Source of the DNA: an uncultured Alphaproteobacteria bacterium
GTDB lineage: Bacteria > Pseudomonadota > Alphaproteobacteria > Micropepsales > Micropepsaceae
Assembly (NCBI GenBank): GCA_902826695.1
Contig: CADEFU010000001.1
Span: 297,764 to 361,763 of the forward strand
Reading direction: 5' to 3'
DNA length: 64,000 nucleotides
Program-made: the position numbers and the translations under genes
Shown here: one piece after another, positions 1 through 64,000 of the stretch
Layout: every line of letters begins with the position of its first letter
Position numbering within the stretch: the first letter of the stretch is position 1
Notes under the pieces: generated by a model
Told to the model about the DNA's origin: nothing
The model's database searches: none
The model's input: the letters and a program-made list of their open reading frames with translations, nothing else

Positions 1-514
1 CTTCCAGGCTCTTGTCGAAGCCATCCAGGCGGGAAGTGAGCACGGCCATTGCGAAGGGCGTGCAGAGCATGATGTGGCCGATCGTGATCGTGAAGAGACC
101 GAGCGGAATGAAGAGCGTGTTGACCAGGATCAGAAGCGCGATGCCCAGCATGATCTCCGGGATGAAGAGCGGCATCATGATGAGACCGGTGACGACGTTC
201 TGGCCCGGCATGCGGTAGCGGGTCACCGCTTTCGCGCCTAGGAGGCCCAGAATTGTCGCCGTAACCGAGGCTATGGCGCCGACCTGGAGGCTCGCGGTAA
301 GGGCGCGCAGCATGTCTTGGTCGGCGAAGGCTTGCTCGTACCACTTGGTGGTGAAGCCTTTCAGCGGAAACGTGACGAAGATCGAGTCGTTGAAAGAGAA
401 GACTGGAAGGAACAGAACGGGGACGTAAAGAAACAGCAGGTAGGCGAGCGCAAAGATGGCGAGAAAGCCACCGGGGTCGCCCATACGTTTGGCTGCGCGG
501 GTCGGCTTGGTCAT
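1..514 (-). CDS. potC: ABC transporter permease, PotC/PotI type (partial, 3' end outside window)
   Basis: This is the N-terminal 171 residues of a binding-protein-dependent inner-membrane permease; the stop lies beyond base 1. The product starts MTKPTRAAKRMG, has a first membrane helix (LAIFALAYLLFLYVPVLFL), then the PotC-like stretch FSFNDSIFVTFPLKGFTTKW, and further helices. That stretch is typical of the second permease of spermidine/putrescine importers, which pairs with PotB, the PotA ATPase and PotD. Its ATG overlaps the stop of the upstream permease (ATGA at 511-514), so the two are translationally coupled. The substrate is inferred from family only; opine or other polyamine-like solutes are possible. 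Confidence 0.85.
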   Translation of the reverse strand, partial: MTKPTRAAKRMGDPGGFLAIFALAYLLFLYVPVLFLPVFSFNDSIFVTFPLKGFTTKWYEQAFADQDMLRALTASLQVGAIASVTATILGLLGAKAVTRYRMPGQNVVTGLIMMPLFIPEIMLGIALLILVNTLFIPLGLFTITIGHIMLCTPFAMAVLTSRLDGFDKSLE

Positions 515-1428
515 CGGATCTGCCTCACGGCGAGCTGCATGGCGGTCACGAAGAGCATGACAAGGATGCCGACAGCGGCCATCGACGACAGCGCGAGCGC
601 CGCGCCCAGCGGCCAATCGCCGACCTTTAAGAACAGCACTTGGATCGAGTAGGCGATCATCTGGCCGGTCGGGCCGCCGACGAGCTGCGGCGTGACGTAG
701 TCGCCGGTGGTGGGCACGAAAATGAGAAGGGATGCGCCGATCACGCCGGGGAGCGAGAGCGGGAATGTCACGCGCCAAAACCTTGCCCAAGCGCCGTCGC
801 CGAGGTCGGCCGCCGCCTCAAGGAGTGTGCGGTCGATCTTTTCGAGCGAGACGTAGATCGGCAGGATCGCGAAGGCCGCGTAGGCGTGGGCGAGCGTGAT
901 GACGACGGCGGTTTGGTTGTAGAGCAGGAACTCCAGCGGCTCTTGGATCACGCCCAACGTCATCAATCCGGAGTTGATGACGCCGTTGAACCCCAAGATC
1001 ACTTTCCACGCGAAGGCGCGCAGCAGGTAGCTGGTCCAGAACGGAATGGTGAGGAGGATGAGCCAGACGAACTTGTACTTCTTCACGCCGAACGCGACGT
1101 AGTACGCCATGGGGTAGGCGAGGCCGACGGTCACGAGTGTCACGAGGCTCGACGTGCCGATCGTGCGCCAGAAGATGTCGTGGTAGCTCTGCTTGCCGAG
1201 GACGTCGTTGTAGCGGTCGGTGGTGAACGTCGTGTCCACCTGCAGGCCGACTTGGGTCCAAAACGAATAGACGACGAGCAGGATCAAGGGGGCCGCCAGC
1301 AGGATCACCATTGTGATCATGACCGGCGAGAGCAACACGTAGCCTTTCGCGGCATCGGAGCGCAGATAGAATGCGCGGAGCCGGTCGAAGAACCCGGGTG
1401 CGGTGCTGGGCGCAGAACTAGCCGTCAA
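511..1428 (-). CDS. potB: ABC transporter permease, PotB/PotH type
   Basis: A 305-residue inner-membrane permease with six predicted helices. The N-terminal segment (SDAAKGYVLLSPVMITMVIL) and the cytoplasmic EAA-type loop (LLEAAADLGDGAWARFWRVT), which contacts the ATPase, are characteristic of PotB/PotH. It should form a heterodimer with the downstream PotC-like protein and import polyamines into the cytoplasm. The start is TTG at 1428, supported by GGGGAG four bases upstream. The ATPase and binding-protein genes are not in the window, and what lies directly upstream is a regulator remnant, so they may sit beyond base 1. The polyamine link fits speE/speD 4 kb away but is inference. Confidence 0.9.
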   Translation of the reverse strand: MTASSAPSTAPGFFDRLRAFYLRSDAAKGYVLLSPVMITMVILLAAPLILLVVYSFWTQVGLQVDTTFTTDRYNDVLGKQSYHDIFWRTIGTSSLVTLVTVGLAYPMAYYVAFGVKKYKFVWLILLTIPFWTSYLLRAFAWKVILGFNGVINSGLMTLGVIQEPLEFLLYNQTAVVITLAHAYAAFAILPIYVSLEKIDRTLLEAAADLGDGAWARFWRVTFPLSLPGVIGASLLIFVPTTGDYVTPQLVGGPTGQMIAYSIQVLFLKVGDWPLGAALALSSMAAVGILVMLFVTAMQLAVRQIR

Positions 1429-1708
1429 GGTACTCCCCGTGCGGCCCGGTTCTTGAGCCTGACGGGTGCATCTTGAGAGAAAGCGGCCAATCCCGCAACT
1501 GGTCGAAATCGGGGGTGGTTAAGGCTCTGGCGGCCTTGTCGAGCCGTTGGCGTAACACGAAATGCGGGAGTGGCTCGCCATGCGACTCCATCAGCTGTTG
1601 TAGGTAGCCCTCGGTGATGCCGACCGGCGCGGCTACAGTTTTGCCGTGGACTTGGGGGCCCCCGGGGCCGCGTTCGATCTTGCCCAAACGTTTAGATGTC
1701 GCGTCCAA
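1418..1708 (-). pseudogene. remnant of AraC-family regulator DNA-binding domain
   Basis: An open frame of 96 codons whose middle looks like the first helix-turn-helix of an AraC-family C-terminal domain: VGITEGYLQQLMESHGEPL followed by HFVLRQRLDKAARALTTP. Intact AraC proteins continue with the second HTH and a sensor domain, but here the frame goes from DFDQLRDW into unrelated sequence and runs into the start of the permease gene. No N-terminal sensor region is visible. I read it as a 3'-truncated relic; a short stand-alone HTH protein is the alternative. It overlaps the permease start by 11 bases, which argues against an independent functional gene. Confidence 0.45.
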
Positions 1709-1893
1709 CCAGCGGCAGCAGACGTCGCGATGATCTACTGGGGACGCAAAAGCCTAGGAAAACCCCAGCAGTTCCGGACGTGTCAACGAATTGGCAACCA
1801 GCGCCGGAAACCACGATTTAAGGCGGCCTGTGGCACTCTTTCAGGTCTGAAAGCGCGCACAAAAGCCAGCGCGGGCGTGGGGTGTATTTCACG

Positions 1894-3528
1894 ATGACCG
1901 GCAAGCTCGGCCACTATACAGCCGTGTTGGCCCTCCTCGTGGTCGCGATCGTCGCGATCGCGGTGGGCCTGCTTGCTTATGTTTTGGATTCATCGGCAAA
2001 CCGTCTCGACAAGCAGCAGTTGGCGACGCAGACGCTAATCGTGAAGTCGGTCGTGCGGCGGCAGCTCGCGAAGCTCGAATCGAACGTGACAGACTATGCG
2101 CTCTGGGACGACATGTACGACCGGTTCGCCGGCAAGCCAGATCCGCAGTGGGACATAGAGAATCTTGGGCCCTTCGCCGCGCCGACGTTTCAGTTAGAGC
2201 ATATTGCCGTGCTTTCGGCGGATGGCACGCTTGTTTACGACTACGATCGCGGCAGTGCACCGATGGACGGGAAGGATCGTGCGCGGCTCGCGCGTTTGAC
2301 GGTGCCGTTGATCGATCGTGCGCGGCGGGGCGACATGAGGGCCATCACGGGCGTCTTCGAGTTTGCCGGGCAGGCGCACTATCTTGCGGCGCATCCGATT
2401 TGGGTGGGGAGTGAGAAGCGCGAGGCCGGAAATGAACGACCGAACTTTGCGCTGGTCTATCTAAAGGCGCTGGATCGGGCGTACCTGGCCGGTGCCGCCG
2501 GCGACTTTGACTTGCGCGGATTGCATGTCGATCGTAGTGCGCCGATGGTGATGCTGGATGCGCCGGCGGGAGAGCCGGCGATGTTCGGGCTAAGCTGGCA
2601 GCCCTCGCAAGGCGGGCGGCAGTTCGTTGCCGACTCGACGAGACTGTTGTTGGCGGCGGCGCCTATCGTCGCGCTGCTGTTAATTGGGCTGGCGTTTGGG
2701 TGGGCGGGGATTGTCAACCAGGCGCGCGACAGCGAAGTGCGCTCCACAGAGGCGCGCGCGAAGGCGGCGGAAGACACCAGCCGGGCGAAGAGTCTGTTCA
2801 TCGCCAGCATGAGCCACGAATTTCGTACCCCGTTGAACGCGATCAATGGCTTTGCGGAGTGTTTGAAGGGCGATGTGCTCGCGCTCGGCATGCCGGAAAA
2901 GTACAAGGAGTATGCCGCCGACATTCAGGCCAGCGGTCAGCACTTGCTCAGGATCGTGAACAACTTGCTGCTGTTCTCGAAGATCGAGGCCAACCAACAT
3001 GAGGCGCGTCTCGAGGCGGTAAGCCTTGGTGAGGAAACGACCTCTGCGATGCGCATGCTGAACATATTGGCGCAGCAACGCGGCGTTCGCTTGGCGACCG
3101 CGGAGGTTCCGGCGAAGCTGCTGGTGCTCGCCGATCCGCAGTCATTGGCGCAGATCATCGTCAATGTGGTTGGCAATGCGCTGAAGTTCTCGCCGCGCGA
3201 CAGCGAGGTCAGGATCGAACTTGCGGTTTTGCGTGAGCTTGGTGCGTGCGATCTGCGTGTCGTCGATCAAGGGTGCGGCATTCCCGAGAAGACACTGTTG
3301 CAGCTCGGTCAGCCGTTTGTGCAGGCTGACGGGGTCTATACACGGCGCGAGCAAGGCACGGGACTTGGACTTGCGATCTGTCTGAAGCTGGCGGCGCAGA
3401 TGGGAGCACGGCTGCTGATCGACAGCATCGAGGGTCAAGGCACGACCGTGACGCTGCGTCTCCCGCTTGCCGACCCATCGGCGATCGAGCCGGCTTCGCC
3501 CGAACGCCTTGCGGTTGCCGCAGCTTAG
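1894..3528 (+). CDS. membrane sensor histidine kinase with CHASE4-like domain
   Basis: A 544-residue hybrid-free sensor kinase. Two membrane helices (about 9-31 and 251-275) bracket a periplasmic domain whose start, LESNVTDYALWDDMYDRFAG, matches the CHASE4 ligand-sensing family. The HisKA segment has SMSHEFRTPLN with phosphoacceptor His308, followed by the ATPase motifs N (GNALKFSPRDSEV), G1 (DQGCGIPEKT) and G2 (GTGLGLAICLKLAAQMG). It autophosphorylates in response to an unknown extracellular signal. No response regulator is adjacent, so it is an orphan kinase. A GTG four codons upstream (1882) is an alternative start; the ATG at 1894 is preferred but the ribosome site does not decide clearly. 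Confidence 0.9.
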   Translation: MTGKLGHYTAVLALLVVAIVAIAVGLLAYVLDSSANRLDKQQLATQTLIVKSVVRRQLAKLESNVTDYALWDDMYDRFAGKPDPQWDIENLGPFAAPTFQLEHIAVLSADGTLVYDYDRGSAPMDGKDRARLARLTVPLIDRARRGDMRAITGVFEFAGQAHYLAAHPIWVGSEKREAGNERPNFALVYLKALDRAYLAGAAGDFDLRGLHVDRSAPMVMLDAPAGEPAMFGLSWQPSQGGRQFVADSTRLLLAAAPIVALLLIGLAFGWAGIVNQARDSEVRSTEARAKAAEDTSRAKSLFIASMSHEFRTPLNAINGFAECLKGDVLALGMPEKYKEYAADIQASGQHLLRIVNNLLLFSKIEANQHEARLEAVSLGEETTSAMRMLNILAQQRGVRLATAEVPAKLLVLADPQSLAQIIVNVVGNALKFSPRDSEVRIELAVLRELGACDLRVVDQGCGIPEKTLLQLGQPFVQADGVYTRREQGTGLGLAICLKLAAQMGARLLIDSIEGQGTTVTLRLPLADPSAIEPASPERLAVAAA

Positions 3529-3591
3529 CGACAGGTAATTGACGATCGGCTGCCGCTGTGGCTCATGCGGGCGACAACGGAGGCCGTACCC

Positions 3592-4242
3592 ATGAAGCTC
3601 TATGACTCGAAACTTTCGCCTTACGCGAACCGCGTGCGTTTGCAGCTCTATCTGAAAGGCATCGATGCGCAGCTGATCGACGTGCCGCAGGGCGGGTCGC
3701 ATACGGCGGACTATGCGAAAATGAATCCGCTGGAGAAGATTCCGACGCTCGACGACGGCGGGTTTTATGTGCCGGAGTCCGGGGTGATCGGCGAGTATAT
3801 CGAGGATACGCGGCCGACGCCTTCGCTCAGGCCTGCCGACGCGAAGGAACGCGTGCGGATGCGCGTGATGTTCAACATCGCCGACCAGTACATCCTGAAC
3901 CCGCTCTTCGAACTGTTCGAGCAGATCGACCCGAAGGTGCGCAACGCGAAGGTCGTCGACGAGCAGTTGACCGAACTCGCCAAGGGCCTCAAAGGGCTTG
4001 AGCATTTCGTTTCGCCGGGCAAGTACGCGATGGGCGCCAACGCGTCGCTGGCTGATTGCGCACTCGTGCCGTCGCTGTTCTTTGTCGTCGGAATCGGGCC
4101 GATGCTGGGGCAGCCAGACTTGCTGGCGGCGACGCCGAAGGTGAAGGCCTATTGGGGCGCGGTGCAGGCCGATCCGTCGGTCATGAAGGTGATCGCAGAG
4201 ATGCAGGCTGCGCTGGTCGCTTACATGAGTCAGCCGCGCTAA
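3592..4242 (+). CDS. glutathione S-transferase family protein
   Basis: A 216-residue protein with an N-terminal thioredoxin-fold half (MKLYDSKLSPYANRVRLQL) and a helical C-terminal half. The signature Pro-Glu-Ser (VPESGVIGEYIED) is the glutathione-binding segment. The family conjugates or reduces electrophilic substrates with glutathione, or acts as maleylacetoacetate isomerase or stringent starvation protein relatives; the exact substrate cannot be told. The start is the ATG at 3592 with GGAGG nine bases upstream; an upstream in-frame ATG at 3565 adds nothing recognisable. The HAD phosphatase follows 17 bases downstream and is probably co-transcribed. Confidence 0.9.
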   Translation: MKLYDSKLSPYANRVRLQLYLKGIDAQLIDVPQGGSHTADYAKMNPLEKIPTLDDGGFYVPESGVIGEYIEDTRPTPSLRPADAKERVRMRVMFNIADQYILNPLFELFEQIDPKVRNAKVVDEQLTELAKGLKGLEHFVSPGKYAMGANASLADCALVPSLFFVVGIGPMLGQPDLLAATPKVKAYWGAVQADPSVMKVIAEMQAALVAYMSQPR

Positions 4243-4259
4243 GCCGATACGCCGCCCGC

Positions 4260-4967
4260 ATGATACTCCCGCGCGCGATACTGTTCGATCTCGACGACAC
4301 GATCATCTCGGCCTATGCGCGGCCGCTCGTGGCGTGGGGGAAGGTGGCGCGGGAGTTTGCGGGCGCGTTGGCGCCGCGTGATCCGCAGTCCGCGGCGGAG
4401 GCGATTGCCGCCGAAGCGATGGCGTTCTGGGGGGACGCGGAGCGCGATCATTCTGTTTGGCGGCTACGGTTGCTGGAGGCGCGCCGGCTGATCGTGGCGG
4501 CGGCGCTGCCGACCTATGATCGTGCGTTGACGGATGCGATGGCGGAGCGGTTCACGCGGTTGCGCGACGAAGAGATGTATCTGTTTCCAGGTGCGGTCGA
4601 GACGCTCCAAGAATTGCGCCGGCAGGGTGTTCTTATGGCGCTGATCACGAATGGGGCAGGTGAGGTGCAGCGCGCGAAGATCGAGCGGTTCGCGCTGGCG
4701 GCGCATTTCCATCACGTGCAGATCGAGGGCGAGCACGGGTTTGGGAAGCCGGAAGAGCGAGCGTATCGGCACGCGCTTGGCTCGCTTGGTGTTGGCGCGG
4801 CGGAGACGTGGATGGTGGGCGATAATCTCGAGTGGGAAGTCGCTGCGCCGCAGCGGCTTGGCATCTACGCGATTTGGTATGACGGCGAGGGGAAGGGCCT
4901 GCCGGCGAACGCACCGGCGCGGCCAGATCGGATTATTACGTCGCTGCGTGAGTTGTTGCCCCGCTAG
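4260..4967 (+). CDS. HAD-superfamily hydrolase (phosphatase-like)
   Basis: A 235-residue cytoplasmic HAD hydrolase. Motif I is LFDLDDTIIS (nucleophile Asp10, acid/base Asp12), motif II is LITNGAG, the lysine motif is GFGKPE and motif IV is MVGDNLEWEV. The helical cap lies between motifs I and II, as in the YjjG/L-2-haloacid dehalogenase-like subfamily. It most likely dephosphorylates a small phosphometabolite. The start is the ATG at 4260, 17 bases after the GST stop. A stem-loop directly after the stop separates it from convergent speE. Substrate unknown. Confidence 0.9.
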   Translation: MILPRAILFDLDDTIISAYARPLVAWGKVAREFAGALAPRDPQSAAEAIAAEAMAFWGDAERDHSVWRLRLLEARRLIVAAALPTYDRALTDAMAERFTRLRDEEMYLFPGAVETLQELRRQGVLMALITNGAGEVQRAKIERFALAAHFHHVQIEGEHGFGKPEERAYRHALGSLGVGAAETWMVGDNLEWEVAAPQRLGIYAIWYDGEGKGLPANAPARPDRIITSLRELLPR

Positions 4968-4968
4968 C

Positions 4969-4991
4969 CGCTCCCCCTTTGAGGGGGAGCG
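4969..4991 (+). terminator. stem-loop between convergent HAD and speE genes
   Basis: A perfect 9-bp inverted repeat (CGCTCCCCC, five-base loop TTTGA, GGGGGAGCG) starting one base after the HAD stop. It lies between two convergent genes and could stop transcription from both sides. There is only a weak T-rich stretch after it, so it may be a bidirectional or Rho-assisted terminator. Confidence 0.6.
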
Positions 4992-5003
4992 TTGCTTCTT
5001 CAG

Positions 5004-5867
5004 TTACCCTTTCACCAACCGTTCGATCCACGCCGGGAGCGCGAAGGCGGCGCGGTGGACGGCGGGGGTGTAGTAGTCCGTCTTCAGCCGAGCCGCGTTG
5101 AACGCAGCGTCCAAACCTTGCCACTTGGCCGGGTCGCCAAGGATCGCGTCGTTCGAAACCCAGGTGAGCGCCATGAAGCCGCCGATGTAGCTCGGCACCA
5201 CCGCGAGGTAGACGCCGCAATAGCGGAACGTGCGCTGCATTTGCTTCAGCGTGTCGACCAGTTCCTCCGGTTGGAAAAAGGGCACTCCGTTCTGAAATAC
5301 GGCGAAGCCGCCGGGGGCGAGCGCCTTGGCGATGCGCTCATAGAACGTGTCACCGAACAGCACTTCGGCCGGGCCCACGGGGTCGGGGCGGTCGGCGATG
5401 ATAAGGTCGAAGCGGCCGTGGCTCGACTTGTCCGCCAGGAACACGAACGCATCTTCGATTTGGATCTTGAGGCGCGGGTCGGCGAAGGCGGCAGCGTTTA
5501 TCTCGCTCAAGTGCTGCCGCGACAAATCGACCACCCGCTCGTCGATTTCGACGTTGAAAACGGTTTTGACGCCGCGGTGCTTAAGCGCTTCTTCGGCGAT
5601 GGCGATGTCGCCGCCGCCGACGATCATGACCTCTTTCACCTGCCCATGTTCGAGCATCGGAACGTGCGTCAGCATCTCGGAGTAACCGCACTCGTCGCGC
5701 GTCGTCAGCTGGACGATGTCGTCGAGCACGAGCACGCGCCCGTTGCGCTTCGTGTCGAAGATCTTGATGTCCTGAAAACGGCTCTTTTCCGACACTATCG
5801 GCTTGCCTTCGAGCTCGATCGTCTGAGCGAAGCCGGGGTGAAGTTTCTCCAGAAAAGTGTTCGTCAT
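5004..5867 (-). CDS. speE: spermidine synthase-type aminopropyltransferase
   Basis: A 287-residue polyamine aminopropyltransferase that moves the aminopropyl group of decarboxylated S-adenosylmethionine onto putrescine or a related diamine. The N-terminal beta domain is followed by a Rossmann-like methyltransferase fold with MIVGGGDIAIAEEAL (residues 81-95), EIDE 107-110, EDA 138-140 and the gate/catalytic loop ADRPDPVGPAE (catalytic Asp159). The usual GGGDGG is GGGDIA here. The start is the ATG at 5867, preceded by AAGGAG; the in-frame start at 5936 lacks such support. It is divergent from the AdoMet decarboxylase gene that makes its co-substrate. Product chain length (spermidine, norspermidine) cannot be told. 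Confidence 0.95.
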   Translation of the reverse strand: MTNTFLEKLHPGFAQTIELEGKPIVSEKSRFQDIKIFDTKRNGRVLVLDDIVQLTTRDECGYSEMLTHVPMLEHGQVKEVMIVGGGDIAIAEEALKHRGVKTVFNVEIDERVVDLSRQHLSEINAAAFADPRLKIQIEDAFVFLADKSSHGRFDLIIADRPDPVGPAEVLFGDTFYERIAKALAPGGFAVFQNGVPFFQPEELVDTLKQMQRTFRYCGVYLAVVPSYIGGFMALTWVSNDAILGDPAKWQGLDAAFNAARLKTDYYTPAVHRAAFALPAWIERLVKG

Positions 5868-6204
5868 CGGCGTCGGCTCCTTAAGGTGTCGAAGGGTGAA
5901 GAGAGCGTCGAAGAGAGGCGCGCGCGGCGCGCTCAAGGTGCTCGAAAGGCGCGCTCATATAGTGCCGCCGCGATGCGCGCGCAACGTCGCACGTTTTGCT
6001 TCGCGCCGTGCGGATGCATCAGCTAAACAAAAAGTTAGCCACGCGGGTCCAAAAAATCTTGCATGGGGGCCGCGCATTCCTATATTTCGCCCCCTCCGCA
6101 GTTTCGGGTGTGAATCACCAAGAGGCGGGCTTTGGCGGCGTGAGTTCCACGCCACTTGGTCACCCGCAAGGTGCATCTGTTTTTTTGTTTCGGAGAGGTG
6201 CCAG
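5868..6204. promoter_or_regulatory. divergent speE/speD promoter region with structured speD leader
   Basis: A 337-base gap between the divergent polyamine genes, with no gene in it. On the plus strand it contains two nested structures. GGGGGC at 6065-6070 pairs with GCCCCC at 6089-6094. A long imperfect hairpin spans 6105-6166: CGGGTG/CACCCG outer stem, ACCAAG/CTTGGT middle stem, and GGCGTG/CACGCC inner stem with loop AGTTC. The second ends 38 bases before the speD start, just before a T-rich run and the ribosome site GGAGAGG. This looks like a regulatory leader, perhaps responding to polyamines or AdoMet. I could not match it to a named riboswitch. Confidence 0.5.
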
Positions 6205-6690
6205 ATGGCTCTTCCTGCACGCAAAAGAGCGGCTGTCGAAGTAACGCAGTTCCCCGTGAACCGCGCCAGAACGAAGTCCGTTCCGGCTCCAATTCCACTC
6301 GTGGAAGCGGACGAAGACCGTAAAGACTATTTTATCACCCGCAACGGCGTGACGTTTGCGGGCAGCCACTTGATCCTCGACCTGTGGGACGCCCACGATC
6401 TGGACGATGAAGCCAAGATCGAAAAGGCGCTCAAGGACGCGGTGACGGCTGCCGGCGCCACGCTTCTGCACATCCACCTGCACAAGTTCGAGCCGAACGG
6501 CGGCGTGTCGGGCGTGGCGGTTCTCTCCGAGAGCCACATCTCCGTGCACACCTGGCCGGAGAAGGGCTTTGCCGCCTTCGACGTGTTCATGTGCGGTGCG
6601 GCTCAGCCGACGAAGACGATCGCCGTGCTCGAGGCGGCGTTTCGCCCGAAGCGCGTGGTTGTCGGCGAGCACAAGCGCGGGATCGTGTAA
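6205..6690 (+). CDS. speD: S-adenosylmethionine decarboxylase proenzyme
   Basis: A 161-residue bacterial-type AdoMet decarboxylase, a pyruvoyl enzyme that makes the aminopropyl donor for SpeE. The self-cleavage site is LSESHISVHTWPE: cleavage before Ser110 would produce the pyruvoyl group, and His/Cys (FMCGAA) processing residues are present. Compared with the usual 120-130 residues, it carries about 40 extra N-terminal residues before the conserved start of the fold (GSHLILDLWDAH). Codons 2-10 of this extension are repeated exactly in intergenic DNA 1.4 kb away. The start is ATG at 6205 with GGAGAGG upstream. A strong terminator follows. Confidence 0.95.
   Translation: MALPARKRAAVEVTQFPVNRARTKSVPAPIPLVEADEDRKDYFITRNGVTFAGSHLILDLWDAHDLDDEAKIEKALKDAVTAAGATLLHIHLHKFEPNGGVSGVAVLSESHISVHTWPEKGFAAFDVFMCGAAQPTKTIAVLEAAFRPKRVVVGEHKRGIV
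6208..6233 (+). repeat. 26-bp direct repeat, copy 1 (inside speD)
   Basis: Bases 6208-6233 are identical to 7604-7629. The unit contains a hairpin, GCTCTT ... AAGAGC, with an 11-base spacer. Here it encodes residues 2-10 of SpeD, in the non-conserved N-terminal extension. Confidence 0.85.
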
Positions 6691-6721
6691 GCGACCTGCA
6701 GCGGTGGAGACGCCTTAAGAG

Positions 6722-6750
6722 CCGCCCGGTGATGAGCCGGGCGGTTTTTT
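6722..6750 (+). terminator. Rho-independent terminator after speD
   Basis: CCGCCCGG and CCGGGCGG form a perfect 8-bp stem around a seven-base loop (TGATGAG), followed immediately by six T residues. It is 31 bases after the speD stop. Confidence 0.9.
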
Positions 6751-6907
6751 GTTGCCGAATCGGCAAGAGTTTTCTGCGAGTTTGCCGGAGTGGGTGTCTT
6801 AGCCTTGCTGCGCTCCAGTCTTGGCGACCTTGATCTTCCGTGGAAATCGGAATTTCCATTGGAGTGAAAGTGAGCGTTACCGGCTCCGTGAGCCAAAGGG
6901 TCGTACC

Positions 6908-7477
6908 GTGGCATCAGATTTGTTTGTTGGGCGCTTGGACGAGTTTGACGCGGTTCAAGTCGAGAGTGTCGCGAAGCGGCTCGGCATCGGTGTTAGTGCC
7001 GCTTGGCGGGATTGTGCGAACGGCATCGCCTCCATCTCGGTGATGAATGTCGCGTCTCTAAGCCTCTTCAATCAGTACGCTGCAGGCTTGGAGGGACTTG
7101 CAGGTGCCGATGCGATGGGCCGGACGAGGTTTTTGAACCTGCCGTGGTGGCTCGCGAGCTTGTGGTTGCCGCTTTCGTTCGAACCGCTTCGCGAGCCGCT
7201 GTCCCGCGATGACCCTGTGTTCGTCGGGAGTTGCCAGCAGCTACTTGCGGAACTCACAGAGATTCGGCGGCTCTCTACGCTTGATCTCGGAAGCGTTCCT
7301 GATGAGTATCATGTCATGCGCGCGAACTACGCCGAATGGTGGAAGGGCTTGCTCGATCCCAACCATGCGCAGGAACCGTATTCGGAGGCAGATACTATCC
7401 GGTGGATTTGGCGCGGCCTCCACGACGGCGCGCAGCTGGCGGTGCAGCACGACGCGCCCCTTCAACTCGCAGCGTGA
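6908..7477 (+). CDS. protein of unknown function
   Basis: I do not recognise this protein. From the GTG at 6908 it has 189 residues (VASDLFVGRLDEFDAVQ...); the frame is open upstream to an ATG at 6821, but the ribosome-like AAAGGG and the loss of protein-like composition upstream favour 6908. It is soluble, rich in Trp/Leu in the second half (FLNLPWWLASLWLPLSF), without a signal peptide or a clear motif. The hydrophobic tryptophan-rich patch is not long enough to be convincing as a membrane helix. It is flanked by the speD terminator and a 180-base non-coding stretch and appears monocistronic. Confidence 0.6.
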   Translation: MASDLFVGRLDEFDAVQVESVAKRLGIGVSAAWRDCANGIASISVMNVASLSLFNQYAAGLEGLAGADAMGRTRFLNLPWWLASLWLPLSFEPLREPLSRDDPVFVGSCQQLLAELTEIRRLSTLDLGSVPDEYHVMRANYAEWWKGLLDPNHAQEPYSEADTIRWIWRGLHDGAQLAVQHDAPLQLAA

Positions 7478-7603
7478 CCAGTGGCTTGATTTTACAAGTT
7501 GCGCGCCAGCGAATCTCTCTGGGGTGACCACGGGAGTATCCTCTCGAAGACAATCTCGGCGAATGGGTCATTGCGTGCCAGTCAAACCCACTTAGGGAAA
7601 ATC

Positions 7604-7629
7604 GCTCTTCCTGCACGCAAAAGAGCGGC
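7604..7629 (+). repeat. 26-bp direct repeat, copy 2 (intergenic)
   Basis: Exact copy of the speD-internal 26-mer at 6208-6233, here in the non-coding stretch 7478-7658 downstream of the unknown gene and convergent with the LuxR-type gene. It carries the same GCTCTT/AAGAGC hairpin arms. Confidence 0.85.
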
Positions 7630-7658
7630 GAGCGCCGGCCGAGTCACAATCTCTAAAG

Positions 7659-8414
7659 CTATGCGTCGAGCGCCACGGGTGGAAGCAGCCTCAACACTTT
7701 CTGTATGAGTTCGCCTTGCCGGGTGGTTTCGGTTTTGGCGAGGAGTTTGTGCAGATGCGACCGTGCCGTGGAGACGGCGATCCCTAAGTCGGCGGCTGCG
7801 GCTTCGATCGACTGGCCGCGCAGTAGCGGGATGAGGACGTTCACCTCGCGCCGTGTGAAGCCGAAGGCTTGCATCAACGCTTGATCGATGGCCGGGCTTT
7901 TCTTTTCGCGAAGGTTGACGATGACCGCAAATGTTCCGTCCGCGCGTACCGGCACGAGCGCTGCGATCAGCGGACCCGACGGCGCTTGCAGCGCAAATAG
8001 TGCGGGCCGGCCCTCGGCCTTTGCCAGTGCCGCCCGCAGGGCGGTGTGTCCGGTCGGGCCACAAGGGGCCAGCATGCCATCGCGCACGACAAAGTCGCCG
8101 CGCGCGACCAGATGTTCTGCAGCGGCGTTGCACAGCGTCACGCGCGTATTCGCTTCGACGACGAACACGGCCGCCGCGAGGGCATCGATGGCGGTGACCA
8201 AGGCATCGCGCTCGGCGTGCTGTCTGCCCACGTTATGAGGCCCGTTCTCAGCGTTGACATCGAAAGCGGTGGCCAGCGCATTGGAACTTGCCGGCCGGGG
8301 CGTTGGGAAAGCGGGACTTTTGTTCGCGAAACGGTCCGCGGATCCGGCGTTTACCGTTTGCGCAAACATGCCGGTCAGGGGCTCAGAAAGGGCCGATTTA
8401 TGGGCGACTTTCAC
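7659..8414 (-). CDS. LuxR-family transcriptional regulator with PAS-like sensor region
   Basis: A 251-residue regulator. The C-terminal LuxR-type helix-turn-helix is clear: FGFTRREVNVLIPLLRG, then IEAAAADLGIAVSTARSHLH, then LLAKTETTRQGELIQKVL. The centre (ALAAAVFVVEANTRVTLCNA onwards) resembles a PAS fold, so it may bind a small ligand. The first 60 residues are low-complexity. The start is GTG at 8414 with AAGGGG upstream. It is divergent from a TetR-type gene, sharing 112 bases that contain a perfect inverted repeat, so the two may be cross-regulated. No phosphoacceptor receiver domain is present. Confidence 0.85.
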   Translation of the reverse strand: MKVAHKSALSEPLTGMFAQTVNAGSADRFANKSPAFPTPRPASSNALATAFDVNAENGPHNVGRQHAERDALVTAIDALAAAVFVVEANTRVTLCNAAAEHLVARGDFVVRDGMLAPCGPTGHTALRAALAKAEGRPALFALQAPSGPLIAALVPVRADGTFAVIVNLREKKSPAIDQALMQAFGFTRREVNVLIPLLRGQSIEAAAADLGIAVSTARSHLHKLLAKTETTRQGELIQKVLRLLPPVALDA

Positions 8415-8459
8415 GGCATTTCCCCTTATGTTTGGCCACGAACGAGGCGGTCTAGATAT

Positions 8460-8482
8460 CCGTCCCGACCGGGACGGGACGG
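8460..8482. promoter_or_regulatory. palindromic operator candidate between LuxR- and TetR-type genes
   Basis: A perfect inverted repeat, CCGTCCCG at 8460-8467 and CGGGACGG at 8475-8482, with a seven-base centre; a shorter palindrome, GTCCCG-AC-CGGGAC, is nested in it. It lies 45 bases before the TetR-type start. TetR proteins usually bind such sites and repress their own gene, so this is the likely operator. Confidence 0.6.
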
Positions 8483-8526
8483 TATTAGATAGCCCAACAT
8501 AGGCGGCGGATCAACGGGCGTAGAAA

Positions 8527-9138
8527 ATGGGAATTTCCGAGGATCGCAAGAAGCAGAGGCGCAAGGAGATCCTCAAGGCCGCAGCCGACCTGTTTGCGAA
8601 GAATGGCTTTGAGGGAACGAGCTTCAACGAGATCGCGGTCAAGGCCCGCGCATCGAAGGAGACGCTCTACGCTTGGTTCGGCAGCAAGACCGAGATTTTG
8701 CATGCGCTGCTCAGCGAACGCGCGGACACGTTGCGCGGTACCGTCGAAGCCGAGGCCAAAAGTGGTGAGCCGGAAGAGGTGCTGTTCGTGTTCGCGCGCG
8801 AGGTTTTGCGGGAGATGACGAAGAAAACGTCGCTTCGCCTGCTCAACGCCGCGATCACTGCCGCGCCGAAGGACGGGGATCTGCGCGACTTGGTGGCCGA
8901 CCGCATCGATCTGTCGCTGCTTGCGGCCCGGCTTTCGCTTTGGCGCGCGATGGGTCTGATGGCGTTTGAGGATGCAAACCGCACCGCCATGGTGTTCGGC
9001 GCGATGGTGCAAGGCGGCTATCCGGTGCAGCTGACGGCGGGGTTGATCGAGACCATCCCGGACGAAGAAATCGAGACGCATGCGCGTTTTGTGACGAAGA
9101 TGTTCTTGAAGGCCGTCGAGAGACCGGCGCGCAAGTAG
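8527..9138 (+). CDS. TetR-family transcriptional regulator
   Basis: A 203-residue TetR/AcrR-type repressor. The N-terminal DNA-binding domain is typical: RRKEILKAAADLFAKNGFEG, then TSFNEIAVKARASKETLYAW, then FGSKTEIL. The C-terminal helical ligand-binding half is variable and gives no effector. The gene is divergent from the LuxR-type regulator. No efflux pump or enzyme is adjacent, so its targets besides its own operator are unknown. A run of C residues at 9162-9170 and G residues at 9184-9188 after the stop could pair as a weak terminator. Confidence 0.93.
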   Translation: MGISEDRKKQRRKEILKAAADLFAKNGFEGTSFNEIAVKARASKETLYAWFGSKTEILHALLSERADTLRGTVEAEAKSGEPEEVLFVFAREVLREMTKKTSLRLLNAAITAAPKDGDLRDLVADRIDLSLLAARLSLWRAMGLMAFEDANRTAMVFGAMVQGGYPVQLTAGLIETIPDEEIETHARFVTKMFLKAVERPARK

Positions 9139-9267
9139 CGGGCCCTGCCTCCATTGACGAGCCCCCCCCCAGCGAGCCGTCTAGGGGGAGCACCTCAGAA
9201 TTGGCCGCGCAATATGTGGCAGGATCGCCTCATGCGGCGGGTGCCCGGATGATATAGTCTGGCCGCT

Positions 9268-9678
9268 ATGTACGCGTCGTTGAGGACACGCAGATTCTGG
9301 TCGTTGCAGGCCTTCGTCCTGCTGGCCCTGGTTGCGCGCGTATTTGTGCCGCCCGGTTACATGCTCGCTTCGGCGGGTGGTGCCTCTTGGGTCAAAGTCG
9401 TCCTCTGCTCCGCGCACGGTCAGATCGAGGTTTTCGTCGATCCCGTCACGTACGAGATCACCGACAAGCCCGCCTTGCCCGCGCCGAAGCCGAACGAGGA
9501 CCCGCCCTGCGCGTTCGCATCGTTGGCAAAGGCGGCTCCGCCGGCGGCATTTCTTGAAGTCCCAAGCCTACGTGTCGCCGAGGCTGCAGCCCCTGCGTTC
9601 GCTTATCGAGACAATCCCGAACCCAGTCTAGGTGCGCCGCCGCCACCGGCAACGGGACCACCCCACCACCACGCTTAG
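9268..9678 (+). CDS. DUF2946-like exported protein
   Basis: A 136-residue protein with an N-terminal membrane or signal segment (WSLQAFVLLALVARVFVPPG), a hydrophilic body containing LCSAHG and PPCAFASLA, and a Pro-rich tail ending in HHHA. Length, architecture and position next to a copper chaperone fit the DUF2946 group, small membrane-anchored Cys/His proteins often found in copper and heavy-metal loci. The function is unknown; metal binding by Cys and His is inference. It is the first gene of a probable 9.3-11.9 kb copper-type cluster. Confidence 0.6.
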   Translation: MYASLRTRRFWSLQAFVLLALVARVFVPPGYMLASAGGASWVKVVLCSAHGQIEVFVDPVTYEITDKPALPAPKPNEDPPCAFASLAKAAPPAAFLEVPSLRVAEAAAPAFAYRDNPEPSLGAPPPPATGPPHHHA

Positions 9679-9874
9679 TCGAGACCAGCGCCGCGGTGTG
9701 TCCGCACGCGCGCCGATTCACGTGACGTGGAGAGTTCATTCTGACCACAGCAATTGAAGTGCGTCTGACGCAGCGTTGCTTTGCTGAAGCAACGCGGTGG
9801 CCGGCGTATTTGAGAACGATGCTTGCCAAGGCGGCGGAACGCCAGGGCTTGGCCCAATTCTGAAGGAACAACCG

Positions 9875-10336
9875 ATGAGATTTCTAACACTGGCATTCGG
9901 CTTCGTCCTGCTGCTCGCAGGCGCAAGCGCGACTTTCGCACACGGCTATCAGAGCGGTGCCGTGAGGGTCGAACATCCTTGGGCTGCGCCTACACCACCC
10001 GGTGCAAGCGTCGGCGCCGCTTACATGACGATCAGGAACACCGGCGATGTGCCGATCCGGCTGACCGGAGCAATCACGCCGGCAGCGGAGCGCGTGGAGT
10101 TGCACGAAATGACGATGGACGGCGGCATCATGCGCATGCGTCCGCTGACCCAAGGCATCGTCGTTCCGCCGGGCGGTGCGTTCCGGTTTGCGCCAGGCGG
10201 CGCGCATTTGATGTTGATTGGCCTCAGGAAGGCGCTGGCGCTGGAAGAGTTCATCGACCTGCGCCTCGTCTTTGAAGGCGGTCACACGGTCGACGTCGAA
10301 CTCTATGTCGAAGCCGCAGCCTCGCACGCGCATTAA
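9875..10336 (+). CDS. PCuAC-type periplasmic copper chaperone (DUF461)
   Basis: A 153-residue exported protein: signal peptide (1-22, cleavage near TFA-HG), then the cupredoxin-like PCuAC fold. The copper-binding Met/His set is visible: Met51 (AYMTIRN), His77 (VELHEMTMDGG), Met86/Met88, and His111/Met113 (GGAHLML). The family carries Cu(I) to the CuA and CuB sites of cytochrome oxidase in the periplasm. The start is the ATG at 9875, preceded by AAGGA. An outer-membrane protein follows 46 bases downstream and is probably co-transcribed. Confidence 0.92.
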   Translation: MRFLTLAFGFVLLLAGASATFAHGYQSGAVRVEHPWAAPTPPGASVGAAYMTIRNTGDVPIRLTGAITPAAERVELHEMTMDGGIMRMRPLTQGIVVPPGGAFRFAPGGAHLMLIGLRKALALEEFIDLRLVFEGGHTVDVELYVEAAASHAH

Positions 10337-10382
10337 CGCAATCGAAACATCAATAACAAACACTGGAATTTGGAGATTCTTC

Positions 10383-11417
10383 ATGCAGATCAAGAGCACA
10401 GCCGCAGCTGTCGCGGCGTTCGCCGCGCTAGCCGTCGCGCCCGCCTATGCCCACCACGCGGGCGCAGTCGGCAACGCTTCGACCAGCGGCCCGATCAACA
10501 CGCTTTCAGCCTCGACGCTGCCCGAAGGGGCGTTCGTCGCAGGCGTCCAATTCGAACAGACGAACCTCGACACGCTTAGCGATACGGTGCTCGAAGACGC
10601 TGCCGTTGACGCGTTTCTCGCGGCCGAAGACGAGCATTTCCACTCGGTCGAAACGTTACGAACGATCGCGCTCACGCTGGGTTACGGCGTCACCGACGAT
10701 CTGACCGTTTCGCTGCGCGTTCCGTTCGTCGCCCGCGACAACATCCGCGAAGGCCATGCGCATGACATCCCGCCCGTCACCGGCGAAGTTCATCGCTTGG
10801 GCGATGCGACGGGCATCGGCGACATCACGCTGCTCGGCCAGTTGCGCGTTTTGAAGGACGACGGGCTGGAGTTTGCGGCACTCTTCGGCGTCGAGATGCC
10901 GACGGGCGAGACCGGCGAGCACAATGCCGAAGACGGCGAGCTGTTCGATACAGAGTTCCAGCCGGGGTCCGATTCCTGGGACTTCGTCTTCGGCGCCGCT
11001 GCAACGAAGCGCGTGCAACGTTGGTCGTTCGATGCGAGCGCGCTCTACACGATTGCGGGCGATGCTTCGAACGACGTGAACCTCGGCGACCGCTTCAACT
11101 ACGGGCTTGCCGCAACCTACCGCGTGATCGGGATGGAGGCGCACGAGCACGCGCCCGGAACGCACGCGCATTCCGACGGCAATGCGCTCGACCTCGTGCT
11201 CGAACTGAATGGCGAGTGGCACGCCAAACAAGAGGAGCCGGGCGAAATCGATCCGAACTCCGGCGGCCACGTTCTCTTTCTGTCGCCGGGCGCCCGGTAC
11301 ACGATAGGCACGGTCTCGGCCTTCGCGTCGATCGGTGTCCCGATTGCCGAGCATCACAACGGCCTGCAGGACGAGCCGGCCATACGCTTCGAAACCGGTG
11401 TTGCGCTGAAGTTCTAG
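10383..11417 (+). CDS. outer-membrane beta-barrel protein, transporter-like
   Basis: A 344-residue exported protein: signal peptide (1-23, ending AYA-HHAG), then alternating amphipathic beta strands typical of a barrel, ending in VALKF with a C-terminal phenylalanine as required for outer-membrane assembly. Acidic and His-rich loops (EDEHFHS, EGHAHDIPP, EAHEHAPGTHAHSDG) could bind metal. The pattern resembles the family annotated as phenol-degradation meta-pathway or generic outer-membrane transporters. Its neighbours, a copper chaperone and DUF2946-like proteins, suggest copper handling at the outer membrane. The start is ATG at 10383 with GGAG upstream. Confidence 0.75.
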   Translation: MQIKSTAAAVAAFAALAVAPAYAHHAGAVGNASTSGPINTLSASTLPEGAFVAGVQFEQTNLDTLSDTVLEDAAVDAFLAAEDEHFHSVETLRTIALTLGYGVTDDLTVSLRVPFVARDNIREGHAHDIPPVTGEVHRLGDATGIGDITLLGQLRVLKDDGLEFAALFGVEMPTGETGEHNAEDGELFDTEFQPGSDSWDFVFGAAATKRVQRWSFDASALYTIAGDASNDVNLGDRFNYGLAATYRVIGMEAHEHAPGTHAHSDGNALDLVLELNGEWHAKQEEPGEIDPNSGGHVLFLSPGARYTIGTVSAFASIGVPIAEHHNGLQDEPAIRFETGVALKF

Positions 11418-11439
11418 GCCCGCAAATCCGGCCGCGGGC

Positions 11440-11453
11440 TTGACCCAGATCAA
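11440..11453. promoter_or_regulatory. FNR/FixK-type box upstream of the second DUF2946-like gene
   Basis: TTGACCCAGATCAA differs by one base from the consensus TTGAT-N4-ATCAA for FNR, ANR and FixK. It lies 34 bases before the GTG start of the gene at 11488, so the site could place that gene under oxygen control, although the short distance would put it close to the -35/-10 region. Confidence 0.55.
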
Positions 11454-11487
11454 GGCTTCGCCCGCACCAATCTCCGACGCTTGAGGG

Positions 11488-11850
11488 GTGAACGAGAGCC
11501 CGACGACCACCGACGCCATCGCCCACGAGCTTCGCCTCTGGCGAGCGGCGCTTTTGTGCGCCGTGCTGGCGCTGCAGTTGTTGTTTCCGGCGGCAGTGCT
11601 GAGGGCTGAAGCCTTGGCGCGCGAACTTTGTTCGACGACGGGAAGTGCCAGCAACAACGCCGCGAACCACCGCATTCACATGCAGCAATGTGCGCACTGC
11701 ACGCTTTGTGGCTGCGAGAGGGTGCCGGCGCCCGCGGTTCGCGACGTTGTGCCGGCGACGGCGCCGCGCGCGCTGCGTATCGCCGCGGCGACAACGCTTC
11801 CGACGCCGCGGATCCGAGCAGCCGCTCCCCGAGGGCCGCCGCTTCTCTAA
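11488..11850 (+). CDS. DUF2946-like Cys-rich membrane protein
   Basis: A 120-residue protein with a single N-terminal hydrophobic segment (AALLCAVLALQLLFPAAVL), a central metal-site candidate HMQQCAHCTLCGCERV, and a Pro/Arg-rich tail. The Cys cluster after one helix is the pattern of DUF2946-type proteins. The GTG start at 11488 follows TTGAGGG. It closes the copper-type cluster and has a near-consensus FNR box directly upstream. Metal binding is inferred from the four clustered cysteines and two histidines; no biochemical role is known to me. Confidence 0.6.
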   Translation: MNESPTTTDAIAHELRLWRAALLCAVLALQLLFPAAVLRAEALARELCSTTGSASNNAANHRIHMQQCAHCTLCGCERVPAPAVRDVVPATAPRALRIAAATTLPTPRIRAAAPRGPPLL

Positions 11851-12447
11851 GTGGGCGGGGATCGCCGAGACGAAGGGCGGCTTGAGCTGACCGGATGGCG
11901 CGGGGTGCGGGCAGCTCGCCTGCGACGGACTGCATCGTTGTGTTATCGCGATATGTTCCTTACTTATTCTCTCGAGCGTCTTACGCCGCCGTGGCGGTAG
12001 GTCGGCTCGTTCCCGCATGTCGGCGACGTGCGCGGCTGCGACTTGAAAACTGCATCTTGATACAGACGCTGTGCGCTCGGAGCGTGCCGCTTAGCGTGCG
12101 CGTTTGGCTGCGCGGTAGCGTCGGCGGCTTTCGCGTAGGCTTTTCCTGCACGGTCTCTTGTATGGGCGGATTGGCCGCCTAACGCTCAGCAAACGGATTT
12201 CTAACGGATTCCTAACGGATAAAGCCGCAGATATCCGCCGATCTAACGCTTCTAACGGATAAGATTTTGCTTCTCGCATCTCCCGCTATGGGCTGTGGTT
12301 CGTCCCCAGCTTTCGCCGCTTTGCCGCCGTATCGGCCAGGTGGCTTCGAATTAAGGATGACGGCATCTTTCGCGCGGGCTCGCTTCAGCTTTAGTGTCAA
12401 TCTTCGAACCCATCCCTCAGGGTGCCCCTTAATGAGCCGAGACTTGC
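11851..12447. other. gene-free stretch with repeat array
   Basis: About 600 bases between the copper-type cluster and the flavoprotein cassette with no convincing gene. It holds an 11-bp-period repeat array (12179-12262), an inverted repeat (CGGATA at 12216-12221 with TATCCG at 12232-12237) and, from about 12285 to 12400, sequence whose minus-strand reading (SKPPGRYGGKAAKAGDEP) resembles the spurious small proteins called over intergenic repeats in this class. The flavoprotein promoter must lie at its right end. Confidence 0.6.
12179..12262 (+). repeat. array of 11-bp CTAACGGAT-type repeats
   Basis: Four units in perfect 11-bp register: CTAACGCTCAG (12179), CAAACGGATTT (12190), CTAACGGATTC (12201) and CTAACGGATAA (12212). 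Two more follow: CTAACGCTT (12243) and CTAACGGATAA (12252). The 11-bp period is about one helical turn, so all units face the same side of the DNA, as in iterons or cooperative regulator sites. Confidence 0.65.
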
Positions 12448-13911
12448 ATGGCGGTTGACCGGCTTGATGCCGTCGTCATCGGCGCGAGCGTTGAAGGGCT
12501 CGTGGCGGCGGCGGCGCTCGCGACGGCGGGCAAGGCGGTGGCTGTCGTGGAGCGACGCGCCGAGAATGCGCCGTTGGGCGAGGGGCATGACGCCGTCGTC
12601 GATCTCAAAGTCGTGCGGGAGCTGGATCTGACCGCGCATGGCATGCGGTTCGCCGCGGCGCCGCCCTTGATCGGGGTCGCAGGCGAGCGGGCGCTTGTTC
12701 TTTGGCCGGAGCTGCACGCGGCGCAGGCGAGTGTCGCTTCCGTGTCGCCGCGCGACGCAGAGGCGCTGGAAGCGTTCTATGCACGGGTGGTGCGGGCGGC
12801 CGCGGGCGGTGCGGAGGCAGCAGGCGCCGCGGCTTGGCTGACGTCGGGCGAGAGCGAGCCCTCCGACGCGATGATTTTTAGGGTGAGCTCCCTGGCCCGG
12901 CTGCTCGACGAGGCGTTCGACAGCGAGCTCTTGAAGGGGCTTCTGGCGCAGAGTGCGATCATGGGCACGGGCGCGGCTCCGCATGCGCCGGCGTCCGGGC
13001 AGCTGCTGACTCGAACCTCGATGCTGGCGCAGGTGGTTCCCTCGGCCGGCCACCGGTTCGTGGCGGGCGGCGAGCGGCGGCTGCGGCAGGCGCTGCTGGC
13101 GCTGCTCAAGTTCTACAACAACGCCGACGTCGCGTTCGGGCTGAACGTGCGCGAGATCGCGGTCGATCGCGACGCGGTGCAGGGCGTGGTGCTGACCGAC
13201 GGCAACCTGCTGCGGGCGCCGCAAGTAATCTCGACGCTTTCGTACGAGCGCAGCAAGGAGATGCTCTTGGGCCTCAGGCGCCCTCTGTCGCCGTACCTGC
13301 CGCCGAAAGCCAGCGTGGAGCCGGCGCTGGTCAAGCTGACGGTCGGCACGCTTCCGAAGTTGCCCGGCGTGGATCCGGCGACGTTGGCGTCCGGAGCCAT
13401 CGTGCGGCTTCAGCCGTCGCTGACGCGGCTGGCGGCGGCGCATGGCGCGTTTCGCGCGCTGATGGCCCCAAGCGAGCCCTGCGTGGAGTTGCGCGTGGTG
13501 CCGCTGCAGCTGCGCGAGGGCAAGGCGCGCTGGGACGTGTTCGTGTCGATGCCCTATGTGCCCGTGACGACGGCTGAGGGGCCGTGGACAGGCGCGCGGC
13601 GTGAGAAGCTGCGTTCGATTGCGGTGCGCGCAATCGATGCGATGGTGCCGGGCTTCGGCGCTTCGATCGAGGCGGCGGAGATTTTGCGACCGGCGGAGTC
13701 GGAGACCTTGATGGATCCGCGCGGGGCGCAGCTGTTGGCGGCGCGAGCGCTTGTCGATCAGACCGCGGTGCCGGAGGTCGGCGTTGCTGGCGCGCCAACC
13801 TTGATCAAGGGGCTTACGGTCGTGGAGCCCAGCCTCTATGGCGGGGTTGGCGATGCGGGCTTGATGGCGGCGGCGACCGGATCGCTTTCGAAGGCGCGGG
13901 CCGATGCGTAG
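12448..13911 (+). CDS. PYROXD2/phytoene-dehydrogenase-like FAD oxidoreductase, degenerate dinucleotide site
   Basis: A 487-residue protein of the COG1233 flavoprotein family. The N-terminal Rossmann motif is VVIGASVEGLVAAAALATAG, with Gly-Ala-Ser-Val-Glu-Gly in place of the usual GxGxxG, and the family Gly-Gly-(A/C) segment after the second strand is missing (RRAENAPLGEG). The substrate-domain pattern (TRTSMLAQVVPSAGHRFVAG, then the strand ISTLSY) and the C-terminal VEPSLYGGVGDAGL remain. The changed FAD site suggests a non-catalytic partner. It overlaps the next, canonical flavoprotein gene by 8 bases, so the two are likely a heteromer. Substrate unknown. Confidence 0.8.
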   Translation: MAVDRLDAVVIGASVEGLVAAAALATAGKAVAVVERRAENAPLGEGHDAVVDLKVVRELDLTAHGMRFAAAPPLIGVAGERALVLWPELHAAQASVASVSPRDAEALEAFYARVVRAAAGGAEAAGAAAWLTSGESEPSDAMIFRVSSLARLLDEAFDSELLKGLLAQSAIMGTGAAPHAPASGQLLTRTSMLAQVVPSAGHRFVAGGERRLRQALLALLKFYNNADVAFGLNVREIAVDRDAVQGVVLTDGNLLRAPQVISTLSYERSKEMLLGLRRPLSPYLPPKASVEPALVKLTVGTLPKLPGVDPATLASGAIVRLQPSLTRLAAAHGAFRALMAPSEPCVELRVVPLQLREGKARWDVFVSMPYVPVTTAEGPWTGARREKLRSIAVRAIDAMVPGFGASIEAAEILRPAESETLMDPRGAQLLAARALVDQTAVPEVGVAGAPTLIKGLTVVEPSLYGGVGDAGLMAAATGSLSKARADA

Positions 13912-15469
13912 CGAGGCGGATGTCGTCGTCATCGGCGCGGGGGTGAACGGCCTCGTTTGTGCAGCCTTGCTGGCGCAGGCGAAGCGGCGCGTCGTCGTGC
14001 TCGAAGCGCAAGGGCATGTGGGCGGTGCGTGTACGACGATCGAGCTGGTCGCGGGGCATCGCGTCTCGATGCTGACGCACCTGATCGGGCCGCTCGATGC
14101 GCAGGTGATGAAGGCGCTCCGGCTCAATCGGTTCGGGTTGCAGCTGACGGCGAAACAGATTTCGACAGTGGCGCTGTCTCCCGACGGGCGGCATGTCGTG
14201 ATGGACGGCGACTTGCGGCATACGGCGCAAGCTATCGGCGCCTACTCGCAGAGCGATGCCAAAGCGTGGGCGCACTACGACGCGCGCATGCGCAAGGCGG
14301 CGCAGCAGCTGGAGAAGTGGGTGCAGGGTGCGCCCGGTGCGGGCCTTGAGCCCGCGAAGGGCGGCTTGTTCGGCGGTCGCGCCGCGCAGAAGGGCGGGGC
14401 GGTGCTCGATCCGGAAACGGCGGCGCTGCTCGATGGGTCGATCGCGGAGGTTTTGGACGGCGAGTTCGAGACGCCGGTGATCAAAGGGGCGCTGGCGTTC
14501 GATGCAGTGTTGGGCAGTGCGCTGCCGCCGCGCGCCAAGGGCACGGCGATGCTGGCCGCGATGCGGCGAGCGCTGAACGCGGAGACGACGGAAGGGCTTG
14601 TGCATCCGCAAGGCGGCGCAGGGGCGTTTACGGCGGCGCTCGCGAAATCGGCGGAGGCTTCCGGGGCAGGCGTGCGGCTGAACGCGCGAGTGCGGCATCT
14701 TCTGTTCGACGGTGCGCGTGTTGCGGGCGTCGAGCTTGAGAACGGCGATACGGTGCATGCGCCGGTCGTGGTGTCGAGCCTCGATCCCAAGACGACGTTG
14801 CTATCGCTGGGCGCTGCGCGGCACTTGCCGCTGGGCATGAAGCGGGCGCTTGGCGGGTACCGGATGGAAGGCTCGACCGCGAAGGTGAACCTGGCGCTTT
14901 CGGGGCTACCGTCGTTTAAGGGTATCGACAAGAAGCTGCTGCGCGAGCGGCTGATCGTGTGCACCGGGATCGATCAGCTGGAGCATGCGTTCGCGGCTTA
15001 CGAACAGGGGCAGTTTCCGGCTGAGCCTGCGATGGAGATCACGATCCCCTCCACGCACGACACGACGCTCAGCCACGGGCAGCATGTCTTGTCCGCGCAC
15101 GTTCTCTATGTGCCCAAGACGCTCTCGCAGGGGTCGTGGGAGAAGGGCAAGACCGAGCTGATGTCGCGAGTCGGTGCGGTGCTGCGCCAGTATGCGCCGG
15201 AGCTGCCGGATATGATCCTTGCGGCCGACGTGTTCACGCCCGGCGACATGGAGACGATGGCGGGCGTTGCCGGCGGGCATTGGCATGGCGGCGATCTTTC
15301 GCTCGATCAGATAGGGCCGCTCAGGCCGCTCGCGGGTATGAGCCGGTACGAGACGCCGGTGGGGGGGCTGTTCCTGTGTGGGGCGGGCACCCATCCGTGC
15401 GGCGGCGTGACCGGCATCAACGGGCGCAACGCGTCGCAGGCGGTACTGGCGTCGGAGGCGGGCTCATGA
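13904..15469 (+). CDS. PYROXD2-like FAD-dependent oxidoreductase
   Basis: A 521-residue flavoprotein with a canonical dinucleotide site (VVVIGAGVNGLVCAALLAQA), the second family motif EAQGHVGGACTTIEL, and the C-terminal FAD segment GLFLCGAGTHPCGGVTGING. It belongs to the phytoene-desaturase-like group, whose bacterial members are often of unknown substrate. It overlaps the upstream degenerate paralogue by 8 bases and the downstream GcvT-like gene by an ATGA, giving a tightly coupled three-gene cassette. In combination with a folate-binding partner, oxidation of a C-N bond (amine or N-methyl substrate) is a reasonable inference. Confidence 0.88.
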   Translation: MRSEADVVVIGAGVNGLVCAALLAQAKRRVVVLEAQGHVGGACTTIELVAGHRVSMLTHLIGPLDAQVMKALRLNRFGLQLTAKQISTVALSPDGRHVVMDGDLRHTAQAIGAYSQSDAKAWAHYDARMRKAAQQLEKWVQGAPGAGLEPAKGGLFGGRAAQKGGAVLDPETAALLDGSIAEVLDGEFETPVIKGALAFDAVLGSALPPRAKGTAMLAAMRRALNAETTEGLVHPQGGAGAFTAALAKSAEASGAGVRLNARVRHLLFDGARVAGVELENGDTVHAPVVVSSLDPKTTLLSLGAARHLPLGMKRALGGYRMEGSTAKVNLALSGLPSFKGIDKKLLRERLIVCTGIDQLEHAFAAYEQGQFPAEPAMEITIPSTHDTTLSHGQHVLSAHVLYVPKTLSQGSWEKGKTELMSRVGAVLRQYAPELPDMILAADVFTPGDMETMAGVAGGHWHGGDLSLDQIGPLRPLAGMSRYETPVGGLFLCGAGTHPCGGVTGINGRNASQAVLASEAGS

Positions 15470-16551
15470 GCGCGTTTTCTTCGCGTGCCGCACACCCGAC
15501 GCCGCTGCATGGGCGAACCGCCGATCTGTGCGCGACGAACCAGTGGGTGGAGGAGGCGGGGTTCACGGTGCCCGCGCTCTATTCGTCGCTGAGCGAGGAG
15601 CAGGAGGTGCTGACGTCGCGCGTGGGCATGAGCGATCTTTCGCAGCGTCAGTGTTGGACGGTCGAGGGGCCAGATGCCGCGCTCTATCTCAGCTGGTTTT
15701 CGCTTGCCGATGTGGCGCGGCTTGAAGTCGGACAGACGGTGCGCACGCTTTGGTGCGACGACCGCGGCTATGTGCGTGGCGAGGGTGTGATCGCTCGCTT
15801 CGGCAGGGCGTCGTTCGAGGTGCGTACGCCGGTGCGCGACTATCCCTGGCTCGCCGACGGCGCGCGGGGATTCGATGTAAAGGTTGCGAATGCGACCGGC
15901 TCACGGGCGGTGATCGGGGTGCGTGGTCCGCTGACGGCGTCGCTGCTCGGGATGGCGGGGCTGACTGGAGAGGCTGCGTCGGGTGGTGCTGCTGGGCCGC
16001 GTCCGACGTGGCGGCCGGCGGAGGTGTCGCTGATGCGCGATGCGTCGGGTGAAGGGCTCGAGCTTTGGGCCCACACGGATGATGCGATCGTCGTGTGGGA
16101 GAAGCTATGGCGTGCGGGCGGCGGGCTCGGCGTGGCGGCGGTGGGTGCGATCGCGCTCGAAGCGGTGCGGATCGAGAGCGGCGTGCCACGGGCTGGCGTC
16201 GATTGGTTACCCGCGCAGTTGGCGTCGAGCGCGGGCGATTTGCGCGTGCCGGCGGAGCTCGGCGTTCCCGCCGACTTCGCGCGTCGCTTCAACGGCGGGG
16301 CGGCGTTACAGCGGCGCCAACCGAATGGCAGCCAGATGCTGGTGCAGTTTCAAGCAGAGCAACTGCTAAGCCCCGGTCACGTGACGATGCGCAATGCGGC
16401 GGTGGGGCGGATCACGTCGTCAAGCTGGTCGCAGGCGCGCAGCGCGTCGTTTGCGCTGGGGTGGCTCGATGCGGAGGTCGTCAAGCCCGGCGCGAAGGTG
16501 AGCGCGGCCGGGGGCGTGCAGGCGGAGATACTGCGCGCTGTCTTTGCGTAG
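15466..16551 (+). CDS. GcvT-like (aminomethyltransferase / folate-binding) protein
   Basis: A 361-residue protein of the glycine-cleavage T-protein/YgfZ superfamily. It starts SAFSSRAAHPTPLHGRTADL, and the segment EVLTSRVGMSDLSQRQCWTV resembles the GcvT stretch that reaches the folate pocket, followed by RVPAELGVPADFARRFNG and a C-terminal barrel (GRITSSSWSQARSASFALGW) typical of GcvT. The family transfers one-carbon units to tetrahydrofolate. Its ATG overlaps the stop of the upstream flavoprotein, so it is co-translated with it; a role accepting formaldehyde-level carbon from that oxidase is inferred. No GcvH or GcvP is nearby, so it is not the standard glycine system. Confidence 0.83.
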   Translation: MSAFSSRAAHPTPLHGRTADLCATNQWVEEAGFTVPALYSSLSEEQEVLTSRVGMSDLSQRQCWTVEGPDAALYLSWFSLADVARLEVGQTVRTLWCDDRGYVRGEGVIARFGRASFEVRTPVRDYPWLADGARGFDVKVANATGSRAVIGVRGPLTASLLGMAGLTGEAASGGAAGPRPTWRPAEVSLMRDASGEGLELWAHTDDAIVVWEKLWRAGGGLGVAAVGAIALEAVRIESGVPRAGVDWLPAQLASSAGDLRVPAELGVPADFARRFNGGAALQRRQPNGSQMLVQFQAEQLLSPGHVTMRNAAVGRITSSSWSQARSASFALGWLDAEVVKPGAKVSAAGGVQAEILRAVFA

Positions 16552-16558
16552 CAGCGCT

Positions 16559-16882
16559 CTAGGCGCAGTTCGCGAGGCTCGCGCCGTCTTCAAGATAGAG
16601 CATGGCCCGCAAGCGGGCGTCCATCTCAGGGCCGGCATTGTGGGTTGCCGTCCGCTTGGGATCGAACTGAATCACGGTCAGAATGTCGCGTGCGCCGATG
16701 TACTGCAGCAACTGGTTGCGCACGCTGCCCGCGGTGCCGACAGCGCAGAGTAGCCAGGCTTTCTCGCCGAGCGGCATGATCGAGCCGGCCGCGTGCAAGC
16801 CGCGCTCGAGCTGCGGGCGCGAGCCCGACAGCAAGGTGCTGGTGACGATAAATCTGCCAAGTTCTTTGGTCGCGGGCTTCAT
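16559..16882 (-). CDS. small protein of unknown function
   Basis: A 107-residue protein, MKPATKELGRFIVTSTLL..., not recognised. It is soluble, of mixed alpha/beta composition, with no signal peptide. Its ATG at 16882 follows AAGG and lies 41 bases downstream of the response-regulator stop, so the two are probably co-transcribed. The response regulator has no output domain; this protein may be its partner, but nothing in the sequence proves it. It ends 7 bases from the convergent GcvT-like gene. Confidence 0.6.
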   Translation of the reverse strand: MKPATKELGRFIVTSTLLSGSRPQLERGLHAAGSIMPLGEKAWLLCAVGTAGSVRNQLLQYIGARDILTVIQFDPKRTATHNAGPEMDARLRAMLYLEDGASLANCA

Positions 16883-16923
16883 AGACTGCCTTCGAGTGAG
16901 GCGTGACGTATACGGCGGTTGGT

Positions 16924-17325
16924 TTAGGCGCTGGCCTGCTGTTCGGATTCTGCCGCCAGCGAGAGTGCCTTGTCCACGGCTTGCGCGAGCTGGGTCACCT
17001 CGATCGGCTTCTTCAGGCAGACATGCGCGCCGAACTGTTTGGCGGCCTTCAACACGTCGAACTTTGCCATTGGTCCCAACCCACCCGAAACGGCGACGAT
17101 GGCCACCGTGGGGCGCTCGCGGCGCATGTAGCGGATTGTTTCGAGCCCCTCTTGGTTGGGCATCACGAGGTCGCACACGACACAGTCGTACGATCCGGCG
17201 TCGAACGCAGCTTCGCCGGCTTGCCCGTCAAGCTCCACATCAACGTCGTGCCCGTGCTTGCGCAACGTGTGCGCCATGATATTGACGAACACCTTGTCGT
17301 CGTCGATGACAAGCACCTTGGCCAT
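16924..17325 (-). CDS. single-domain response regulator (CheY-like)
   Basis: A 133-residue stand-alone receiver domain: acidic pair in VLVIDDDKVF (residues 5-14), phosphoacceptor Asp52 in VVCDLVMPNQEG, signalling Ser in AIVAVSGG, and the conserved Lys in CLKKPIE. There is no output domain. The start is ATG at 17325 with AGGGGA upstream; twelve extra upstream codons are possible but lack support. No kinase is adjacent; the orphan CHASE4 kinase at 1894 is one candidate partner, which is inference. A small unknown gene follows downstream. Confidence 0.92.
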   Translation of the reverse strand: MAKVLVIDDDKVFVNIMAHTLRKHGHDVDVELDGQAGEAAFDAGSYDCVVCDLVMPNQEGLETIRYMRRERPTVAIVAVSGGLGPMAKFDVLKAAKQFGAHVCLKKPIEVTQLAQAVDKALSLAAESEQQASA

Positions 17326-17426
17326 TGTGTCCCCTGCGGAGTTCCATTCACAGAATTCCACACTGGGCGTTGAGATGGCGTTAAGGCATCCTCAGCGGAG
17401 GCGTGCCAGATTGGGACACGCGAGAG

Positions 17427-19028
17427 TCACCCCTTTGCGATCGCCTCAGCGCATCGCCTTGCGGTGATCACGCAGCTTAGGAGGAACGTGCCCTCCAGCG
17501 CGCGTGTGCCGTGACTGCCGCCGCCACCGAAGCCGGCGGCTTCGCCGACGGCGAACAGGTTGGGGATCGGGCGTTCGTTGCTGTCTAGGGTGCGGCAGCG
17601 CAGATCTGTCACAAGGCCGCCGAGCGACTTGCGCGTCACGATGTGTTCGCAGATGGCGATGAGCGGGCCGCCTTTTGGGTCGAGGAGGCGTTGGTCCTTG
17701 GCGAGGCGCATGCGGTCGCCGCGGTACTGGCGCAGGTCGTCGATGCGTTTGCGTTGTTCGTCGGCGGTGCCGGTGTTCAGTGTCAAGTCGAAGCGAGCGA
17801 TTTCGTCGTGCAGCGTCTGCGGGTCGAGCGTCGAGCGGGGCTTGAGCTTGTTCATTTTGGCCGCAAGCTCGGTCGTGGTTTCGGCGGTGACGATGTCGGG
17901 GCAGTTCTTTGTCAGGTCGTCCACGAGCCAGCGGTTGCCGACGAGCATGTCGAGCGCGAAGCGGATGATGCGGCGATCGCGAAGGGCGGGGTTCCAGTCC
18001 GCCCCGCTTGCCGCGAGCTCGGTGAGCGCAATGCGGCGGTTCAGGATTTGCCACGTGTAGCCGTGTGGCGCGGCGGCGACCCGTTGGACCAAGTCGAGCG
18101 TATCGAAGCCTGAGACCAAGGGGGGCATCAGGCGGCGGCCGTTCGCATCGACCCAGAGTGCGGACTTCGGCGGCACCAGGCTGACGCCGTGCTCGGACCA
18201 TTGCGGACGTGGATGGCGGATGCCGGCGGCGTAGTTCCACATGCGGCCAAGATTCGTGATCTTCGCGCCCACCGCCTTCGCCGCATCGAGCGCGCGCCCG
18301 TCGGAACCTGGGTGCGAGCCGAGTAGGATCGTTCCGGGGAGCTTGATGCCTTCGACCGGGGACCAGTGCTTTCTGACTTTGGCGAGGTCGCCGCCGATGC
18401 CGCCAGCGGCGATGACGACGGCATCGGCGCTCGCCTTGAAGTCCTCGCCACCCATCACGATGCCGCCGATGCCGTAGACTTTGCCGTTGTGGACGTCGAT
18501 GCGCTCGACGCGGTGGTGGAAGCACAGCGTCAGCTTCTCGCGCGCGTTCTTGTGCGTGCGTAGAGCCTTGATGAGGCGCGTGATCAGATGACGGCTGGTG
18601 CCCCAAGTGAGGTGGAATCTCGGGACCGAGTTGCCGCGCGTCGTTTGTCCGCGCTCGACCCACATGACGACGGGCATCCAGCGAATGCCGAGTTTCTTCA
18701 GGTAGTCGTGGCCGTCTGGGGTTGCGCGTTCGACGAGATGCTTTGCCCAGATGACGGGCCATACTTCGCCTGGTTGAAATTCGGCGAAGCTTTTCCAGTC
18801 TTCGAACGCCCTTTCGGCGTCGTCGACGATTTTCATGCGGCGTTGTTCGGGGCTGTCGACGAAGAACATGCCGCCGAAGGCCTCAAGCGCTGAGCCGCCG
18901 AATCGATCTTCGCCATCGCGTTCAAAGATGGCAACGCGCTTGCCCGCCTCGAGCAGCTCAAGCGCGGCCACGACGCCAGAGATACCGCCTCCTACGATTG
19001 CCACATCTGCTTGGTAGGTTTTGGTCAT
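17427..19028 (-). CDS. FAD-binding dehydrogenase (fumarate reductase/ketosteroid dehydrogenase-like)
   Basis: A 533-residue flavoprotein of the FAD_binding_2 family. It begins with VAIVGGGISGVVAALELLEA, followed by EDRFGGSALEAFGGMFFV, and ends with the FAD-contacting NLFAVGEAAGFGGGGSHGTR. Members include fumarate reductase flavoproteins and 3-ketosteroid 1-dehydrogenases; this length and the GGGSHGTRALEGTF end are common in the group annotated simply as FAD-binding dehydrogenase. The start is the ATG at 19028. It is cytoplasmic (no signal peptide) and transcribed away from a DUF885 gene. Substrate unknown. Confidence 0.9.
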   Translation of the reverse strand: MTKTYQADVAIVGGGISGVVAALELLEAGKRVAIFERDGEDRFGGSALEAFGGMFFVDSPEQRRMKIVDDAERAFEDWKSFAEFQPGEVWPVIWAKHLVERATPDGHDYLKKLGIRWMPVVMWVERGQTTRGNSVPRFHLTWGTSRHLITRLIKALRTHKNAREKLTLCFHHRVERIDVHNGKVYGIGGIVMGGEDFKASADAVVIAAGGIGGDLAKVRKHWSPVEGIKLPGTILLGSHPGSDGRALDAAKAVGAKITNLGRMWNYAAGIRHPRPQWSEHGVSLVPPKSALWVDANGRRLMPPLVSGFDTLDLVQRVAAAPHGYTWQILNRRIALTELAASGADWNPALRDRRIIRFALDMLVGNRWLVDDLTKNCPDIVTAETTTELAAKMNKLKPRSTLDPQTLHDEIARFDLTLNTGTADEQRKRIDDLRQYRGDRMRLAKDQRLLDPKGGPLIAICEHIVTRKSLGGLVTDLRCRTLDSNERPIPNLFAVGEAAGFGGGGSHGTRALEGTFLLSCVITARRCAEAIAKG

Positions 19029-19185
19029 CTCCGAGTCTCCGTGCGGGGAGAATAGGCACCGGGCGTCGATTTTCTCAACGGCGTAATGACACCCTCGTGA
19101 TGGTGCACGGTCAAGTTGGTGGTTGCCAAAGGCGCGCGATCTTCGCAGTGTGCGCGGGGTATGAAATTCAACGCGTGAGACGCTT

Positions 19186-21009
19186 ATGCTGTCCCAGAAA
19201 CTGACTGCGGTTGCGACTGTTTTGTTTTCGTTGACGCTGGCCGGGTGTCTCGACGACGTCGTGGTGGGGACGTCGCAGGACGAGGTGGCTGAGGCCACGC
19301 CGCCATCAAAGGCGCTGGCGAAAGTGTTCGAAGATAGCGACGAGGCGTCGCTGAAGCTCAATCCGATCGGGGCGCTGTTCCGGGGCGACCAGCGCTATGC
19401 GGGCGAGTTCGGGGACTACATCACGGACACCTATATCGAGCAGACACGGCGCGACGTGTCGGCCGATCTTAGGCGGCTGGATAAGATCGACCGCAGTGCG
19501 CTGCCGGCGCAGGACCAGATTGCCTATGATGTGTTCCGTTATCAGGCGCAGCAGAATCTTGATGGTCTCTCGCCGGAGTTTGTGGCGCTGAGCGTTGTTC
19601 GGCCGCTCAACCATCTGAACGGTCTGCACGTGCAATATCCGGATTTGAGCTCTGGCAAGTCGGCTGCACAGTTCAAGACGGTCGAAGACTATGACAACGG
19701 CTTGAAGCGGATGGCGGGGTTCGTCACATATCTCGATCGTGCAATCGGGCGGATGAAAGAGGGCATCAAGTCGGGCGTCGTCGAGTCGAAGCTGACAATG
19801 AAGCTGATGCTGCCGCAGCTCGACGAGCTTGTTGCGCAGGGCGTCGAGAAGAGCCCGTTCTGGCAGCCGATCACGGATATGCCGGCGGCGTTCAGCGAGG
19901 CGGACAAGACGCGGCTGACGACGGCCTATCGCACGATGATGGAAGCGCAGATCATCCCGGCTTACGAGCGGCTTAGAGCGTTCGTGAAGAACGAGTATCT
20001 GCCGGCTGCGCGGGCGGGTGTCGGGCTTTCGGCAATGAAGGGTGGCGAGCAACTGTACGCCTTCCTCGTCGAGACGCAGACGACGACCAAGATGACGCCG
20101 GACGAGGTCTACGAGATCGGCACCAAGGAGGTCGCGCGGATCAAGAGCGAGATGGATGAGGTCCGGCGCAAGGTCGGCTTCAAGGGGTCGCTGCACGCGT
20201 TCTTTTCGCATTTGCGCACTGCCAAGCAGTTCGAGCCGAAGTCGGCCGATGAGATCAAGAACGGCTACGGCGATATCGCCAAGCGCGTCGATGCGGTGAT
20301 CGGGCAGCAGTTCTCGTTGCTGCCCAAAACGGCTATCGAGGTGCGGCCGGTGCCCGACTATCTGGAGCAGAGCCAGGCGGGTGGGTACTACAATCCGGGG
20401 GCACCGGACGGGTCGCGTCCTGGCGTGTTCTACTTCAACAAGTACGACTTGCCATCGCGCAAGACGTGGGGGATGGAGACGCTTTATCTGCACGAGGCGA
20501 CACCCGGGCATCACTTCCAAATTAGTCTCGCGCAGGAGAATTCCGGCGTGCCGAAGTTCATGCGCTTTGGCGGAAACACCGCCTATGTCGAAGGCTGGGC
20601 GCTCTATGCCGAGTGGCTTGGCCGCGAGATGGGGATGTTCAAGGATCCGTATCAGATGTTCGGCCATCTGAACGACGAGCAACTGCGCGCGATGCGCCTT
20701 GTCGTCGATACGGGATTACATGCGAAAGGCTGGAGCCGCGACAAGGCGATCGCATACATGCTCGCGAATTCGGCTTTGAGCCGGACAGAAACGGTGCAGG
20801 AGGTCGATCGCTACATCGCCAACCCGGGACAGGCGCTTGGTTACAAGATCGGGCAGCTGACCATTAAGCGGCTGCGGCGCGAGGCGGAGGCAGCACTCGG
20901 CACCCGCTTCGACGTAAAGGCGTTTCACGCACAAGTGCTCGACACCGGCGCGCTGCCGATGGAGGTGCTGGAGGCCAAGATCAAGCGCTGGGTGGCCGCG
21001 GCGAAGTAA
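19186..21009 (+). CDS. DUF885-family lipoprotein, putative metallopeptidase
   Basis: A 607-residue lipoprotein: signal peptide with lipobox LTLAGC (Cys21), then the helical DUF885 body. The zinc-site motif HEATPGHHF lies at residues 436-444, with a downstream Glu-rich helix (AYVEGWALYAEWLGREMG) that supplies the third ligand in related metallopeptidases. DUF885 proteins are predicted periplasmic or surface peptidases; activity is inferred from the HExxxxHH-like site. The start is ATG at 19186. It ends 4 bases from the convergent autotransporter gene. Confidence 0.88.
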   Translation: MLSQKLTAVATVLFSLTLAGCLDDVVVGTSQDEVAEATPPSKALAKVFEDSDEASLKLNPIGALFRGDQRYAGEFGDYITDTYIEQTRRDVSADLRRLDKIDRSALPAQDQIAYDVFRYQAQQNLDGLSPEFVALSVVRPLNHLNGLHVQYPDLSSGKSAAQFKTVEDYDNGLKRMAGFVTYLDRAIGRMKEGIKSGVVESKLTMKLMLPQLDELVAQGVEKSPFWQPITDMPAAFSEADKTRLTTAYRTMMEAQIIPAYERLRAFVKNEYLPAARAGVGLSAMKGGEQLYAFLVETQTTTKMTPDEVYEIGTKEVARIKSEMDEVRRKVGFKGSLHAFFSHLRTAKQFEPKSADEIKNGYGDIAKRVDAVIGQQFSLLPKTAIEVRPVPDYLEQSQAGGYYNPGAPDGSRPGVFYFNKYDLPSRKTWGMETLYLHEATPGHHFQISLAQENSGVPKFMRFGGNTAYVEGWALYAEWLGREMGMFKDPYQMFGHLNDEQLRAMRLVVDTGLHAKGWSRDKAIAYMLANSALSRTETVQEVDRYIANPGQALGYKIGQLTIKRLRREAEAALGTRFDVKAFHAQVLDTGALPMEVLEAKIKRWVAAAK

Positions 21010-21013
21010 CGTT

Positions 21014-24010
21014 CTAGAACGCCATGCGCGCTGCGGCCGAGACTTGCTGGCTGTCTTGGCCATCCCGGCCGAAGTCGTGCTGGTAACGGAAGACAAAGCT
21101 GGTGGTATCGCTGAGGCGACCGGAGAGGCCGGCGCCGACAGTCACCCAGTCCGTGCCGAGGTCGGGGCCGGGTGATGTAAATGCCACCGTAGGTGCCCCG
21201 GTGAAAGCCGCTTGCGTCGCGAATGCTTCATCGAGGAACTCGTGGTTCCAAACGACGCGCAGCAGCGGCACGAGGCTGCCGCTCAGATGAAGAGCCGCCT
21301 CGCCGCCGAGTTGACTGCGCAGCGATTCGATCGTCCGGTCCGGCAGCACCGCCGAGAGCGGGCCTGCGCCAGGCTCCGTGTACCCGTCGATGTCAAGGCC
21401 AATGTAGTAGAGCCCGCCGACGGTGCCCATCGTTAGCAGGTCGTCCTTGCAGAAGTGGTAGCCGAGCGTCGTGCCGGCGAGGAACTGGCTTGCGTCGGTC
21501 GAGCCGCTCGCGACCGCCGTCGTGAATGGACCTGTCGGCACGGTGCGCTCGGTGTCGAAGCTGTGCCAGCCGTACGAAAGATAGCCGTCCGCATAGAGGT
21601 TGCCTGAACGCAGGCTGCCGTACGCGGACACGGCGACGCCATCACCTGACGCGTTGCCGCCATAGCCGTAGTCTTGGCTTGCGTTCGATTGCAGGTAGCT
21701 GAGTGCCGCGCCGAACACGGCGCCTCTGCCGTTCGACGTGTCGATGCCGGCAGTCAACGCGGCGACGTCGGTGTTGTCGGTGCCGATGGCGGCAGGCTGA
21801 TCGGTTTCGCTGATGCCTGCGTCGGCCGCGAAGAACATTGCAAAGCCGTTCGGCAGATCGATGGAGCCGCCACCGCCTCCCGTGCCGTCCACCGTATCGA
21901 GGGCGTTTGCCGCGGCATGAGCGAGCATGTCAGCGCTCGGCGCCGTTGAGGCGAGCTGCGAGCGGGCCATGTCGAGCTGCGCGGTGCCGCCGTTGCCTGT
22001 GTCACCGAGTATGTCGTGTGACCGGCGGCCGAACTGATTGCGCAGGAGGTCACCGGCTTGAAGGCCGATGAGCCCTTGCGCGTGCGCGCGTGTCGGGTTC
22101 AACGCTTCGAGTGCGGCCCCCAGGTCGCCGCCGACGTTTGGGATCTGCTGCAGTTGCGCTATCGCGCCGGGCATTGCTGCTTGGGCAGCTGGATCGCTCA
22201 GCGCGTCGCAGACGGGCGTGTTCACGCTGTTGTCGGAGAACGTGCACAAGTCTCCGATCGTCACGCGTGCGAAGTTCGAGCCGTAGTCAACGACCGGGAA
22301 TAGCGGACCGGGAATCAAGTCGACGACGGAATTGAACTGTCCGCTACGCGTGCCGCCGGTTGTCAGGAACGTGTGGGTTTGGCCAAGCACGGGGCTTGGG
22401 CCGAAAGGCTGGAAGCTGACTGCGCCCGCGAGTGTGGCGTTGCCGGTCGCGGCCAGCACGTCGCCGGTCAGATTGTTCATTTCGACTTCGAGCAAGCCGG
22501 TTGGGCCTTGGAAGAAGTTCGCCACGCTCAATGTGCCGATCGAGTTGCCGGGTGTGGTCGTGCCGTTGTTGATCACGGAGGCGAGTATCGACCCCGTGCC
22601 GGATAGGCGGCCGGTGCTGTTGATGCTGAGCACACCGAAGCCGGTTGGGTCGAACGAGCGCAGAATGCCGTTTGCGATCAAGTTTCCGCTGGCGCTTGAC
22701 TGACCCCAGAATCCTAGGTCGCCGCCGGCTGCAACATTCAGCGTCGAGCCGCTCGCGATCGAGAAGATGTCGATGTCGCGCACGTCGTTCAGCGTGACGG
22801 TGTGTCCGCCGCCGATCGTGACGTTGTAGAAGCGTTGGCCGATCGTGTAGTCGGCGACGGCGAACGGATTGTCGGTCGCGCCAAATGTGTTGTCGGGCGT
22901 GATGCCGCCGCTCCACGTGCCGCCGGCGCTCCAGATGCCGGAGCCGGCGGCGGACGAGAGGCGAAGCGGATCGTTTGCAGCGATGAAGAGCTGGTACTGC
23001 AACTCGGTCAGGTTCGTCCAAAACGGCAGCGAGCCGTAGCCCCAGCTGCCAATGCCGATCGTGAACACGCCGGAGGCGACGCCGAGGACGCGGCCAGCGG
23101 AGTCAAAGATCGGTCCGCCGGAATCGCCTGGGGCCACTGCCGCTTCGCGTGTGGTGAAGGTGGGCGTACCGAAGAAGTCCGTTCCGGGCGCGTTCAGCGG
23201 ATCTTCGAAGTCGGCGAGGATGACGGTCCCGGTCGCGCCGAACTGCGCGAGGAAGATGCCTTCGCTGGTGTTGGTGCCGATGCGGCGGTTGCCGTCGAAA
23301 ATCTGGTTCGGGACGGTGCCGGTGCCGGCGAGCCCATAGCCGGCGATGTTCAGCGTTTGGCCGGTCGTGTGCGTGGTGGCGATCGGCGAGCCGGCGATGT
23401 TGTAGACCGGACGGTCGAGCGCGATGATGGCGAGGTCTTGGCCGAGCGCGAAATTGGAGGGGTTGTAGGCGCCCGGTGTCACGACGCTGACGGCGTTGCG
23501 GGTGTTCGGCCCGGTGAAGATGCCGCCCGTTGAGGGGTTGAAGTTGATGCTGGCGCGTACGATCGCATCCGGTACGAGGCCGTCGCGCACACAGTGTGCC
23601 GCGGTCAAATAGAAGCGCGCGTTGATGAGCGTGCCGGAGCAGAAGCCCAGACTCGCGTTGGTGTCGGCGCGGCGCATGTTCATCATGCCCACGCTGGGGC
23701 GCGTGTTGGCGCTGTCGAACTGGCCGGCGGGCGCGCCCAGGTCGTCGCGCCAGTTCATTGCCGGGCGAAGACTTTCGACGGTGACGTTGAAGCCGCGCTC
23801 GATCAACATGTCGGCCACGCTTTGCAGCGGCGAGACTGCCTCGTAGTCGGCAAGCGGATCGCTCTCGAACACGGGTTGAGCGGGGTCGAGATTTAGGTTG
23901 AGCACCATCGGCGCATCAGCGGGCGCCTCCTGCGCGAACGCAGCAGGTGCGAGAAGTGCGGCGCTCGCAAAAATAGTACGCAGCGCGCGCGAGCGCGTTA
24001 CGCCAACCAT
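21014..24010 (-). CDS. autotransporter with trypsin-like serine protease passenger
   Basis: A 998-residue type Va secreted protein: signal peptide (1-27, AFA-QE), S1-family protease domain (about 95-330) with the catalytic triad His129 (YLTAAHCV), Asp182 (GQDLAIIAL) and Ser287 (APGDSGGPIF), a Gly/Asn-rich beta-helical region with passenger-type strands (SGTGSILASVINNGTTTPGN), then a C-terminal 12-strand barrel from about residue 720 to the last residue Phe (AARMAF). The protease should be displayed on or released from the cell surface. The start is ATG at 24010 with GGGGAC upstream; 31 extra codons to 24103 do not extend the signal peptide sensibly. Confidence 0.92.
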   Translation of the reverse strand: MVGVTRSRALRTIFASAALLAPAAFAQEAPADAPMVLNLNLDPAQPVFESDPLADYEAVSPLQSVADMLIERGFNVTVESLRPAMNWRDDLGAPAGQFDSANTRPSVGMMNMRRADTNASLGFCSGTLINARFYLTAAHCVRDGLVPDAIVRASINFNPSTGGIFTGPNTRNAVSVVTPGAYNPSNFALGQDLAIIALDRPVYNIAGSPIATTHTTGQTLNIAGYGLAGTGTVPNQIFDGNRRIGTNTSEGIFLAQFGATGTVILADFEDPLNAPGTDFFGTPTFTTREAAVAPGDSGGPIFDSAGRVLGVASGVFTIGIGSWGYGSLPFWTNLTELQYQLFIAANDPLRLSSAAGSGIWSAGGTWSGGITPDNTFGATDNPFAVADYTIGQRFYNVTIGGGHTVTLNDVRDIDIFSIASGSTLNVAAGGDLGFWGQSSASGNLIANGILRSFDPTGFGVLSINSTGRLSGTGSILASVINNGTTTPGNSIGTLSVANFFQGPTGLLEVEMNNLTGDVLAATGNATLAGAVSFQPFGPSPVLGQTHTFLTTGGTRSGQFNSVVDLIPGPLFPVVDYGSNFARVTIGDLCTFSDNSVNTPVCDALSDPAAQAAMPGAIAQLQQIPNVGGDLGAALEALNPTRAHAQGLIGLQAGDLLRNQFGRRSHDILGDTGNGGTAQLDMARSQLASTAPSADMLAHAAANALDTVDGTGGGGGSIDLPNGFAMFFAADAGISETDQPAAIGTDNTDVAALTAGIDTSNGRGAVFGAALSYLQSNASQDYGYGGNASGDGVAVSAYGSLRSGNLYADGYLSYGWHSFDTERTVPTGPFTTAVASGSTDASQFLAGTTLGYHFCKDDLLTMGTVGGLYYIGLDIDGYTEPGAGPLSAVLPDRTIESLRSQLGGEAALHLSGSLVPLLRVVWNHEFLDEAFATQAAFTGAPTVAFTSPGPDLGTDWVTVGAGLSGRLSDTTSFVFRYQHDFGRDGQDSQQVSAAARMAF

Positions 24011-24269
24011 GACAGTGTCCCCATCTACCCCAAGCGGCCGCAGCGTTAACTTTGCGGCTTGCCTGCCCTGCTTAAGGGGACCATGAAACTCCCGGTTGAG
24101 CAACGAGCGATGGACGGTCCGTTGCGCTTTGTCTTGGCGCAGTGTTCCGCGGCCAACGAGCCTATTGGGGCAGTTCGCGCGATAGGCGAGTGCGACGGTG
24201 CCTTTCTCGCCTGTAGAACGTACGTGTAAACAGCGGCTCGGTTTCTGGCCGGTTCACTCTCGAGGCAGC

Positions 24270-25187
24270 ATGTTTGGATATCGCTACATCAAGTCGAAGC
24301 CCACAGATCACGTGATCCTCTATTCCGGGGGGCGAATACGCCGGCAGGGGTTAGGCTTTGCCGGGTTCGTGTTCATGCCGTTCGCGACGGCGGCGGCTGT
24401 GCCGACAGATGCGCGTGACGAGATTTTCGCCGTGGAGGCCATGACGGCCGACTACCAGACAATCACGATCCAGGGGTTGATCTCGTATCGGATCAAGGAT
24501 GCCGTCGTCGCATCGAAGCAGCAGGACTTCTCCTTCAATCTCTATACCGGCAAGCACAACGCCGAGCCGATGAAGCAGATCGTCGAGCGCTTGCGCGCGA
24601 TCGCGCAGACGGCGTGCCGCGACGCGTTGGTACGTTCGACGTTGGATGCGGCACTGAACAAGTCGGACGAGCTTTCACAAATTATCATGCGCGGGATCGG
24701 CGACGACAAGCGGCTCGCGGCAGACGGGATTGCGGTCGATCGCGTGCTGGTGTTGGCGCTGAAGCCGACGCCGGAGATCAAGAAGGCGCTTGAGGCCAAT
24801 TTGCGCGAACAGCTTCTCAGGCAGGCCGATGCGGCGATGTTCGAACGGCGGCGCGCGGTGACCGTCGACGAGCACGATCTGAAGCTGCGCGAAGAGGCGA
24901 ACAAGCGCGAACTGGCCGAGCGGGAGCTTGCCAACGAACAGGCGCTCGAGGCCGAGCGGCGCAAGACCGCGGAAGCAAAGGCCGACACGAAGAAGGCCGA
25001 AGCGACCGCCGATGCGGAGGCCTCGCGCATCCGGCTGAAGCCGTGGACCGAAATCGAGCCCTCGCAGCTCTACGCGATGGCGTTCAAGGACTGGGCGAAC
25101 CGGGATACGTCGCTGACGTCGGTGTCGCTGGGCGCGGATGCGATGGAGCGGCTCGCCAGCCAGCTGAGCGGCGCGAAGGCGGGGTAG
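24270..25187 (+). CDS. SPFH/band-7 domain protein
   Basis: A 305-residue SPFH (stomatin/prohibitin/flotillin/HflK) protein. The SPFH domain spans roughly residues 20-190 (AVEAMTADYQTITIQGLISY, then IVERLRAIAQTACRDALVRS), followed by an Ala/Glu/Lys-rich coiled coil (EANKRELAERELANEQALEA) and a C-terminal tail. It lacks a clear transmembrane helix; the N-terminal hydrophobic patch may associate with membrane. SPFH proteins form membrane rings or scaffolds. The start is ATG at 24270 with GAGG upstream. The next gene starts 3 bases after its stop, so the pair is a tight operon and probably a functional unit. Confidence 0.85.
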   Translation: MFGYRYIKSKPTDHVILYSGGRIRRQGLGFAGFVFMPFATAAAVPTDARDEIFAVEAMTADYQTITIQGLISYRIKDAVVASKQQDFSFNLYTGKHNAEPMKQIVERLRAIAQTACRDALVRSTLDAALNKSDELSQIIMRGIGDDKRLAADGIAVDRVLVLALKPTPEIKKALEANLREQLLRQADAAMFERRRAVTVDEHDLKLREEANKRELAERELANEQALEAERRKTAEAKADTKKAEATADAEASRIRLKPWTEIEPSQLYAMAFKDWANRDTSLTSVSLGADAMERLASQLSGAKAG

Positions 25188-25190
25188 GCA

Positions 25191-26069
25191 TTGCGCCAGC
25201 GCGTGGTTCTCTTGACCCGGCAGACTGCGAAGCAGGCGTTCGTCCGGCGCTATGGCAGCGAGGGACAGACGAAGTTCGCCATGGCGCAGTCGCTGCGCGG
25301 ACGGGCGGACTTTGCGAAAGCCGAGGTGGAGGATACCGCGCAGTCGCGCGCCGTCTTGAGGATACGCCAGGCGCTGCCGTCCGATGTGAAGCTCGCCGAG
25401 ATCGATCGGGGGATGGTGGCGCAGTTCCTGTTCGAGCCTCACGACGTCGTCGTGGCGGTGGGGCAGGACGGGCTCGTGGCCAATGTGGGCAAGTATCTCG
25501 ACGGGCAACCGGTGGCGGGTGTGAATCCCGATCCGGAAACGATCGAAGGCGCTTTGTTGCCGTTCAACGTGGATACGTTCATCGGTTCCCTGCCGGATGT
25601 GCTGTCGGACCGTCGCCCGATGCGGGAGGCGACCTTGGCCGAGGCGCAAACGTCCGACCGGCAGGTGCTGCGGGGCTTGAACGACATCTTTGTCGGCGTC
25701 GCGACGCATCAATCGGCGCGCTATCGCATCCGCTTCGGTCAGGCGGAAGAGGTGCAGTCGTCGAGCGGGCTCATCGTCTCGACCGGAACTGGCTCGACCG
25801 GATGGTTGACGTCGCTGCGCGGCGCGCAGGCTGCATTCGATCCGGCGGCGGACGAGTTGCATTTCGTGGTGCGCGAGGCGTGGCCGGGACGCGGGTTTGG
25901 GGCGACGATTGTCGAGGGCCGCATCACGCGCGAGCAGCCGCTTAACATCGAGAGCCGCATGGAAGGCACGATCTTCGCCGACGGCATAGAGGCGGACGCC
26001 GTGCGCTTCGATGCAGGCTTGAGCGTCACGATCGCGCCGGCGGAGCGGCGGGTGCGGTTGGTGGTTTAG
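25191..26069 (+). CDS. NAD kinase-like protein, degenerate active site
   Basis: A 292-residue protein, start TTG at 25191 with an AAGGCGGGG-type ribosome site, three bases after the SPFH stop. It matches the two-domain NAD-kinase fold: VVVAVGQDGLVANVGKYLDG in place of the GGDG loop, then PVAGVNPDP, LNDIFVG in place of the LNE motif, and GLIVSTGTGSTGWLTSLRGA in place of the TPTGSTAY motif. The N-terminal 60 residues are extra. GGDG to GQDG and LNE to LND changes leave activity uncertain, so it may be a nucleotide sensor or an altered kinase. It is coupled to the SPFH gene. Confidence 0.75.
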   Translation: MRQRVVLLTRQTAKQAFVRRYGSEGQTKFAMAQSLRGRADFAKAEVEDTAQSRAVLRIRQALPSDVKLAEIDRGMVAQFLFEPHDVVVAVGQDGLVANVGKYLDGQPVAGVNPDPETIEGALLPFNVDTFIGSLPDVLSDRRPMREATLAEAQTSDRQVLRGLNDIFVGVATHQSARYRIRFGQAEEVQSSSGLIVSTGTGSTGWLTSLRGAQAAFDPAADELHFVVREAWPGRGFGATIVEGRITREQPLNIESRMEGTIFADGIEADAVRFDAGLSVTIAPAERRVRLVV

Positions 26070-26108
26070 CGGAGTCGAGCCCAGATCTTAATCGCCTCGG
26101 CTTGCTCG

Positions 26109-26822
26109 CTAGGCGAGCAGGTTGCCTGTGATGGCGTTGACCTTGTCGGCCGTCTCGTCGTTGATGAAAAACCAGATGGTGGACTGCCCGTTGTCCGCGC
26201 CGCGGAAGCGGCGACCGTCATCAACGGCTTTCTCGATGTCTTGCATGACGGACGCGGCGGCTTCGGGATCGGCCCAATCGTTGTCGATTCTTAGCGTCAG
26301 CGTTCGCGGTACGCCGCGGACGTTGTAGCTGAGCGTGGCTGTTGGCGCGCTCATGTCGATATTGTCGGTGACGTTTGTGATCAATGTCGTTGCGCCGGCG
26401 ATGCGGGCCAACTCCTGCACGATGCGAACGTAACTACCCGGCCCTTCGATGCACTCGGTATCGAAGTTCCATGCGTAGGCGGAAATGTGGCGGCCCCAGG
26501 GTTCACGCTCGATTTCGCTGCCATACATAAAGATCAGGCAATGGTAGGACCCGTCTTCGTACTCCTCGCGCGGCCATGAGTGCAGCAGGTCATCAATGGT
26601 GACGTACGGGTTGAGCGGCATGCCGGCGTCGCGAAGGGCTGCCACCTGTTCTTCCAGCGTGGGGCGCGAACGTGAGGCTCGTTCCGGCGGCGCCGGGACG
26701 CCGGGTGCCGGGTGTTTGGATGGTGCCGGGCGCCGCGGCTTTTGAAGCCGGGCGACGACATCGATTAGAATCCAAGCAATCGCTGCTGCGGCGATTGAGA
26801 ACAACAGAACGGGTATGTCCAC
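26109..26822 (-). CDS. membrane-anchored protein of unknown function
   Basis: A 237-residue protein not recognised by family. It has one N-terminal helix (IPVLLFSIAAAAIAWILIDV, residues 3-22), a Pro/Arg-rich linker, and a soluble domain (VTIDDLLHSWPREEYEDGSY onward) likely in the cytoplasm or periplasm depending on topology. The GTG start at 26822 is chosen because GGGAGAGG lies five bases upstream; 52 further codons to 26978 overlap a decayed gene fragment and look non-coding. It sits opposite the NAD-kinase-like gene, convergent. Confidence 0.65.
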   Translation of the reverse strand: MDIPVLLFSIAAAAIAWILIDVVARLQKPRRPAPSKHPAPGVPAPPERASRSRPTLEEQVAALRDAGMPLNPYVTIDDLLHSWPREEYEDGSYHCLIFMYGSEIEREPWGRHISAYAWNFDTECIEGPGSYVRIVQELARIAGATTLITNVTDNIDMSAPTATLSYNVRGVPRTLTLRIDNDWADPEAAASVMQDIEKAVDDGRRFRGADNGQSTIWFFINDETADKVNAITGNLLA

Positions 26823-26919
26823 GGCGCCTCTCCCGGCAATATGTTGCAGCAGGAGGCGGTTTTGGTCCAGGGATTCGACTGTTTGTTTGGTTACTCCGCG
26901 GTCCGAGCGAGGCGACGCT

Positions 26920-26985
26920 TTCATCGAGGCGTGTGATGAAGGCACGATCTTCGCGGACGGCATCAAGGCCGACGCCATGGTTTAA
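26920..26985 (+). pseudogene. fragment of a second NAD kinase-like gene
   Basis: The plus strand reads EGTIFADGIKADAMV then a stop, nearly identical to EGTIFADGIEADAV near the C-terminus of the intact gene (25962-26003). Over the 42 aligned bases from 25962 and 26938 I count five differences. No further coding homology is visible upstream. I read it as a remnant of a tandem duplication of the NAD-kinase-like gene, now lying in the region upstream of the membrane-anchored gene. Confidence 0.6.
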
Positions 26986-27275
26986 GCACCCGCACTAGGC
27001 GGTAACGCCTTGAAGATCATGACGATCGCGAAGGCGATGTGAAACAGCGCGATTGCGATCAACAGCGCGCGAAACGGTTGCTTGCGTGTCTTGTGGCGCA
27101 TCACGCGTTGTCCGATCAACGCGCCGAGGCTGCCGCCGACGAAGGCGAGCATCAGCAATGTGGATTCCGGAATGCGCCATCGGCCGCTTTCAGCTGCGGC
27201 TTTGTCGATGGCAAAGGCGCCGAACGCGCACACGTTGACGAGCAGCAGATAGATGCCGACCAGACTTGAGATCAT
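26982..27275 (-). CDS. DUF1294 membrane protein
   Basis: A 97-residue protein of the DUF1294 family, with three to four hydrophobic helices and the family signature SLVGIYLLLVNVCAFGAFAI, DKAAAESGRWRIPES, and GGSLGALIGQRVMRHKTRKQ, the last being a positively charged loop before the final helix. The function is unknown in general; bacterial members sometimes occur fused to a cold-shock domain. The ATG start is at 27275. Its 3' end overlaps the NAD-kinase-like remnant by four bases. Confidence 0.88.
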   Translation of the reverse strand: MISSLVGIYLLLVNVCAFGAFAIDKAAAESGRWRIPESTLLMLAFVGGSLGALIGQRVMRHKTRKQPFRALLIAIALFHIAFAIVMIFKALPPSAGA

Positions 27276-27400
27276 AGCGGACGGGCCTGGAATCGTTGCC
27301 GGTTGAGCTTAGCCGAGCGACGCCGAGCGGTATTCGCAAATGTGATTGGCGGCGATTGGGGCCTGGGGCGTAAGAGGCTCCGGTCGTTTGGAGAGGTGCC

Positions 27401-28039
27401 ATGAAGCTCTACTACAGTCCGCTGTCGACCTATTCGCAGAAGGCGTTGTTGGCTTTCTACGAGAAGGGCGTTTCGTTCGAGCCACAGCTCGTGAATTTGA
27501 TGTCGCCGGAAGGCAAGGCCGCGTTCGAGAAGATCAATCCGATCGGCAAGGTGCCGTTTTTGAAGCCGAACGACGCTTGGCAGGTGCCGGAGTCCACGTC
27601 GATCATCGAATATCTGGAGGACAAGTGTCCGGGGACGCCGCGGTTGATCCCTGAGGATCGCGAGCAGGCGCGCTTCGTGCGCTTCATGGATCGCATGACG
27701 GACCTCTACTACAACGAGCCGGCGGTCGAACTTTTGTTTCAGAAGATCGGGTTCCGGCCGAAGGACGAGGCGAAGGCCGAAAAGGCGAAGAAGTATGTCG
27801 CCATCACGTATGGCTATTGGGATCAGGCGCTGGCGCGGGGTCCTTGGCTCTGCGGCGCCAACTTCTCGATGGCCGATTGTGCGGCGATCCCGGTGATGTA
27901 CTACGCGCAGATGTCGGCACCGTTCGCCGATCACCCGAACATCGTCGCCTATTGGAAGCGCGCGAGCGAGCGGCCGAGCTATCAGAAAGTCAAGGCGGAG
28001 TTCGAGCCGATCTGGAAGGACTTGGCGCCGAAGTCGTAG
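27401..28039 (+). CDS. glutathione S-transferase family protein
   Basis: A 212-residue GST: N-terminal thioredoxin-like half (MKLYYSPLSTYSQKALLAFY) with the glutathione-binding QVPESTSIIEYLED, and helical C-terminal half with the N-capping box pattern NFSMADCAAIP. It is one of three GST-family genes in the window (3592, 27401, 30196); the three are clearly related in the N-terminal half but not adjacent, so they are dispersed paralogues. The start is ATG at 27401 with GGAGAGG upstream. Substrate unknown. Confidence 0.93.
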   Translation: MKLYYSPLSTYSQKALLAFYEKGVSFEPQLVNLMSPEGKAAFEKINPIGKVPFLKPNDAWQVPESTSIIEYLEDKCPGTPRLIPEDREQARFVRFMDRMTDLYYNEPAVELLFQKIGFRPKDEAKAEKAKKYVAITYGYWDQALARGPWLCGANFSMADCAAIPVMYYAQMSAPFADHPNIVAYWKRASERPSYQKVKAEFEPIWKDLAPKS

Positions 28040-28054
28040 TGCTTCGGCAGCGTT

Positions 28055-28083
28055 CCGGTGGGCCGCGTGACGCAGCCCACCGG
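28055..28083. terminator. stem-loop between convergent GST and TerC genes
   Basis: CCGGTGGGC at 28055-28063 pairs perfectly with GCCCACCGG at 28075-28083 around an 11-base loop. It lies between two convergent genes. There is no T-run on either side, so it is a weak intrinsic terminator or a Rho-dependent site. Confidence 0.55.
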
Positions 28084-28092
28084 CGCCGCTGA

Positions 28093-29097
28093 TTACTCCG
28101 CTGCTTGTACGGCCGCTTGGGCGCGGGCAGCTTTGCGGGTCTTGTACATCGAGTAGAACACGCCGCCTGCGAGCAGCGCGACCGTCACGCCGAGCGAGAT
28201 TTCGGCGGGGATCTTGCCGGTGAACTGGGCCACGAAGACCTTGCCGCCGATGAAGACGAGAACGAGGGCGAGCGCGTATTTCAGGTAGTGGAAGCGCTCG
28301 ATCATCGCGGCCAGCGTGAAGAACAGTGCGCGTAAGCCCATGATCGCGAAGATGTTCGACGTGTAGACGATGAACGGATCGGTCGTGATCAGGAACACGG
28401 CCGGTACCGAGTCCACCGCGAAGATAATGTCCGCGAACTCGATCACGCAGAGCGCCAGGAACAGAGGCGTCGCGTGGGCCACGATGCGGCCGGTCTTCGT
28501 GTCCGGCATCTGCACAAAGAACTTCTCGCCATGCAGCTTGTCCGTGACGCGGATGTGCTTCTTCAAGAAGATCAGCAATGGGTTGTGCGCGATGTCGGGC
28601 TTGTGGTCGACGAGCCAGAGCATCTTCAGGCCTGTGAAAACCAGGAACGCGCCAAAGAGATAGAGTACCCAGTGGAACTCGGTCACGATCGCCGCGCCCA
28701 GCGTGATCATGATCGCGCGCAGCACGATGACGCCGAGGATGCCCCAGAATAGCACGCGGTGCTGAAACTCGCGCGGGACGGCGAAGTAGGTGAAGATCAG
28801 CGCGATGACGAAGATGTTGTCGAGGGCGAGCGTGTATTCGACGAGATAGGCGGTCAGCCAGTTCATTCCGCTTTCCGCGCCGTAGGATGCCCAAACGAAG
28901 GCGCCGAACGACAGCGCAATCAGGACGTATATCGATGATTGGATCATGCTCTCGCGAGCTGAGATCACGTGCGCCTTGCGGTGGAAGATGCCGAGGTCGA
29001 AGGCGAGAATGGCCCCTACGATGGCAAGAAACAGAAACCAGGCCCAAACGGGCTTACCCAAAAAATCGCCAAAGGCGATGTCTGCAATGAATTCCAC
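28093..29097 (-). CDS. TerC-family integral membrane protein (Alx-like)
   Basis: A 334-residue polytopic protein with eight or nine helices. TerC signatures are present: AYLVEYTLALDNIFVIALIF early and CVIEFADIIFAVDSVPAVFL later, both with the conserved Asp residues that line a metal-conducting path. TerC/Alx proteins export manganese, often for metalation of exported enzymes, or confer tellurite resistance. The start is ATG at 29097. Upstream (29152-29172) is a perfect 7-bp hairpin, GCAGGCG/CGCCTGC; I could not recognise a yybP-ykoY manganese riboswitch there, though its position would fit one. Confidence 0.93.
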   Translation of the reverse strand: MEFIADIAFGDFLGKPVWAWFLFLAIVGAILAFDLGIFHRKAHVISARESMIQSSIYVLIALSFGAFVWASYGAESGMNWLTAYLVEYTLALDNIFVIALIFTYFAVPREFQHRVLFWGILGVIVLRAIMITLGAAIVTEFHWVLYLFGAFLVFTGLKMLWLVDHKPDIAHNPLLIFLKKHIRVTDKLHGEKFFVQMPDTKTGRIVAHATPLFLALCVIEFADIIFAVDSVPAVFLITTDPFIVYTSNIFAIMGLRALFFTLAAMIERFHYLKYALALVLVFIGGKVFVAQFTGKIPAEISLGVTVALLAGGVFYSMYKTRKAARAQAAVQAAE

Positions 29098-29258
29098 GGG
29101 GACCCCTTCCGGTTCGGGTGGCTATGGCTTTGAAGCAGCACGTCCGACATCGCAGGCGCAAAAAACGCCTGCCAGAGGGGCCCGGCCCGTGCATTCGACC
29201 GGAGTTAGAGCGGGGCCGTCAGGTTTCAAGGGGGTGGGGGGTGCCCAAATCCACGTGT

Positions 29259-29615
29259 CTATTGTGGAGAAATAGGCCGCGGTTCGGGCTTCGCGCTGAG
29301 GATGCGGGTGATGGTCAGGTGGCGCGGGTAGGCGCCGAGGTGACCGTGGTGGCCGGGTTCGCTCAAGCGGCCCTCGACTTCGGCGCGGATGCGCGAGCCG
29401 AGGCGCGGGCCGGCGTTCGGGGGCAGCGCGGCCGCCAGCTCGGCTTGCGCTTGCGGTTCCAGCGTCGCCCACCAGCTTTCGTCGCCGCCGTCGGCGGTGA
29501 AGGACTGCATCTCGAAGGCGAGCGCGTAGGTCCCCGTGAAGCGCTGCGTGGCTGATTGCGTTGTGCAGGCGGCGAGCAGCAGTGTGGCGACAAGTGCTGC
29601 GAGGCGTCCGCTCAT
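29259..29615 (-). CDS. small lipoprotein of unknown function
   Basis: A 118-residue exported lipoprotein: signal peptide with lipobox LLLAAC (Cys17), then a soluble domain ending in ILSAKPEPRPISPQ. Family not recognised. Its ATG overlaps the stop of the upstream gene (ATGA at 29612-29615), so the two are translationally coupled and probably act in the same process, though the partner is not predicted to be exported. It precedes the TerC-family gene on the same strand by 161 bases. Confidence 0.7.
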   Translation of the reverse strand: MSGRLAALVATLLLAACTTQSATQRFTGTYALAFEMQSFTADGGDESWWATLEPQAQAELAAALPPNAGPRLGSRIRAEVEGRLSEPGHHGHLGAYPRHLTITRILSAKPEPRPISPQ

Positions 29616-30103
29616 GGTGCGGCTTCCAGCTTTTCCGGCGTGCGGTCTTCGAACGCGTCCATGCGGCGGACTTCGCCCAGGCCCAGCGTATCGAACTCGT
29701 CGAGGCCGTTTGCGCGTTCGAGGCCAATCGTGTGGAGGGCGGCGTTGATGGGGCCTGCCGGGTGTGTCGTCGGCGGCATGGCGAGTTTGCCTTGGATCCA
29801 GGCAGCGGCGCTCTGAACGCCGGTGCCGCCGAAATAGTCAGTCTCGGCGTAGGCGACCGGACCGTAGTCGGCGGAGACTTCGGCGGCGACTTCCATCAGC
29901 GCTTCGGTGAGACGCCAAAACTCCGTGCCGGCGGGCGCGCTCTCGCCCTTCGCGACTACGACAGTGTCGAACGCGTCGTCGTTCACGGGCACGAGGAGCA
30001 GTTCGGGGTGGTTCAGCTTAAAGATCGGCGCGTTGCCGAGGGCGCGCGACAAGGCGGCCGCGGCGTGGCGCTTTGCGATGAAGGTGGCGATGACGTGACC
30101 CAT
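29612..30103 (-). CDS. protein of unknown function
   Basis: A 163-residue cytoplasmic protein, MGHVIATFIAKRHAAAAL..., not recognised. It has a Phe/Leu-rich core (IFKLNHPELLLVPVNDD) and an acidic C-terminal half, with no signal or membrane segment. The start is the ATG at 30103; eighteen extra upstream codons are open but their composition is unlike a protein. It is coupled to the lipoprotein gene by ATGA. It is divergent from the GST gene at 30196. Confidence 0.65.
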   Translation of the reverse strand: MGHVIATFIAKRHAAAALSRALGNAPIFKLNHPELLLVPVNDDAFDTVVVAKGESAPAGTEFWRLTEALMEVAAEVSADYGPVAYAETDYFGGTGVQSAAAWIQGKLAMPPTTHPAGPINAALHTIGLERANGLDEFDTLGLGEVRRMDAFEDRTPEKLEAAP

Positions 30104-30195
30104 GCGTGAATAATAACATGCCGCAAAAGCAGCGCGCGAGTTGTGTTTCGGGGCCACCGGTGTTCAAGATTGGGGAATTCCTGACAGGTGTGTCG

Positions 30196-30843
30196 ATGAC
30201 GCTTCGCCTCTACTTTCATCCGCTGTCTTCGTTCTGTCAGAAGGTGCTGGTCGCACTTTATGAAAACAGCACACCGTTTACCGGCGACCTCGTCGATTTC
30301 GGCGATACGGCTTCGCGCGAGGCGTTTTTGAAAGTGTGGCCGGTCGGACAGTTTCCGGTGCTGCGCGACGAGGCGCATGACCGGTTGGTGCCGGAGTCGA
30401 GCGTGATTATCGAGTATCTGGACCGCCACTATCCGGGGCCTACGACGTTTCTGCCCGCCGATCCCGATCTCGCCCGGCAGGCGCGGTTTCGCGAACGCTT
30501 CTTCGATCTGCACGTGCAGCAGAACATGCAGAAGGTCGTGACGGATCGTATTCGCCCGGCGGGGAAGAACGATCCGTTCGGCGTCGAGCAGGCGCGCGCG
30601 AAGCTTGCAACTGCGCTTGACATGATCGAGGACGATATCGGCGAAGCGTGGGCGATGGGACAGGCGTTCAATGTTGTCGACTGCGCGGCGGCGCCGGCGC
30701 TGTGGTACGCGGACAAAGTGATCCCGCTTGCGGCGGCACATCCGAAGACGGCGAGGTATCTGGAACGGCTTTCGGCGCGGCCGTCGTTCGCGCGGGCACT
30801 GAAAGAGGCTGAGCCTTATCTCAAGAATTTTCCGCGCGGCTAG
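30196..30843 (+). CDS. glutathione S-transferase family protein
   Basis: A 215-residue GST, third of three in the window: MTLRLYFHPLSSFCQKVLVA for the thioredoxin half, LVPESSVIIEYLDRHY for glutathione binding, and NVVDCAAAPALWYADKV in the helical half. Other electrophile-detoxifying enzymes are not adjacent. The ATG at 30196 has AGGTG upstream; thirty upstream codons lack support. The last base of its stop is shared with the convergent DUF1330 gene (a CTAG overlap). Confidence 0.92.
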   Translation: MTLRLYFHPLSSFCQKVLVALYENSTPFTGDLVDFGDTASREAFLKVWPVGQFPVLRDEAHDRLVPESSVIIEYLDRHYPGPTTFLPADPDLARQARFRERFFDLHVQQNMQKVVTDRIRPAGKNDPFGVEQARAKLATALDMIEDDIGEAWAMGQAFNVVDCAAAPALWYADKVIPLAAAHPKTARYLERLSARPSFARALKEAEPYLKNFPRG

Positions 30844-31139
30844 GTTTGCGGGAAGCCATGCACGAGGACGATCGGGCCCTCGGATGCCGGCAAACGGTAT
30901 TTGACGACGATGTCGCGGTAGGCGGGCGAGTCCCACCAGGCGCGGAACGAGGTTTCGTCTTTGAACGAGGCAAGCACGAACCGCGTGTACGGCCATTCGC
31001 CTTCCAGCGTCTTCACTTTTTCGTCTGCGGCCAACACCTTGCCGCCGAACGGCACGAAGGTCGCCATGAAGCGTGACACATACTCGTTGAAGGTTGCGCG
31101 GTCTTTGATCTTGAGCTGGGCCATGATGTAGACGGTCAT
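30840..31139 (-). CDS. DUF1330 family protein
   Basis: A 99-residue protein of the DUF1330 dimeric alpha-beta barrel fold: MTVYIMAQLKIKDRATFNEY, then TFVPFGGKVLAADEKVKTLE, and SFRAWWDSPAYRDIV. These small proteins have no fixed biochemical role; antibiotic monooxygenase-like and stress-related functions have been suggested. The start is ATG at 31139; longer upstream frames are not convincing. Its stop overlaps that of the convergent GST. It is divergent from the GDT1-family gene. Confidence 0.88.
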   Translation of the reverse strand: MTVYIMAQLKIKDRATFNEYVSRFMATFVPFGGKVLAADEKVKTLEGEWPYTRFVLASFKDETSFRAWWDSPAYRDIVVKYRLPASEGPIVLVHGFPQT

Positions 31140-31226
31140 GCGGGCGGCGCTTTCTCTTCGTCGTTGCTTCGTGTGCGACTTCTTTTTACACCAGACGCAA
31201 GACGATATCACACCGGGACACAGCCT

Positions 31227-31505
31227 ATGGAAAGCCTGATTACGATCTTCATTACCGTCTTCCTCGCCGAGCTCGGCGACAAGACGCAGCTTGCGACGCT
31301 GCTGTTCGCGACGGACCATAAGGCGCATCCGATGCTGGTCTTCCTGGCGGCTGCGGGGGCGCTTGTGGCTAGCACCGCGATCGCGGTGGCGTTGGGCACG
31401 ATGGCCGAGCGGTATCTTGCGATGATCCCGCTCAAGTTGATCGCGGGCATCGGATTTGTCGCCATCGGGTTGTGGACGCTCGGCGACTATTTTCGCGCCG
31501 CCTGA
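31227..31505 (+). CDS. GDT1/UPF0016-family membrane protein, half-length
   Basis: A 92-residue membrane protein with three helices and the family signature FLAELGDKTQLATLLFATDH near the N-terminus. GDT1/TMEM165 transporters (Mn2+ or Ca2+ export) usually have two such repeats in about 200 residues; here there is one, so it probably works as a homodimer. The start is ATG at 31227. It lies 2 kb from a TerC-family gene, also of presumed manganese-export function, suggesting a local manganese role. Confidence 0.9.
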   Translation: MESLITIFITVFLAELGDKTQLATLLFATDHKAHPMLVFLAAAGALVASTAIAVALGTMAERYLAMIPLKLIAGIGFVAIGLWTLGDYFRAA

Positions 31506-31575
31506 CGTGCCACACTTTGGTCGTATTCGGCTTAGAACATTGCGGCTTCAAGGCAAAATCGGGGAGCATTCGACG

Positions 31576-31908
31576 ATGCGTTTTCTTTTGGGTCTGGCGG
31601 TTGTCGCCGGTCTGTTGTTCGTGACGAATCCGACGCGGCCAGAGTTCAACGCGTTCGTGCAGTCTTACGTCGCGAACAAGATCACCGAAGAGGCGCGCAA
31701 GCGCGGTGAGGAAAATCCCGACAGCGCCGGCCAAATCGGCGGCGCGCTCGTTGGCCTTGTGATGCCGGCCCTGCCCATCGCGCAGCGCAACTTCCTCGTA
31801 TTCTCGATTTACGACGTGACCCTGTCGAAGACCGACGCCTCGAAGAACTGCAGCTTCATCGGTATCGCCAAGCAATTCCTGCCGCTTGGCGAGTGCAAAC
31901 TTGATTGA
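31576..31908 (+). CDS. DUF4359-like exported protein
   Basis: A 110-residue protein with an N-terminal signal or anchor (RFLLGLAVVAGLLFVTNPT) followed by the pattern of DUF4359: NPTRPEFNAFVQSYVANKIT, then RNFLVFSIYDVTLSKTDA and FIGIAKQFLPLGEC. Function unknown; in related families this is a small periplasmic or membrane-associated protein. The start is ATG at 31576 with GGGGAG upstream. It lies 70 bases after the half-length GDT1 gene on the same strand and may be co-transcribed with it. Confidence 0.75.
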   Translation: MRFLLGLAVVAGLLFVTNPTRPEFNAFVQSYVANKITEEARKRGEENPDSAGQIGGALVGLVMPALPIAQRNFLVFSIYDVTLSKTDASKNCSFIGIAKQFLPLGECKLD

Positions 31909-31911
31909 CGA

Positions 31912-33255
31912 TCAGCGTCGACCGTTAAGGGTCCGCACGGCCTCGTCGATGTCGGGCTGAAAGCGTTCGGCGGGTGTCTTCGGCGCGGCTGGCGCTTGGG
32001 TCGCGATATGCGGGGCGACGCCTGGGCCTTCGGGGATCGTGCCTTCGGCCATCGCGAACACTTCGTTCGAGAGCGTGAACGTCCATCCGTTGGGCAGCTT
32101 CTTTTCCAAAACGTCGGAGAGCGCGCCTTGGGTGGGCTGGCCGATCAACGTGGCGTTGGGCAGCGTGCGGAAGGCGACGGTCGCGGTCTCGCCGGCACTG
32201 ACCGTGTGCTCGCTGACGAGGACCGCGACCGGCTTCGTCAGGCGCAGCGGCGCGGTGGGCGAGAGCGAGACGGCGTAAGCCGGTGTTGCGGCGCGGTGGG
32301 CGCGCTTCGTGAACGCAGTGCCGGAGCGCGCTGCAAAGAGTCCCGCGAGTTCCAGCGAAACGGTGTCGTAGCCGCCCTGGTTGGTGCGCAGGTCGACGAT
32401 GACGCCGCGCATGTCCTTGAAGGCATGCGCGATCTCTTGGAAGACCTTGTGGGCGCTGGCGGCGTTGTCTTGCATCGTGACGTCGTCGTCCTCGAAGCCG
32501 CCCATGGCGAAGACGACGACGTAGCCGATCTTGTCCTTGAGTTCGCCGTACCAGACGCGGTTTCTCGCGATAGGCTTCGCGGGCTTGAGCAGCGGCGTGC
32601 CCGGTCCGGCGACGTAGTCCTTCAGTGCCCGTTGAAGACCTTTGCGCGTGGCGATCAGGCCGTCGGGACCGGGTGTCGTGGGTTCGGCCGAGCGTTCGGC
32701 TTTGAACGTCGTGTCGCCTGCGGTCAGCGAGACATGTGCGTCCTTCAACCGCGCGAGCATGGCTGAGAGGATTTCGAACAGTTGCTCCGGCGATTTGGCG
32801 GCGACTGCTTTCGGTCGAAACTCGGCCCGCAGCGCGTTCCAATCGACGTTGCGCGTGGCGAAGAAGGCGTATTGCTCGTCGAATGTGGTCCAAAGGTGGT
32901 CGAAGTTGCGCAGCGGGTCGCGATCTTCCGCTACCGCTTTGCAGTCGGCGGGCAGGGCGGCGAGCCGTGTTGCCCGTATGCGCGAGATACCGGGCAGAAG
33001 CACGGCTTCGTTGCCGCCGCGGGCGATGACGGCTCGACCGACCCACTCTGCCGCCTCGCGGCCTTCGAGGACGCCGTTGAGGAGGCAGGCGTGTTTCGTT
33101 TCGTCAAAGATCGTGAGCTTGGCCGCGCCGACGTCGAAGATGAAGCCGTAGCCGTCTGTTCGCCAGACACCGGCGGGGAGCGGCTGATGCGTTTCGGCGA
33201 AAAGCGCCGTTGCCGCAACGCACAGGGATGCTATGGCGGCCAGGATTGTGCGCAT
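31912..33255 (-). CDS. exported S41-family (C-terminal processing) peptidase
   Basis: A 447-residue exported protein: signal peptide (about 1-20), N-terminal domain (residues 25-160), then the S41 protease core with VIVDLRTNQGGYDTVSLEL, VAVLVSEHTVSAGETATVAF (Ser nucleophile in the SAGE motif) and the later strand LIGQPTQGALSD. S41 peptidases of the tricorn type cleave unfolded proteins with a Ser/Lys or Ser/His dyad; the SAGE-type site is as in the tricorn-core group. The ATG is at 33255. It is convergent with the DUF4359-like gene and divergent from an Lrp-type regulator 107 bases away. Confidence 0.88.
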   Translation of the reverse strand: MRTILAAIASLCVAATALFAETHQPLPAGVWRTDGYGFIFDVGAAKLTIFDETKHACLLNGVLEGREAAEWVGRAVIARGGNEAVLLPGISRIRATRLAALPADCKAVAEDRDPLRNFDHLWTTFDEQYAFFATRNVDWNALRAEFRPKAVAAKSPEQLFEILSAMLARLKDAHVSLTAGDTTFKAERSAEPTTPGPDGLIATRKGLQRALKDYVAGPGTPLLKPAKPIARNRVWYGELKDKIGYVVVFAMGGFEDDDVTMQDNAASAHKVFQEIAHAFKDMRGVIVDLRTNQGGYDTVSLELAGLFAARSGTAFTKRAHRAATPAYAVSLSPTAPLRLTKPVAVLVSEHTVSAGETATVAFRTLPNATLIGQPTQGALSDVLEKKLPNGWTFTLSNEVFAMAEGTIPEGPGVAPHIATQAPAAPKTPAERFQPDIDEAVRTLNGRR

Positions 33256-33362
33256 TACTCATTTACTCGTTGTCGGCTGCTCTGGCGTAGCACGGGCGGG
33301 CTTGCGCTTCATGGCGAAATTTGGTCATGAAGTGGCGAAATTCGCCGCAAAGAGATTCCACC

Positions 33363-33827
33363 ATGACGGTTGAACTGGACGACTTCGATCGGGCCATTCT
33401 GCGTGTCGTGCAGGAGAGCAACCTTTTCACGCATGCCGAGATCGGGGAACGGGTGAACCTATCGCCGTCGTCGGTGCGGCGGCGGTTGGCCACGTTGCGC
33501 GAAGCGGGGGTGATTGCGGCGGACGTTTCGATCGTGGATCCTGCTGTGCTCGGGCGCACGATCACGGTGATCGTGAGCGTGATGTTCGAGAAAGAAACCC
33601 CGGAGGCTTACGAGGCGTTCCGCAAGCGCATGCTGAAAGCGCCGGAGGTGAGCCAGTGCTACTCGGTCGCGGGGCCGGTGGACTTCGTGCTGATCTGCCA
33701 CGCCCGCGACCTCGCCGAACACGAGAAGTGGGCCGAGCGCGTGTTGATGGCCGACCCCGTGATCAAGCGCAGCACCAGCCAAGTCGTCTGGTCGCGCACG
33801 AAGTTTACGACGCGGATTGTGGTGTAG
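33363..33827 (+). CDS. Lrp/AsnC-family transcriptional regulator
   Basis: A 154-residue regulator. The N-terminal winged HTH (LDDFDRAILRVVQESNLFTH, then GERVNLSPSSVRRRLATLRE) is followed by a RAM effector-binding domain (VSIVDPAVLGRTITVIVSVM; KAPEVSQCYSVAGPVDFVLI). It usually binds amino acids and acts as a dimer to octamer. Targets unknown; the divergent S41 peptidase gene is the nearest candidate. The start is the ATG at 33363; the upstream in-frame ATG at 33321 adds non-conserved residues. Confidence 0.93.
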   Translation: MTVELDDFDRAILRVVQESNLFTHAEIGERVNLSPSSVRRRLATLREAGVIAADVSIVDPAVLGRTITVIVSVMFEKETPEAYEAFRKRMLKAPEVSQCYSVAGPVDFVLICHARDLAEHEKWAERVLMADPVIKRSTSQVVWSRTKFTTRIVV

Positions 33828-33831
33828 CTGG

Positions 33832-34251
33832 CTATGGCGCGAGGGCGTTCCATTCTTCTTCGCTGAGCGCATCCCAGACGAAGCACATGTAGTCGGCAGG
33901 ATGGGCGCCCTGTGCTTTCAGCGCGCTAAGGTGTGGTGCGAATGAGCTCAAGCCTTCTGCGAGAAAGTCGAAGCGGCTCTTGAGTTCGTCGAATAGCCGC
34001 CGGGACTCGTCGGCTGCGTGTCGGACTATCTCGTTCCAGGGCCGATTCCGTTCTACCTCTGGGCAGACACTCACCCAGTAGCACTCGCAAGTGCCGTCTG
34101 GGATTCGAAACTGCAACTGGCCTCCGAAGTTGAGGAGGTTGGCGGCGCGTGCCGCTTCGATCACGAGCGGTATGTCGTCGATCCGCCACGCGTACTCATT
34201 GCCGCGGAACGATGCCCGTTCAAGAATATGGTTCGGCAATCCTTTAGACAT
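33832..34251 (-). CDS. protein of unknown function
   Basis: A 139-residue soluble protein, MSKGLPNHILERASFRGNEY..., not recognised. It has a compact alpha/beta composition with several tryptophans (YAWRIDDIPLVIEAARAANL; CECYWVSVCPEVERNRPWNE; ends DALSEEEWNALAP). There is no signal peptide. The ATG start at 34251 is the only strong one. It is convergent with the Lrp-type gene (4 bases apart) and has no operon partner. Confidence 0.7.
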   Translation of the reverse strand: MSKGLPNHILERASFRGNEYAWRIDDIPLVIEAARAANLLNFGGQLQFRIPDGTCECYWVSVCPEVERNRPWNEIVRHAADESRRLFDELKSRFDFLAEGLSSFAPHLSALKAQGAHPADYMCFVWDALSEEEWNALAP

Positions 34252-34512
34252 ATTGCAGTCTCCCGCACGGCCGGATCATACAGAGCAGCTTGCACTTGCG
34301 TAATCGAGAAGGAGCATGCGCGAGATCTGACCGGCCCGTGCGCTCAGCCCGGCCCCAGCGCGGCTTCGGTATGAGCGCCGTCTAACGCTGCGCTTGCGAG
34401 TGAGGTGCGGTAGGCGTGCTCGTTACATCGTGTCCATACTTGAGATGCATCAAGGCCGCAGGCCTGGCGTTGGTCGACGGTCCCGGCACGCTATTCGATC
34501 TAGGTGAAAAAC
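34252..34512. promoter_or_regulatory. gene-free divergent promoter region
   Basis: About 260 bases between the unknown gene (minus) and the cytochrome b561 gene (plus). Apart from the FNR-like box at 34440-34453, I see no gene, no hairpin with a T-run and no repeat in it. Confidence 0.5.
34440..34453. promoter_or_regulatory. FNR/FixK-type box upstream of cytochrome b561
   Basis: TTGAGATGCATCAA differs at one position from TTGAT-N4-ATCAA. Its centre lies about 66 bases before the b561 start codon, a plausible activator position. The box suggests oxygen-responsive control of the b-type cytochrome. Confidence 0.6.
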
Positions 34513-35058
34513 ATGTCCGCTATGCATCGCTTGCGCGCCGTTCATGCGGCGCTGTTGGTTCTTGTCGTCGCGTCATACATCAGTGGCGAGTGGGGCGCCG
34601 TTCACTCATGGCTGGGCTACGGCGTCGCCGCCGTGATCCTCGTTCGGTTGGCACTGGTGTTCAGCGGGTTGCCTCAGCTTGGACTGTCGCGTTTCTATCC
34701 GCACTTCGCGGGACTGAAGTTGGACAATGTGGCGACGCATCCGGCGGTCAGCCGCATTTTGCTGGTCGCTATTGCGGTGTTGTTGCTCGGCACAGTGGCG
34801 ACGGGTATCGCGCTCGACGGCGGGCGCGTTTTCGGCTTTGCCGATCCGGCCGGCACCACTGCGATGTTCGAGGCTGAGGATGGCGACGAGGGGCGCGCCG
34901 ATGCCGAGGGAGAGGAAGGTCTGATGGGCGAAGCGCACGAGATGTTCGCGAATCTGTTGATGCTTTTGGTCGGCGTGCACGTCGCGTATCTCCTCGCGTT
35001 CAAGCGGCCGCTGGCGAAGTTCATGCTCTTCCTGGAGCGGGCCGGACAGGCAGGGTAG
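34513..35058 (+). CDS. cytochrome b561 family protein
   Basis: A 181-residue integral membrane protein from the ATG at 34513: four helices with histidines that can hold b-type haem (MHRLRAVHAALLVLVVASYI; GAVHSWLGYGVAAVILVRLA; EAHEMFANLLMLLVGVHVAY). An acidic insert (EDGDEGRADAEGEEGLMGEA) lies between helices 3 and 4. It likely transfers electrons between quinol and a soluble partner. The start is chosen by AGGTG six bases upstream of 34513; a GTG nine bases earlier is possible. An FNR-like site lies 60 bases upstream. No soluble cytochrome partner is adjacent. Confidence 0.85.
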   Translation: MSAMHRLRAVHAALLVLVVASYISGEWGAVHSWLGYGVAAVILVRLALVFSGLPQLGLSRFYPHFAGLKLDNVATHPAVSRILLVAIAVLLLGTVATGIALDGGRVFGFADPAGTTAMFEAEDGDEGRADAEGEEGLMGEAHEMFANLLMLLVGVHVAYLLAFKRPLAKFMLFLERAGQAG

Positions 35059-35131
35059 GCCTGCGTCACTTCGATGTTGTCCGGTGCCTCCGGGCGCGCA
35101 ATAGTCGCCACGACATTTATTGGAGGCGTTC

Positions 35132-37099
35132 GTGGATCGGCTGACTATCAGAGGTGATCGGTTTATCGACTCGGCTGGGCGCGAGGTGCTTTTGCGCGGG
35201 GTCAATCTTGGTGGTGACTGCAAGGTGCCCTTTCCGAGTGGGGGCACGAATTTTCCGTCCGACTTCTCCGATCATCGCACGGTCAGCTTCATCGGGCGGC
35301 CGTTTCCGCTTGCCGAGGCGGACGAGCATTTCTCGCGGTTGAAGAGTTGGGGGATGAACTGTCTCCGCCTGCTGACGACGTGGGAGGCGGTGGAGCATGC
35401 GGGGCCTGGGCAATACGACACGGCGTATCTCGACTATTTCGCCGAGATTGCGCGCAAGGCCGGCGAATATGGGCTCTATGTCTTCATCGACTTTCACCAG
35501 GACGTCTGGTCGCGCATGTCGGGCGGCGACGGTGCGCCGGGGTGGACGTTCGAGAAGGCGGGGCTCGACTTCACGACGTTTCACGCCTCGGGTGCCGCGC
35601 ATGTGATGCAGTACAAGTACGACTACGCGCGCGGCGGGCGTCAGGAAGACCGCTATCCGATGATGACGTGGGCGAACAACTATCGCATGCCGGCGAACGC
35701 GATCATGTGGACGCTGTTCTTCTGCGGCGACCTGTTCGTGCCCGACTTCAAGATCGACGGGCAGAGCGCGCAGGATTATCTGCAGAGCCATTATATCGGC
35801 GCGATGCGCGAGGTGGCCAAGCGCGTCAAGGGCATGCCCCATGTGCTGGGCTTCGATACGTTGAACGAGCCTAGCGACGGGTGGATCGGGCACGAGATGT
35901 CCTACCGCCACGTGGAGCGGACGGCGGAACATCCCTCGCCGGTGAGGCCGGGGCCGGCCTGGTCGCCGATCGATGGGTTGCTGGTTGCGCGCGGGGTTCC
36001 GCGGACGATCCCGGAGCTTGCGTTCGATCCGGCGCAGATGCGGGTCGGCATCGTGGGCGAGAAACAGGTGAACACCGACCGCGTGTCGATCTGGCGGGCG
36101 GGGGTCGAGTGTCCGTTCGAGAAGGCGGGCGCCTATCGGCTGACCGGCAACGGGCACGAGCTGCTGCGCGAGGATTTCTTCCAGACCGTCCGTGGGCGAA
36201 CGATCGATGCCGATCACGACGGCATGGCGCCGTTCTTCCAGCGCGTGGCGGCGGAGGTGCGCAAGATCGACAACGATTGGCTGATCTTCGCTGAGCTCGA
36301 CCCGTTCAAAGGCTTCACGGGTGAGGGCTTTCCGCAGGGCACGCCGGAGCGCACGGTGAATGCCAGCCACTGGTACGACATCGTTACGCTGGTCACCAAG
36401 ACGTTCATGTATCCGACGTCAATCAATCCGTTCACGATGAAGGCGCTGAACGGGCCGGCCGAGATCGAGGCGGGATATGCGGCGGCGCTGGGGCGCATCA
36501 AGCAAGCGTCGACGACGATCCCCGGCGGCGCGCCGACGCTGATCGGCGAGTTCGGGATTCCCTACGACCTCGACGGCTGTGCGGCCTATCAGGCGTGGGC
36601 CACAGGCGACCATTCGGCGGGTCCGTGGGAGAAGCACGTGATCGCGCTCGACCTCATGTACAACGCGATGGACACGCACCTCCTGAACTCGACGCAGTGG
36701 AACTATACCGCCTCGAACCGCAACGATGTGGCGTGCGGCGACGGTTGGAACCAGGAAGATCTTTCGGTGTTTTCGCGCGATCAGCAGGCGAACGCGGCCG
36801 ACATCAACTCAGGCGGCCGCGCCGTCGAAGGCTTCGTGCGGCCGTATGTGCGGCGAACGCAGGGGGCGCTGAAAGAGGTTAAGTTCGACCGGGCGAGCGG
36901 CGTGTTTACGTTCACGTTCGACGCCGATCCTTCGATTGGGGCCGCGACGGAGATCTATCTGCCGACCGTGCAGTATCCGGACGCGTTCGCGATTGCGGCA
37001 CCCGGGCTCGAGGTGATGCCCTCGCAGACGTCGCCGTGCGTCTTCCTGCGCGCGACGAAGCCCGGCGCGCACACGGTGACGATCAAGCGGGCTAGGTGA
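35132..37099 (+). CDS. glycoside hydrolase family 5, endoglycoceramidase-like
   Basis: A 655-residue glycoside hydrolase. The (beta/alpha)8 core starts at RGDRFIDSAGREVLLRGVNL, with VFIDFHQDVWSRMSGG, the acid/base Glu246 in LGFDTLNEPSDG, and the nucleophile Glu473 in TLIGEFGIPYDLDG. A C-terminal beta domain (about 570-655) is typical of endoglycoceramidases and steryl-glycosidases of GH5. It would cleave between the sugar and the ceramide or sterol. The GTG start at 35132 is favoured by GGAGG six bases before it. There is no signal peptide, so the enzyme would be cytoplasmic and act on internal glycolipid. Confidence 0.88.
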   Translation: MDRLTIRGDRFIDSAGREVLLRGVNLGGDCKVPFPSGGTNFPSDFSDHRTVSFIGRPFPLAEADEHFSRLKSWGMNCLRLLTTWEAVEHAGPGQYDTAYLDYFAEIARKAGEYGLYVFIDFHQDVWSRMSGGDGAPGWTFEKAGLDFTTFHASGAAHVMQYKYDYARGGRQEDRYPMMTWANNYRMPANAIMWTLFFCGDLFVPDFKIDGQSAQDYLQSHYIGAMREVAKRVKGMPHVLGFDTLNEPSDGWIGHEMSYRHVERTAEHPSPVRPGPAWSPIDGLLVARGVPRTIPELAFDPAQMRVGIVGEKQVNTDRVSIWRAGVECPFEKAGAYRLTGNGHELLREDFFQTVRGRTIDADHDGMAPFFQRVAAEVRKIDNDWLIFAELDPFKGFTGEGFPQGTPERTVNASHWYDIVTLVTKTFMYPTSINPFTMKALNGPAEIEAGYAAALGRIKQASTTIPGGAPTLIGEFGIPYDLDGCAAYQAWATGDHSAGPWEKHVIALDLMYNAMDTHLLNSTQWNYTASNRNDVACGDGWNQEDLSVFSRDQQANAADINSGGRAVEGFVRPYVRRTQGALKEVKFDRASGVFTFTFDADPSIGAATEIYLPTVQYPDAFAIAAPGLEVMPSQTSPCVFLRATKPGAHTVTIKRAR

Positions 37100-37188
37100 G
37101 CCGCTGATCCGAATTGGCACAGGCGGCCTCACGGTTCGGTAATCGTGGGGCGGTAGGATTGCAGTCTCTGTGCTTGCGGGGGCGCGCG

Positions 37189-37365
37189 ATGAGAATCCTT
37201 CGAATGCTGATTGGGTGGGCGTTTATTGGCTGGTGCGTTTACGGCGGCATCTATTTGCCGGCACAGTACGGCGCTTACGGCAGCGAGGTTGAAGAGGAGC
37301 ACGCCAACACGTTCGGCGACTCCGGTGTCGGCCAGGATGACGTCGGCGAGTCGTTGGACGATTAA
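37189..37365 (+). CDS. small membrane-anchored peptide of unknown function
   Basis: A 58-residue peptide with an N-terminal hydrophobic helix (MLIGWAFIGWCVYGGIYLPA) and an acidic tail (EEEHANTFGDSGVGQDDVGE). It starts at the ATG at 37189 (frame open from 37114) and ends four bases into the convergent GNAT gene. Function unknown; the composition is coherent, but small size keeps confidence moderate. Confidence 0.5.
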   Translation: MRILRMLIGWAFIGWCVYGGIYLPAQYGAYGSEVEEEHANTFGDSGVGQDDVGESLDD

Positions 37366-37898
37366 GCGGCCGGGTGCCGCCGCCGCCAGGTTTCGCGCGT
37401 CAATTCGTGGACGAGGCAGTCGTCTTCATCGTTGAAGAGGCGGCGGCCGATGGGGGTGAATCCAAGGCGCTGGTAGAATTTGTGTGCGCGGGTGTTGCTG
37501 GCCAGCGGGTCGATGATGACGGCCGTGACATTCGCATCAGCGAAGCAGAGGTCGAGCGCTTGGCGCATCATTTGTTCGCCGTAGCCCTTGCCCAGATCGG
37601 ACGTATCGCCGATCCAGATATCGAGGGCGCGCAGGTTCGGCGCGATGTCGCCCCAGTAGTGTGTGGGCTCTAAGTGCGGGTCGATCATCTGCATCGCGCC
37701 GATAGGCCGGCCGTCGAGTTCGGCGATGTAGTAGCGCGAGACGTCGGATTGAGCTTCGAGTTCTTCCTCCCACACGATCCCTTCGAACGCGTTCTCAGCG
37801 TCGGGGTCGTCGGTGGTCGCGCTAATGACGTGAGGTTCTTCGTCCCACGTTTTCAGGATGGCGGTATCGGCGAGCGTCGCGGGGCGGAGCCGGATCAC
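37362..37898 (-). CDS. GNAT-family N-acetyltransferase
   Basis: A 178-residue acetyltransferase: [20 protein letters not shown] start, pantetheine-binding loop around [20 protein letters not shown], and C-terminal [15 protein letters not shown]. It is closest in layout to the AacA4/RimJ-like subfamily; the acceptor (aminoglycoside, protein N-terminus or small amine) cannot be told. The start is GTG at 37898, overlapping the MsrB stop (GTGA), so it is translationally coupled to msrB. Confidence 0.88.
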
Positions 37899-38305
37899 GC
37901 CTTCTCCAGCTTCAGCGCGTGGCCGTTCATGCAGTAGCGCAGGCCCGTCGGCTTCGGGCCGTCAGGGAAGACGTGGCCCAAGTGCGCGTCGCAGCGTGCG
38001 CAGAGGATCTCCGTGCGGCGCGAGAAGAAGCTGTTGTCGGCTTTCTCGGCGACGGCGTCCTTGGCGATCGGGGCAAAGAAGCTGGGCCAGCCGGTGCCGG
38101 AGTCGAACTTGGTGTCGGAGGCGAACAGCGGCAGCCCGCAGCATTTGCAGGCGTAGGTGCCTTTCTCTTTCGAGTCGTGATACGGGCCCGTGAACGCGCG
38201 TTCGGTGCCGTGCTTGCGCGTGATGTGGAATTCTTCGGGCGTCAGCAGCGCGCGCCATTCGGCTTCGGTCTTCTTGATCTTTTCCACCTTCTCAACCTCC
38301 AACAT
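37895..38305 (-). CDS. msrB: peptide methionine (R)-S-oxide reductase
   Basis: A 136-residue MsrB that reduces methionine-R-sulfoxide in proteins with thioredoxin. The structural zinc site is two CxxC pairs (CKCCG and CARCDA), the catalytic Cys is in [12 protein letters not shown], and the TGWPSFFAP segment is conserved. There is no signal peptide, so it is cytoplasmic. The start is ATG at 38305. Its stop overlaps the start of the acetyltransferase gene. The repeat at 38305-38444 lies directly upstream and begins at this start codon, so it may carry or disturb the promoter. Confidence 0.95.
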
Positions 38306-38444
38306 TGTCACCCCGGAAGACGGGAGCGAAGCGGACGAGACCCGGGACCTAGGGAAACCGCATGAGCCTGCCACGCCTGGGTCCCGGATCGTAAGCTGCG
38401 CCATGCTGCGTGGCAGCGGGCGTCGCCAACGTCCGGGATGACAA
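38305..38444. repeat. dispersed intergenic repeat with inverted ends
   Basis: A 140-base element bounded by TTGTCACCCCGG (38305-38316) and CCGGGATGACAA (38433-38444), inverted with one mismatch. A second inverted pair lies inside: CCCGGGACCTAGG (38341-38353) with CCTGGGTCCCGG (38376-38387). This is the TGTCATCCCGG...CCGGGATGACA layout common in alphaproteobacterial intergenic repeats. It sits just before msrB, and its first base is the start codon. Confidence 0.85.
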
Positions 38445-38494
38445 CATAGGGTGTGCGGGCCGCTTTGACAGCTATGGTTTCGATAACGCTCCGA

Positions 38495-38947
38495 TCACGG
38501 AAACACGAGGCCGATCGTTTCCGCCACGCACGCGGGGCGGTCTTGGCCTTGGATTTCGATCGTGTATTCGCTGGTGAGTTGCTTGCCGCCGGCCTTCGCT
38601 TCGACGCCGAGGACCTTGAGCTTTGCGCGGACCTTGGCGCCGACGGGCACCATGTTCGTGAAGCGGACTTTGTTCGAGCCGTAGTTGATGCCGCGGCTGA
38701 CGCCTTCGATGCGCATGATCTGAGCGCCAAGCCAAGGGATCAGCGAAAGCGTTAGATAGCCGTGCGCGATTGTGCCGCCCGTCGGCAGTTCGCGCTTGGC
38801 GCGTTCGACGTCGATGTGGATCCATTGGTGGTCGCCGGTCGCGTCGGCGAATTTGTTGACGCGGTCCTGGTCGATCGTCACCCATTCGGAGTGGCCGATT
38901 TCCTGGCCCACATAGTTTTCGAGTTCGGCGAATTTTACGACTTTCAT
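38495..38947 (-). CDS. MaoC/NodN-family hot-dog dehydratase
   Basis: A 150-residue hot-dog protein: hydratase-2 motif TGDHQWIHIDVERAKRELPT with the catalytic Asp/His pair, then GTIAHGYLTLSLIPWLGAQI and VRFTNMVPVGAKVRAKLKVL. Such proteins hydrate or dehydrate (R)-enoyl/3-hydroxyacyl-CoA, and NodN-like members have unknown substrates. The start is ATG at 38947. A ChaC-like gene and an acyl-CoA synthetase lie upstream on the same strand, all possibly one operon in acyl-CoA metabolism. Confidence 0.93.
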   Translation of the reverse strand: MKVVKFAELENYVGQEIGHSEWVTIDQDRVNKFADATGDHQWIHIDVERAKRELPTGGTIAHGYLTLSLIPWLGAQIMRIEGVSRGINYGSNKVRFTNMVPVGAKVRAKLKVLGVEAKAGGKQLTSEYTIEIQGQDRPACVAETIGLVFP

Positions 38948-38961
38948 AGGTCAAACGCTCC

Positions 38962-39693
38962 TTAAGTTGCTTGATCGGTGAGCGCGCGCACGCGCGCATG
39001 AATGTCTTCGATGTAGCGGTCTTTCAGGCCTGCGCCTTCGAGGGCTGCGACCGTGCGGAAGAGGTAGTCGCGGTTCGTGCCCAGGTGGCCTTCGGCCTTT
39101 GCGATACGGGCGGCTTTCTCGTCGTGAGCCAAGTTCGGCAAGTAACGCGGGTGCGCCTGGTTGATGATGAACGTCACGCCGCGTACGCGCCGCGCGCCCA
39201 AGTTGATATCGACCCAGGTCGGGATATAGGCGCCCGACAGCATCTCGCGCATCCAGAGGATGCGGCTTTCGCTTTCGACGTTTTCCGGCGCAATGCGGTG
39301 CGCGATGCCGGCGCACGCGCCGCCCGGGACGAGGCAGAGCATCAGGCCCGGGTTGTCGGGCATGCCACGGCCGAACATCAAGCGCATGCAAAACGAACGC
39401 TGAAATCCTTCGACATGCGCGGGCAGGCTTTGGTCGACGTGGATCGCCGGGTTCCACATCAGCGAGCCGTAGCCGAAGACCCAGAGCTCCGTGCCCTGCA
39501 CATGCTCGGCCATGATCTGGGCGCGCGAGGTTTCGCGTTCCTCTTCGGTGAGGAATTTCGCGTCGCCGAATTGGCTGGCCAACTGCGAGTAGGCGGCAAT
39601 GCGCTCAGGCGTGAAGTCGTTGCGCGCGAGTTGGCCGTCGGGACCGGAGGCTTTGAGCGGCGGCGTTGTGGCTTCAGACGATTTTTGAGTCAC
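38962..39693 (-). CDS. ChaC-like gamma-glutamylcyclotransferase
   Basis: A 243-residue protein of the ChaC family: WVFGYGSLMWNPAIHVDQSL (residues 71-90; ligand-binding YGSL), the conserved acid in FIINQAHPRYLPNLAHDEKA region and the ChaC tail DYLFRTVAALEGAGLKDRYI. The family degrades glutathione to 5-oxoproline and Cys-Gly. The N-terminal 60 residues are extra. It overlaps the 3' end of the acyl-CoA synthetase by 20 bases and the MaoC gene follows 14 bases downstream, so the three are co-transcribed. Confidence 0.9.
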   Translation of the reverse strand: MTQKSSEATTPPLKASGPDGQLARNDFTPERIAAYSQLASQFGDAKFLTEEERETSRAQIMAEHVQGTELWVFGYGSLMWNPAIHVDQSLPAHVEGFQRSFCMRLMFGRGMPDNPGLMLCLVPGGACAGIAHRIAPENVESESRILWMREMLSGAYIPTWVDINLGARRVRGVTFIINQAHPRYLPNLAHDEKAARIAKAEGHLGTNRDYLFRTVAALEGAGLKDRYIEDIHARVRALTDQAT

Positions 39694-41212
39694 GGTTGCC
39701 CCAGTAGCGGTCGCGGATCAGGCGCTTGTAGAGTTTGCCGGTCGGGTGCCGCGGAAGCTCGCGCTCGAAATCGACCGAACGGGGACATTTGATCGCCGAG
39801 AGGTGCTGTTTGCAATATGCCACCAACTCCTCGGCCAGCGCGGGCGTTGCGTCGTGCCAGTGCATGGGCTGGACGACGGCCTTCACTTCTTCGCCGAAAT
39901 CCTCGTTCGGGACGCCGATGACCGCTACGTCCGCAACCTTCGGGTGGTTGATGAGCACGTTCTCGGCTTCTTGGGGATAGACGTTCACACCGCCTGAGAT
40001 GATCATGAATGCCTTGCGGTCAGTCAGATAGAGATAGCCATCCTTGTCGACATAACCGACGTCGCCAAGCGTCGACCAGCCTTTGTCGTTGCGCGCCTCG
40101 GCCGTCTTTTTCGCATCGTTGTGGTAGGAGAATTCGGGGCCGTTCGCGAAGTAGATCGTGCCGGATTCGCCAGTCGGGCAGTCGGCGCCGTCTTCGCCCA
40201 CGATGTGCAGTTCGCCGAGTAGCGCTTTGCCGACGGAGCCCGGATGGGCGAGCCACTCTTGGCTGTTGATGGCGCAGAAGCCGTTGCCTTCGGTGCCGGC
40301 GTAGTATTCGTAGATCACCGGGCCCCACCATTCGATCATCTGCTTCTTCACCGGAATGGGGCAGGGCGCTGCGGCGTGAATCGCGACCTTCATGGCGCTC
40401 ACGTCGTACTTCTTTCGTGCAGCCTCCGGCAGTTTCAGCATGCGCACGAACATCGTCGGCACCCACTGGCTGTGTGTGGTTTTGTACTTGCCGATGAGAG
40501 CGAGCGCTTGCTCAGGATCGAAATGTTCCATCACGACGCACGTGCCGCCGAACGTCTGCACCGCCATGTTGTAGCGCAACGGCGCTGCGTGATAGAGCGG
40601 CGCGGGCGAGAGATACGTCATGTTCTCGTCGAACTGATAGAGCATCTTGGTCAGCATCAGGAGCGGGTTCACCTGCGCGAGCGGGCCGCCGCTGAGGGGA
40701 CGCTTGACGCCTTTCGGCCTGCCCGTCGTGCCGGAGGAGTAGAGCATGTCGGCACCGGGCGTTTCGTCGGCGATCGGCGTGGCCGGCATTTGGCGCACCG
40801 CGTCCTCACCGCTCTGGTAGCCTGGCATCGTTCCGCCCAGCATGAACTTTTGGACGCCGGGCAGCTTGCTCCCAAGCTCGCGCGCGACGTCGCCCATTTG
40901 TTCGGAGGTGATCAGAATCTTCGCGCCGCAGTCGTTCACGATGTATTCGATCTCGCCCGCGGTCAGCCGCGAAGAGATACAGGTGAAGTAGAGCCCCGAC
41001 CGCTGTGCCGCCCACACGATGGGCAGGTAGTGGACGTTGTTCTCCATGAAGATCGCGATGCCGTCGCCGGTTTTGAGACCGAGCTTGCGGAACAGTTGCG
41101 CGCCGCGGTTCGAGCGTTCCTCAAGCTGACCGTACGTTACGGTTTCCCCGGTCGAGGCCATTATGAAGGCTGGCTTGTCCGGCTGCGTTTTGGCGTGGAC
41201 GGAGGGGTGCAT
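39674..41212 (-). CDS. acyl-CoA synthetase (AMP-forming)
   Basis: A 512-residue adenylate-forming enzyme: P-loop LYSSGTTGRPKGVKRPLSGG, IYEYYAGTEGNGFCAIN, the hinge DVGYVDKDGYLYLTDRKAFM, and the C-terminal catalytic Lys in RHPTGKLYKRLIRDRY. It activates a carboxylic acid (fatty or aromatic) with ATP and CoA. The start is ATG at 41212 (MHPSVHAKTQPDKPAFIMAS). It is the first gene of the operon with the ChaC-like and MaoC genes. Substrate not predictable from the pocket by eye. Confidence 0.93.
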   Translation of the reverse strand: MHPSVHAKTQPDKPAFIMASTGETVTYGQLEERSNRGAQLFRKLGLKTGDGIAIFMENNVHYLPIVWAAQRSGLYFTCISSRLTAGEIEYIVNDCGAKILITSEQMGDVARELGSKLPGVQKFMLGGTMPGYQSGEDAVRQMPATPIADETPGADMLYSSGTTGRPKGVKRPLSGGPLAQVNPLLMLTKMLYQFDENMTYLSPAPLYHAAPLRYNMAVQTFGGTCVVMEHFDPEQALALIGKYKTTHSQWVPTMFVRMLKLPEAARKKYDVSAMKVAIHAAAPCPIPVKKQMIEWWGPVIYEYYAGTEGNGFCAINSQEWLAHPGSVGKALLGELHIVGEDGADCPTGESGTIYFANGPEFSYHNDAKKTAEARNDKGWSTLGDVGYVDKDGYLYLTDRKAFMIISGGVNVYPQEAENVLINHPKVADVAVIGVPNEDFGEEVKAVVQPMHWHDATPALAEELVAYCKQHLSAIKCPRSVDFERELPRHPTGKLYKRLIRDRYWGNRDSKIV

Positions 41213-41486
41213 AGGGCGGCGTTCCTCAACATGGTGCGTGTTCTGTTCACGTAGAGATATTGGCTAGGCGCGGTGTCGTCCAGCCATCGACTCCCTTGGT
41301 CCTCATTCTTCGAGACGAAAGGGGGCTCACCGACAGATCCTGGGTTGTACGCGGAGCGAGTTTGGCGGCGGCGCCTTCCCTAGCGTCCACCACTGTCCTT
41401 CCAACAGCGGAGGGGTGAGGGGAGGTGCGTGGGCCGACGGTGGACGTTATGGTGGTGCGATCAGCAATTCACATCAGGAGCACCTC
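41213..41486. promoter_or_regulatory. gene-free divergent promoter region
   Basis: About 270 bases between the divergent acyl-CoA synthetase and enoyl-CoA hydratase genes. The segment 41295-41355 (CCTCATTCTTCGAGACG) looks like degraded intergenic repeat. An 8-bp inverted repeat, CGTCCACC at 41384-41391 and GGTGGACG at 41439-41446, flanks a G-rich stretch and may be a regulator site. No gene is visible. Confidence 0.45.
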
Positions 41487-42392
41487 ATGTCCTACACCGA
41501 GATCAAGTACGAAGTCGCCGACAAGGTCGCGACGTTGACGTTGAACCGGCCCGACAAGCTGAATGCGTTCACCGGCGTCATGATGGCCGAGATGATCGAC
41601 GCGTTCGGCAAGGCGGATGCCGACGACAATGTGCGCGCGGTCGTGGTGACCGGTGCGGGGCGCGGGTTTTGCGCAGGCGCGGATTTGTCGGCGGGGGCTA
41701 AGACGTTCGACTACGCAGCGCGCTCCGACCGGCCGGAGAAGGCCGGGGTGCCCGTGAAGGCCGACGGCTCGGTCGACTGGAGCCATGAGGGCGTTCGTGA
41801 CGGTGGTGGTCGCGTGACGTTGCGCATCTTCGAGTGCTTGAAGCCTGTCATCGGCGCGATCAACGGGCCTGCGGTCGGGATCGGCGTCACGATGCAGCTG
41901 CCGATGGACGTGCGTATTGCCAGCGAGAACGCGCGGTTCGGCTTCGTGTTCGCGCGGCGCGGGATCGTGCCGGAGGCCTGCTCAAGTTGGTTCTTGCCGC
42001 GCCTTGTCGGTATCTCGCAGGCGATGGAGTGGTGTGCGACGGGGCGCGTGTTCGACGCGCAAGAAGCGCTGCGCGGCGGACTGGTGTCGAAAGTGGTGAA
42101 GCCCGAAGACCTGCTTCCCACCGCCTATTCGCTCGCGCGCGAGATTGCCGACAACACAGCGCCGGTTTCGGTCGCGCTGACGCGGCAGATGATGTGGCGC
42201 ATGCTCGGCGCCGATCATCCGATGGAAGGCCACAAGATCGACAGCCGCGCGATCTACGCCCGAGGCCGGCAGGGTGACGCGAAGGAAGGCGTGGTGTCGT
42301 TCCTGGAGAAGCGGCCAGCGGCGTTTCCGGACAAGGTGTCGACGGATATGCCGGTGTTTTACCCGTGGTGGAGCGAACGCAAGTATTCGTGA
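41487..42392 (+). CDS. enoyl-CoA hydratase/isomerase
   Basis: A 301-residue crotonase-fold protein: oxyanion-hole segments VVVTGAGRGFCAGADLSAGA and GAINGPAVGIGVTMQLPMDV, with the catalytic acid in ARRGIVPEACSSWFLPRLVG. It probably hydrates trans-2-enoyl-CoA or isomerises it. The start is ATG at 41487 with AGGAG. Divergent from the acyl-CoA synthetase operon, it may be co-regulated with it in degradation of the same acid. Confidence 0.94.
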   Translation: MSYTEIKYEVADKVATLTLNRPDKLNAFTGVMMAEMIDAFGKADADDNVRAVVVTGAGRGFCAGADLSAGAKTFDYAARSDRPEKAGVPVKADGSVDWSHEGVRDGGGRVTLRIFECLKPVIGAINGPAVGIGVTMQLPMDVRIASENARFGFVFARRGIVPEACSSWFLPRLVGISQAMEWCATGRVFDAQEALRGGLVSKVVKPEDLLPTAYSLAREIADNTAPVSVALTRQMMWRMLGADHPMEGHKIDSRAIYARGRQGDAKEGVVSFLEKRPAAFPDKVSTDMPVFYPWWSERKYS

Positions 42393-42395
42393 TGC

Positions 42396-43637
42396 TTATT
42401 CGAATGTGACGGGCGTGGCGGCGACTGGCGCCGCCGCGTCTTCGCGGCGGAAGTGCCAAAGGTTGGTGGCGAAGCGGAAAATCGTCCACAGCAGGATCAC
42501 CGCTACGGGCACAATGAGCACGGCGTTATGAATCCCTGCCCATTGGGCGAGAAAGCCGTACATTAACGATCCCGGTGGGCCGCCGGCGACATTGGCGAAT
42601 TGCAGCAATGAAAGGACGCGGGCGCGGTAGGCGTGCGGTGCCGCGATTTGCACCATGCCGCGGCTGAGCGCCATGCCAACCCCAGCCACAAGACCCCACC
42701 AGAACATCAATGCAACAAAGATCTCGTATGGCGGCACCAGATGCACGCCGACGAAGACGATGACGTTGTTGAGCGACATCACCATGAAGAGGCGGCCCGG
42801 GCGTTCTACGGGCCGGGCGTGTGAGAACGCGTAAGACGAAAGCGTGAGGCCGAGCAGGAACACCGTGTAGACGAGCGACAACCCTGCCGATGTGCCGCCA
42901 TAGGCCTCGCGCATCATCAAGGGGATGCCAACCATGAACCAACCGTTGAACAGCGGCGCGCCGAGCACAAGGTAGAGGAGAAGCGTACGCAGCCGTTCGT
43001 GTGCCCAGGCGACTTTGAAACCTTCGACGGCGGCGTCGAACAGATGGGAAAGCGGTGTGACGTTGCGGCGGTCGAACGGTGTCACCAATTCGAGCCGCCA
43101 AACGAGGGCGGCGGAGATCAAGAGGAGGATTGCTTGCACGATAAGCAGCGGTGCGGCGCCGACGCTGGACGCGGCGGCGCCGAGTGCTGTGCCGATCAAC
43201 TGGCCGCCGAAGGTTGCGGCGACCGTCATCGGAACGGCGCGCGCGAGGCCTAGCGAGTGCGGCACGACGTGCGAGAGCAGCGAGTCGCGCGCAGGCATGA
43301 TGAATGCCGAGAAGATCGAGATCGCAAACATCGCAGTGGTCACAGAGACGAAGCTGATGTTCGAGGTCAGGATTAGGACGGCGACGACGGCCACTGCGAC
43401 GGCGGCCCCGATTTGCAGTTTGCCAAGGTAGCTGCGCAGGTCGCGGCCGTCTGCGGCGGCGCCGCCGATGAGTACGAGCACCACCAAAGGCAAAGCGCCG
43501 ATCATCTGGGCGACGCCAACCCAACTTTCTTCTTCGGCGAGTTCGTGGGTCAGAATCCACGGCATGACCACACCCATCGTTCCGCCCGCGCAAAAGTGCG
43601 CGGCGAGCGACAGGAAATAGCGGTGGAGCGGGGTCAT
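42396..43637 (-). CDS. MFS transporter, tandem copy 2
   Basis: A 413-residue major facilitator with twelve helices, of the enterobactin-exporter-like MFS_3 group; the helix 2-3 loop reads GGAAADGRDLRSYLGKLQIG and the central loop contains VTPFDRRNVTPLSHLFDAAV. It has the same length as the upstream MFS gene and overlaps it by four bases (ATGA), so the two are co-translated. They are clear paralogues but diverged. The substrate is unknown; a heterodimeric pair is one reading, which is rare for MFS. Confidence 0.9.
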   Translation of the reverse strand: MTPLHRYFLSLAAHFCAGGTMGVVMPWILTHELAEEESWVGVAQMIGALPLVVLVLIGGAAADGRDLRSYLGKLQIGAAVAVAVVAVLILTSNISFVSVTTAMFAISIFSAFIMPARDSLLSHVVPHSLGLARAVPMTVAATFGGQLIGTALGAAASSVGAAPLLIVQAILLLISAALVWRLELVTPFDRRNVTPLSHLFDAAVEGFKVAWAHERLRTLLLYLVLGAPLFNGWFMVGIPLMMREAYGGTSAGLSLVYTVFLLGLTLSSYAFSHARPVERPGRLFMVMSLNNVIVFVGVHLVPPYEIFVALMFWWGLVAGVGMALSRGMVQIAAPHAYRARVLSLLQFANVAGGPPGSLMYGFLAQWAGIHNAVLIVPVAVILLWTIFRFATNLWHFRREDAAAPVAATPVTFE

Positions 43638-44875
43638 GCCGCCGGCGGCTCATGCTTGAGGGCGGTGATCGACCAAAGTTTTGTCTGGGTGACAAGGTAG
43701 AGGAGGACCACTGCCATGATGCCGGCCGGCACGAGTGTGGCCATGCGCGGTCCAAGGGCGGTTGCGTAGAGGCCGGTGAGGAGCGAACCGATGGACATGC
43801 CGCCGGTGAAGCCAAGCTGAAAGATCGACAGCACCCGGGCGCGGTGTGCGGGTGGGGCGTATTCCTGCACCGTCGTGCGGGACATCGACATCATTACGCC
43901 CGCACCGCAGCCCCAGACGAACACGAGCGCGTAGAGCACAATGAGCGGACCTTGGATACTCATTGCGGTCAAAACCAGGATGCCGGTCGAGATGGCACCA
44001 ACGATCAGACGGCCACGGTTGACGATGTTGCCGACGCGGCTGATTGCCGTCGATGAGATGATCGTGCCGCCCCAGAACGAGGCTTGCAGCGTGGAAATCT
44101 GCTGCACGCTCGCGCCGAATTCGGCACGCAAAATCAGGGGCAAGACCACCATGAACGCACCCATGAACAGGACGCCGATCGCGAGCGCGAGCGTGTTGAT
44201 CGGAAGCAGCGTGGGCGAACTGGCTACTTCGCGCAGGCCGTCGCGGATGTGAGCGATCGCCGAGCCGCCGCTCTCTTGACCGTGATCGCTGTGGCGTGTG
44301 GAGGGGGAAAGGCGATAGGCGGCATAGAGGCCGACGAACTGTGCCACGGTTTGCACCAGGATGATCGGAGCGGGCCCGACATCGGCTGCAAAGCGGGCGC
44401 TCAACATGCCGACCATCTGCAGCAGGAACGTGACGCCGATCGTCGTGGTGACTGTGCGCTGAATGCGCGTGCGGTCGTCGCCGATCACGTCGCCCATCAA
44501 TGCTTCGCGTGCGGGCGTTGTGAAGGCGGTGATTGCGCCCATGGCGAGGCCGTAGACGATCAGCCATTCGTAAATCAGGGCATCGAACCAGATGATTGCC
44601 GCCAAGGCGGTCGCGGGGACCAGGGCTGCGATCTGGCAGAGAATGAGAACCTGCCTGGCATCGGCGCGATCGGCGAGCGTGCCCCCGAAAAGGAGCAGGG
44701 CCATCGATACGATCGTGAGCGAGGCCTGAGCGACGGCGATGCCCATCTCGCTGCCCTGCAAGACGGTCGTAACCAGGTAGGAGAACATCACCATCTGGAT
44801 CCCGAAGGCCAGGAACCAGGCCCCGGCGCCCACGAGGTACCAGGTGAACTGCGAATCGTTTGCGGGTGTGGGCAT
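43634..44875 (-). CDS. MFS transporter, tandem copy 1
   Basis: A 413-residue major facilitator with twelve helices: loop GGTLADRADARQVLILCQIA, N-terminal start MPTPANDSQFTWYLVGAGAW, and central loop RLSPSTRHSDHGQESGGSAI. It is the first of two same-length MFS genes in an operon. The pair sits next to acyl-CoA genes, but no regulator or biosynthetic partner shows the cargo. It should be an inner-membrane efflux protein, from the MFS_3 pattern (motif near helix 5 TPAREALMGDVIGDDRTRIQ). Confidence 0.9.
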   Translation of the reverse strand: MPTPANDSQFTWYLVGAGAWFLAFGIQMVMFSYLVTTVLQGSEMGIAVAQASLTIVSMALLLFGGTLADRADARQVLILCQIAALVPATALAAIIWFDALIYEWLIVYGLAMGAITAFTTPAREALMGDVIGDDRTRIQRTVTTTIGVTFLLQMVGMLSARFAADVGPAPIILVQTVAQFVGLYAAYRLSPSTRHSDHGQESGGSAIAHIRDGLREVASSPTLLPINTLALAIGVLFMGAFMVVLPLILRAEFGASVQQISTLQASFWGGTIISSTAISRVGNIVNRGRLIVGAISTGILVLTAMSIQGPLIVLYALVFVWGCGAGVMMSMSRTTVQEYAPPAHRARVLSIFQLGFTGGMSIGSLLTGLYATALGPRMATLVPAGIMAVVLLYLVTQTKLWSITALKHEPPAA

Positions 44876-45125
44876 GAGGGCTTTGGAATAGCGGTTGTCA
44901 CACGGTTAGCAGGTGGCGGTGCCGTACCCAAGCGTGTTCTCCCGTTTGCGCCAGGCTCGGCGTGCGGAAAGCCTTAGGGACCTGGGTGCGCCCCGGGGGA
45001 GAAAAATTGGACAGGTCACGCGAACGTGGTAAGCGACACATCGGCGATGATTTGTTCTGTTGCGGGCGCAGCCAAAGCGTTCAAAATGGACGCTCTCGCG
45101 GCCCAGGGGTTGTAGTTAGAACCAT
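44876..45125. promoter_or_regulatory. gene-free divergent region before CPA1 antiporter
   Basis: About 250 bases between the MFS operon (minus) and the CPA1 antiporter gene (plus). An inverted pair AGCGT/ACGCT lies at about 45077-45095 around TCAAAATGG. No gene or known box is visible. It must hold the promoters of both operons. Confidence 0.4.
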
Positions 45126-47621
45126 ATGAAGCCCGTCATTCTCATCGTGCTCGGCTTTGCGACGCTGCTCGTTCTGGTGAGCATGCTTGTCCCCGTGGCG
45201 CGGCGGCTGCAGCTGCCTTTTACCGTGCTGCTTGCGATCGTCGGCGCGGCCTTGGGCTTTGCACCGTATTTGAGCGGTGGCGAGTTGGGCTCGTTTCAAG
45301 TCGTTATCGACGCTTTGAGCTCGTTGAAGATTCCGGCCGAGGGCTTCCTCTACGTTTTCTTGCCGCCGCTGCTGTTCGCGGGTGGTCTGACGGTCGATGT
45401 GCGCCGGTTGTTCGACGACATCTGGCCGGTGCTCGTGCTCGCGATCGTCGCGGTGTTGATGTGCATGGTGGCGGTCGGCGTGACGCTGAACCTGGTGACA
45501 GGCACGTCGCTGATGCTTTGTCTGCTGCTCGGGTCCATCGTTGCGACCACGGATACGGCGGCGGTGCTTGGCATCTTCCGCGATATCGGCGTGCCGAGCC
45601 GGCTGTCCGTGATCGTCGAGGGCGAGAGCCTTTTCAACGACGCTGCGGCCATCGCCCTGTTCGTTGTCATTCTGGAAGTTCTGACCGGTCACGGTGAGGC
45701 GAATTTGGGTGCCGGCGCGCTCGAGTTCGCGTGGGGCTTCATGGGCGGTCTCGTGTTTGGTTATTTCATGGCGTGGTTGTCGGGCCAGTTGATCAGTCAG
45801 CTGCGCGGCGCGGCGGTCACGGAAATAACGATCTCGGTTGCGTGCGCTTACATGACGTTCGTGGTGGGGCAGGAGTTCCTGAAAATCTCGGGTATCATTG
45901 CGGTGGTGACGGCGGCGATGGTGTTCGCGTCCGACACGCGCACGCGGCTATCGCCGGGTACCTGGGACATCCTGCTTATCACTTGGCGGCAGCTCGAATT
46001 CTGGGGCACGTCTCTCATCTTTATTCTCGCTGCGATGCTGGCGCCCCGGATGCTGGGCGACGTCCAGTGGATCGATGCGGTGGCGATCGGGGCGCTGTTT
46101 GTGGCGGCCTTGGCGGCGCGGGCGATCGTGCTGTGGGTGCTGTTGCCCACGCTATCGTGGTTCGGTCTCTCGCAGCCGATCTCGAACGAGTACAAGATCG
46201 TGCTTTGCTGGGGCAGTTTGCGCGGTGCTGTGACGGTCGCGCTGGCGTTGCTTGCGGCTTCTGAGATCGGCGGCAGCGCTTACGAGACGCAGCTGACGCC
46301 TGAAGCGCGATTCATCTTCGTGATGGCGATGGGCTATGTGCTCGTGACGCTGCTTGTTGCCGCGCCGACGCTTCGGCCGCTGATGAAGTTCCTCAAGCTC
46401 GATAAGCTGTCGCCGGAAGAGCGTTTGGTGCGCGACCGGGTAATGGCGCTGTCGCGCGGCCGCGTGCACGAGAACTTGGTGCAGGTGGCACACACTTTGG
46501 GTCTGTCCGACGCGCTGACGCCGCAACAGCATCCGCATACGGCGGAAGCCGCTGGCGCGGGCAAGCTCAGCCGCGACGACTTGGTGCTTGCCGGACTGAT
46601 CGTTGTCGCGAACCGCGAGACGGAGCTCAGCCTCGAATATCTCCAGCGAGGCCTTGTCGGGCGAACTGTGGCGGAACGACTGCGCGCGGACGCGGGACGC
46701 GTGCTCGACGGCGTGCGCCAGTCGGGGAATGTCGGCTACCTTTCTGCGGCGCTCGGTGGTCAAAAACTGACGCGCCGCTTCAAGGCGGCGCTCTGGCTGC
46801 AGCGGAGCTTCGGATGGAGCGGGCCGCTCGCCGAGGAGATCGCCAACCGCTTCGAACTGTTCCTTGTGAAGGAACTGATGCTGCGCGAACTTTTGGTGTT
46901 CACCGATGCAAAGGTCGCGCAGCTTATCGGTCAGCACGCGACGTTCACGGTGAAAGAGGCGCTCGAAGGCCGGGTGCAGGCGATCAGCGGTGCGATCGCG
47001 GCGCTCGACCTGCAGTATCCCGATTTCACGAAGGCGATGCGCGCGCGATATCTGGAGCGCCTTGCGATCGGGCTTGAGGAAGCGGAATACCGCGGACAGC
47101 ACGAGCAATCGCTGATCTCGACCGAAGTGTTCGAAAGTCTGGACGAGGACCGTGCGTTACGCCGCCAAGTGGCATCGTCGCGTCCTCCGCTCGATCTCGG
47201 CCTGCAGTTGACCGAGATGCTCGCCAAGGTGCCGATCTTCGCGAGCCTTCGCGAAGATCAGATTGCGCGGTTGGCGCAGATGTTGACACCGGAGCTGTTT
47301 ACGCCGGGCGAGCGCATCATTCGCGCGGGCGACCAGGGCGACAAGATGTATTTTATCGCGTCGGGTACGGTGGACGTTTTGGTCGTGCCGGATCCGGTGC
47401 GGCTCAAGACAGGTGATTTCTTCGGCGAGATGGCGCTGCTCAACGACAAGCCACGTAATGCGGACGTGGTGTCGGCGGGTTATACGAACATGCTCGTCTT
47501 GAAGCGGCGCGACTTCGATGTGTTGTTGAAGGCGCATGCGGGCTTGCGCGAGAAGATCCAAGAGATTGCGCACAAACGCGAGGCCGAGAATACTCGACCC
47601 GCAACATTGCCGGGGAAGTAG
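45126..47621 (+). CDS. CPA1 Na+/H+ antiporter with C-terminal cyclic-nucleotide-binding domain
   Basis: An 831-residue inner-membrane protein. Residues 1-420 are a CPA1 (NhaP/NHE-type) exchanger with about twelve helices, including SIVATTDTAAVLGIFRDIGV and the ion-site motif VEGESLFNDAAAIALFVVIL. A helical linker follows (420-690). Residues about 700-815 form a cNMP-binding fold: MLAKVPIFASLREDQIARLA, then IIRAGDQGDKMYFIASGTVD, and GDFFGEMALLNDKPRNADVV, whose phosphate-binding cassette (FGEMALLNDKPRNA) is intact. cAMP or cGMP binding may gate exchange. The DUF4424 gene starts 2 bases later. Confidence 0.92.
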   Translation: MKPVILIVLGFATLLVLVSMLVPVARRLQLPFTVLLAIVGAALGFAPYLSGGELGSFQVVIDALSSLKIPAEGFLYVFLPPLLFAGGLTVDVRRLFDDIWPVLVLAIVAVLMCMVAVGVTLNLVTGTSLMLCLLLGSIVATTDTAAVLGIFRDIGVPSRLSVIVEGESLFNDAAAIALFVVILEVLTGHGEANLGAGALEFAWGFMGGLVFGYFMAWLSGQLISQLRGAAVTEITISVACAYMTFVVGQEFLKISGIIAVVTAAMVFASDTRTRLSPGTWDILLITWRQLEFWGTSLIFILAAMLAPRMLGDVQWIDAVAIGALFVAALAARAIVLWVLLPTLSWFGLSQPISNEYKIVLCWGSLRGAVTVALALLAASEIGGSAYETQLTPEARFIFVMAMGYVLVTLLVAAPTLRPLMKFLKLDKLSPEERLVRDRVMALSRGRVHENLVQVAHTLGLSDALTPQQHPHTAEAAGAGKLSRDDLVLAGLIVVANRETELSLEYLQRGLVGRTVAERLRADAGRVLDGVRQSGNVGYLSAALGGQKLTRRFKAALWLQRSFGWSGPLAEEIANRFELFLVKELMLRELLVFTDAKVAQLIGQHATFTVKEALEGRVQAISGAIAALDLQYPDFTKAMRARYLERLAIGLEEAEYRGQHEQSLISTEVFESLDEDRALRRQVASSRPPLDLGLQLTEMLAKVPIFASLREDQIARLAQMLTPELFTPGERIIRAGDQGDKMYFIASGTVDVLVVPDPVRLKTGDFFGEMALLNDKPRNADVVSAGYTNMLVLKRRDFDVLLKAHAGLREKIQEIAHKREAENTRPATLPGK

Positions 47622-47623
47622 TT

Positions 47624-48616
47624 ATGAAACGCATTGGGTTGATGGCGGCAGCGCTCTTCGTAGGCGCGGTGCCGGTGCTGGCGAACGACTCGACGGCCTC
47701 GCTGGGGGCGGGCGGGCTTGTGCTGACTCAGAGTGCTGACATTCGCATGGCGAGTGAGGACCTCTATATCAGCAAGGATGTCATTCGCGTGCGGTATGAG
47801 TTTATGAACGATGCGCGCGCGCCGATCACGACTCGGGTGGCATTTCCGTTGCCGGAAGCGAATCTGCGCGAGCTCTACGAGTCCGATGTCGGTTGGCCGA
47901 CGGAGAAAGGCGACAACGTCGTCGACTTTCGCGTGGTCGTGGATGGGCGAGCGGTCGTGCCGCAGCTTGAGCGCAAAGCGTTCTTGAACGGACAGGATGT
48001 GACGGCGGTGTTGACGCGGCTCGGTGTGCCGATCTCGCCGCGGCCGCACGAGGTTACTGCTGTGATAGGGAAACTCTCGCCCGCGGCGAAGGGTGAGCTG
48101 GTGCGGTTGAAGCTTTCGAACATTACGGCGGACTACGTGGAGCCGCTGTGGGTGGTGAAGAACGTCTATCACTGGCCGCAGACTTTCCCCGCGGGGCGGC
48201 CGCTTCGGGTTGAGCATACGTACAAGCCGATCGCGGGTGGCTCTTTCTTCTCGGCGCTCGGATACCGCGAAGACCCGAAGATGTTCGACAAGTACTACAA
48301 GGACTATTGCATCGACGCGTCGACGCGCGCGGGAATTGCGAGCAAGCTCAACGCGCTGCAGCGGCGCGACGGCGACAATGCGATGATGGTGCAGTGGGTC
48401 GTCGACTACGTGCTTACGACGGCGAAAAACTGGAAGGGGCCGATCGGGCAGTTCCGGATGACGCTGGACAAGGGAAAGCCCGAGAACGTGATTTCGTTCT
48501 GCATGGACGGGCCCGTGCGCAAATCAGGGGCGACGACCTTTGTGGTGGAGCGGCGGAACTTCGTGCCGCCGCGCGATTTCACGATGATGATATTTGAACC
48601 GGCGCGTGCGCCTTAG
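47624..48616 (+). CDS. DUF4424 exported protein
   Basis: A 330-residue exported protein: signal peptide (1-20, VLA-ND), then the DUF4424 body (SLGAGGLVLTQSADIRMASE; YWPQTFPAGRPLRVEHTYKP-like segment at HWPQTFPAGRPLRVEHTYKP). Related proteins are periplasmic with no known activity. It starts two bases after the CPA1 antiporter stop, so they are co-translated and likely cooperate in ion or envelope stress; this is inference. It ends 9 bases from convergent small genes. Confidence 0.85.
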   Translation: MKRIGLMAAALFVGAVPVLANDSTASLGAGGLVLTQSADIRMASEDLYISKDVIRVRYEFMNDARAPITTRVAFPLPEANLRELYESDVGWPTEKGDNVVDFRVVVDGRAVVPQLERKAFLNGQDVTAVLTRLGVPISPRPHEVTAVIGKLSPAAKGELVRLKLSNITADYVEPLWVVKNVYHWPQTFPAGRPLRVEHTYKPIAGGSFFSALGYREDPKMFDKYYKDYCIDASTRAGIASKLNALQRRDGDNAMMVQWVVDYVLTTAKNWKGPIGQFRMTLDKGKPENVISFCMDGPVRKSGATTFVVERRNFVPPRDFTMMIFEPARAP

Positions 48617-48625
48617 GCGGGCGCC

Positions 48626-48892
48626 CTACTTCCCGATCGCTCGGCCACCCCAACTGCCAATGATGTCGCTGAGGCACTGGCCTGTCGAGCGATCCGCGAT
48701 TTCGCGCCGCGCGTTGACTTCCAGATCGCCGAACGTGTTTTCGATCGCGGTGCCGAGGCCTCCGGCGGCTTTGGCGCGGGAGGCGATTTCAGCAGCGAGC
48801 GCACGGCAAGGGTCGAGCTGGCCGTACATCACATAGAGCGGGCCTAGGACCACGAGTTGGACCAGGACGATCAAGAAGGCGATGGTGCGCAT
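48626..48892 (-). CDS. small membrane-anchored protein of unknown function
   Basis: An 88-residue protein: N-terminal hydrophobic anchor (TIAFLIVLVQLVVLGPLYVM), then a soluble helix with two cysteines (LDPCRALAAEIASRAKAAGG; QCLSDIIGSWGGRAIGK) that could form a disulfide in the periplasm. Family not recognised. The start is ATG at 48892. A similar-sized lipoprotein gene lies 29 bases upstream on the same strand, so they may be one operon. Confidence 0.65.
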   Translation of the reverse strand: MRTIAFLIVLVQLVVLGPLYVMYGQLDPCRALAAEIASRAKAAGGLGTAIENTFGDLEVNARREIADRSTGQCLSDIIGSWGGRAIGK

Positions 48893-48921
48893 GGAAATCT
48901 TCTCCCCTGCTTAAGAAACGG

Positions 48922-49185
48922 TTACCGGTCGCCCGGGATTTCGTTGCGGCCCGGCGAGCATGAGCCGTAACCGGCGCGCCAACCTGCGCGGTAGGCATCG
49001 CTTTGATCCCACAAGGCTTGGTCACGGTCGGCCTTGGACGCCGGTGTGCCGGGTGTGCGGGCGGTTCCGGTAGAGCAGCCGTCTGAGAAGCCTGCGTCGT
49101 ACAGCGGGTCTTGGTCGTACTGGCTGGTGCCACAGGCGGCGAGGGGCAAGCTAAAGGCTAGAGCCAAGATCATGGTCGATCGCAT
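48922..49185 (-). CDS. small lipoprotein with paired AG-motif
   Basis: An 87-residue lipoprotein: signal peptide with lipobox LPLAAC (Cys18). The mature part has two related half-motifs, DAGFSDGCSTG and RAGWRAGYGSC, around SDAY, the GxxDGC pattern typical of small outer-membrane or periplasmic lipoproteins. The spaced cysteines suggest a disulfide. Function unknown. The start is ATG at 49185. Confidence 0.65.
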   Translation of the reverse strand: MRSTMILALAFSLPLAACGTSQYDQDPLYDAGFSDGCSTGTARTPGTPASKADRDQALWDQSDAYRAGWRAGYGSCSPGRNEIPGDR

Positions 49186-49289
49186 CGAAAAATCCTCAAA
49201 GACGCCGCGTGCGTTAACAGGCGCTTAACCGGGTGCGGCGTGGTCCGTCAAGCTGTCGGTGTGGGGCGCGGGCGGTGACCATTCAAAAT

Positions 49290-49336
49290 CGACGCAAATG
49301 CAGCTTGCTGGCTTAAACGCGGTGCAATTTGCGTCG
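49290..49336. promoter_or_regulatory. perfect 10-bp inverted repeat upstream of parA
   Basis: CGACGCAAAT at 49290-49299 is inverted as ATTTGCGTCG at 49327-49336, with a 27-base spacer. The right arm ends 38 bases before the parA start codon. It is a likely operator for autoregulation by ParA or its RHH-like partner, or a partition-site element. Confidence 0.6.
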
Positions 49337-49374
49337 GCTAAGTTCGCGCCTAAGGGACTTGAGAGAGGTTGGCT

Positions 49375-50100
49375 ATGTCAATGCGCGTGATTGTATTTGC
49401 TTCGCAGAAGGGCGGATCGGGGAAGACCACGCTGGCGGGGCATATCGGCGTACAGGCGGAGCTCGCGGGGGCAGGGCCGGTTGCATTGATCGATACCGAT
49501 CCGCAGGGGAGCCTTGCGAAGTGGTGGAATTGCCGGGAGGCTGCGACGCCGGCCTTCATCCATTCGGTTTTCACGAATCTGGTGCACGACCTCGATGAGG
49601 CGCGGGCGCAGGGGTTCAAACTTGTCGTCATCGACACGCCGCCTGCGGTCACGAAAGCAATTTCGGAAGTGATTGCCTTTGCCGATCTCGTCGTATTGCC
49701 GACGCGACCCAGCCCGCACGACTTGCGCGCGGTGGGGCCGACGATCGATATCTGCGAGGCGCGCAAGAAGCAGATGCTGTTCGTACTGAATGCGGCCGTC
49801 GCGCGGGCCAAGATTACAATGGAGGCAGCGGTTGCGCTGTCGCAGCATGGGACCGTCGCACCGGTGACCGTGCACAATCGTACCGACTTTGCGGCATCGA
49901 TGATCGACGGGCGCACGGTTATGGAGATCGAGCCCGAGGGGACGTCGGCTCAGGAAGTGCGCAATCTTTGGGATTACATCGAGACGCGATTGATGCGTAA
50001 GGATGTAAAGCCGGCCGAGATGAGTGAGGTCGTTCCGTTGCGCCGCAACGTCAATTCGCTCGGACGGGAAGCGCCGCTGTTCGGCCGCCGTGCGAACTAG
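49375..50100 (+). CDS. ParA/MinD-family ATPase
   Basis: A 241-residue Walker-type ATPase: deviant Walker A KGGSGKTT (residues 11-18), Walker A' in ALIDTDPQGSLAKWW, Walker B in KLVVIDTPPAV. There is no N-terminal DNA-binding extension, so it is the short ParA type that positions plasmids, chromosome arms, carboxysomes, chemoreceptors or other cargo. No ParB of the classic type follows; instead a protein with an RHH-like C-terminus does. The start is ATG at 49375 with GAGAGAGG upstream. It has a perfect inverted repeat upstream that may be its operator. Confidence 0.92.
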   Translation: MSMRVIVFASQKGGSGKTTLAGHIGVQAELAGAGPVALIDTDPQGSLAKWWNCREAATPAFIHSVFTNLVHDLDEARAQGFKLVVIDTPPAVTKAISEVIAFADLVVLPTRPSPHDLRAVGPTIDICEARKKQMLFVLNAAVARAKITMEAAVALSQHGTVAPVTVHNRTDFAASMIDGRTVMEIEPEGTSAQEVRNLWDYIETRLMRKDVKPAEMSEVVPLRRNVNSLGREAPLFGRRAN

Positions 50101-50117
50101 GCTGGAGGCGATTACAA

Positions 50118-50624
50118 ATGACAAAGTATGCACCGCTTACAGCCGGCATTTTGGCGCGCAAAGGTGAGGCTGAGCCGACCGCAACGCCGTTCGCCGATCA
50201 ACTGCTCACGCGCGTGGGTGCGCCATCGCCGGACCTGCGCGGACTGACCGCAATGGCCGGTCACGTGCACGTCGAACCTGGGTATCAGAAGCAGCAGGGA
50301 TTGCGTCCACCGTCGGTGAAAGCGCTGGATCCGATGTTCGCGTTCGGCCGCCGGCCGGCGCCGCCGCTTGAGCCTGTCGAGGAGGAAGAGGCGGCGGAGA
50401 GTCACTGCGTCGCTTGCCCAGGACCGTCTCCGGAAGAGGTGGCGAAGACTTACCACGTTAACTTGCGGCTGAAGCGGATGCGGTTTGTGAAGCTGAAGCT
50501 TTCGGCTGCGCTGCTCAGGCGGCCCGTGCAAGACATCGTGGCGGATGCGCTCGACGATTGGTTCGAAAAGTTGCCCGCGGACGTGCTTGGCGATTGCGCA
50601 TGTTTGAAGGCGCGCGGCGAGTAG
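50118..50624 (+). CDS. probable ParA partner with C-terminal ribbon-helix-helix-like segment
   Basis: A 168-residue protein starting 17 bases after parA. The first 110 residues are Pro/Glu-rich and probably disordered (acidic stretch EPVEEEEAAESHCVACPG). The C-terminal region (YHVNLRLKRMRFVKLKLSAA, then LLRRPVQDIVADALDDWFEK) reads as a beta strand with two helices, like the RHH DNA-binding fold of ParG/CopG. The pair parA plus RHH protein resembles type Ib partition modules, but the protein is longer. DNA or cargo binding is inferred. Confidence 0.7.
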   Translation: MTKYAPLTAGILARKGEAEPTATPFADQLLTRVGAPSPDLRGLTAMAGHVHVEPGYQKQQGLRPPSVKALDPMFAFGRRPAPPLEPVEEEEAAESHCVACPGPSPEEVAKTYHVNLRLKRMRFVKLKLSAALLRRPVQDIVADALDDWFEKLPADVLGDCACLKARGE

Positions 50625-50665
50625 TTCTGCGGCCCGTGCGGGCCTGCGAGCCGTCTTAGCCGATG

Positions 50666-51256
50666 TTAGTTCGCGCGCATAATCGGCGTCATCGACGGCA
50701 GCATCCCGCTGGCGACCGACGCGCTGACAACTGCCATCACGATCATCACGGCGGCCACGGCGATCGTGTAGGGAACCGCTTTCTCCGCGGCAGGCTTCAT
50801 GAGCTTAGGTAGGCCGACGAAAAGCAAGTAGAGCGAATAGGCTGCACCGAGCATTGCCAGGTTGCCGAGGGCGGGGATGATGTTGAGCAGCCCTGCGACC
50901 CAGGCGGCTGTGAGCGAGTAAGCCGCAAGCTTGAATGCTTGGCCCATATCAGATGTGCCGCCGAACCTCGACGAAAGCGCGTTGATGACGAAGGCCAGCA
51001 CGTAGACCAAGAACAGTCCTAAGAGAATCGAGACAGCGGCGCTGCTGAGCGCGTATGTGGCGGGGTACTTGATGAACGTGCCGCCAACCACCGAAATGCC
51101 GATTGCCGTGGCCAGCGCCGAGGCGATAATCAGCGGGCCGGCATACCTCATGTAGATCTGCGGGATCTCCGCCGGTTCGGCGGCGATCGCGTCCCACTCG
51201 GTCGAGGGCGAGAGGATGAGGCGAAGCACGCGTCGGAGGGTGGCGGTGAAGTCCAT
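50666..51256 (-). CDS. Yip1-family membrane protein
   Basis: A 196-residue Yip1/YIPF-domain protein: N-terminal RVLRLILSPSTEWDAIAAEP and five predicted helices (GPLIIASALATAIGISVVGG; AAYSLTAAWVAGLLNIIPAL; LGAAYSLYLLFVGLPKLMKP). Bacterial Yip1 proteins have no assigned function. The start is ATG at 51256. It is divergent from the DUF1365 gene and convergent with the ParA partner. Confidence 0.9.
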   Translation of the reverse strand: MDFTATLRRVLRLILSPSTEWDAIAAEPAEIPQIYMRYAGPLIIASALATAIGISVVGGTFIKYPATYALSSAAVSILLGLFLVYVLAFVINALSSRFGGTSDMGQAFKLAAYSLTAAWVAGLLNIIPALGNLAMLGAAYSLYLLFVGLPKLMKPAAEKAVPYTIAVAAVMIVMAVVSASVASGMLPSMTPIMRAN

Positions 51257-51383
51257 GAGATATACTACTCGAATCCGGCATTAGCAGACATATCTCTGCG
51301 ATTTCGGGCGAGCGGCGCTAGGGAAAACAGCGGTGCGCGTTGGTGGGCTTGATCCGGCCAAGCGTTATCGTCGTAAATGAGAC

Positions 51384-52163
51384 ATGGCAAAAGACGCGAT
51401 CGCGGTTGGCTTGTCGTTGATTGAGGCGCACGTGATGCACGCGCGGCTCAGGCCGAAGCGCAATGCGTTTCGCTATCGGGTGCCATATTTGGCACTGCCG
51501 GCGGCGCTGATGGATGCGGGCGGGACGGTGGGCTTGCTCTCTGTCGAGGGACGCAATCTCTTCTCGATCAAGCGGCGTGACTATGGCGATGCCGAGCGGG
51601 TGGGTTCGGCTTTCGTGCGCAACGTACTTGAGCAATGGCAGATTGCGGCGGCTGACGGCGAGATCGTGCTTGTGACGATGCCGCGCATGTTTGGCTTTGT
51701 GTTCAATCCGGTGAGCTTTTGGTTCTGTCTCGACAAGGGTGACGGCTTGCGGGCGGTCGTGGCCGAGGTCAACAATACCTTCGGCGAGCGGCACTTCTAC
51801 GTCTGCCGGCACGACGATCAGCGACGGATTGCGCCGCAAGACACGATCACGGCCGAGAAGGTATTTCACGTCTCGCCGTTTATGCCGGTGGACGGGCACT
51901 ATCGCTTTTCGTTTTCGTGGGGTGAGCGGGCGTTTGGGTGCCGGATCGATCTGCACGACGAGCAAGGGCTTATTCTGACCACGTCGGTGAGCGGGGTGCG
52001 CGTGCCCTTCAGTTCGTGGCGGCTTGCGCGGGCGCTGGCGCTCAATCCGCTGCTGATGTTCAAGGTTTTAGGATTGATTCACTATCAAGCGGTTCGTCTG
52101 TGGGCGAAGGGCGTGCGGCATTTTTCGAAGCCGCCACCGCCGCGGGAGCCTGTCAGCAGCTGA
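51384..52163 (+). CDS. DUF1365 family protein
   Basis: A 259-residue protein of DUF1365: EAHVMHARLRPKRNAFRYRV near the N-terminus, MFGFVFNPVSFWFCLD, VVAEVNNTFGERHFYVCR, and the C-terminal FKVLGLIHYQAVRLWAKGVR. Members are usually near FAD oxidases and cyclopropane-fatty-acid synthase-like genes and are implicated in fatty-acid or furan-fatty-acid modification; no such partner is adjacent here. The start is ATG at 51384. Confidence 0.92.
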   Translation: MAKDAIAVGLSLIEAHVMHARLRPKRNAFRYRVPYLALPAALMDAGGTVGLLSVEGRNLFSIKRRDYGDAERVGSAFVRNVLEQWQIAAADGEIVLVTMPRMFGFVFNPVSFWFCLDKGDGLRAVVAEVNNTFGERHFYVCRHDDQRRIAPQDTITAEKVFHVSPFMPVDGHYRFSFSWGERAFGCRIDLHDEQGLILTTSVSGVRVPFSSWRLARALALNPLLMFKVLGLIHYQAVRLWAKGVRHFSKPPPPREPVSS

Positions 52164-52214
52164 ACAGGGGGTAGTTTACTGGGTTTTGAGGCTTATCCTC
52201 TAGGATCGCGCACC

Positions 52215-52451
52215 ATGAGCGGATGGGTTTCAGGTTTGGCGCTGTTGGTGGTGGGCACGCTTTTGGCGGCCTACGGCGTGTTTCAGCTTGGGCAGGTTTC
52301 GTTGCCGAGCGCGGACGGTAGCTTGCTGGCGGCGCTTGTGCCCGTTGGGCTGATGGCAGGACTATGGGCGGGTAAGATGCAGCGCGATCGCCGCCGGTCC
52401 GTGCCGCCCGCGACGGCGATTATCATTCCGTTTACGCCGCGGCCTCGTTAA
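52215..52451 (+). CDS. small two-helix membrane protein of unknown function
   Basis: A 78-residue membrane protein with two helices (GLALLVVGTLLAAYGVFQLG; LAALVPVGLMAGLWAGKMQR) and a basic tail. No family recognised. The ATG at 52215 lies 51 bases after the DUF1365 stop, on the same strand. Confidence 0.6.
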   Translation: MSGWVSGLALLVVGTLLAAYGVFQLGQVSLPSADGSLLAALVPVGLMAGLWAGKMQRDRRRSVPPATAIIIPFTPRPR

Positions 52452-52458
52452 CAGATTC

Positions 52459-52662
52459 TTACCAGAAGTAGTTTTCTGCGCGACGCGTCTGGCGACGGCT
52501 GCGGATCAGGTTCATCGTCACGGCGGTCAGCGCGGCAACCACAAGGATCAAGCCGAAATTCCAAGCTTCGGTCTGCGTGCACGCATGTTGGCTGGACAGA
52601 AAGTCGGACGCGCTGTTGCAGGTGGCATTGCCGAGCAGCTGGATGAGGTCGAACTTGTTCAT
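52459..52662 (-). CDS. small single-helix membrane protein of unknown function
   Basis: A 67-residue protein: Cys-containing N-terminal half (LGNATCNSASDFLSSQHACT), one membrane helix (FGLILVVAALTAVTMNLIRS) and a basic C-terminal tail. Two cysteines on the outer side may pair. Not recognised. The start is ATG at 52662. Confidence 0.55.
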   Translation of the reverse strand: MNKFDLIQLLGNATCNSASDFLSSQHACTQTEAWNFGLILVVAALTAVTMNLIRSRRQTRRAENYFW

Positions 52663-52884
52663 GGCCGTTAGCTCCGATTGTGCTTTTAGATAAGCAAGCT
52701 GCGGACCAGTGGCGGAAAACGGCGGGCGAAGATTAACGCAACAGCGGTCGTCGGTCGGCTTTGGTTCGCATTACGGTTTACGCTGTGATCGTCGTCATAT
52801 GCTGGTCCGCATTGAGCCACGCAAGCAATGCCGCTCAGACGATGGCGCCGGTAGCTTGGGCCCAATCTGCGGTCGATCTAAGCG

Positions 52885-54315
52885 TTAGACAAAGTAGAGC
52901 CATGTCAGCAACGCAAAGCACGGCAGCAGGATTACCGCCGACCACATCATGTAGCCGAAGAAGCTTGGCATCTTGACGCCCGCTTCTTCGGCGATTGCCT
53001 TGACCATGAAGTTCGGAGCGTTGCCGATATAGGTGTTGGCTCCCATGAACACGGCGCCTGCCGAGATGGCGGTCAAGGTCGCTGCTAGGGGGCCCATCAA
53101 CTGTTGCGGGTCGCCGCCCGCGGCGTTGAAGAAGACGAGATAGGTTGGCGCGTTGTCGAGGAAGCTCGACAAGCCGCCCGTCAGCCAGAAATACATCGCA
53201 TTGTTGGGTGTGCCGTCGGGGTTGGTGACGAGAGTCAGCAACTCGGCGAAGGCGCCGTTTTGACCCGCGCGCAGCATCGCGATGACGGGTACGATCGTGA
53301 TGAAGATGCCCGCGAACAGCTTCGCAACTTCGGCGATCGGGCCCCAGGTGAAGTCGTTGCCGCGGCGGTACTCCATCGGTGTGAGGAGGAGCGAGGTTGC
53401 GGCTAGCCCTAAGAGCGCGATAACGCGCACGATGTCCGGGAAGCCGACATGTACGCCGTGCACGACAATCTGGGCGTCCGTCTTCCAGAGGGCTGAGCCC
53501 AGGATTGCGCCGACGACAGCAGCGAGGAGGAAGATGTTCAGCCAGCCGTTGATCTTGATTGGCGCATTGCCTTGTGGCGGCGCGGCTTTCTTCGAGTCAC
53601 GCGCGTACATGGCCGTGTCGTAAAGGTAGAAGACCACGAGCAGGATTGCGACTAGGACAAGCGTTTTCTCGAGCAAGTGTATCGTCGGCCAGAAGAAGTC
53701 GACACCTTTGAGGAAGCCGATGTAGAGCGGCGGGTCGCCGAGCGGCGTCAACGATCCGCCGATGTTCGACACCAGAAAGATGAAGAAGATGACGACATGG
53801 ACGTTGTGCGCGCGGTTCTTGTTGGCACGTAGCAGCGGGCGGATCAGCAGCACGGAGGCGCCGGTCGTTCCGGTTACGCTCGCAATGACGGTGCCGGTTG
53901 CGAGGATGCCGGTGTTCGTCGCCGGCGTGCCGTGGATGTCGCCCGAGATGTAGACGCCGCCGGAGATCGTATAGAGCGCGAACAGCAGCACGATGAACGG
54001 TACGTAATCGAGCAGCATCACGTGCAGGAACTCGTAGAGCGCGACCTCAGGTCCGTAGAGCGCGGCGAACGGGGCGATGAAGCCCAGGGCCCAAAGGGCT
54101 GCAATCTTGCCGTAGTGGTGGTGCCAGATGTGCGGGGCAGCCAGCGGCAGGACCGCGATTGAGAGCAGCAGGCCGACAAAGGGAACGGCCCATATGGCGC
54201 CCAGCGTCGCGCCATCGAGATGCGCTGTGTCAGCGGCGAGTGCCGGGCTTGAACAGACGATCAGTGACGCTATGCCGAGGGTGGCAAGGCGCTTGAGCTT
54301 TGCTCGCTGCGTCAC
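52885..54315 (-). CDS. nhaD: NhaD-type Na+/H+ antiporter (ArsB/NhaD superfamily)
   Basis: A 476-residue polytopic protein: signal-like N-terminus (LATLGIASLIVCSSPALAAD), then about eleven helices with ASVTGTTGASVLLIRPLLRA, VSNIGGSLTPLGDPPLYIGF and GGLSSFLDNAPTYLVFFNAA, all typical of NhaD sodium:proton antiporters. The GTG start at 54315 is chosen because AGGAGA lies eight bases upstream; the open frame extends to 54372. It lies 5 kb from the CPA1 exchanger; both are sodium-linked, suggesting ion homeostasis. Confidence 0.93.
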   Translation of the reverse strand: MTQRAKLKRLATLGIASLIVCSSPALAADTAHLDGATLGAIWAVPFVGLLLSIAVLPLAAPHIWHHHYGKIAALWALGFIAPFAALYGPEVALYEFLHVMLLDYVPFIVLLFALYTISGGVYISGDIHGTPATNTGILATGTVIASVTGTTGASVLLIRPLLRANKNRAHNVHVVIFFIFLVSNIGGSLTPLGDPPLYIGFLKGVDFFWPTIHLLEKTLVLVAILLVVFYLYDTAMYARDSKKAAPPQGNAPIKINGWLNIFLLAAVVGAILGSALWKTDAQIVVHGVHVGFPDIVRVIALLGLAATSLLLTPMEYRRGNDFTWGPIAEVAKLFAGIFITIVPVIAMLRAGQNGAFAELLTLVTNPDGTPNNAMYFWLTGGLSSFLDNAPTYLVFFNAAGGDPQQLMGPLAATLTAISAGAVFMGANTYIGNAPNFMVKAIAEEAGVKMPSFFGYMMWSAVILLPCFALLTWLYFV

Positions 54316-54395
54316 CGGGACAATCTCCTGTTGCTGTGCCAGGAGTATTGGATTGCGCCGCAACAGTTCCAAGGAAATCGTCGAATATCCGTTGG

Positions 54396-54851
54396 TTACG
54401 CGGCCTTGGTTGCCTTCTGTCCGCTGACGCTTGAGAGGCGGACGCGCTCTTCCTCGTTCAGCGGCGGGGCATTGGTGAGGATCAACCGGTCGGCTACGTC
54501 GCGCCGAACCGTTGGGTCGCCGTCCAGGCGCAGCACGTGGATGTCCGTCGCCCCAGAGAGGAGGGCGTCTGCGGCGATCTCGTTGAATGACAGCCGGTCG
54601 GCCAGGTTGGCGCTCTCACCTATATAGAGGGCTTGCCACTCCGTGCCGCGGCGGCGCGCGTAGATGAAGACCCCGGCTTTCCGGGGGGCTTTCTCCCCGA
54701 GGCCCATGATTTCGAACATTAGTAGTTGCGGGCCGTCCGGTCCCAGCATGCTTAATGGCCAGAAATGGTGGGTCTCTGCACGCTGGAGTTGACGTTCAAA
54801 TTTGTTTCCCCCGAGGGAGGCGCGAAACCTGTGGAGAAAGGGCAAAGGCAT
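54396..54851 (-). CDS. GIY-YIG-like domain protein
   Basis: A 151-residue protein with a GIY-YIG-nuclease-like core: AGVFIYARRRGTEWQALYIG, then ESANLADRL and the end NAPPLNEEERVR. The GVFIYAR/ALYIGES pair is the GIY-YIG strand pair; the usual conserved Arg and Glu of the active site are not clear, so nuclease activity is uncertain. The start is taken at the ATG 54851 with GGTAG upstream; ATG 54884 is an alternative adding eleven residues. Confidence 0.65.
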   Translation of the reverse strand: MPLPFLHRFRASLGGNKFERQLQRAETHHFWPLSMLGPDGPQLLMFEIMGLGEKAPRKAGVFIYARRRGTEWQALYIGESANLADRLSFNEIAADALLSGATDIHVLRLDGDPTVRRDVADRLILTNAPPLNEEERVRLSSVSGQKATKAA

Positions 54852-55143
54852 TGTTCTACCGCTGTTTTCTGGCCTGCTTGACATCGGCCTGATGCAGATC
54901 TGCTCGATCCACAGATCGAATCAGTGGGGTAATGTTAGCGGCTCCCCGTTCTTTCGCTAGGCGATTTGCACCTACCTACTGCATCTAGGGGGTGTTGCGA
55001 ATCGAACTCATAATAAGGTCAATATTTCAAGCACGGAGAAATTGAAAAACGAATTCACTTCTGCGATGTTTATCCGCAACAAATGGGGGAAGTCTCCACA
55101 GCCTTAGGGGGGTGCGTGGAGACGGGGTTTGGGGTTTCCGTTC
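54852..55143. promoter_or_regulatory. divergent gene-free region with inverted repeat
   Basis: About 290 bases, locally AT-richer than the coding flanks (54990-55080). It includes the inverted repeat at 55092-55123 directly upstream of the large exported-protein gene. No gene is visible. Confidence 0.45.
55092..55123. promoter_or_regulatory. perfect 8-bp inverted repeat upstream of exported Ala-rich protein
   Basis: GTCTCCAC at 55092-55099 is inverted at 55116-55123 (GTGGAGAC) with a 16-base spacer. It ends 20 bases before the start codon, so it could be an operator or an mRNA hairpin over the ribosome site. Confidence 0.5.
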
Positions 55144-56835
55144 ATGCGTCACGTGCTTGCGGTCGCCAGCGTAATCGTTGTGTCGATGGGTCTTGGAGGG
55201 TTTGCGGCCTCCATGAGCGTAGATCTGACACCGCCTGGGCTCGAGTTTTTCCGGCCTTTGGAATCCTCGGTGACGGCGCGTATCGAAACCCAAGAAAAGC
55301 AGCAAGCGATTCAAGCTGAAGCCAGTGGTTGCAAGTACTGCACCGACGTTGCCGAGTTGGCGAAGACGTTTTCGCGCCGCGCCGAGACTGCGCGTAAGCA
55401 CGCGGCGGCCCTGCAAGCGGCGCTCGTAACGGTCAGCGATGAAGCGACGCTCGCAGCTCGCCGGCAAGGCGAATTGAAGTCAGCCAAAGTGGCGGCCTCC
55501 CGCGCGGAAGCCGCCGCTGCCATTTTGACGGGCTGGGCCAGCCGTTGCAGCTCACAAGATTTCTGCAAGCTTCCCGTCGCCCAAGCGTCAGCTGAGTCGT
55601 GCGCAACGTCCGATGAACCGCGGTCGGCGGCGGCGCTTCTGATTGCGATGTCGGTGCGGACGGCTGCGCAGCAATGCGCCAGTTCTTCTTGCCCGTCTGT
55701 CGATTGTAAGTCGTCGGCGGCACTGGGTGCGGATATCGACCGCGTCGAGCACTCGCTTGACGAGATCGGCGGCAATGTCAGCTCGGCGCCTTCGTCGCCC
55801 GCGCTGTTGCCGGTTGGTGCGTCCACACTGAAAGCCGAAGTGACGCGCATTTCGGATGAAACGAAATACGTCGCCAACATGCTGCCTCTGCTGCTCGATA
55901 CGAGCCGCGTGACGGCAGCGGGCAATTTGCCAAAGCTTGCACCGGAGCTCGCCGATCAGCGCGCGATGTCGGCGTCGCAGCTGGCGGCGGTCATGGAGCA
56001 GGCGGCGGCGGTTGGCGATATCAAGAACGATCCGCGCACGGAAGCGGCGTGGCGGCTGAAGTCTCTGGCGACCCATCTCGCGGCGCTTGGCCGCGACACA
56101 AGTGGCAACGCGGTGGACTGGCAGCGTGCGGCTGATGCGCTTGGCGCCGGATTGATGGACTTGGCACGGTTGCATGCGATCGTCGATCGGCACGCCGTGA
56201 AGGTCAGCGAGGGCTGCGACGGCTCGGTCGCATCGGTGGCGCAGCAGCTGCGCGAGGCGCGCGCGATGCTCGATCACTGCCGTATGCGGGCAGCGTGCAT
56301 CGGCCGCGGTGGTGCGGGCGCGACCGCGAAGGCGGCTAGCGGCGACATCGACGAAGTGCTGTCACGCGCGACGGTTACGGCACAGGCGTTCACCGTCGAT
56401 GAAATCGGCGAGCAGGAGCCTATGATTGCTGCTGCAGACGGTGCCGAGCCTGAACTCATCGAGGTGTTGCGGTCGCGTGGCGTCTGCAAGCGAGCGGGTC
56501 AGTTGCGCGAAGCTTCGGTTGCCGCGCCGGTTGCGACGGCCGCTATCGCGCAGACCGTGACGCCGGCGCTTTCGCCGAGCACCGGGGCAATCAGCCCGCA
56601 AGACTTGGTCTCGGGTGCTGTGAATTCGGCGTTGAACACCCCGGCTCAATCGGCATCGCCGGACGAGGTGGTGCGGGCTTCGGCACCGGTTGCGAAGAAG
56701 CCGGCGCGTGAGCAAGAACTGCTGCCAGCCGCAGCTCCGGCAACGGTCGCGCAGCCTGCGATGACAGGCTCTGGCCTCTCGGCCTTTGGCGAAGGTGGGC
56801 CGATCCTGTTCGAGCCACAGGAGCCGAAGCAATAG
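55144..56835 (+). CDS. large exported Ala/Cys-rich helical protein of unknown function
   Basis: A 563-residue protein not recognised. It has an N-terminal signal peptide (VLAVASVIVVSMGLGGFAAS), then a long Ala/Glu-rich helical segment with coiled-coil character (ETARKHAAALQAALVTVSDE). Cysteines are paired and spaced (GCKYC; CSSQDFC; SCPSVDC; DHCRMRAAC), suggesting disulfides in the periplasm. The C-terminal 130 residues are Ala/Pro/Ser/Thr-rich and low in complexity. There is no enzyme motif. The start is ATG at 55144 (the TTG at 55129 is less likely). It appears monocistronic. Confidence 0.75.
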   Translation: MRHVLAVASVIVVSMGLGGFAASMSVDLTPPGLEFFRPLESSVTARIETQEKQQAIQAEASGCKYCTDVAELAKTFSRRAETARKHAAALQAALVTVSDEATLAARRQGELKSAKVAASRAEAAAAILTGWASRCSSQDFCKLPVAQASAESCATSDEPRSAAALLIAMSVRTAAQQCASSSCPSVDCKSSAALGADIDRVEHSLDEIGGNVSSAPSSPALLPVGASTLKAEVTRISDETKYVANMLPLLLDTSRVTAAGNLPKLAPELADQRAMSASQLAAVMEQAAAVGDIKNDPRTEAAWRLKSLATHLAALGRDTSGNAVDWQRAADALGAGLMDLARLHAIVDRHAVKVSEGCDGSVASVAQQLREARAMLDHCRMRAACIGRGGAGATAKAASGDIDEVLSRATVTAQAFTVDEIGEQEPMIAAADGAEPELIEVLRSRGVCKRAGQLREASVAAPVATAAIAQTVTPALSPSTGAISPQDLVSGAVNSALNTPAQSASPDEVVRASAPVAKKPAREQELLPAAAPATVAQPAMTGSGLSAFGEGGPILFEPQEPKQ

Positions 56836-56871
56836 GCGCTAAAGGGCGTTGAGTTGGCTTTCGCGGGCGCC

Positions 56872-57258
56872 TTAATCGGCGCCCATTTCTTTTCCGGTCA
56901 GAAAGTACGCGATCACGAAGAGCAGGCCCAATGCGCCGTCGATCAGACCCAGGACAGCTGCGACCGCCGGGGCTTGGCCGTTCATGAACAGCAGGATGCT
57001 GACCAATGTGAACGGGAATTTTTCGATCATCGCGGCCAACATGAAGATGCGGTAGCGCACAGGGTCGCTTGCGATGATTAAGAAGACGACCTGAAACGCG
57101 AGTGTGATCAGAAAGAAGCCGTGGATGAGTTCAGGCCGATCTGTATCGATCGTGGCGCCTTCGATGCCGAGCAGGTACGCGCCGTAGCCCAGGGTTAGAA
57201 TGAAGAAGCCCCAGCCGGCGGCTACTTGGAATGTGCGCTTCGCGAAACCTATGCCCAC
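56872..57258 (-). CDS. four-helix membrane protein of unknown function
   Basis: A 128-residue membrane protein, four helices (VAAGWGFFILTLGYGAYLLG; LIHGFFLITLAFQVVFLIIA; FMLAAMIEKFPFTLVSILLF; AAVLGLIDGALGLLFVIAYF). Family not recognised. It is the last gene of a three-gene operon starting with the cold-shock/VOC fusion (58464). The start is GTG at 57258, three bases after the upstream stop. Confidence 0.7.
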   Translation of the reverse strand: MGIGFAKRTFQVAAGWGFFILTLGYGAYLLGIEGATIDTDRPELIHGFFLITLAFQVVFLIIASDPVRYRIFMLAAMIEKFPFTLVSILLFMNGQAPAVAAVLGLIDGALGLLFVIAYFLTGKEMGAD

Positions 57259-57261
57259 GCC

Positions 57262-57621
57262 CTAGCGCCAGCCTTTCAGCATCATCGTGTCGTTGGGTGC
57301 AGGCGGCAGTGTCGTGGCATCGATGCGGATTGCCTTCGCCGCCAGGCCATCCGGTCCCTTTACAGCAAAAAACGTCACCGCTTGACCACTGTCCAAGTTT
57401 TGGCGGTCGCACGGATCGACATCGTCGATGTTGAAGATGGCGTCCATGTGTTCGTCAGCGGTCTCGACGAGGCCGTAGGTCTTGCGCGGCGAGAACGATT
57501 TGATGACGCCCACGCGGCGTGTCGCATGCGGTTTGAAAATTGGAAGTACAGCCGGTCCGCCTATGTTCCGATCCGGCTCGCCTTGCGGCGCGACATCCCA
57601 GTCGATCGCGCTATGTGACAT
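57262..57621 (-). CDS. cold-shock-domain-like protein
   Basis: A 119-residue protein with a divergent cold-shock fold: RRVGVIKSFSPRKTYGLVET (in place of GTVKWFNxxKGFGFI), then AIFNIDDVDPCDRQNLDSGQ and VTFFAVKGPDGLAAKAIRI. The aromatic RNA-contact residues are partly replaced, so nucleic-acid binding may be weak. It has a 36-residue N-terminal extension. The start is ATG at 57621 with AGGAG. It lies 27 bases downstream of the CSD-VOC fusion gene and 3 bases before the membrane-protein gene. Confidence 0.8.
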   Translation of the reverse strand: MSHSAIDWDVAPQGEPDRNIGGPAVLPIFKPHATRRVGVIKSFSPRKTYGLVETADEHMDAIFNIDDVDPCDRQNLDSGQAVTFFAVKGPDGLAAKAIRIDATTLPPAPNDTMMLKGWR

Positions 57622-57648
57622 GACACTCCTCTAACGGTTAGCCCCCCG

Positions 57649-58464
57649 TTAGAACGCACGCGGGCGGTTCTGCATGACGTCAATCCGGTTACCGTCCGGA
57701 TCATAGAACGTGAACCACTTTACGCCACCCGCGTCTTGCAGTGGAGTCACGGAAACGCCCAACCCTTCGAGCTTGCTGTGGGTCCCCTCCACATCTCCCG
57801 TGCGAAAGTTGGGAAACGAAGTCGCCGTCTGCGTGTTTGCCAACGTCTCGTCGGGGCCAAGCTGCCAAAGGCAGAGCGTGGCACCGCGGCCGAGGTCAAG
57901 CGTCACCGTTGGGCCCGAGCTGCCATTCTCGGTCGGGTTTAGTTCGAGTACACGGCCATACCATGCGCGCGATGAAGCCAGGTCGCGGACGCGAACCACG
58001 ACCATGTTGAGCGCGTCGAAGATGCCTGCATGCGGTTTCGGCCCGGCGGCGGGTCCCTGACCTCGGCCACCGAAGCCACCGCGGCCACCGCCTTCGTGAC
58101 CGAAGTTGCCACGGCGACCGCCGCCATCGCGATCGCGGAAGCCGCCACCGTCTCGATCACGATCGCGAAATCCGCCGCCACCGCCATCGCGATCGCGAAA
58201 TCCACCACCACCACCACCACCACCGCCACCGCCGCGTGGCTGCGGCGCGGGCGGGGGACCGTCGAGCTGAAGCTCAGCTGCCATCGTCTTGCCGCGATCT
58301 TGCGCGAGCTCGAAAGAGAGGTGCTGGCCTTCGGCCAACGTGTCGACTCCAGCTTTCGTCAATGCGGAGACGTGCACGAACACATCTGCTCCGCCGCCGT
58401 CCGGTAGAATGAAACCAAAGCCCTTAGCCTGATTGAACCACTTAACAGTCCCAGATTTCCGCAT
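57649..58464 (-). CDS. cold-shock domain / Gly-Arg-rich linker / VOC (glyoxalase-like) fusion
   Basis: A 271-residue three-part protein. Residues 1-69 are a cold-shock domain with RNP1 KGFGFI (14-19) and RNP2 VFVHV (28-32). Residues 70-144 are a Gly-rich linker with three FRDRD repeats and RGG-like pieces, as in RNA-binding or condensate-forming proteins. Residues 145-271 are a VOC fold ([51 protein letters not shown]) with the family metal-side pattern. I know of no such combination. The start is ATG at 58464. It leads an operon with a second CSD-like gene and a membrane-protein gene. Confidence 0.93.
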
Positions 58465-58611
58465 TGTCAGTCGCTCAGTCCTTGCGAGTCTATTGCCACG
58501 CCAAACTAGCCGCTGGATGTGCGCGCGTATTTGGGTCTGCCAAAGATGGCAACTCTTGACGCCCGAATCAACAGCAATGAAGCGTGTTCGCGAGAGAATT
58601 GATAACCCTTG

Positions 58612-59262
58612 TCATGGCCGCCGCGGGCACACTTTGTACGCACATCGGCGCGCGCCGGCGAGGATATGATCTGTGCGCTCGACCGTCACCGCAGGGCCCA
58701 AAGCGGCGCGGAAAACCTCAAGTTCTTGGCGGCACAGCCCGGTGCACGCAGTAGCTGCGCGACAGATGGGGCAGTGATTTTCGACGAGCAGGAATCCGTC
58801 GCCATCGGCTGCGGCCTCGGCCATGTAGCCGGCGGCTGTCCGTAGGCGGACTAATCGTTTGACCTTTTCGCGCAACGTGGCTGCGGACGCCAGCGCTGCG
58901 CGATAGTCGGTGATTTGGTGCTCGGTGCGCTTCTCGACAAGCTTGTTGAGGCCGCGTTCGCCGAAGACGTCGCGAATGTTGGCGATGAGCTCGACCGAAA
59001 GTTCGGCGTGAGCGTCGGGAAACAGCGGATCGGCTCGCTGTTCGACTTGCCAGAGTTTTGAGGGGCGGCCACGCCCGCCTTCTTTCGGTGACGCGGCGAA
59101 AGAGACAAGGCCGTCGTCCTCAAGGGCATAAAGGTGTTGGCGCACCGCCATGGCGGTGACGTCGAGGGCCAGCGCGATCGCTGCGGCTTCGCTTGGTCCG
59201 TTGCGTTTTAGGTAGTCGAGGACGGCGCGCTTGGCCGCGCCGGTGTTCTTCATATCGCTCAT
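58612..59262 (-). CDS. winged-HTH transcriptional regulator with C-terminal Cys cluster (SufR-like)
   Basis: A 216-residue regulator: N-terminal winged HTH (TGAAKRAVLDYLKRNGPSEA, then LALDVTAMAVRQHLYALEDD), a helical middle, and a C-terminal cysteine cluster ENHCPICRAATACTGLC with later RCAYKVCP. The layout resembles SufR-type Fe-S-sensing repressors, which hold a cluster with spaced cysteines. The start is ATG at 59262. It is divergent from a Rieske Fe-S gene with only 71 bases between, and an 8-bp TTTATAAA palindrome lies there (59269-59276), so it likely regulates that gene. Confidence 0.85.
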   Translation of the reverse strand: MSDMKNTGAAKRAVLDYLKRNGPSEAAAIALALDVTAMAVRQHLYALEDDGLVSFAASPKEGGRGRPSKLWQVEQRADPLFPDAHAELSVELIANIRDVFGERGLNKLVEKRTEHQITDYRAALASAATLREKVKRLVRLRTAAGYMAEAAADGDGFLLVENHCPICRAATACTGLCRQELEVFRAALGPAVTVERTDHILAGARRCAYKVCPRRP

Positions 59263-59333
59263 GTCTATTTTATAAAGAAGTTACTTGCGAAAATCAAGCG
59301 GCGGCGTTACATGCGACGGCAATGGAGGCTGGC

Positions 59334-60909
59334 ATGGCGGAATGGGTCGATACCGGGGCGCTCGCGGATCTGACACGCAAAGGGCGTCGCGTTGTGAAGA
59401 TCGGAGGCAAGCAGATCCTTCTGATCGAAAGCGGCGGGCGCGTGTTTGCCTGCAACAACAGGTGCCCTCACGAGGGCTATCCGTTGAGCGAGGGGACGCT
59501 CGGAACGGCGTGCACGCTGACCTGCAACTGGCACAACTGGAAATTCGATCTGGCGAGCGGCGATACGCTGGTGGGCGGCGACAGGCTTCGGCAGTATCCG
59601 GTCGAGATACGTGAAGGGCACGTTTGGATCGACGTCTCGCAGCCGCCGTCTGACGCGCTGAAAGAACGGGCGCTTGCCAACCTTGCCGAAGCGGCGGACG
59701 ACAACGACTACGAACGGATGGCGCGTGAGGTTGCGCGCTACTTGAAGTCGGAAGGCGATGCGCTCGAGCCGCTACGCCAGGCGGTCGCGCGCTCGGCTGC
59801 TCGCTTCGAGTATGGGATGACGCACGCCTATGCGGCGGCCGCCGATTGGCTGGCGCTGGCGGACTCGGCGCAAACACGCGAGGAGCGGCTCGCGGCGCTG
59901 GTGGAGCCGCTTGCGCATATCGCATGGGACACGCTGCGGGAGGCCGAGTATCCCTTCACAAACGAGGCAATCGCTTGGGATGGTGACGCGTTCGCCGCTT
60001 GTATCGAAGCGGAGGACGAGGCTGGCGCGATCGGGCGGCTGAACGGTGCGTTGGTGCAAGGCGCGCGGTTGCTGCCCGAGATTCGGCGAGCACTGGGGCG
60101 AGCGGCACTCGCGCACTATCAGGACTTTGGGCATTCGGCGATTTATGTGCGCAAGGGCTTCGAGTTGATCGAGCGGCTGGGCGCGGTAGCCGCGGGGCCC
60201 GTGCTCAGAGCGTTGACGCGATCGGTCATCTATGCGACGCGCGAAGACCGCATTCCAGAGTTTCGTCACTATGCGAAGGCGCTCGCAGCATGGGGCGCCG
60301 GGGCGGCCGGCAATGCGACTGCGCCGGCCGTGTTCGTCGGGCTATCGGTCAACGCCGCGCTCGACCGCGTGGTTGCGATGCCGGGAGATAGTGTCGACAA
60401 GTACCGAACGCTTCTGGAGGCGAACGCGCGGGCGATGTTGCGGTTCGACACGGCGGTCGATGCGCACACAGCAAAGCCGGTGTCGCACAATGTAAGGTGG
60501 CTCGACTTTACGCATGCGTTGACGTTTGCGAATGCGGTTCGGGTGGATTTGCGAAGAGCAGCGCGATCTGTGGCCGCAAGCGCTTCTGCAGCTTGCCTGT
60601 TTTCTGGGGCGCAATGCACCATTTGTGCTTGCGGAGGAGGATGGGGCTTGGGAGGTCCCAGATGCTGAGGCCTTTTTCGCAACGGAGCGCGCGGCGCTCT
60701 ACGATCATGGCATTCGTGAGCCGATCTTTGCCTGCCATCGGGTGAAGGTTTTGGCTGCCGTGGAAGAAGAGGTTGCTTGGGCAGGCGGTGGCCCACTCTC
60801 GCGCGCGCTGCTGGCGGCCACGAACCGGTATCTGCACTCGCCGATCAAGGGGCACCATGCTTTGCGGGCTGCGTATCAAGCTTTGAGCTTCGTTGACGCT
60901 GAGGGTTGA
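59334..60909 (+). pseudogene. Rieske [2Fe-2S] domain protein broken by a one-base frameshift
   Basis: The gene reads about 524 residues when one G is removed from the GGG run at 60541-60543. Without that, the frame ends at 60668 after unrelated codons, and the continuing frame (LWPQALLQLACFLGRNAPFV onward) runs to 60909. The N-terminal Rieske fold has CNNRCPHEGYPLSEG and CTLTCNWHNWKFDL: CxH and CxxH cluster ligands. The rest is a helical region of unknown function, with His-rich YPFTNEAIAWD and KPVSHNVRWLDFTHALTFAN. The start is ATG at 59334 with GGAGG just before. A sequencing error is possible. Confidence 0.8.
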
Positions 60910-61014
60910 GCGGCCTTTTGCCTCCCAACCGGATTGCCGATATGTACAGGATGCAGCATCCCCGCGATGCGTGAGCGCGTGAGCATGACCCTGGACCGAA
61001 AGTGGTAGGTAGCG

Positions 61015-61602
61015 ATGACGAAGGCCGTTGAATTCTTGTTCGATTTCGGAAGCCCGACGTCGTATCTCGCATACAAGCAATTGCCGAAGATTGCGTCGCG
61101 GCACGGGGCGCGAATTGTGTGGACCCCGATCCTGCTTGGCGGCGTGTTCAAGGCAACGGGCAATGCGTCGCCGGCGCAGGTCCCCGCGAAAGCCCGGTAC
61201 ATGAACCAGGATCTGGCGCGGTTTGCGAAGCGCTACAACGTGGCGCTGAATTTCAACACGCACTTTCCAGTCAACACACTGGCGTTGATGCGAGGCGCGG
61301 CTGCGTATCAAGGAAGCGATCAGTTCGACATTTATGTGAACGCGATTTTCGATGCCATGTGGGCGCACCCGCGGAACCTGAACGATCCGGGCGAGGTTGC
61401 GCAGGTATTGCGCGATATCGGCGTCAAGCTGGAAGACTTCTTGGCGCGGATCGAACGCGACGACGTGAAGGCGAAGCTTAAAGCCAATACCGAAGGGGCC
61501 GTGGCGCGAGGCGTGTTCGGAGCGCCGACGTTTTTCGTGAATGGAGAGATGTTCTTCGGGCAAGATCGCCTGGACTTTGTCGAAGAGGCGCTGCTGCCCT
61601 AG
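61015..61602 (+). CDS. 2-hydroxychromene-2-carboxylate isomerase family (DsbA-like)
   Basis: A 195-residue protein of the DsbA/HCCA-isomerase family: EFLFDFGSPTSYLAYKQLPK at the N-terminus (Ser in place of the redox CxxC), VARGVFGAPTFFVNGEMFFG near the C-terminus, and helical insert (NTLALMRGAAAYQGSDQFDI). Glutathione-dependent isomerisation in aromatic degradation is the known activity; substrate here uncertain. The start is ATG at 61015. It is on the same strand as the Rieske gene with 105 bases between; aromatic metabolism would suit both, which is inference. Confidence 0.9.
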   Translation: MTKAVEFLFDFGSPTSYLAYKQLPKIASRHGARIVWTPILLGGVFKATGNASPAQVPAKARYMNQDLARFAKRYNVALNFNTHFPVNTLALMRGAAAYQGSDQFDIYVNAIFDAMWAHPRNLNDPGEVAQVLRDIGVKLEDFLARIERDDVKAKLKANTEGAVARGVFGAPTFFVNGEMFFGQDRLDFVEEALLP

Positions 61603-61775
61603 CGTTCACCGTAGTTCGTCCCGATTTGGCCGGGTTTCGCGGCTGATTTCCGGGTGACCGTGTGTCTGCGGTCATTGCCCTGACCTGCCTGATATTGTCT
61701 GAATAGGCTGTGCCGAATGGCCGGGTGGGGCTGGCGTTCGGTTGGGGGTCGCGGCTGGCCGCGATTGGGGGCTAA
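61603..61775. promoter_or_regulatory. promoter region of the proteasome-like gene
   Basis: A 173-base non-coding stretch. I see no hairpin with a T-run and no known box; it must carry the promoter of the gene at 61776. A G-rich run (GGGGGCTAA) precedes the start codon and holds its ribosome site. Confidence 0.4.
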
Positions 61776-63086
61776 ATGACGTCAGAAGTCATGCTGCTGA
61801 ACGTGCAGGGCGGCGCCCTGGCGGCGGACAGCGCGCTCACGGCGATCGAGTACCATAAGGATGGTACGGCCAGCGTCCGCTATGAAAAGGGCGCGGAGAA
61901 GATTTTCATCTTGGACCAGGCTCTGCCGGTCGCGTCGATGATTTTCGATGTTGCTGAATTCTACCGATACCCGTGGGGCACGATCTTTGAGACCTATAAA
62001 ACTGTAACGCCTTCGCGCGGGAATACCGTGTCGAATGTGGTGCAGTCGTTGATGCAGTTCTTGGGGCGTTGGACCGCAGGGGCGGATCCGAAGGCGCAGC
62101 AGCTGTTGCCGCTTGAAGAAGGGCAGGAGCGGCTGAGCTTTGCGATCTACATGGCGGGGTTGGTTCAGCGGTTCCATCAATGTACGGAGTTGGCGAGCGG
62201 CACGCGTGCGCAGCAGATTGCGCGAGCGCTCGACATGCTGCGTTTTGAGACGCAGTTCGCCGGCGATTACTTTCAGACCTTGTTTCTGCCCGCGGGCGAC
62301 ACGCCGCAGCGCCGGCCGCTGATCGGTGAGAGTTCGCCGCGGCTTGTTGCACTGCTCGACCAGTACTTGGACAAGCTTTTGACGGGGATGCTTGCCGGCA
62401 TGTTCGGCAACGGTGTGATTTCGGGCGAGGTGAAAGCCTCGCTGGCTGAGATTACGGTTTCCTCGTGCTTGACCGATTGGATTCCGCCAGGGGTGCCGAA
62501 GACGGGAATCGTGTTCTGTGGGTATGGAGCTAGCGACGTGCGACCGGGATTCATCGAGATCCGCGTTGCTAGCGCCTTCGGTGGGATTGTGAAGCATCAG
62601 CTGGTTGCGGGTGGGGCGCCCAATCAACGCGAGACGGCTATGATCCGCTCGTTCGCGCAGACGGATTTGATCGAGGCGCTGCTGCGTGGCGCGCAGCCCG
62701 GCTACAAATACGTGATCTTTCAGTTGATGCGTCAGGGAATGACGTCGCTGCTCAATGCGGTCGGTGGCGAGATCGCCAAGAAAGATGCGGCGTTGGCTAA
62801 ATCCGTGTCGCAGACATTCGACCAAGCGCCGCTTGCGATTGCGCGGGCGATCTTGATGGCGGGTGACGACATCGCGCGGCATGCAATGGAGATGCGGGTG
62901 GCGGAAGTGGTCAATTCCGCGGCGCCGGAGGTTCTGGCGAACTATGCCGAGAAGTTGGTCCGGTTGTCGGTGATCGAGCACGAGTTGACGGGCAGTCAAA
63001 CGGTGGCGGAACCGATCGTGGCACTCCATATCAAGAAGGGGCGCGCGACATGGGTTCGCGGGTCCAAGAACGGGTCTATGGCATGA
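61776..63086 (+). CDS. proteasome-like (Ntn-hydrolase-type) protein, HslV/Anbu-like N-terminus
   Basis: A 436-residue protein whose N-terminus resembles HslV/Anbu/proteasome beta subunits. After Met removal it would start with Thr: T-S-E-V...GGALAADSALT. The Asp in AADS is residue 17 of the mature form, as is the conserved Asp17 of HslV, and a Lys in EKIFIL (residue 41) could serve as the active-site lysine. VASMIFDVAEFYRYPWGTIF resembles the following strand and helix. The rest (about 300 residues, ending RGSKNGSMA) is unassigned. The next gene overlaps its stop. Activity is inferred and not tested. Confidence 0.7.
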   Translation: MTSEVMLLNVQGGALAADSALTAIEYHKDGTASVRYEKGAEKIFILDQALPVASMIFDVAEFYRYPWGTIFETYKTVTPSRGNTVSNVVQSLMQFLGRWTAGADPKAQQLLPLEEGQERLSFAIYMAGLVQRFHQCTELASGTRAQQIARALDMLRFETQFAGDYFQTLFLPAGDTPQRRPLIGESSPRLVALLDQYLDKLLTGMLAGMFGNGVISGEVKASLAEITVSSCLTDWIPPGVPKTGIVFCGYGASDVRPGFIEIRVASAFGGIVKHQLVAGGAPNQRETAMIRSFAQTDLIEALLRGAQPGYKYVIFQLMRQGMTSLLNAVGGEIAKKDAALAKSVSQTFDQAPLAIARAILMAGDDIARHAMEMRVAEVVNSAAPEVLANYAEKLVRLSVIEHELTGSQTVAEPIVALHIKKGRATWVRGSKNGSMA

Positions 63087-63532
63087 GCAAGCACCACAGG
63101 GACAAGCGTAAGATCGTCAGCGATGTCGTGCTTGAAATACTCGAGCAAGGGCGCGCCGCGCGGGCGGACGGGCCGGCATCGGGGCTCTATGGGCGAATGG
63201 CGCAGATGTCGTCGGCGCTGACGCAGGCGGGGACATTGCTTGCGAAGATGGATCGCGGCGGCGTGTCCGGGCGCAAGCGTTCACCGCTGCAATCGCTGCT
63301 TGGATCGGTGGGAAAAGATCCGGCGCCTTCCCGGCGGCGGTCCTGGTTTTTCGCAGCGGCGACGAAGGCGGATATGCCGGATGCGCGGCGGATCGAGGCG
63401 TTGCTGAAGGCATCGGTAAAGGACGGTCAGCGGTTGGTTCTGGATATCGAGCACGCGCCGGGCGCGGCGAACAACGACCTTGTTTGCCACTTGCCGGAAG
63501 GCGCGAGCGATCCCGTGTGCGAGCCGCGCTAG
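63083..63532 (+). CDS. small protein coupled to the proteasome-like gene
   Basis: A 149-residue basic protein, MSKHHRDKRKIVSDVVLEIL..., not recognised. It has an N-terminal helix, a Gly/Ser/Arg-rich middle (GGVSGRKRSPLQSLLGSVGK, basic, likely disordered) and a compact C-terminal part (SRRRSWFFAAATKADMPDAR; LVLDIEHAPGAANNDLVCHL). Its ATG overlaps the upstream stop (ATGA at 63083-63086), so it is translationally coupled and a probable partner. A longer start at 63050 is possible. Confidence 0.65.
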   Translation: MSKHHRDKRKIVSDVVLEILEQGRAARADGPASGLYGRMAQMSSALTQAGTLLAKMDRGGVSGRKRSPLQSLLGSVGKDPAPSRRRSWFFAAATKADMPDARRIEALLKASVKDGQRLVLDIEHAPGAANNDLVCHLPEGASDPVCEPR

Positions 63533-63541
63533 CTATATTTT

Positions 63542-64000
63542 TCAGCGCCGTTTCGCTGCGGTGGGCGATTTCAGGCCGCTTGCGACGAGGCGGCTCCAAA
63601 TTTCTTCGGCATCTTCGGCGTAGCTGAAGAGGCGCAGATCGTCGGGCGAGATCATTTCCTCGTCGACCAGCGTTTGGAAGTTGATCAGGCTCGTCCAATA
63701 AGCGCGATCGAATAGGACGACAGGGACGCCGTCTACCTTGCCGGTTTGGCGGAGCGTGAGCATCTCGAACAACTCGTCGAGTGTGCCGAAGCCGCCGGGG
63801 AAGACGACGAGGCCGTTTGCGCGCATTGCCAGGTGCATTTTGCGCATCGCGAAATAGTGGAACTGGAACGTCAGCTCGGGCGTCGAGTAGCGGTTCGGCT
63901 CTTGCTCTTGCGGCAGGCGGATGTTGAAACCGATCGACGGCGCGCCGGCGTCGGCTGCGCCCCGATTCGCGGCTTCCATCGTGCCGGGACCACCACCGGT
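63542..64000 (-). CDS. LOG-family protein (cytokinin riboside 5'-monophosphate phosphoribohydrolase-like), partial
   Basis: The C-terminal 152 residues of a LOG/TIGR00730-type protein; the 5' end lies beyond the window. The signature motifs are visible: the TGGGPGTMEAANRGA segment at the window edge (Rossmann-like PGGxGTxxE type) and VVFPGGFGTLDELFEMLTLR. LOG enzymes release the base from nucleoside monophosphates; many bacterial members are promiscuous or stress related. It is convergent with the small coupled gene, 9 bases apart. Confidence 0.92.
   Translation of the reverse strand, partial: TGGGPGTMEAANRGAADAGAPSIGFNIRLPQEQEPNRYSTPELTFQFHYFAMRKMHLAMRANGLVVFPGGFGTLDELFEMLTLRQTGKVDGVPVVLFDRAYWTSLINFQTLVDEEMISPDDLRLFSYAEDAEEIWSRLVASGLKSPTAAKRR

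Follow-up and report, generated by a model that had tools for sequence, protein, structure and literature searches.

The three overlapping genes at positions 12448 to 16551 of the window (the whole stretch of 64,000 nucleotides analysed here) form a real conserved unit, beyond what chance would bring together, and the locus in which they lie is a polyamine biosynthesis locus, since it contains speD and speE genes scoring above curated cut-offs. They encode a flavoprotein homologue (A, also called flavo1), a canonical-looking flavoprotein (B, or flavo2) and a GcvT-like protein (T). Judged from their sequences, the best reading of this cassette is that it represents a derived, polyamine-locus form of a flavo1-flavo2-GcvT system. 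The role that we favor, tentatively and at somewhat less than an even chance, is that of a polyamine-directed flavo-oxidoreductase complex in which catalysis would fall to B, A would be a partner poor in flavin and T would probably have lost its dependence on folate. The features of the window on which this analysis is based are listed in Table 1.

Table 1. Features of the cassette and its surroundings (positions are those of the window).
Feature	Positions	Strand	Length	Remarks
PotC-like permease	2..700	-		Cut by the window edge; similar to PotC homologues of other Spe-linked loci
PotB-like permease, polyamine-type ABC transporter	511..1428	-		BPD_transp_1; common to other Spe-linked loci
speE, spermidine synthase / polyamine aminopropyltransferase	5004..5870	-		NF002010 291 vs cut-off 260; TIGR00417 258 vs cut-off 249.55
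speD, S-adenosylmethionine decarboxylase	6202..6690	+		TIGR03330 135 bits vs cut-off 75.65; PF02675
A (flavo1), PYROXD2/CrtI-like homologue	12448..13911	+	487 aa	Without GG and C-terminal HPxGG
B (flavo2), PYROXD2/CrtI-like flavoprotein	13904..15469	+	521 aa	FAD motifs complete
T, GcvT-like protein	15466..16551	+	361 aa	Glu for catalytic Asp (VRGEGVIAR); deletion of folate loop GYTGEDG
FAD_binding_2 family dehydrogenase	17427..19121	-		Downstream of the cassette; family differs from that of A and B

A first-pass annotation of this DNA had described overlaps of 8 and 4 bases between the three genes, which proved exact in coordinates and frames and were also found in relatives, and had proposed looking for the cassette in other genomes, where the A-B-T order does recur. 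It is present in every member of the genus whose contigs cover the place, and the arrangement flavo1-flavo2-GcvT, in that order, is shared by further genera of this family as well as by many other families of Alphaproteobacteria. To escape circularity, a search in 289 genomes of the class took T rather than the flavoproteins as its starting point; among 20 stand-alone T loci newly fetched, 19 have the flavoprotein pair adjoining T and the other stops at a contig end, two further matches lying outside this count. In a tree of 84 flavoproteins, all flavo1 proteins are found on one side and all flavo2 proteins on another (support 98 and 94), which indicates that the two lines diverged a single time and have stayed together since, behaving as an ancient pair. 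Outside the class, a search of 299 genomes of the phylum with the T profile matched long open frames only (780-1000 aa), which probably represent fusions of the dimethylglycine dehydrogenase type. No description of the cassette was found in the open-access literature, which is weak evidence of novelty. The flavo1-flavo2-GcvT arrangement is an undescribed three-gene system, although amine oxidation by a flavoprotein together with a GcvT-like unit is itself of a known kind.

The polyamine setting was absent from the first-pass annotation. In the window, speE and speD are situated 6-7 kb upstream of A, and two permease genes of polyamine transporter type lie near the window edge, of which the PotC-like fragment has no Pfam match. 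Across the order, a Spe-type T was detected in 36 of 78 genomes; in 35 of these 36 it shares a contig with speD, at a distance within 10 kb, the remaining genome being split over contigs (counts made by hand from two tables). The typical arrangement is speD-flavo1-flavo2-T, in which the usual distance between T and speD corresponds to two flavoprotein genes and, in most genomes, about 0-225 bases separate the end of speD from the flavo1 frame. In the window, as in two near relatives, this gap is filled by 3.3-5.7 kb of other genes; those of the window (6690-12448) include a TetR regulator, a PCu(A)C copper chaperone and other unrelated genes. Since speD is usually still present in genomes without the cassette, the latter is optional but nearly always placed beside speD. 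Spe-linkage was also observed in two other families (L074 and L127). Polyamine-type ABC transporters with their binding proteins and an ECF sigma factor are recurring neighbours of the cassettes, methylthioadenosine (MTA)-salvage genes lie beside them in the window's genus, and a glutamine-synthetase-like gene, which scores under the cut-offs of all specific models, recurs nearby.

With regard to T, its sequence places it in the GcvT fold family (PF01571, GCV_T, 111 bits versus a cut-off of 25.6), in agreement with the earlier description of the third gene as GcvT-like, and it is linked to neither gcvH nor gcvP. The true gcvT and gcvH of the genome are located together on another contig (G000:C3:225130-226606), and T scores only 60.6 against the cut-off of 235.85 on the glycine-cleavage T-protein equivalog TIGR00528, which rules T out as the glycine-cleavage T-protein of this genome. 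As far as can be read from its sequence, T has neither the catalytic Asp nor the folate loop of a folate-dependent aminomethyl or C1 transferase, the former being replaced by Glu and the latter deleted. It keeps a Glu equivalent to E195 of GcvT; the replaced residue corresponds by alignment to D96 of T. maritima, the catalytic Asp of GcvT. With one Glu at the catalytic position and the other retained, T might still use folate. An AlphaFold2 model of T (pLDDT 55, from an alignment of 5 sequences) was too poor for analysis of its fold or pocket.

Comparison of T and its partners across the class revealed two kinds of cassettes. Catabolic cassettes are carried by plasmids of Fuscovulum, Shinella, Rhizobium and Parasedimentitalea and are also present in other members of the class; their neighbours are polyamine-type transporters, aminotransferases, Rieske oxygenases and, in some cases, NADH:flavin oxidoreductases. 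Four of the plasmid cassettes with Rieske oxygenases, aminotransferases and polyamine-type transporters (L086, L087, L088 and L089) look like an uncharacterised folate-coupled amine-demethylation system. GG and HPxG are present in each of the two flavoproteins of all 13 catabolic cassettes, whose T has the folate loop and, at its catalytic position, a carboxylate (9 Asp, 4 Glu). Among the 37 Spe-linked cassettes, HPxG is found in a single flavo1, the folate loop of T has been deleted or replaced in every case, and a catalytic carboxylate is retained in seven (Glu in the window), the residues at this position being Ala, Glu, Gln, Lys, Asp and others. In the T tree, a branch of Spe-linked and ECF-linked proteins (support 99) stands apart from both catabolic T and true GcvT. 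The window's genome has a second cassette of its own (L041, G000:C21:13396-19300), in the order GcvT-flavo-flavo followed by an acyl-CoA ligase, in which the catalytic Asp and folate loop of GcvT are intact and both flavoproteins are near canonical, with FAD motifs.

These patterns bear on the reading offered by the first-pass annotation, according to which an N-methyl amine is oxidised by two different flavoproteins acting as a dimer, and their GcvT-like partner then delivers the one-carbon unit to tetrahydrofolate, as happens in sarcosine or dimethylglycine oxidase. The idea suits the catabolic relatives, whose FAD, catalytic and folate motifs are intact and whose neighbours include Rieske oxygenases, NADH:flavin oxidoreductases and aminotransferases, but it is not supported for the window's cassette, where the folate loop is lost, Asp has become Glu and the conserved neighbours are polyamine genes, with no N-methyl-amine genes recognised nearby. 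Although the best solved relatives of T are the GcvT domains of trimethylamine N-oxide (TMAO) demethylase, followed by GcvT and dimethylglycine dehydrogenase/oxidase, and a carboxylate does persist at its catalytic position, the loss of the folate loop in all Spe-linked T proteins and the variability of the catalytic residue make folate transfer by the window's cassette improbable, if still worth keeping in mind.

B is, on the evidence of its sequence, a member of the flavin amine oxidase / PYROXD2-CrtI superfamily, matching PYROXD2/CrtI flavoproteins over its full length and PF01593 with 60.6 bits (cut-off 19.8). Its earlier description as canonical is correct, as GAGVNG, GGACTT and the C-terminal GAGTHPCGGVTG are all present, and GG and HPxG are kept in the flavo2 proteins of all eight cassettes sampled from the genus. 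PF01593 is the flavin amine oxidase family, which has polyamine oxidases among its members. Among solved structures, B comes closest to phytoene dehydrogenase and gamma-carotene desaturase rather than to polyamine oxidases, and its best NCBIfam match is the carotene ketolase CrtO (206 bits, far under the cut-off of 1000). Such kinship would suit a pair acting in a CrtI/RetSat-like manner on a non-amine, lipid-like substrate, the proximity of speD and speE then reflecting shared regulation. This we consider distinctly unlikely, considering that carotenoid or lipid genes were not recognised as recurring near the cassettes, where polyamine transport genes, speD/speE and glutamine-synthetase-like genes do recur, and that we know of no carotenoid enzyme with a GcvT-like partner.

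A matches PF01593 weakly when taken alone (18.9 bits, under the cut-off of 19.8), yet the profiles of A and B align over their full length (hhalign probability 100, E 2e-53, 476 columns), and A is by this comparison a full-length homologue or paralogue of B in which the FAD motifs GG and HPxGG are missing. The first-pass annotation was right that one partner of the pair is degenerate and that A lacks the GG segment (GGAC), which is absent from all seven flavo1 proteins of the genus that cover this part (eight cassettes sampled); it had missed the lack of the C-terminal HPxGG, also absent from the orthologues of A in the genus wherever covered. The dinucleotide motif GASVEG, described as damaged, does have these letters in A but is not a conserved feature, most orthologues having GAGVEG and the Ser being restricted within the genus to the window and one near relative. 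An AlphaFold2 model of A (pLDDT 42, alignment of 6 sequences) was likewise too poor for fold or pocket analysis.

Loss of FAD motifs does not follow one rule throughout the family of cassettes. The proposition that each cassette has exactly one FAD-competent partner fits the window's genus but fails in a large sister genus, where C-terminal motifs are altered in both flavoproteins and the N-terminal GG is mostly kept. In addition, flavo1 is reduced to a 297-aa remnant in one genome (L112:7242-8135) and another cassette has no flavo2 (L065:2897-5520), indicating that two intact FAD sites are not required. Although these two cases and the long stem branch of A in the flavoprotein tree could suggest a decaying cassette in which A and T are gradually being lost and B alone matters, this is very improbable, as A is an uninterrupted frame of full length in all members of the genus with contig coverage, its dN/dS within the genus is about 0.2-0.5 (dS near saturation) and the short overlaps recur in relatives. 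The same dN/dS values, read as purifying selection with dS near saturation, rule out A as a pseudogene.

Returning to the polyamine-directed complex, gene order and tree pairing suggest that A, B and T probably form one complex. B, which would be its sole clear FAD-binding subunit, may oxidise an amine, most likely a polyamine or derivative that is made or imported via the adjacent speD/speE and polyamine-transporter genes; we infer this substrate from linkage and membership in PF01593 only. A would have kept its fold while losing FAD contacts, and its part may be structural, in docking or in forming a substrate channel. The GcvT-like subunit of sarcosine and dimethylglycine oxidases transfers a one-carbon unit, taken from an iminium, to folate. 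T would stand in the place of this subunit, but, its folate loop being lost, its likely task is to close or shape the active site and not to pass C1 on to folate. Several observations speak against this reading: the closest solved relatives of B are carotenoid desaturases, 5.7 kb of unrelated genes lie between speD and A in the window, and T retains the two Glu residues mentioned above. A more elaborate version, which is possible but rather doubtful, is that a three-subunit flavo-oxidoreductase was recruited from a folate-coupled amine demethylase into a spermidine locus and lost cofactor sites stepwise (the folate site of T and the FAD site of one flavoprotein), its former enzyme subunits now serving as scaffolds while an unusual polyamine is made or consumed.

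Several known systems resemble the cassette in part. Heterotetrameric sarcosine oxidase and dimethylglycine oxidase likewise combine amine oxidation by a flavoprotein with a GcvT-like unit, and the flavin and GcvT-like parts are separate; however, the flavoproteins of the cassette are PYROXD2/CrtI-like rather than DAO-like, T is without the folate loop and the neighbours are polyamine genes. A sarcosine oxidase is ruled out, as T reaches 41 of 1164 bits on the SoxA model TIGR01372, far below the level required. By eye, no SoxB, SoxD or SoxG genes were recognised among the cassette neighbours. TMAO demethylase (9q59) is the solved GcvT-type protein nearest to T (E 1e-19), but it is a single fused protein that keeps a DD motif absent from the window's T, and T obtains 101 of 1100 bits on its model, so that this identity is ruled out as well. 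Compared to the PYROXD2/CrtI family in general, B is paired here with a second paralogue, which has lost FAD motifs, and with a GcvT-like protein. GcvT itself shares the PF01571 fold family with T but differs in the catalytic Asp and folate loop, both altered in T, and in the equivalog score. Bacterial polyamine biosynthesis clusters resemble the locus in having speD and speE together (PMC10407285, PMC11107197); of these papers, the former makes no mention of an oxidoreductase, aminomethyltransferase or FAD, and the latter none of an aminomethyltransferase or FAD.

The interest of the cassette centres on its polyamine role and on the stepwise loss of cofactor sites. If true, the former would mean a so far unknown step in bacterial spermidine metabolism, and the latter would provide an evolutionary series leading from two FAD sites plus a folate site to a single intact FAD site, by which cofactor loss within an enzyme complex becomes open to testing. 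The catabolic relatives, for their part, look like a route by which amine methyl groups reach folate, different in construction from sarcosine oxidase. As for the ECF sigma factor, its gene is found next to T or a few genes off at L053, L055, L074, L077, L117 and L128-L133, and this neighbour accompanies both Spe-linked cassettes and those that are not.

Follow-up and report, generated by a model that had tools for sequence, protein, structure and literature searches.

A probable chromosomal ParF/ParG-type positioning pair of Alphaproteobacteria, with a c-di-GMP-I riboswitch before parA in relatives

We analysed a short ParA gene and the gene immediately downstream from it in a 64,000 nt-long stretch of alphaproteobacterial DNA, hereafter called the window. 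We consider it probable that the two genes are a domesticated, chromosomal and vertically kept partition pair of the ParF/ParG type, which in one large clade was ancestrally under c-di-GMP control. Small plasmids employ two-gene ParA/RHH pairs of this type to distribute themselves to both daughter cells. The initial annotation, made from the sequence, had proposed a segregation function, and a short ParA with a conserved RHH partner is indeed likely to work as a positioning system. The repeated presence of a c-di-GMP riboswitch before the ParA/RHH pair would provide a concrete route by which c-di-GMP could act on segregation or on the organisation of the cell, and its occurrence in many relatives (the window's genome lacks it) suggests that cell positioning and lifestyle signalling are connected. 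In addition, the pair illustrates how a plasmid partition module may become domesticated. The features considered, all on the forward strand, are the following.

49290..49299 (+), left arm of the inverted repeat, CGACGCAAAT
49313..49342 (+), promoter-like core TTAAAC-18-GCTAAG, from the aligned upstream regions of relatives, by eye
49327..49336 (+), right arm of the inverted repeat, ATTTGCGTCG, inside the spacer of the promoter-like core
49361..49368 (+), Shine-Dalgarno-like GAGAGAGG ahead of parA, at the place taken in relatives by the 3′ edge of the c-di-GMP-I aptamer
49375..50100 (+), parA, ORF of a short deviant Walker ATPase of the ParA/ParF kind, whose C-terminal extension ends in FGRR
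50118..50624 (+), partner gene, ORF of a ParG-like protein with an N-terminal motif, a low-complexity CxxC middle and an RHH end
50133..50177 (+), N-terminal motif PLTAGILARKGEAEP, candidate ParA-docking or ATPase-activating peptide, from conserved columns in the aligned partners
50445..50570 (+), RHH domain (residues 110-151), from the AlphaFold2 model and fold comparison

The parA ORF starts at ATG 49375 or at the alternative TTG 49369 and stops at 50100, giving a product of 241-243 residues that has QKGGSGKTT as its deviant Walker A motif and, as the initial annotation had described, no N-terminal DNA-binding part. The Pfam models AAA_31, VirC1, MipZ and CbiA, of the ParA/MinD kind, matched the protein above cut-off, and the NCBIfam partition model NF041546 scored 165.4 bits, below its curated cut-off of 180. 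The best of 17 PDB sequences was ParF of TP228 (4dzz, E 3.7e-17 over 1-194), with another ParA entry, 5u1g, next to it on top (E 4e-17); MipZ, Soj and McdA were far weaker matches than ParF. An FGRR-like C-terminal motif was present in 46 of the 52 ParAs from the collected pairs, and 13 of the 52 partners carried FGRR, FGKR or FAKR, similar to the ParA tail.

The partner, of 168 residues, starts 17 bases past the end of parA, as previously noted. It had been described as having an acidic front and an RHH-like end: the second part held, while the very N-terminus proved to be basic, with a conserved motif (PLTAGILARKGEA), and the acidic run (EEEE) is found further in, at the middle of the protein. 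The window partner matched no Pfam or NCBIfam family, and the partners of some relatives matched RHH families weakly, one of them above cut-off (RHH_1 in L159). When a profile of 40 partners was used, ParG (1p94) was first among 15 PDB sequences, with E 2.5e-4; 14 of these 15 are RHH proteins. The AlphaFold2 model had pLDDT values of 91-97 in blocks covering residues 111-150, with helices at 120-133 and 137-151, and low confidence in the front of the protein, the N-terminus being coil. Foldseek of this model against the PDB returned no match at E 0.001 or better, the best being the antitoxin TacA1 (E 0.78). VIA-align over the 88 chains of Foldseek ranked RHH proteins highest, all Z values being modest (CopASO, Z 5.5 and rmsd 1.8 over 47 residues; ParG, Z 4.4 and rmsd 9.1 over 69 residues). 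From the sequence profile and the predicted model together, the end of the partner is an RHH fold, and the check by structure prediction that had been proposed for it came out in its favour. An RHH domain is not universal in the partners, none being found in that of L149. As a side observation, cysteines arranged as CxxC/CxC (50406-50417 and 50595-50603 in the window) are common to the window's genus and partly found beyond it; a metal site is possible.

Across the class, the N-terminus of the partner follows the motif SLTxGLLARKGxAxP, also present in plasmid partners, and its near-constant form is A-S-L-T-A-G-L-L-A-R-K-G-E-A-x-P. In 40 aligned partners the G column was invariant and L, R, K, A and P were near-invariant. 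Counted over 52 partners, G was found in 52, K in 50, R in 49, the A two places later in 50 and P in 44, in rows that were picked by the motif pattern and are not independent, hence counts that lean towards the motif. In ParG, an arginine-finger-like motif in the flexible N-terminal tail stimulates ParF, according to PMC7308502, and because of this we read the R-K-G motif, by analogy with the ParG tail, as a candidate ParA-activating peptide. The motif could also serve as a handle to find the partners and the cargo of 'orphan' ParAs across the Alphaproteobacteria.

Among known systems, by sequence the pair is most like ParF/ParG of TP228 (type Ib): the short ParA is nearest to ParF, a ParF-like ATPase likewise without an N-terminal DNA-binding part, an RHH partner (by fold and sequence) lies just downstream, and the gene order is ATPase-partner in both. 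ParG is in addition a small RHH protein with a flexible N-terminal tail and conserved basic residues, as described in PMC7308502. The window pair differs from TP228 in being chromosomal and vertically kept, in the C-terminal FGRR extension of ParA, in the absence of a parH-like array by exact k-mers and in the riboswitch of its relatives; the partner is longer than ParG, with an N-terminal motif of its own and Cys motifs. Precisely, no exact 5-7-mer was enriched in the 400 bases upstream of the window pair, and no consistent exact 5-7-mer array was found in the same interval of the other 24 loci, a search that degenerate boxes would escape. The lowest shuffle counts among the 25 loci were those of L150 and L135, for G+C-rich 5-mers (for L150 also 6- and 7-mers).

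The pair is not a canonical ParABS (Soj/Spo0J) system, in which the partner is of the ParB family (HTH, CTPase), as here the partner is an RHH protein. Because the same genome has other ParA-like genes, including a canonical parA-parB beside gidA/gidB-like ORFs on contig C11 (by eye), we considered the window pair as an additional system. A further ParA-like gene of this genome (G000:C23:7498-8091) scored 121 bits to NF041546 and stands beside a replication-initiator-like ORF; C23 is perhaps a plasmid contig. One more known system, with an RHH fold, is not known to have a ParA partner. That system (PMC7156744) was brought in by an RHH fold among the partner-model matches and by its theme of c-di-GMP and the chromosome. 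PpfA/TlpT and other 'orphan' ParAs are, like the window ParA, extra chromosomal ParAs besides the canonical ParAB, but PMC9178275 describes them without parB, in chemotaxis or other operons, whereas the window ParA has an RHH partner gene next to it. The word 'orphan', used in the initial annotation, does not suit a ParA with a conserved cognate partner.

A search with the window's partner alone as query matched 20 of the 61 near genomes (the window's included) at E 0.001 or better, and the pair was present in 9 of the 10 other members of the window's genus. A 19-row partner profile found matches in 46 of 385 genomes across the class Alphaproteobacteria. Both genes were paired in 52 of the 61 loci examined, with a gap from -4 to 103; these loci were chosen with the motif pattern and include genome repeats (e.g. 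L127 and L036), hence the pairing and motif counts describe the family and not a sample. The nine loci yielding no pair were L139, L148, L152, L154, L158, L160, L165, L040 and L022. L148 does have both genes, its ParA having been missed by the pattern, the pair of L165 is visible by eye, and in L040 the contig piece stops shortly after parA.

The closest relatives outside chromosomes belong to small plasmids. The best plasmid ParA matches were 61-64% identical (4 records of the 4578 with a match), and the highest plasmid identities to the window ParA were those of the pairs of PLAsvaD, Deefgea, Methylomonas and Comamonas. In PLAsvaD and Deefgea, the two that were read, ParA is 62.5-63.8% identical and the partner, of 80-87 residues, has SLTSGLVAKKGQA and an RHH-like end in common with the window partner, its start being T-A-S-L-T-S-G-L-V-A-K-K-G-Q-A; this small plasmid-type partner was matched in 7 plasmid records. 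The small-plasmid pairs differ from the window pair in having ParAs without the FGRR tail and shorter partners (both in PLAsvaD and Deefgea), and in adjoining replication genes. By sequence, the chromosomal pair and the small-plasmid pairs look like one family, in which we infer the direction to have been from plasmid to chromosome.

Plasmid pairs beside replication genes as the nearest non-chromosomal relatives would also fit a remnant of an integrated plasmid or mobile element that retained its partition genes. We consider such a remnant very improbable: the pair is found in nearly the whole genus, as counted above, and in many families, several relatives have it on contigs of 2.7-4.4 Mb, and an antiporter-like gene is a neighbour common to 13 loci. 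In its own genome the pair sits on contig C1 among chromosomal-type neighbours rather than on a plasmid. The genes flanking it are ordinary; a Yip1-domain gene on the opposite strand comes next downstream, with a DUF1365 gene after it. The window has no tRNA and its base composition is even throughout. The initial annotation had suggested an integrated element as a possible context, and this was rejected because the same pair is widespread through the Alphaproteobacteria, in agreement with the flat composition and the lack of a tRNA in the window.

We then return to the domesticated partition pair and to its control in relatives. In an alignment of the upstream regions of ten relatives, a sequence like the c-di-GMP-I aptamer was recognised in eight. 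The Rfam families considered for this riboswitch were RF01051 and RF03167. Rfam confirmed the aptamer, with 14 matches above the gathering score in 18 loci upstream of parA, two of which (L012 and L038) come from one genome. Among the 61 near genomes RF01051 was found in 10, with one match each, and in all 8 of the riboswitch-bearing genomes of the window's family it stands immediately before parA. Among the 385 genomes of the class it was found in 32, immediately before parA in 14 (G039, G126, G151, G172, G174, G197, G236, G254, G264, G272, G327, G342, G347 and G370). With both sets together, the aptamer is immediately before parA in at least 22 of 40 riboswitch-bearing genomes, these counts being lower bounds because only some loci were read in genomes with several matches; by coordinates, no partner match of the 385-genome search adjoins an unread riboswitch. 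The partner was present in 18 of the 32 riboswitch genomes versus 28 of the 353 others (Fisher p 1.3e-10, uncorrected for kinship). In 5 of these 18 (G042, G076, G102, G314 and G172) the partner does not share a stretch with the riboswitch, in G172 because the contig ends.

c-di-GMP riboswitches are mostly known from motility, adhesion and matrix genes. The other riboswitch loci that we read, by eye, were ahead of a PilZ-like gene, a response regulator and transglutaminase-like genes. A link between a c-di-GMP riboswitch and ParA was not found in the open-licence literature, searched by title and the start of the abstract.

The distance from the aptamer end to the chosen start codon was 10-16 bases in 14 of the 22 genomes and 83-136 bases in the other 8. 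In the first group the ribosome-binding site comes right after the aptamer, which suggests a control of translation by the riboswitch. RNA folding of eight leaders did not consistently separate ON from OFF, the mean unpaired probability of the ribosome-binding site being 0.42-0.68. In the genomes with long leaders, the small ORFs that follow the aptamer and precede parA were mostly not conserved; those of L040 and L042 share a short stretch, SLFLPS/TLFLPS. In L069, the pair is preceded by two c-di-GMP-I aptamers of the same orientation (G197:C3:63023-63110 and 63559-63647), some 450 bases from each other.

The window leader differs from those of the relatives, whose aptamers score above cut-off right before parA: it gave no RF01051 match even at E up to 10, hence no sign of riboswitch control, and RF01051 was absent elsewhere in the window's genome. 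The same genome has seven GGDEF matches, so its organism presumably makes c-di-GMP. In a ParA tree of 40 rows, all 17 riboswitch rows fell within one 26-row clade (support 96/98), and the presence of the riboswitch required 6 changes versus 13.1 in shuffles, none of 500 being as low; the rows without it include the window, its nearest relative L128 and L033. Judged by this distribution, the switch looks ancient in the 26-row clade and lost in the lineage of the window.

What remains in the window leader is a promoter-like core, recognisable in several relatives, in which we infer TTAAAC and GCTAAG to be the -35 and -10 elements. A perfect 10-bp inverted repeat with a spacer of 27 bases, ending 38 bases ahead of ATG 49375, flanks and overlaps this core; its coordinates agree with those first noted. 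Of 200 mononucleotide shuffles of the upstream 260 bases, none produced a 10/10 repeat with a spacer of 20-34 and 20 produced a 9/10 repeat. The whole window contains 16 overlapping 10-bp repeats (spacer up to 40) versus 2-9 in ten shuffles, therefore repeats of this kind are not unusual in the window. Between the arms at the homologous position, 9/10 bases pair in L039, with the same spacing, and only 2-6/10 in the other nine of the ten relatives, including the nearest, L030 (3/10). The exact repeat occurs a single time in its own genome, the proposed scan for further copies having returned none; a search with 24 bases of its right half, allowing up to 3 mismatches, likewise gave one occurrence. 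A repeat unique in the genome therefore does not make a dispersed centromere.

On these alignments the inverted repeat is not a family feature, and a conserved operator at this place was rejected, the arms being poorly paired in nine of ten relatives. The role as operator is thereby weakened under the refuting condition that the initial annotation had set, a lack of the repeat in related genomes; the repeat may still be a real operator of the window's own lineage or species. An RHH fold, and a near-perfect repeat around the promoter-like core in both the window and L039, would suit a partner that is mainly a transcription regulator, namely an autorepressor at the inverted repeat modulated by ParA, and ParG too represses its own operon (PMC7308502). 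We hold this to be improbable, as the repeat is not kept in nine of ten relatives and a ParA ATPase is unnecessary for autorepression.

For the partition pair that we prefer, the mechanism would be the following. ATP-bound ParA dimers would coat the nucleoid, and partner dimers would attach to a DNA site through the RHH domain. The N-terminal R-K-G motif of the partner would enter the ParA dimer and induce ATP hydrolysis, by which the bound cargo would be transported or kept at intervals along the nucleoid; probable too is that the partner represses its own promoter. How much of the pair is made would, in one large clade, be set by the c-di-GMP-I riboswitch, whose 3′ edge mostly abuts the parA ribosome-binding site, and positioning would be tied in this way to the motile/sessile or cell-cycle state. 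The lineage of the window would have lost the switch and kept a short leader with the promoter-like core. The most likely cargo would be a chromosomal DNA site, which is the least certain step. The points against this explanation are the lack of a parH-like array, the partners without RHH, the window leader without riboswitch, the NF041546 score below cut-off and the lack of a Foldseek match at E 0.001.

The nature of the cargo has to be weighed against the genes that accompany the pair in relatives. In sphingomonad-type loci, a gene for a TPR-SPOR protein stands directly after the partner. In L164, the gene after parA (L164:7017-8186, reverse strand) has the same N-terminal motif, with a SPOR domain (E 2.8e-10) replacing RHH and a membrane helix between the two (by eye). 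The third gene of other families is PAS_5-like, above cut-off in L141 and below it in L143; that of L135 had no PAS_5 match. N-termini resembling SL[TA]..I.VRK, which recall the partner motif, were found on the third genes of L135, L141, L143, L146 and L165. MopJ of Caulobacter is a PAS_5 protein and a polar cell-cycle and motility regulator, as stated in PMC4432633. DUF2336 and ROS/MUCR genes are recurrent near the pair in relatives.

The SPOR- and PAS_5-linked variants hint that the adaptors may serve proteins or the envelope. Together with MopJ, the DUF2336 and ROS/MUCR neighbours and the c-di-GMP control, they would favour a positioner of protein or envelope cargo, in which the partner is one of several adaptors sharing a ParA-docking peptide and what is positioned is a protein complex of the pole or septum (chemoreceptors, a pilus, a regulator of division or the cell cycle), as in PpfA/TlpT or McdAB. 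We consider this rather unlikely for the window pair, since most partners keep the RHH DNA-binding domain, the third genes vary by family, and none of the SPOR, PAS_5, DUF2336 or ROS/MUCR neighbours adjoins the pair in the window, where the Yip1 gene of the other strand is next. A broader and still tentative proposal, to which we give slightly more credit, is a class-wide alphaproteobacterial positioning system in which a nucleoid-bound ParA works with exchangeable adaptors carrying the docking motif (RHH for DNA, PAS_5 for signalling, membrane-SPOR for the septum), in an amount set by the c-di-GMP riboswitch. If true, this combination of adaptors and riboswitch would be a direct link, at the RNA level, from c-di-GMP to subcellular positioning.

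Other observations concern the surroundings of the pair. A small lipoprotein-like gene, at 48922-49185 on the reverse strand of the window, has relatives upstream of the pair in 10 loci and no Pfam match. The sequence TTAACAGGCGCTTAAC (49214-49229), 29-44 bases upstream of this divergent gene and upstream of parA too, has the form TTAA-N7-TTAAC and resembles the CtrA box. This CtrA-box-like sequence is also present in the nearest relative, L030, and, among the riboswitch-bearing relatives compared, only in L038. The only Rfam match in the window was a terC RNA (RF03067, 56.5 bits) at 29135-29193 on the reverse strand.
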